Below are positions 1-8,386 of a stretch of DNA of 8,386 nt, in pieces. Position 1 is the stretch's first letter. Every line of letters begins with the position of its first letter. Both the position numbers and the translations under genes were made by a program. Below the pieces are notes generated by a model, which saw only the letters and a program-made list of their open reading frames with translations, searched no databases and was not told the origin of the DNA. Location of the stretch: contig DAOVMD010000114.1 of assembly GCA_030630935.1 (NCBI GenBank), forward strand, positions 1-8,386, written 5' to 3'. This stretch comes from Candidatus Mcinerneyibacteriota bacterium. GTDB lineage: Bacteria; AUK180; JAQVHJ01.

Positions 1-111
1 ACTATAAAACGACTGCTCTCGGTTCTCTGCTCTCTATTCTCTATTCAAGCAACACTGTGTCGTATACCCTACGTGGTATATGAGAGTTGCTTGAGTAGTG
101 TGATTTATAGT
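1..111. repeat. Palindromic intergenic element with long imperfect hairpin
   Basis: The first eight bases (ACTATAAA) are the exact reverse complement of positions 104-111 (TTTATAGT). Inside, 41-53 pairs with 86-98 through 13 positions with one G-U wobble (core TCAAGCAAC/GTTGCTTGA), and 60-68 pairs with 75-83 (core GTATACC/GGTATAT), leaving a loop at 69-74. The hairpin is followed by an A run (112-120), not a T run, so it is not an intrinsic terminator for the + strand. It may be a dispersed palindromic repeat or a remnant of a miniature mobile element. The left arm starts at the window edge, so it could extend further. No transposase or coding sequence is present. Confidence 0.55.
15..49. repeat. 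Degenerate 7-bp tandem repeat
   Basis: Reading from 15 in steps of seven gives GCTCTCG, GTTCTCT, GCTCTCT, ATTCTCT and ATTCAAG: five degenerate copies of an R-Y-TCTCT unit that run into the left arm of the hairpin starting at 41. Similar short pyrimidine-rich heptads occur between genes in several uncultured bacterial lineages. No function is implied. Confidence 0.5.
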
Positions 112-159
112 AAAAAAAAATTGGCTCATGTTCAGATTTCCTATATAGAGAAGTAGTCT

Positions 160-224
160 AAATTTTAAAATATTTTGAAAATAATTAAAAAGCACTTGAC
201 AAAATAAGATAATTTTGTTATAAT
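160..224 (+). promoter_or_regulatory. Consensus sigma70 promoter of the 900-aa lipoprotein gene
   Basis: The -35 box TTGACA (196-201) and -10 box TATAAT (219-224) both match the sigma70 consensus exactly. They are separated by 17 bp (202-218), and TG at 216-217 gives an extended -10. Just upstream lies an A/T tract (about 160-190) with alternating A and T runs like an UP element. Transcription should start near 231-233, giving a leader of about 227 bases. No operator palindrome overlaps the promoter, so it is probably constitutive and very strong, with control more likely in the leader RNA. Confidence 0.85.
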
Positions 225-338
225 ACAGTATAAATTTGTGATTTTTGCTCTTTATATTAATGTATATTATTACATACTACATAAGTAGTTTCACTAAATT
301 ATTATAAAAAATCATTTCATAAAGGAGGTGACACAGAG

Positions 339-383
339 TTGTACCTGCCCAATATTGGGCAGAATGGTGGTTGTAAATGTTAA
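339..383 (+). CDS. Possible 14-residue leader peptide
   Basis: A TTG start at 339 lies ten bases after the perfect GGAGG (324-328) and opens a 14-codon frame, MYLPNIGQNGGCKC, ending at TAA 381-383. It has no membrane segment but holds two cysteines near its end. This is the only start codon at a proper distance from the strong Shine-Dalgarno, which is the main reason to take it seriously. Translating it would melt the palindromic hairpin at 345-362, so it could couple ribosome movement to leader folding. Such a short frame can easily arise by chance. Confidence 0.3.
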   Translation: MYLPNIGQNGGCKC

Positions 384-456
384 TCGATCTGCATGGAAAA
401 CAGTTGAACGCTCCGCAGATCGTGGTAGAAAATTTAAACGCATGGAGAGAAATTAG
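364..456 (+). CDS. Possible 30-residue basic microprotein overlapping the leader
   Basis: ATG at 364 opens a 30-codon frame ending at TAG 454-456, two bases before the ATG of the lipoprotein gene, an arrangement typical of stop-start translational coupling. The product would be strongly basic, with nine Arg/Lys, for example in the stretch ADRGRKFKRMERN. The frame stays open back to about 298, but no other good start fits; the Shine-Dalgarno of this ATG is weak (GGGCAG just upstream). The GC-richer composition may reflect coding or RNA structure. I do not recognise a family. It competes with the 14-codon frame at 339 as the reader of the strong upstream Shine-Dalgarno. Confidence 0.22.
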   Translation: MVVVNVNRSAWKTVERSADRGRKFKRMERN

Positions 457-458
457 AT

Positions 459-3161
459 ATGCGTAAAGTTACATTATTATTAGTTCTCGCAGGTCTTGTA
501 GCATTTATGTTTGCCGGTTGTACACCGACAACTCCGGTAATTCCTAATATACCAACACAAACGATTGTTAAGCACGTAGGCGCTACCAGATTACAGGGTT
601 CCGGAGAAAGAGTAGAGAGAATTGTAATTTCTCCTATTTTAAGAGATCCAAGAAATGGAAATCTTTATGTAAAATGGGCCCCAGGTCAAGGCCCAGATCA
701 AGAGTACGTCAAGAGAGGCGCCACTCAAGAAGCAATAATTGAAGATATTGCACCGATCAAAACACAGAATACGTTTGTACTTACAGCGATTCGCTGGCAG
801 GCAGGCGCCAAGAACATGAAAGGCCAGACTGAGCATCATCCAAATGATCCAGGCAAACCTTTAGGTTATTGGGTAAGAGTTCCCGGTATCAAAGTAAAAT
901 GGATTTTAAATAGCTTTGAAGATATGGGACTCGAGAGAAGAGTTGGCGACATTGTAGACTGGGATCATTCAGATAGAGAGCCTGGTACAATGGGTGGTTG
1001 GCAGGATTACCTGTATAACACCATTACAACATTAACCAACTACAAAACTGAGACCATTAAGGTTCAGTACCCAATCAACAACAAGGATTGGCATCATCGC
1101 CAGCCAGATGGCAAACCAGTTCCAACCATGGACGGACGCTATGTTGACTTTGAAATTCAGAAAGGTCAGACATGGATTACCCTTACTGCTTCAAGAGCAG
1201 GACAAACAGACATTACCGCATATGCACCAGAGATTCTTCATCATTTAGGAATTGAAGGCACGAAATGGGATAAAGTCTTTATCACAAAGAAATGGGGTCT
1301 TGGCAAAGAATTCGGTTTAGAAATTGTATTAACAGATGATCCTTGTGATCCATTTGATATTAACTTCCTGATTCAGTCAGCTACACTTATTGATTGTACA
1401 ATGTGTAACTGGAAAGACGGTGACAGAAATATCAGAAAGAGAGCAATCTCATACAAAGCTATAATTACCAACACATCCAATCAGGATATTCATGGTTTAT
1501 GGCTTAAATTTGTTGCTCCTCGTTGGAATAAAGAGCAAGCCAAAGATGATCATTGGTTAACAGCAAAATACAGAAATCAGTGGAAAATTTTAGGTTGGAG
1601 ATGGAGAAGAATTGATGGTCATGATCTTCTTGCAGGTTCCCCAAAAGGCCCAATGATTTGTGTACCGATTAATCAGACCGATCAGTACAGACGTGAAGGT
1701 AAGAAACCGAGACATCCAATTGATTTAACTTTACCAAGCGCGTTAAACCCAAGAAAATATGATATCAAAACCCTTCATAAGGGCAGATCACACGTTCTTG
1801 AGATTTTCGTAATTCCTAAAAACCCACTGAAGAGAGATAACACAGTAGGTCTTTGGGCAAACTTTAAAGAATGGAAAGAAGGTTCAGTTGGCGGCACTTC
1901 CTACAATGTAGTAGAGAAGAAAGGCAGCATTTGTATAACAAAGAGCACCTTAGCAGGTCAAGGCCGTGGTAAGAGATTCTTCACAGAAGAGCCGACAAAG
2001 GTTTCTGTTATTAACGTTATGTTTACAAAGAGAGTAAGAATCGAAAGAAACAAAGTCCTTTGTAAAAAAGATAAATGGGGCGCATGTACCCGCAATATCG
2101 TCGACAAATTCTTTAGAGTTGACGCAAATGTTGGTGATCCTGTAACTTACATTTATGATGTAACCAATACAGGTGGTTCCACATTAAAAGCTGTAGTACT
2201 TGTTGAAAGATGGAAAGACAACAACATTGGTATTATGGGCAAGAGAATCAAAGTTGGTACTTTAAAGCCAGGTCAGACCAAGACCGTAAAACATACCGTA
2301 TATGGCACCAAAGAAGGCGAAGTTTTTGGTACAGCATTCTTGATAGCCGATGGTATGAGAACTGTTGGACTTTGTGAAGTTCCACAGCACCTCGTTATTG
2401 GTTCACCCGCGGGTGAAGATGTATTAACAGACGAGTTCTTCTCAGCACTTAATACAGCAGTCAGACCATATCCAGAATTTATTGTTGATAGAGATCGTAC
2501 CAATATGTGGGCGAGAGACCTTGAAGTTTGGTTAAGAAGAATTATGAATATTAATGTAAAGAGGGGTGATACCGCTTCAGATCCTATTGATATTCCATTC
2601 TTCAAATTACATAATGACAGAGTTCTCTATGTTTACACATTCAGAAATCAGCAGACTGGATACATCAATAACATGAATTTCGCATTCATGACTTCCATTC
2701 CTGCAACAACCGGTAAAATCGTTGATAATTTTATCGCATTTAAGGTTGGAAGACAGCACCCAGTAAAGGGTCATAGAGTAATAAGAAAAAACATTACTAA
2801 TATTGTTACAGCCAAAGCCTTACCAACAAAGACTATGTTCTTCAATGCACCGGCAACAAAGGTATTCCCGACAGCTGGTAAAACTGCAATATCCGAAGAA
2901 GAAGTCCGAATTGCTAAGAGATATAAAAACAAGAATGGTATTGTTTTCTTTGATCTTCCTAATGAATTCTCACTTGGTGCAGACCAAATGTTCATTATGT
3001 TCTTAACAGTTAAAATTGATCCTGATAATTTCAGGCCACATAAGTATTCTTCATATATGGTTGTTAACGCAGCCTCAACTTGCGGTGGTCCACAGGATAT
3101 CGACTCAGTAGCTGGTGAGCCTACTCACTTAGTTGTTGACAAAAACAGATTAACGGAATAA
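459..3161 (+). CDS. Large DUF11/OmcB-like lipoprotein (900 aa)
   Basis: Predicted abundant envelope lipoprotein. Residues 1-21 are a lipoprotein signal peptide (MRK, hydrophobic core, lipobox FAGC with acylated Cys21). Residues 140-290 include GQTWITLTASRAG and WDKVFITKKW, reminiscent of the N-terminal part of planctomycete DUF11 proteins. Residues 325-455 and 550-642 look like Ig-like DUF11/CARDB domains; the clearer one has GDPVTYIYDVTNTGG followed by GTLKPGQTKTV. Residues 690-890 seem to hold another beta-rich module. Besides Cys21 there are nine cysteines (296, 313, 316, 401, 492, 535, 543, 639, 875), fewer than in chlamydial OmcB but enough for disulfides. The start is supported by GGAG at 444-447 and by the signal peptide beginning at once; in-frame TAA at 435 excludes earlier starts. 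Frequent C-ending codons (AAC, ACC, ATC, TTC) set it apart from the AT-ending genes downstream and suggest high expression. It has its own promoter and terminator. Family assignment is from memory of motif patterns; exact function is unknown. Confidence 0.8.
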   Translation: MRKVTLLLVLAGLVAFMFAGCTPTTPVIPNIPTQTIVKHVGATRLQGSGERVERIVISPILRDPRNGNLYVKWAPGQGPDQEYVKRGATQEAIIEDIAPIKTQNTFVLTAIRWQAGAKNMKGQTEHHPNDPGKPLGYWVRVPGIKVKWILNSFEDMGLERRVGDIVDWDHSDREPGTMGGWQDYLYNTITTLTNYKTETIKVQYPINNKDWHHRQPDGKPVPTMDGRYVDFEIQKGQTWITLTASRAGQTDITAYAPEILHHLGIEGTKWDKVFITKKWGLGKEFGLEIVLTDDPCDPFDINFLIQSATLIDCTMCNWKDGDRNIRKRAISYKAIITNTSNQDIHGLWLKFVAPRWNKEQAKDDHWLTAKYRNQWKILGWRWRRIDGHDLLAGSPKGPMICVPINQTDQYRREGKKPRHPIDLTLPSALNPRKYDIKTLHKGRSHVLEIFVIPKNPLKRDNTVGLWANFKEWKEGSVGGTSYNVVEKKGSICITKSTLAGQGRGKRFFTEEPTKVSVINVMFTKRVRIERNKVLCKKDKWGACTRNIVDKFFRVDANVGDPVTYIYDVTNTGGSTLKAVVLVERWKDNNIGIMGKRIKVGTLKPGQTKTVKHTVYGTKEGEVFGTAFLIADGMRTVGLCEVPQHLVIGSPAGEDVLTDEFFSALNTAVRPYPEFIVDRDRTNMWARDLEVWLRRIMNINVKRGDTASDPIDIPFFKLHNDRVLYVYTFRNQQTGYINNMNFAFMTSIPATTGKIVDNFIAFKVGRQHPVKGHRVIRKNITNIVTAKALPTKTMFFNAPATKVFPTAGKTAISEEEVRIAKRYKNKNGIVFFDLPNEFSLGADQMFIMFLTVKIDPDNFRPHKYSSYMVVNAASTCGGPQDIDSVAGEPTHLVVDKNRLTE

Positions 3162-3194
3162 GACATTTTAGCATTTAAGTAAGTAAATACTAAA

Positions 3195-3235
3195 AGAGGT
3201 GGATGGGGTTTTAAATCACATCCACCTCTCTTTTT
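3195..3235 (+). terminator. Strong intrinsic terminator
   Basis: An 11-bp perfect stem, AGAGGTGGATG (3195-3205) with CATCCACCTCT (3219-3229), encloses a 13-base loop and is followed by C and five Ts (3231-3235). It sits 34 bases after the lipoprotein stop codon. It should end most transcripts from the strong upstream promoter. Because no separate promoter is evident for the next gene, leaky read-through may supply a lower level of the downstream five-gene message. Confidence 0.9.
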
Positions 3236-3256
3236 AATTATAGGAGATCTAATTAA

Positions 3257-4480
3257 ATGCTTTACAAAAAATTTACAATAGTATTTTTGGTTACTTTTAG
3301 TCTTTTAATTTCACCTTATATTGTAAGTGCAAATTCTGAAATCAAGAATATTGTTGACCCTAACTATTGTTATATAAGAGGTGAATATCTTGAGAATATT
3401 CATTTATCAAATGTAATAGTAGTTAAGGATAATAACCTAAGGTTTAATATTCAAAATCTAACACGCGGTTCTATTCCAATTATAGATTTCTATGTAACCT
3501 ATCCAGTTCATGTTAGAATTACAGATTTACCTACGGATAGTAAGTTTATAACAGAAGGAAAACGGATTAAATATACCGGTAAAAAGATATTAAGCAAGAC
3601 AGGAAATATTCATTTTTATTCCCCTTATACACCTGTTTATGATGGGTTTGGTGTTTTTGAAATTTCCTTTGCTACTCAGATAGGTATTACAGAGTATAAT
3701 ATTAAGAAAATTATCCCAGTGTTTTTTAAAAATGGTAATCAAATTTTATTTGATCAAGTCCATGCCCAGTCTAGAAATGGCAAGGATTATTATTTTGAAA
3801 TCAAAATAAATAAATATCAAGATAGCGGAAAAAACTTTGAGTATTTTAAAAGATTTTATTTAGAAGTTCCGGTTGCAATAACAAATGTTTATAGAGAATT
3901 TAATTCAGACGAGCTAACACCTCCCAAACAGAATGAAAAAAAATATAATAAAAAACTTAAGAAATATGAAGAAACCATTCTAAAAGCTGATGGTATGATA
4001 AGAGACGACATAATCAAATTAGGAAATAAGTATGGGATATTAATTAAGAAGGAAGATATTCAATTTCGAAATCTTTTTCCAACAACTATTCCTATAACCC
4101 CGACTTATGAACCACCTCTGCAAGGCCCCCGACCACCGAGGACTAATTTTGGTGAATTTACTTATGAAACTTTAATTCTTCCAACCCTCACAACCTTAAC
4201 TTTAGTTGCGTGGCAGGAATATAAACATGGTAGTGAATTCCAATATGAGCAGTATTTAAAAGGGAACCTTGGAGCGTATTCAAATTATGAGGATAAATTA
4301 AAGGATTCAGATATTGCAAGAGGCTTATTCTATTTCTGTTTAATTGACTTATTTTTTGCAGCTACGGGAAATGAAATTATAACCACTTTTATTTTAAAAG
4401 ATACTTCTTTTTCCAACTTTAGTTCAGGTTTTCAATTTGGACGTGATCGAGTGTATTACAAATTAAATGTTAAATTTTAA
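3257..4480 (+). CDS. Exported protein of unknown function with C-terminal hydrophobic segments
   Basis: Residues 1-25 form a Sec signal peptide (MLYKK, hydrophobic core, likely cut after VSA). Residues 45-170 are beta-rich with spacing like an Ig-type sandwich (LRFNIQNLTRGSIPIIDFYV). Residues 222-245 are charged and probably helical, and 275-296 are proline-rich. Near the C-terminus two hydrophobic stretches (about 305-319 and 356-369) flank a Tyr-rich loop ending in a DSDIARG motif, resembling the C-terminal membrane-associated part of DUF5683-like envelope proteins; the final residue is Phe, as in many outer-membrane proteins. AGGAG at 3242-3246 lies ten bases before ATG, the only good Shine-Dalgarno among the first-gene candidates after the terminator. 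It is first in the five-gene run; the next gene starts 13 bases after its stop. I cannot assign a function. Confidence 0.75.
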   Translation: MLYKKFTIVFLVTFSLLISPYIVSANSEIKNIVDPNYCYIRGEYLENIHLSNVIVVKDNNLRFNIQNLTRGSIPIIDFYVTYPVHVRITDLPTDSKFITEGKRIKYTGKKILSKTGNIHFYSPYTPVYDGFGVFEISFATQIGITEYNIKKIIPVFFKNGNQILFDQVHAQSRNGKDYYFEIKINKYQDSGKNFEYFKRFYLEVPVAITNVYREFNSDELTPPKQNEKKYNKKLKKYEETILKADGMIRDDIIKLGNKYGILIKKEDIQFRNLFPTTIPITPTYEPPLQGPRPPRTNFGEFTYETLILPTLTTLTLVAWQEYKHGSEFQYEQYLKGNLGAYSNYEDKLKDSDIARGLFYFCLIDLFFAATGNEIITTFILKDTSFSNFSSGFQFGRDRVYYKLNVKF

Positions 4481-4481
4481 T

Positions 4482-4486
4482 AAGGA
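4482..4486 (+). promoter_or_regulatory. Ribosome binding site fixing the start of the next gene at 4494
   Basis: AAGGA lies seven bases before the ATG at 4494. An earlier in-frame ATG at 4467 overlaps the previous gene, has no Shine-Dalgarno, and would add nine polar residues ahead of a normal lipoprotein signal peptide. The 4494 start is therefore preferred. Confidence 0.75.
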
Positions 4487-4493
4487 TTCAACT

Positions 4494-5264
4494 ATGCAAA
4501 TCTTCAAACGGTTTTATTTTGTAGTTTTTATCTTGATGGGATTATTCATTATTCAAACTGGTTGTTATAAACCTTTAGGAAGGTTAAACCCCACAGACCC
4601 GCTTGGAGAAAATTATATTCAACCGAGAATCCAGATTAGATATATTGAAAATTCAAAAGCATCGACTCAGATCAACAGGGATGAGGAGATCAGCATAACA
4701 GTTGTAGTAAATAACAATACTATTCTTAAGGATGTTTATTATAGATGTTCTGATGGTTATTTTGAGGTTGAAACTTCAACCGGAACTCAACAGGTTACAG
4801 AAATAACCATAAAAAGCAATAATATTGATTGGATTGCTCCGACTAATTTAACTGAAGCCACATTTTTAATTCAGGTTTCAGATATTAATGGTAACAAAGA
4901 CAGTCAAAGTTATTTTTTAGATATTGTAAATAGTGTTCCTGAAATTCTGAGTTTTACTGCAACTCCCACAACTGTAACTTCTTTAGGTCAGACGATTGCA
5001 TTGGCAATTGCCACTGATGATGATCTTGGAATTACTCTTTATGAATTTTTTGCCAGCCCGCCGCAGGGTGTATTTAATTATAATTCAAATACTCAAACTG
5101 CATCAATCCAGGTTGCGTCAGCTGCAAATACAATTTCTTTAGATTGGATTGCTGAAAGTGTTCTTCATGGTGCTCCTTATGACCAGAAGATAACTGTTAT
5201 TGTAACAGATACTGATAGTGAAACTGCAACTGCAGAGATTATACTGCCAACAAACATTCCTTAA
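4494..5264 (+). CDS. Lipoprotein with two Ig-like domains
   Basis: This 256-residue product starts with a basic, hydrophobic signal (MQIFKRF then a long apolar core) and Cys24 in the context IIQTGC. Gln at -3 makes the lipobox imperfect, but the following CYKPLGRLNPTDP matches the NPxDP pattern seen just after the acylated Cys in many envelope lipoproteins. Two domains of about 100 residues follow (about 45-145 and 150-252). Each contains DWIAP/E (112-116 and 217-221) and ends in a beta strand of the type VSDxNGN or VTDTDSETAT, so the second looks like a copy of the first. This is the common Ig-like/PKD-type sandwich of surface and adhesion proteins. The gene starts 13 bases after the preceding stop, and the next gene follows after three bases. 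The role is probably binding or scaffolding; the ligand is unknown. Confidence 0.75.
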   Translation: MQIFKRFYFVVFILMGLFIIQTGCYKPLGRLNPTDPLGENYIQPRIQIRYIENSKASTQINRDEEISITVVVNNNTILKDVYYRCSDGYFEVETSTGTQQVTEITIKSNNIDWIAPTNLTEATFLIQVSDINGNKDSQSYFLDIVNSVPEILSFTATPTTVTSLGQTIALAIATDDDLGITLYEFFASPPQGVFNYNSNTQTASIQVASAANTISLDWIAESVLHGAPYDQKITVIVTDTDSETATAEIILPTNIP

Positions 5265-5267
5265 ATT

Positions 5268-6251
5268 ATGAAGAAAATTTTAACAATAACATTAACAACT
5301 ATTTTTATTATTATTTTAAGTTTTAATGCATATTCAATTAAAGTAAAAGAAACCGGAATAAAAGATTTTCCAATTTCAGGTACTGTAATAAAAGTTTTAA
5401 CTTATAATAATTACTATTTGATAGTAAATCAAGCATTAGGTGTTAAGGTATATAAAAAAACGGATAAGAATTTCAAAAATATAAAAGGGTTTTTACAGAT
5501 TAAAGTTCTTGATGCGCTTGTTATAAAAAATAGACTATATTTATTAAATGATGAAGAAGGATTTTTTATATATGAAATCACAAAGAACGGAGACAAGATT
5601 GAATTCTTATCAATCTATGCCTTCTTGACTGACTTAGAAGTTGAATTTAAAAAAATGACAAGCCATAAAAATTATCTGATCTTAACCGGGAAATATGGAG
5701 AGATTTATGTGTTTGATTCGAATGATCTGAAATCAAATGATCCAGTCTTTGTTTCAAGTGTCCCGAATTCATTAATAATCTCGGATTTATTGATTTATAA
5801 AGATGAATATCTTTTAATTGGAGATGCTAGAAAAGGCTTGTTTATCTATCAAATTCGTCCGAAAGGTGAACTTAAGTATATCAAGGATATCCCATTTGAA
5901 GACGGAGTAACTACTCTTTATCACCATAAATTGGAAGATCTGTTGTATATTGGAAACAGTACAGGTATTCATATCTGTACATTTAATAATTTGAAATTGG
6001 AAGAGCAATTTTATCTTTCAATTCACCTGAAACTAATAAATGATATATTGGTCTTAGACGATTTCTTATATTACGTCTCTGAACAGGAGTTTGGTGTAGT
6101 AGAAATTTCAAATAAAAAGAAATATAACGAATTACTATTTTTAGATATGCATTGTTACACATTTCAATTATTTTTCATATCAAAAAATGAGTTTTTAATT
6201 CCTGCATATTGTTCAGGTTTAAAAAAAGTAGAGTTAAAATATTATGAATAA
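5268..6251 (+). CDS. Secreted seven-repeat beta-propeller protein (LVIVD-like)
   Basis: Residues 1-23 are a Sec signal peptide (MKKILTITLT, apolar core, likely cut after AYS). The mature protein has seven repeats of about 43 residues, starting near 40, 80, 128, 170, 213, 257 and 298. Each has the pattern of a hydrophobic strand, a Tyr/Leu-rich strand, then Gly followed by a short strand (LIVNQALGVKVYK, YLLNDEEGFFIYEI, YLLIGDARKGLFIYQI). That spacing and count fit a seven-bladed beta-propeller of the LVIVD type, exposed on the surface or in the periplasm and used for binding; no catalytic residues are apparent. ATG lies three bases after the previous stop, with no Shine-Dalgarno in the preceding 20 bases, so translation likely depends on reinitiation. 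The end overlaps the next start by eight bases. Confidence 0.75.
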   Translation: MKKILTITLTTIFIIILSFNAYSIKVKETGIKDFPISGTVIKVLTYNNYYLIVNQALGVKVYKKTDKNFKNIKGFLQIKVLDALVIKNRLYLLNDEEGFFIYEITKNGDKIEFLSIYAFLTDLEVEFKKMTSHKNYLILTGKYGEIYVFDSNDLKSNDPVFVSSVPNSLIISDLLIYKDEYLLIGDARKGLFIYQIRPKGELKYIKDIPFEDGVTTLYHHKLEDLLYIGNSTGIHICTFNNLKLEEQFYLSIHLKLINDILVLDDFLYYVSEQEFGVVEISNKKKYNELLFLDMHCYTFQLFFISKNEFLIPAYCSGLKKVELKYYE

Positions 6252-6765
6252 AATAATAATTCCATTTTTAGTGTTAATTTTTATTTTTGTAGGCTGTACA
6301 AGATCAGATGATAAGGAAGCAGAGAAATACATTAAGGAATCAAATGTATTGAGAAGTGAAAAAAAATATGAAGAAGCGATAAAAACTTTAAAATATATAA
6401 AGATGAATTATCCTCGAAGTAAATATTGGGAGCAGATAGATTCCGAGATTCGCGAGATTGAAGCTGAGAGTTTATATACTGAATCAGTCGAGAACTACCG
6501 GGAGAAGAAGATCACTCTAACAATTAACATCTTAAATAAAATTGTTACCCAATATAAAGATACCAAATACTTTAAATTAGCAAAAAGGGATTTAAATTTT
6601 ATTAATGAAGAGATTAAGACACTTTGGGATGATTATTACAAGACAAAAGAACAGAAAGATTATAATAAATGTATAGAAATATTAAAAGAATTAAACCATT
6701 ATGTTCCGGATCCAAAGATTACAGAAGAATATAAGGAAATTCAAAAAAAGTTACAAGCTAAGTAA
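6244..6765 (+). CDS. Small TPR-like lipoprotein
   Basis: This 173-residue product has a short lipoprotein signal (MNKIII, apolar core, FVGC with Cys18; Phe at -3 is acceptable). The rest is helical and highly charged, with three TPR-like units at about 25-58, 76-107 and 126-156; the first, KKYEEAIKTLKYIKMNYPRS, is close to the BamD/YfiO-type TPR that ends in a Tyr-Pro turn. BamD itself is longer (about 245 residues), so this is only a relative in fold. TPR proteins hold partners together, so it may be the adaptor of the cluster. The start overlaps the preceding stop in ATGAATAA (6244-6251). There is no clear Shine-Dalgarno, and the gene overlaps the next by 65 bases. Confidence 0.72.
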   Translation: MNKIIIPFLVLIFIFVGCTRSDDKEAEKYIKESNVLRSEKKYEEAIKTLKYIKMNYPRSKYWEQIDSEIREIEAESLYTESVENYREKKITLTINILNKIVTQYKDTKYFKLAKRDLNFINEEIKTLWDDYYKTKEQKDYNKCIEILKELNHYVPDPKITEEYKEIQKKLQAK

Positions 6766-8194
6766 ATTTTTAATAGTAATTATTTTTATAATTTCATTAT
6801 ATTCAATTGTTCAAGCCCAATTTAGAAACATATCTGATTTTGACACCAAACAAGTTGAAGAGATAAAAAGTAATTATTATATAAATCAACTTGTCAAAGA
6901 ATTTGGAAAAATTGATAAAGAAGATCTTGAACTTTCAATTATTGAGAATCCAACTTGTAAAATTTATATGTTAAGTTATTATAACCTTCAGGATGAAAAA
7001 GTCACAGCACAATTATATATTCAACAAAAGGGTTTAGAAGGCGAGTCTTTTTCAATTGAGAAGGATACTTTTTTGGATCATTATATTCTTTCAGATGCTT
7101 CAGGGAAGGATATTAATGGGGATGGATTCCTGGAAATTGTTTTTGTAAACTATTCCACATTTTGTTCAAAGAGTAAGGTATTAGAGATTTTCAGGATCAC
7201 TAAGGACGGGCTTCAACCGCTTAAAATCCAACCGGTTTTCCCTGTTAAGGATTTTAAATTTGCTGATTTAAACAATGATAATATTTATGAGGTTTTACTT
7301 GATTATGGGGAAACGGAAGAAATCTGTAAGTCCTGTTTTTTATGTAAGAATATTTTTTACTCGAAAATATTAAGATTTGATAATAAAAACTGTTATTATT
7401 TAGATAGAGATTTAGAGCAAGGGTTTTATAGGTTTTATGTAGAAGAAAATTTAAAGTATCTTGATTTTGAAGAGATTTATTTTTTAGAACCGGAATATTT
7501 CGATAATTTGATAAATTTATTATTCTATATAGTATTATTAAAAGATGATGATTTAATCAATAAGTTTAATGATGAGCTCAAAGAGATGGGATTAAAATTA
7601 TCTAAATATTCAGGTATGATAAAAGATAATTATTACTGCCTTTTCAAATTATTTTATGATATAAGATTGCAGAAATTTTTTAAACGTAATTACCTTTATT
7701 ATAATCAGACTTTAATTATTGAGCGGGATTTTTATGATAAATTGAGTGAATATTTTCCTGATTATAAAATTGTATCGATTGATCAATTCAATGATAGGAT
7801 AAAAGATATTTTCAAGGATCCGGGTTTCATTCGTTCATATCGTTTTCCGCCATTTTGCGGATGGGGTGATTTTAACGGTGATAATAAAGAAGATTTTATT
7901 TTATTATTAACTAATAAAGAACATACAATTTATAAGTTGGTAGTATGTTTGGTTATGAGTAAAGATGCTATTAGAATGATTGAACTTGATTCATTTACAC
8001 ATTATGATGAAAAGATTGATTTTTTTCTGCAGATAAATTATCCTTATACACAGGAAGTAGTTGATGATTTTAGGAATTCAGTTTATTTCATTGATGATTA
8101 TTCATTTTCTTTTATTCAAGCAGGGAAGAAGGAATTATTATATTTTTGGAATAAACCAATTAATAATTTTGACAGAATTTATAGAAAGGAATAA
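6701..8194 (+). CDS. Secreted FG-GAP/VCBS-like repeat protein
   Basis: This 497-residue product has an unusually long basic N-region (1-22, eight Lys/Arg), a hydrophobic core and a likely cleavage after VQA (about residue 39). Three short motifs of the calcium-binding FG-GAP/VCBS type occur: DINGDGFLE (137-145), DLNNDNIYE (189-197) and DFNGDNKED (389-397). The gap between the second and third (about 200-385) holds a helical, Tyr/Phe/Lys-rich insert. A CxxCxxC cluster (Cys209, 212, 215) lies just after the second motif. The C-terminal stretch (about 462-492) resembles the closing part of other FG-GAP proteins. The start at 6701 is the only ATG, GTG or TTG in frame before the signal core, although it lies 65 bases inside the upstream gene and has no Shine-Dalgarno. 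It is the last gene of the run; no terminator is evident. It probably acts outside the cytoplasm in binding. Confidence 0.7.
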   Translation: MFRIQRLQKNIRKFKKSYKLSKFLIVIIFIISLYSIVQAQFRNISDFDTKQVEEIKSNYYINQLVKEFGKIDKEDLELSIIENPTCKIYMLSYYNLQDEKVTAQLYIQQKGLEGESFSIEKDTFLDHYILSDASGKDINGDGFLEIVFVNYSTFCSKSKVLEIFRITKDGLQPLKIQPVFPVKDFKFADLNNDNIYEVLLDYGETEEICKSCFLCKNIFYSKILRFDNKNCYYLDRDLEQGFYRFYVEENLKYLDFEEIYFLEPEYFDNLINLLFYIVLLKDDDLINKFNDELKEMGLKLSKYSGMIKDNYYCLFKLFYDIRLQKFFKRNYLYYNQTLIIERDFYDKLSEYFPDYKIVSIDQFNDRIKDIFKDPGFIRSYRFPPFCGWGDFNGDNKEDFILLLTNKEHTIYKLVVCLVMSKDAIRMIELDSFTHYDEKIDFFLQINYPYTQEVVDDFRNSVYFIDDYSFSFIQAGKKELLYFWNKPINNFDRIYRKE

Positions 8195-8256
8195 CTATAA
8201 ATATGAAATAGATTTTAACCTTAGTATTGTTTTTTGAAAGATGATTTAATATAAAT

Positions 8257-8271
8257 CCGTTCTTTGACATA
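8257..8271 (+). promoter_or_regulatory. boxA-like / -35-like sequence
   Basis: CCGTTCTTTGACATA resembles the boxA antitermination element (E. coli TGCTCTTTAACA), seen ahead of rRNA operons and some CRISPR leaders, and it also contains an exact TTGACA (8264-8269). TATAAT copies at 8280-8285 and 8300-8305 lie at the wrong distances (10 and 30 bases) for a standard promoter, so a boxA-type role, or chance, is as likely. The gene it would serve lies beyond the window. Confidence 0.3.
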
Positions 8272-8358
8272 TTAATTTCTATAATTTTGTATAACATAAT
8301 ATAATACTCTTGTTTATAACCTCTGGTGCTTAAAGGAACAATTGAATGCAAAATTAAC

Positions 8359-8386
8359 CACTGAACACACTGATCACACTGAAACG
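8359..8386. repeat. 9-bp direct repeats running off the window edge
   Basis: Three consecutive 9-mers, CACTGAACA, CACTGATCA and CACTGAAAC, share CACTGAWMA-like content. Similar CACTGA-type tandem repeats sit between genes in many uncultured bacterial lineages and are not CRISPR repeats. The array may continue beyond 8386. Confidence 0.55.

Follow-up and report, generated by a model that had tools for sequence, protein, structure and literature searches.

Five genes that lie close together and all appear to encode exported proteins raise the question of whether their products build a single envelope apparatus or whether the genes are one instance of a way in which their genome commonly arranges surface protein genes. 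The window, by which we mean the whole 8,386-nucleotide stretch of DNA analyzed here, is one entire contig of a 3.16-Mb genome (471 contigs, 80% complete). The sequence-only reading of this DNA had proposed that the five proteins are subunits of one envelope complex. It seems fairly probable to us that the genes instead make up one operon whose exported products are peripheral binding or scaffolding modules of the cell envelope and, to the extent that sequence search detects, are confined to this lineage; we take the cluster to be an ordinary lineage-specific surface operon.

Cluster layout and the upstream 900-aa gene

The five co-directional open reading frames, all on the + strand, occupy positions 3257-8194 of the window just as first described (table 1). 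Genes 1 and 2 are 13 nt apart and genes 2 and 3 are 3 nt apart; gene 4 overlaps gene 3 by 8 nt, and gene 5 overlaps gene 4 by 65 nt. All five proteins carry an N-terminal export signal (signal peptide or lipobox) according to the crude scan that served as our export predictor, and known enzymes, regulators and transporters give no match to any of the five. The earlier description of a tight unit of exported proteins that lacks these three kinds of function thus agrees with what we find, and the export signals and the tight organisation can be read from the sequence. The four junctions inside the cluster show no hairpin comparable to the terminator that precedes gene 1 (below); the promoter and terminator scans gave a weak terminator-like site within gene 1 (4134-4154), and no cluster promoter could be assigned, the promoter scan being not above chance. 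Judged by their tight operon organisation, the five genes are probably carried on a single transcript.

The gene immediately upstream, which encodes a 900-aa protein, is a transcription unit apart from the cluster: a consensus promoter of its own precedes it, and a strong terminator sets gene 1 off from it. These two elements contradict the tie between this gene and the cluster that had been entertained earlier. The terminator hairpin was found by fold calculation (-21.3 kcal/mol, z -4.65, with none of 200 shuffled sequences as stable), and its loop exceeds the limit of a simple terminator scan. The 900-aa gene has a GC content of 0.395 and a GC3 of 0.32, both above those of the five-gene cluster, and from the consensus promoter and the higher GC3 than its neighbours its product looks like an abundant envelope protein. 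At E up to 0.001, none of the phylum's six other genomes has a match to this protein (the genome set searched represents the phylum by seven species, namely the source genome and these six), and a scan of the genome collection gave no relative. The gene has a long 5' leader (225-458) in which a strong ribosome site, AAAGGAGGTG, is followed by a 14-codon reading frame with a TTG start; the leader has clear hairpins (fold z -2.1) and no Rfam match, and is possibly regulatory.

Table 1. Positions of the genes and transcription signals of the window
Feature	Position	Strand	Description and basis
Sigma-70 promoter	196..224	+	TTGACA-17-TATAAT with TG extension, 12/12 consensus match; 5' of the 900-aa gene
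900-aa gene	459..3161	+	Lipoprotein with DUF7507/DUF11-type domain; ORF, Pfam DUF7507 (1.6e-7), lipobox FAGC
Intrinsic terminator	3195..3235	+	11-bp G+C-rich stem and T tract; boundary between 900-aa gene and cluster
Gene 1	3257..4480	+	407-aa exported protein, no family in Pfam or NCBIfam; ORF, export scan
Gene 2	4494..5264 (or from 4467)	+	256-aa exported protein, possible lipoprotein; ORF, ribosome site
Gene 3	5268..6251	+	327-aa exported protein, predicted beta-propeller, LVIVD-like; model, fold matches, LVIVD relative
Gene 4	6244..6765	+	173-aa TPR lipoprotein; lipobox FVGC, TPR_18 above cut-off
Gene 5	6701..8194	+	497-aa exported protein, two FG-GAP-type motifs; FG-GAP_3 (3.5e-7)

Folds and families of the five proteins

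The product of gene 1 begins with a type I signal, and its C-terminal part has hydrophobic helices with a strand pair at the end. Its structural model, built without relatives, has a pLDDT of 34.5, is unreliable for anything other than layout and was kept out of the fold searches; in order, it has a beta-rich N-terminal part, a helical linker, the hydrophobic helices and two last strands, which at the level of layout fits the original view of an exported protein with C-terminal hydrophobic segments. This C-terminal part would place the protein in or at the outer membrane. A likeness of the C-terminal part to DUF5683-type membrane anchors was considered and is unsupported by Pfam.

The more likely true start of gene 2 is at 4494 (giving 256 aa), because an AAGGATT ribosome site is present there; the alternative at 4467 would overlap gene 1. 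Its product is a probable lipoprotein, a call that is not secure because the imperfect lipobox, IQTGC, has Q at a position where that residue is unusual. The protein is beta-rich by eye and had been labelled Ig-like on its appearance; it has no significant Ig-like or other match in Pfam or NCBIfam, although folds of this kind are often missed by sequence. Thus, among the module assignments of the sequence-only reading, the Ig-like one is unsupported by either collection, whereas the propeller (from fold matches) and the TPR and FG-GAP modules (from Pfam) are upheld.

Structural modelling confirms the gene 3 product as a beta-propeller. The model (pLDDT roughly 60-85 at residues 41-210 and low elsewhere) matched propellers across the PDB (1131 chains at E up to 0.001), with Z about 13-14 for the fold matches; a PDB sequence search gave only a marginal match. 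Hydrophobicity along the protein has a weak period of 42-44 residues, and the repeats, about seven in number, are 42-44 aa long. The LVIVD repeat, a unit of 42 residues, has been described in surface proteins of archaea and bacteria (PMC2447325). Gene 3 shares with surface propellers of this family (PF08309) the 42-44 aa repeat spacing, export and the propeller fold, but it is shorter, with about seven repeats, and is missed by the LVIVD model, which is absent from its Pfam matches at E up to 1. A single comparison with a 625-aa, 14-repeat LVIVD protein encoded in the same genome (L129:7468-9345) gave E 3e-6, and by this match gene 3 is distantly related to it.

The gene 4 product is confirmed, by its sequence motifs, as a TPR lipoprotein. 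It resembles the YfiO/BamD type of TPR lipoprotein in its lipobox and its N-terminal TPR region, where both TIGR03302 and TPR_18 match, but the match to TIGR03302 (6e-10, 38.9 bits) does not reach the curated cut-off of 81.4 bits, its best stretch spans only model positions 4-72 of 239, and the source genome has 20 YfiO-like matches, with gene 4 among the weaker ones. These values bear on a possible role of the cluster as a BAM-type accessory set for outer-membrane protein assembly, with a BamB-like propeller and a BamD-like TPR lipoprotein. The gene 3 model does align with BamB, which would suit such a set together with the weak YfiO/BamD match, but BamB is only one among more than 1000 propeller chains that this model matches and the window has no BamA; with gene 4 so far under the family cut-off and covering only part of the model, a BAM-like identity was rejected and we regard it as extremely improbable.

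Gene 5 matches FG-GAP_3 (PF13517) at residues 137-199 with 31.2 bits, against a Pfam cut-off of 26.9 bits, as would be expected of an exported FG-GAP repeat protein; it differs from such proteins in having two motifs that are far apart (the second, near residue 390, was found by eye) and no full seven-blade array. The part of the protein between its ends looks helical. A full integrin-type seven-bladed FG-GAP propeller was considered and rejected, there being one significant repeat and one found by eye rather than about seven. The start of this gene lies in its 65-nt overlap with gene 4 (6701-6765), where a 23-residue basic stretch precedes the signal core; there is no other common start codon, and the true start may be later and unusual.

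Relatives and comparable gene runs

The searches gave no conserved neighbourhood of the cluster, since detectable homologs of four of its five proteins are lacking in the phylum's six other genomes: genes 1, 3 and 5 have no match there at E up to 0.001 and gene 2 none at E up to 0.01 (gene 4 was covered across genomes through the YfiO family model only). In a set of 386 genomes, drawn mainly from other parts of the domain, gene 1 has no match and gene 5 has one weak match, in a genome of another phylum (G234; E 0.0065, residues 131-202), which falls on the FG-GAP motif only and was rejected as evidence of a homologous operon. Sequence search often overlooks exported proteins that are short and evolve fast, and the lack of homologs may reflect such misses rather than true restriction. 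The same point has been raised about lineage-specific genes at large (PMC7660931).

The source genome itself offers a more direct comparison. About 546 kb of it, in stretches and with a few contigs masked as N, was sampled; of the 387 genes in this sample, 119 (about 31%) look exported by the same crude test. Co-directional runs of exported genes in the sample include two of four genes and five of three, a count that may be slightly inflated by the fact that part of the sampled contigs were picked for TPR genes. The run in the window has five genes, or six if the 900-aa gene is counted, and is unusual, not extraordinary, for a genome so rich in exported proteins. Several of the other runs have a similar make-up. 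A tight run at L129:1106-9345 combines a TPR protein of about 200 aa with a 1885-aa RHS-repeat protein and, after them, the 14-repeat LVIVD propeller mentioned above; like the window cluster, it brings exported TPR and propeller genes together in one tight co-directional run, but it has the RHS-repeat protein in addition and no detectable relatives of genes 1, 2 and 5. A second tight run (L128:884-13232) also encodes a TPR protein of about 200 aa along with a giant protein (the giants of these two loci are 1842-1885 aa long), and another exported run (L172) combines two related lipoproteins with a Reg_prop propeller and a 421-aa exported protein. Whole-protein phmmer searches of the genome sample with default filters gave no matches to the cluster proteins, and with the filters off there was a clear match for gene 3 only. 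As judged by these searches, the other runs share folds with the window cluster and no detectable sequence beyond the pair formed by gene 3 and the LVIVD protein. The cluster thus stands beside several other runs of exported genes in this genome. It is no member of a described system.

How do these findings bear on the proposal of a single envelope complex, devoted to adhesion, surface assembly or polymer capture, of which all five proteins would be dedicated subunits? The operon-like spacing with its overlaps, the complementary binding folds and the rarity of such runs by chance (label shuffling, scaled from the sample to the genome, leads one to expect per genome only 0.66 runs with at least five genes and 0.12 with at least six) all speak for it. 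On the other hand, neither the six phylum genomes nor the 386-genome searches yielded a conserved neighbourhood, mixed exported runs occur elsewhere in the same genome, and no outer-membrane channel, enzyme or assembly factor could be made out. The comparable runs speak more for a tendency of the genome as a whole than for one specific machine, and we consider the single complex doubtful; a species- or genus-specific surface machine of five exported binding modules that has no described adhesion or secretion counterpart is, in our estimation, unlikely. Under the preferred reading, that of an ordinary surface operon, the five genes would be transcribed together and their products exported into the cell envelope of this species, where two of the five would probably be lipid-anchored; other proteins or surface polymers would be the ligands of the propeller, TPR and FG-GAP proteins. 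Co-transcription, location and any joint action of the products are inferred. Were the products to form one complex, a phylum known only from a handful of genomes would gain a new kind of surface apparatus. For now, the cluster illustrates how genomes of this sort can hold operons of orphan exported proteins with common folds, which are beyond assignment by sequence search alone.

Origin of the contig

A binning or horizontal-transfer artefact, in which this DNA derives from a different organism or from a mobile element, would also bear on the apparent restriction of these genes, since it would explain why the phylum has no relatives. The window as a whole has 31.9% GC and the sampled contigs have about 30-39%; the five-gene part, at 26-34% GC and a GC3 of 0.21-0.26, is AT-richer than most of them, which lends the artefact some weight. 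The ends of the contig point the other way. Bases 1-130 match 42 places in the genome (self included), with the other copies at 82-97% identity, and the last 150 bases (8238-8386) have matches on many contigs of the source genome, so that both repeats belong to families dispersed through that genome on dozens of contigs; misbinning is therefore unlikely and the contig belongs where it was placed. The distant gene 3 relative in the same genome also argues against an artefact, as does the failure to find any convincing phage or plasmid family or homolog: PHROGs gave marginal matches only, viral-contig scans with four window proteins gave no match, and neither did a plasmid tblastn search with gene 5. 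We thus hold an artefact to be very improbable, while the end repeats may leave room for an old transfer of the genes themselves. An Rfam search over the window gave no match. Within the first repeat, positions ~46-98 could fold as a hairpin (CAAGCAAC ... GTTGCTTG).
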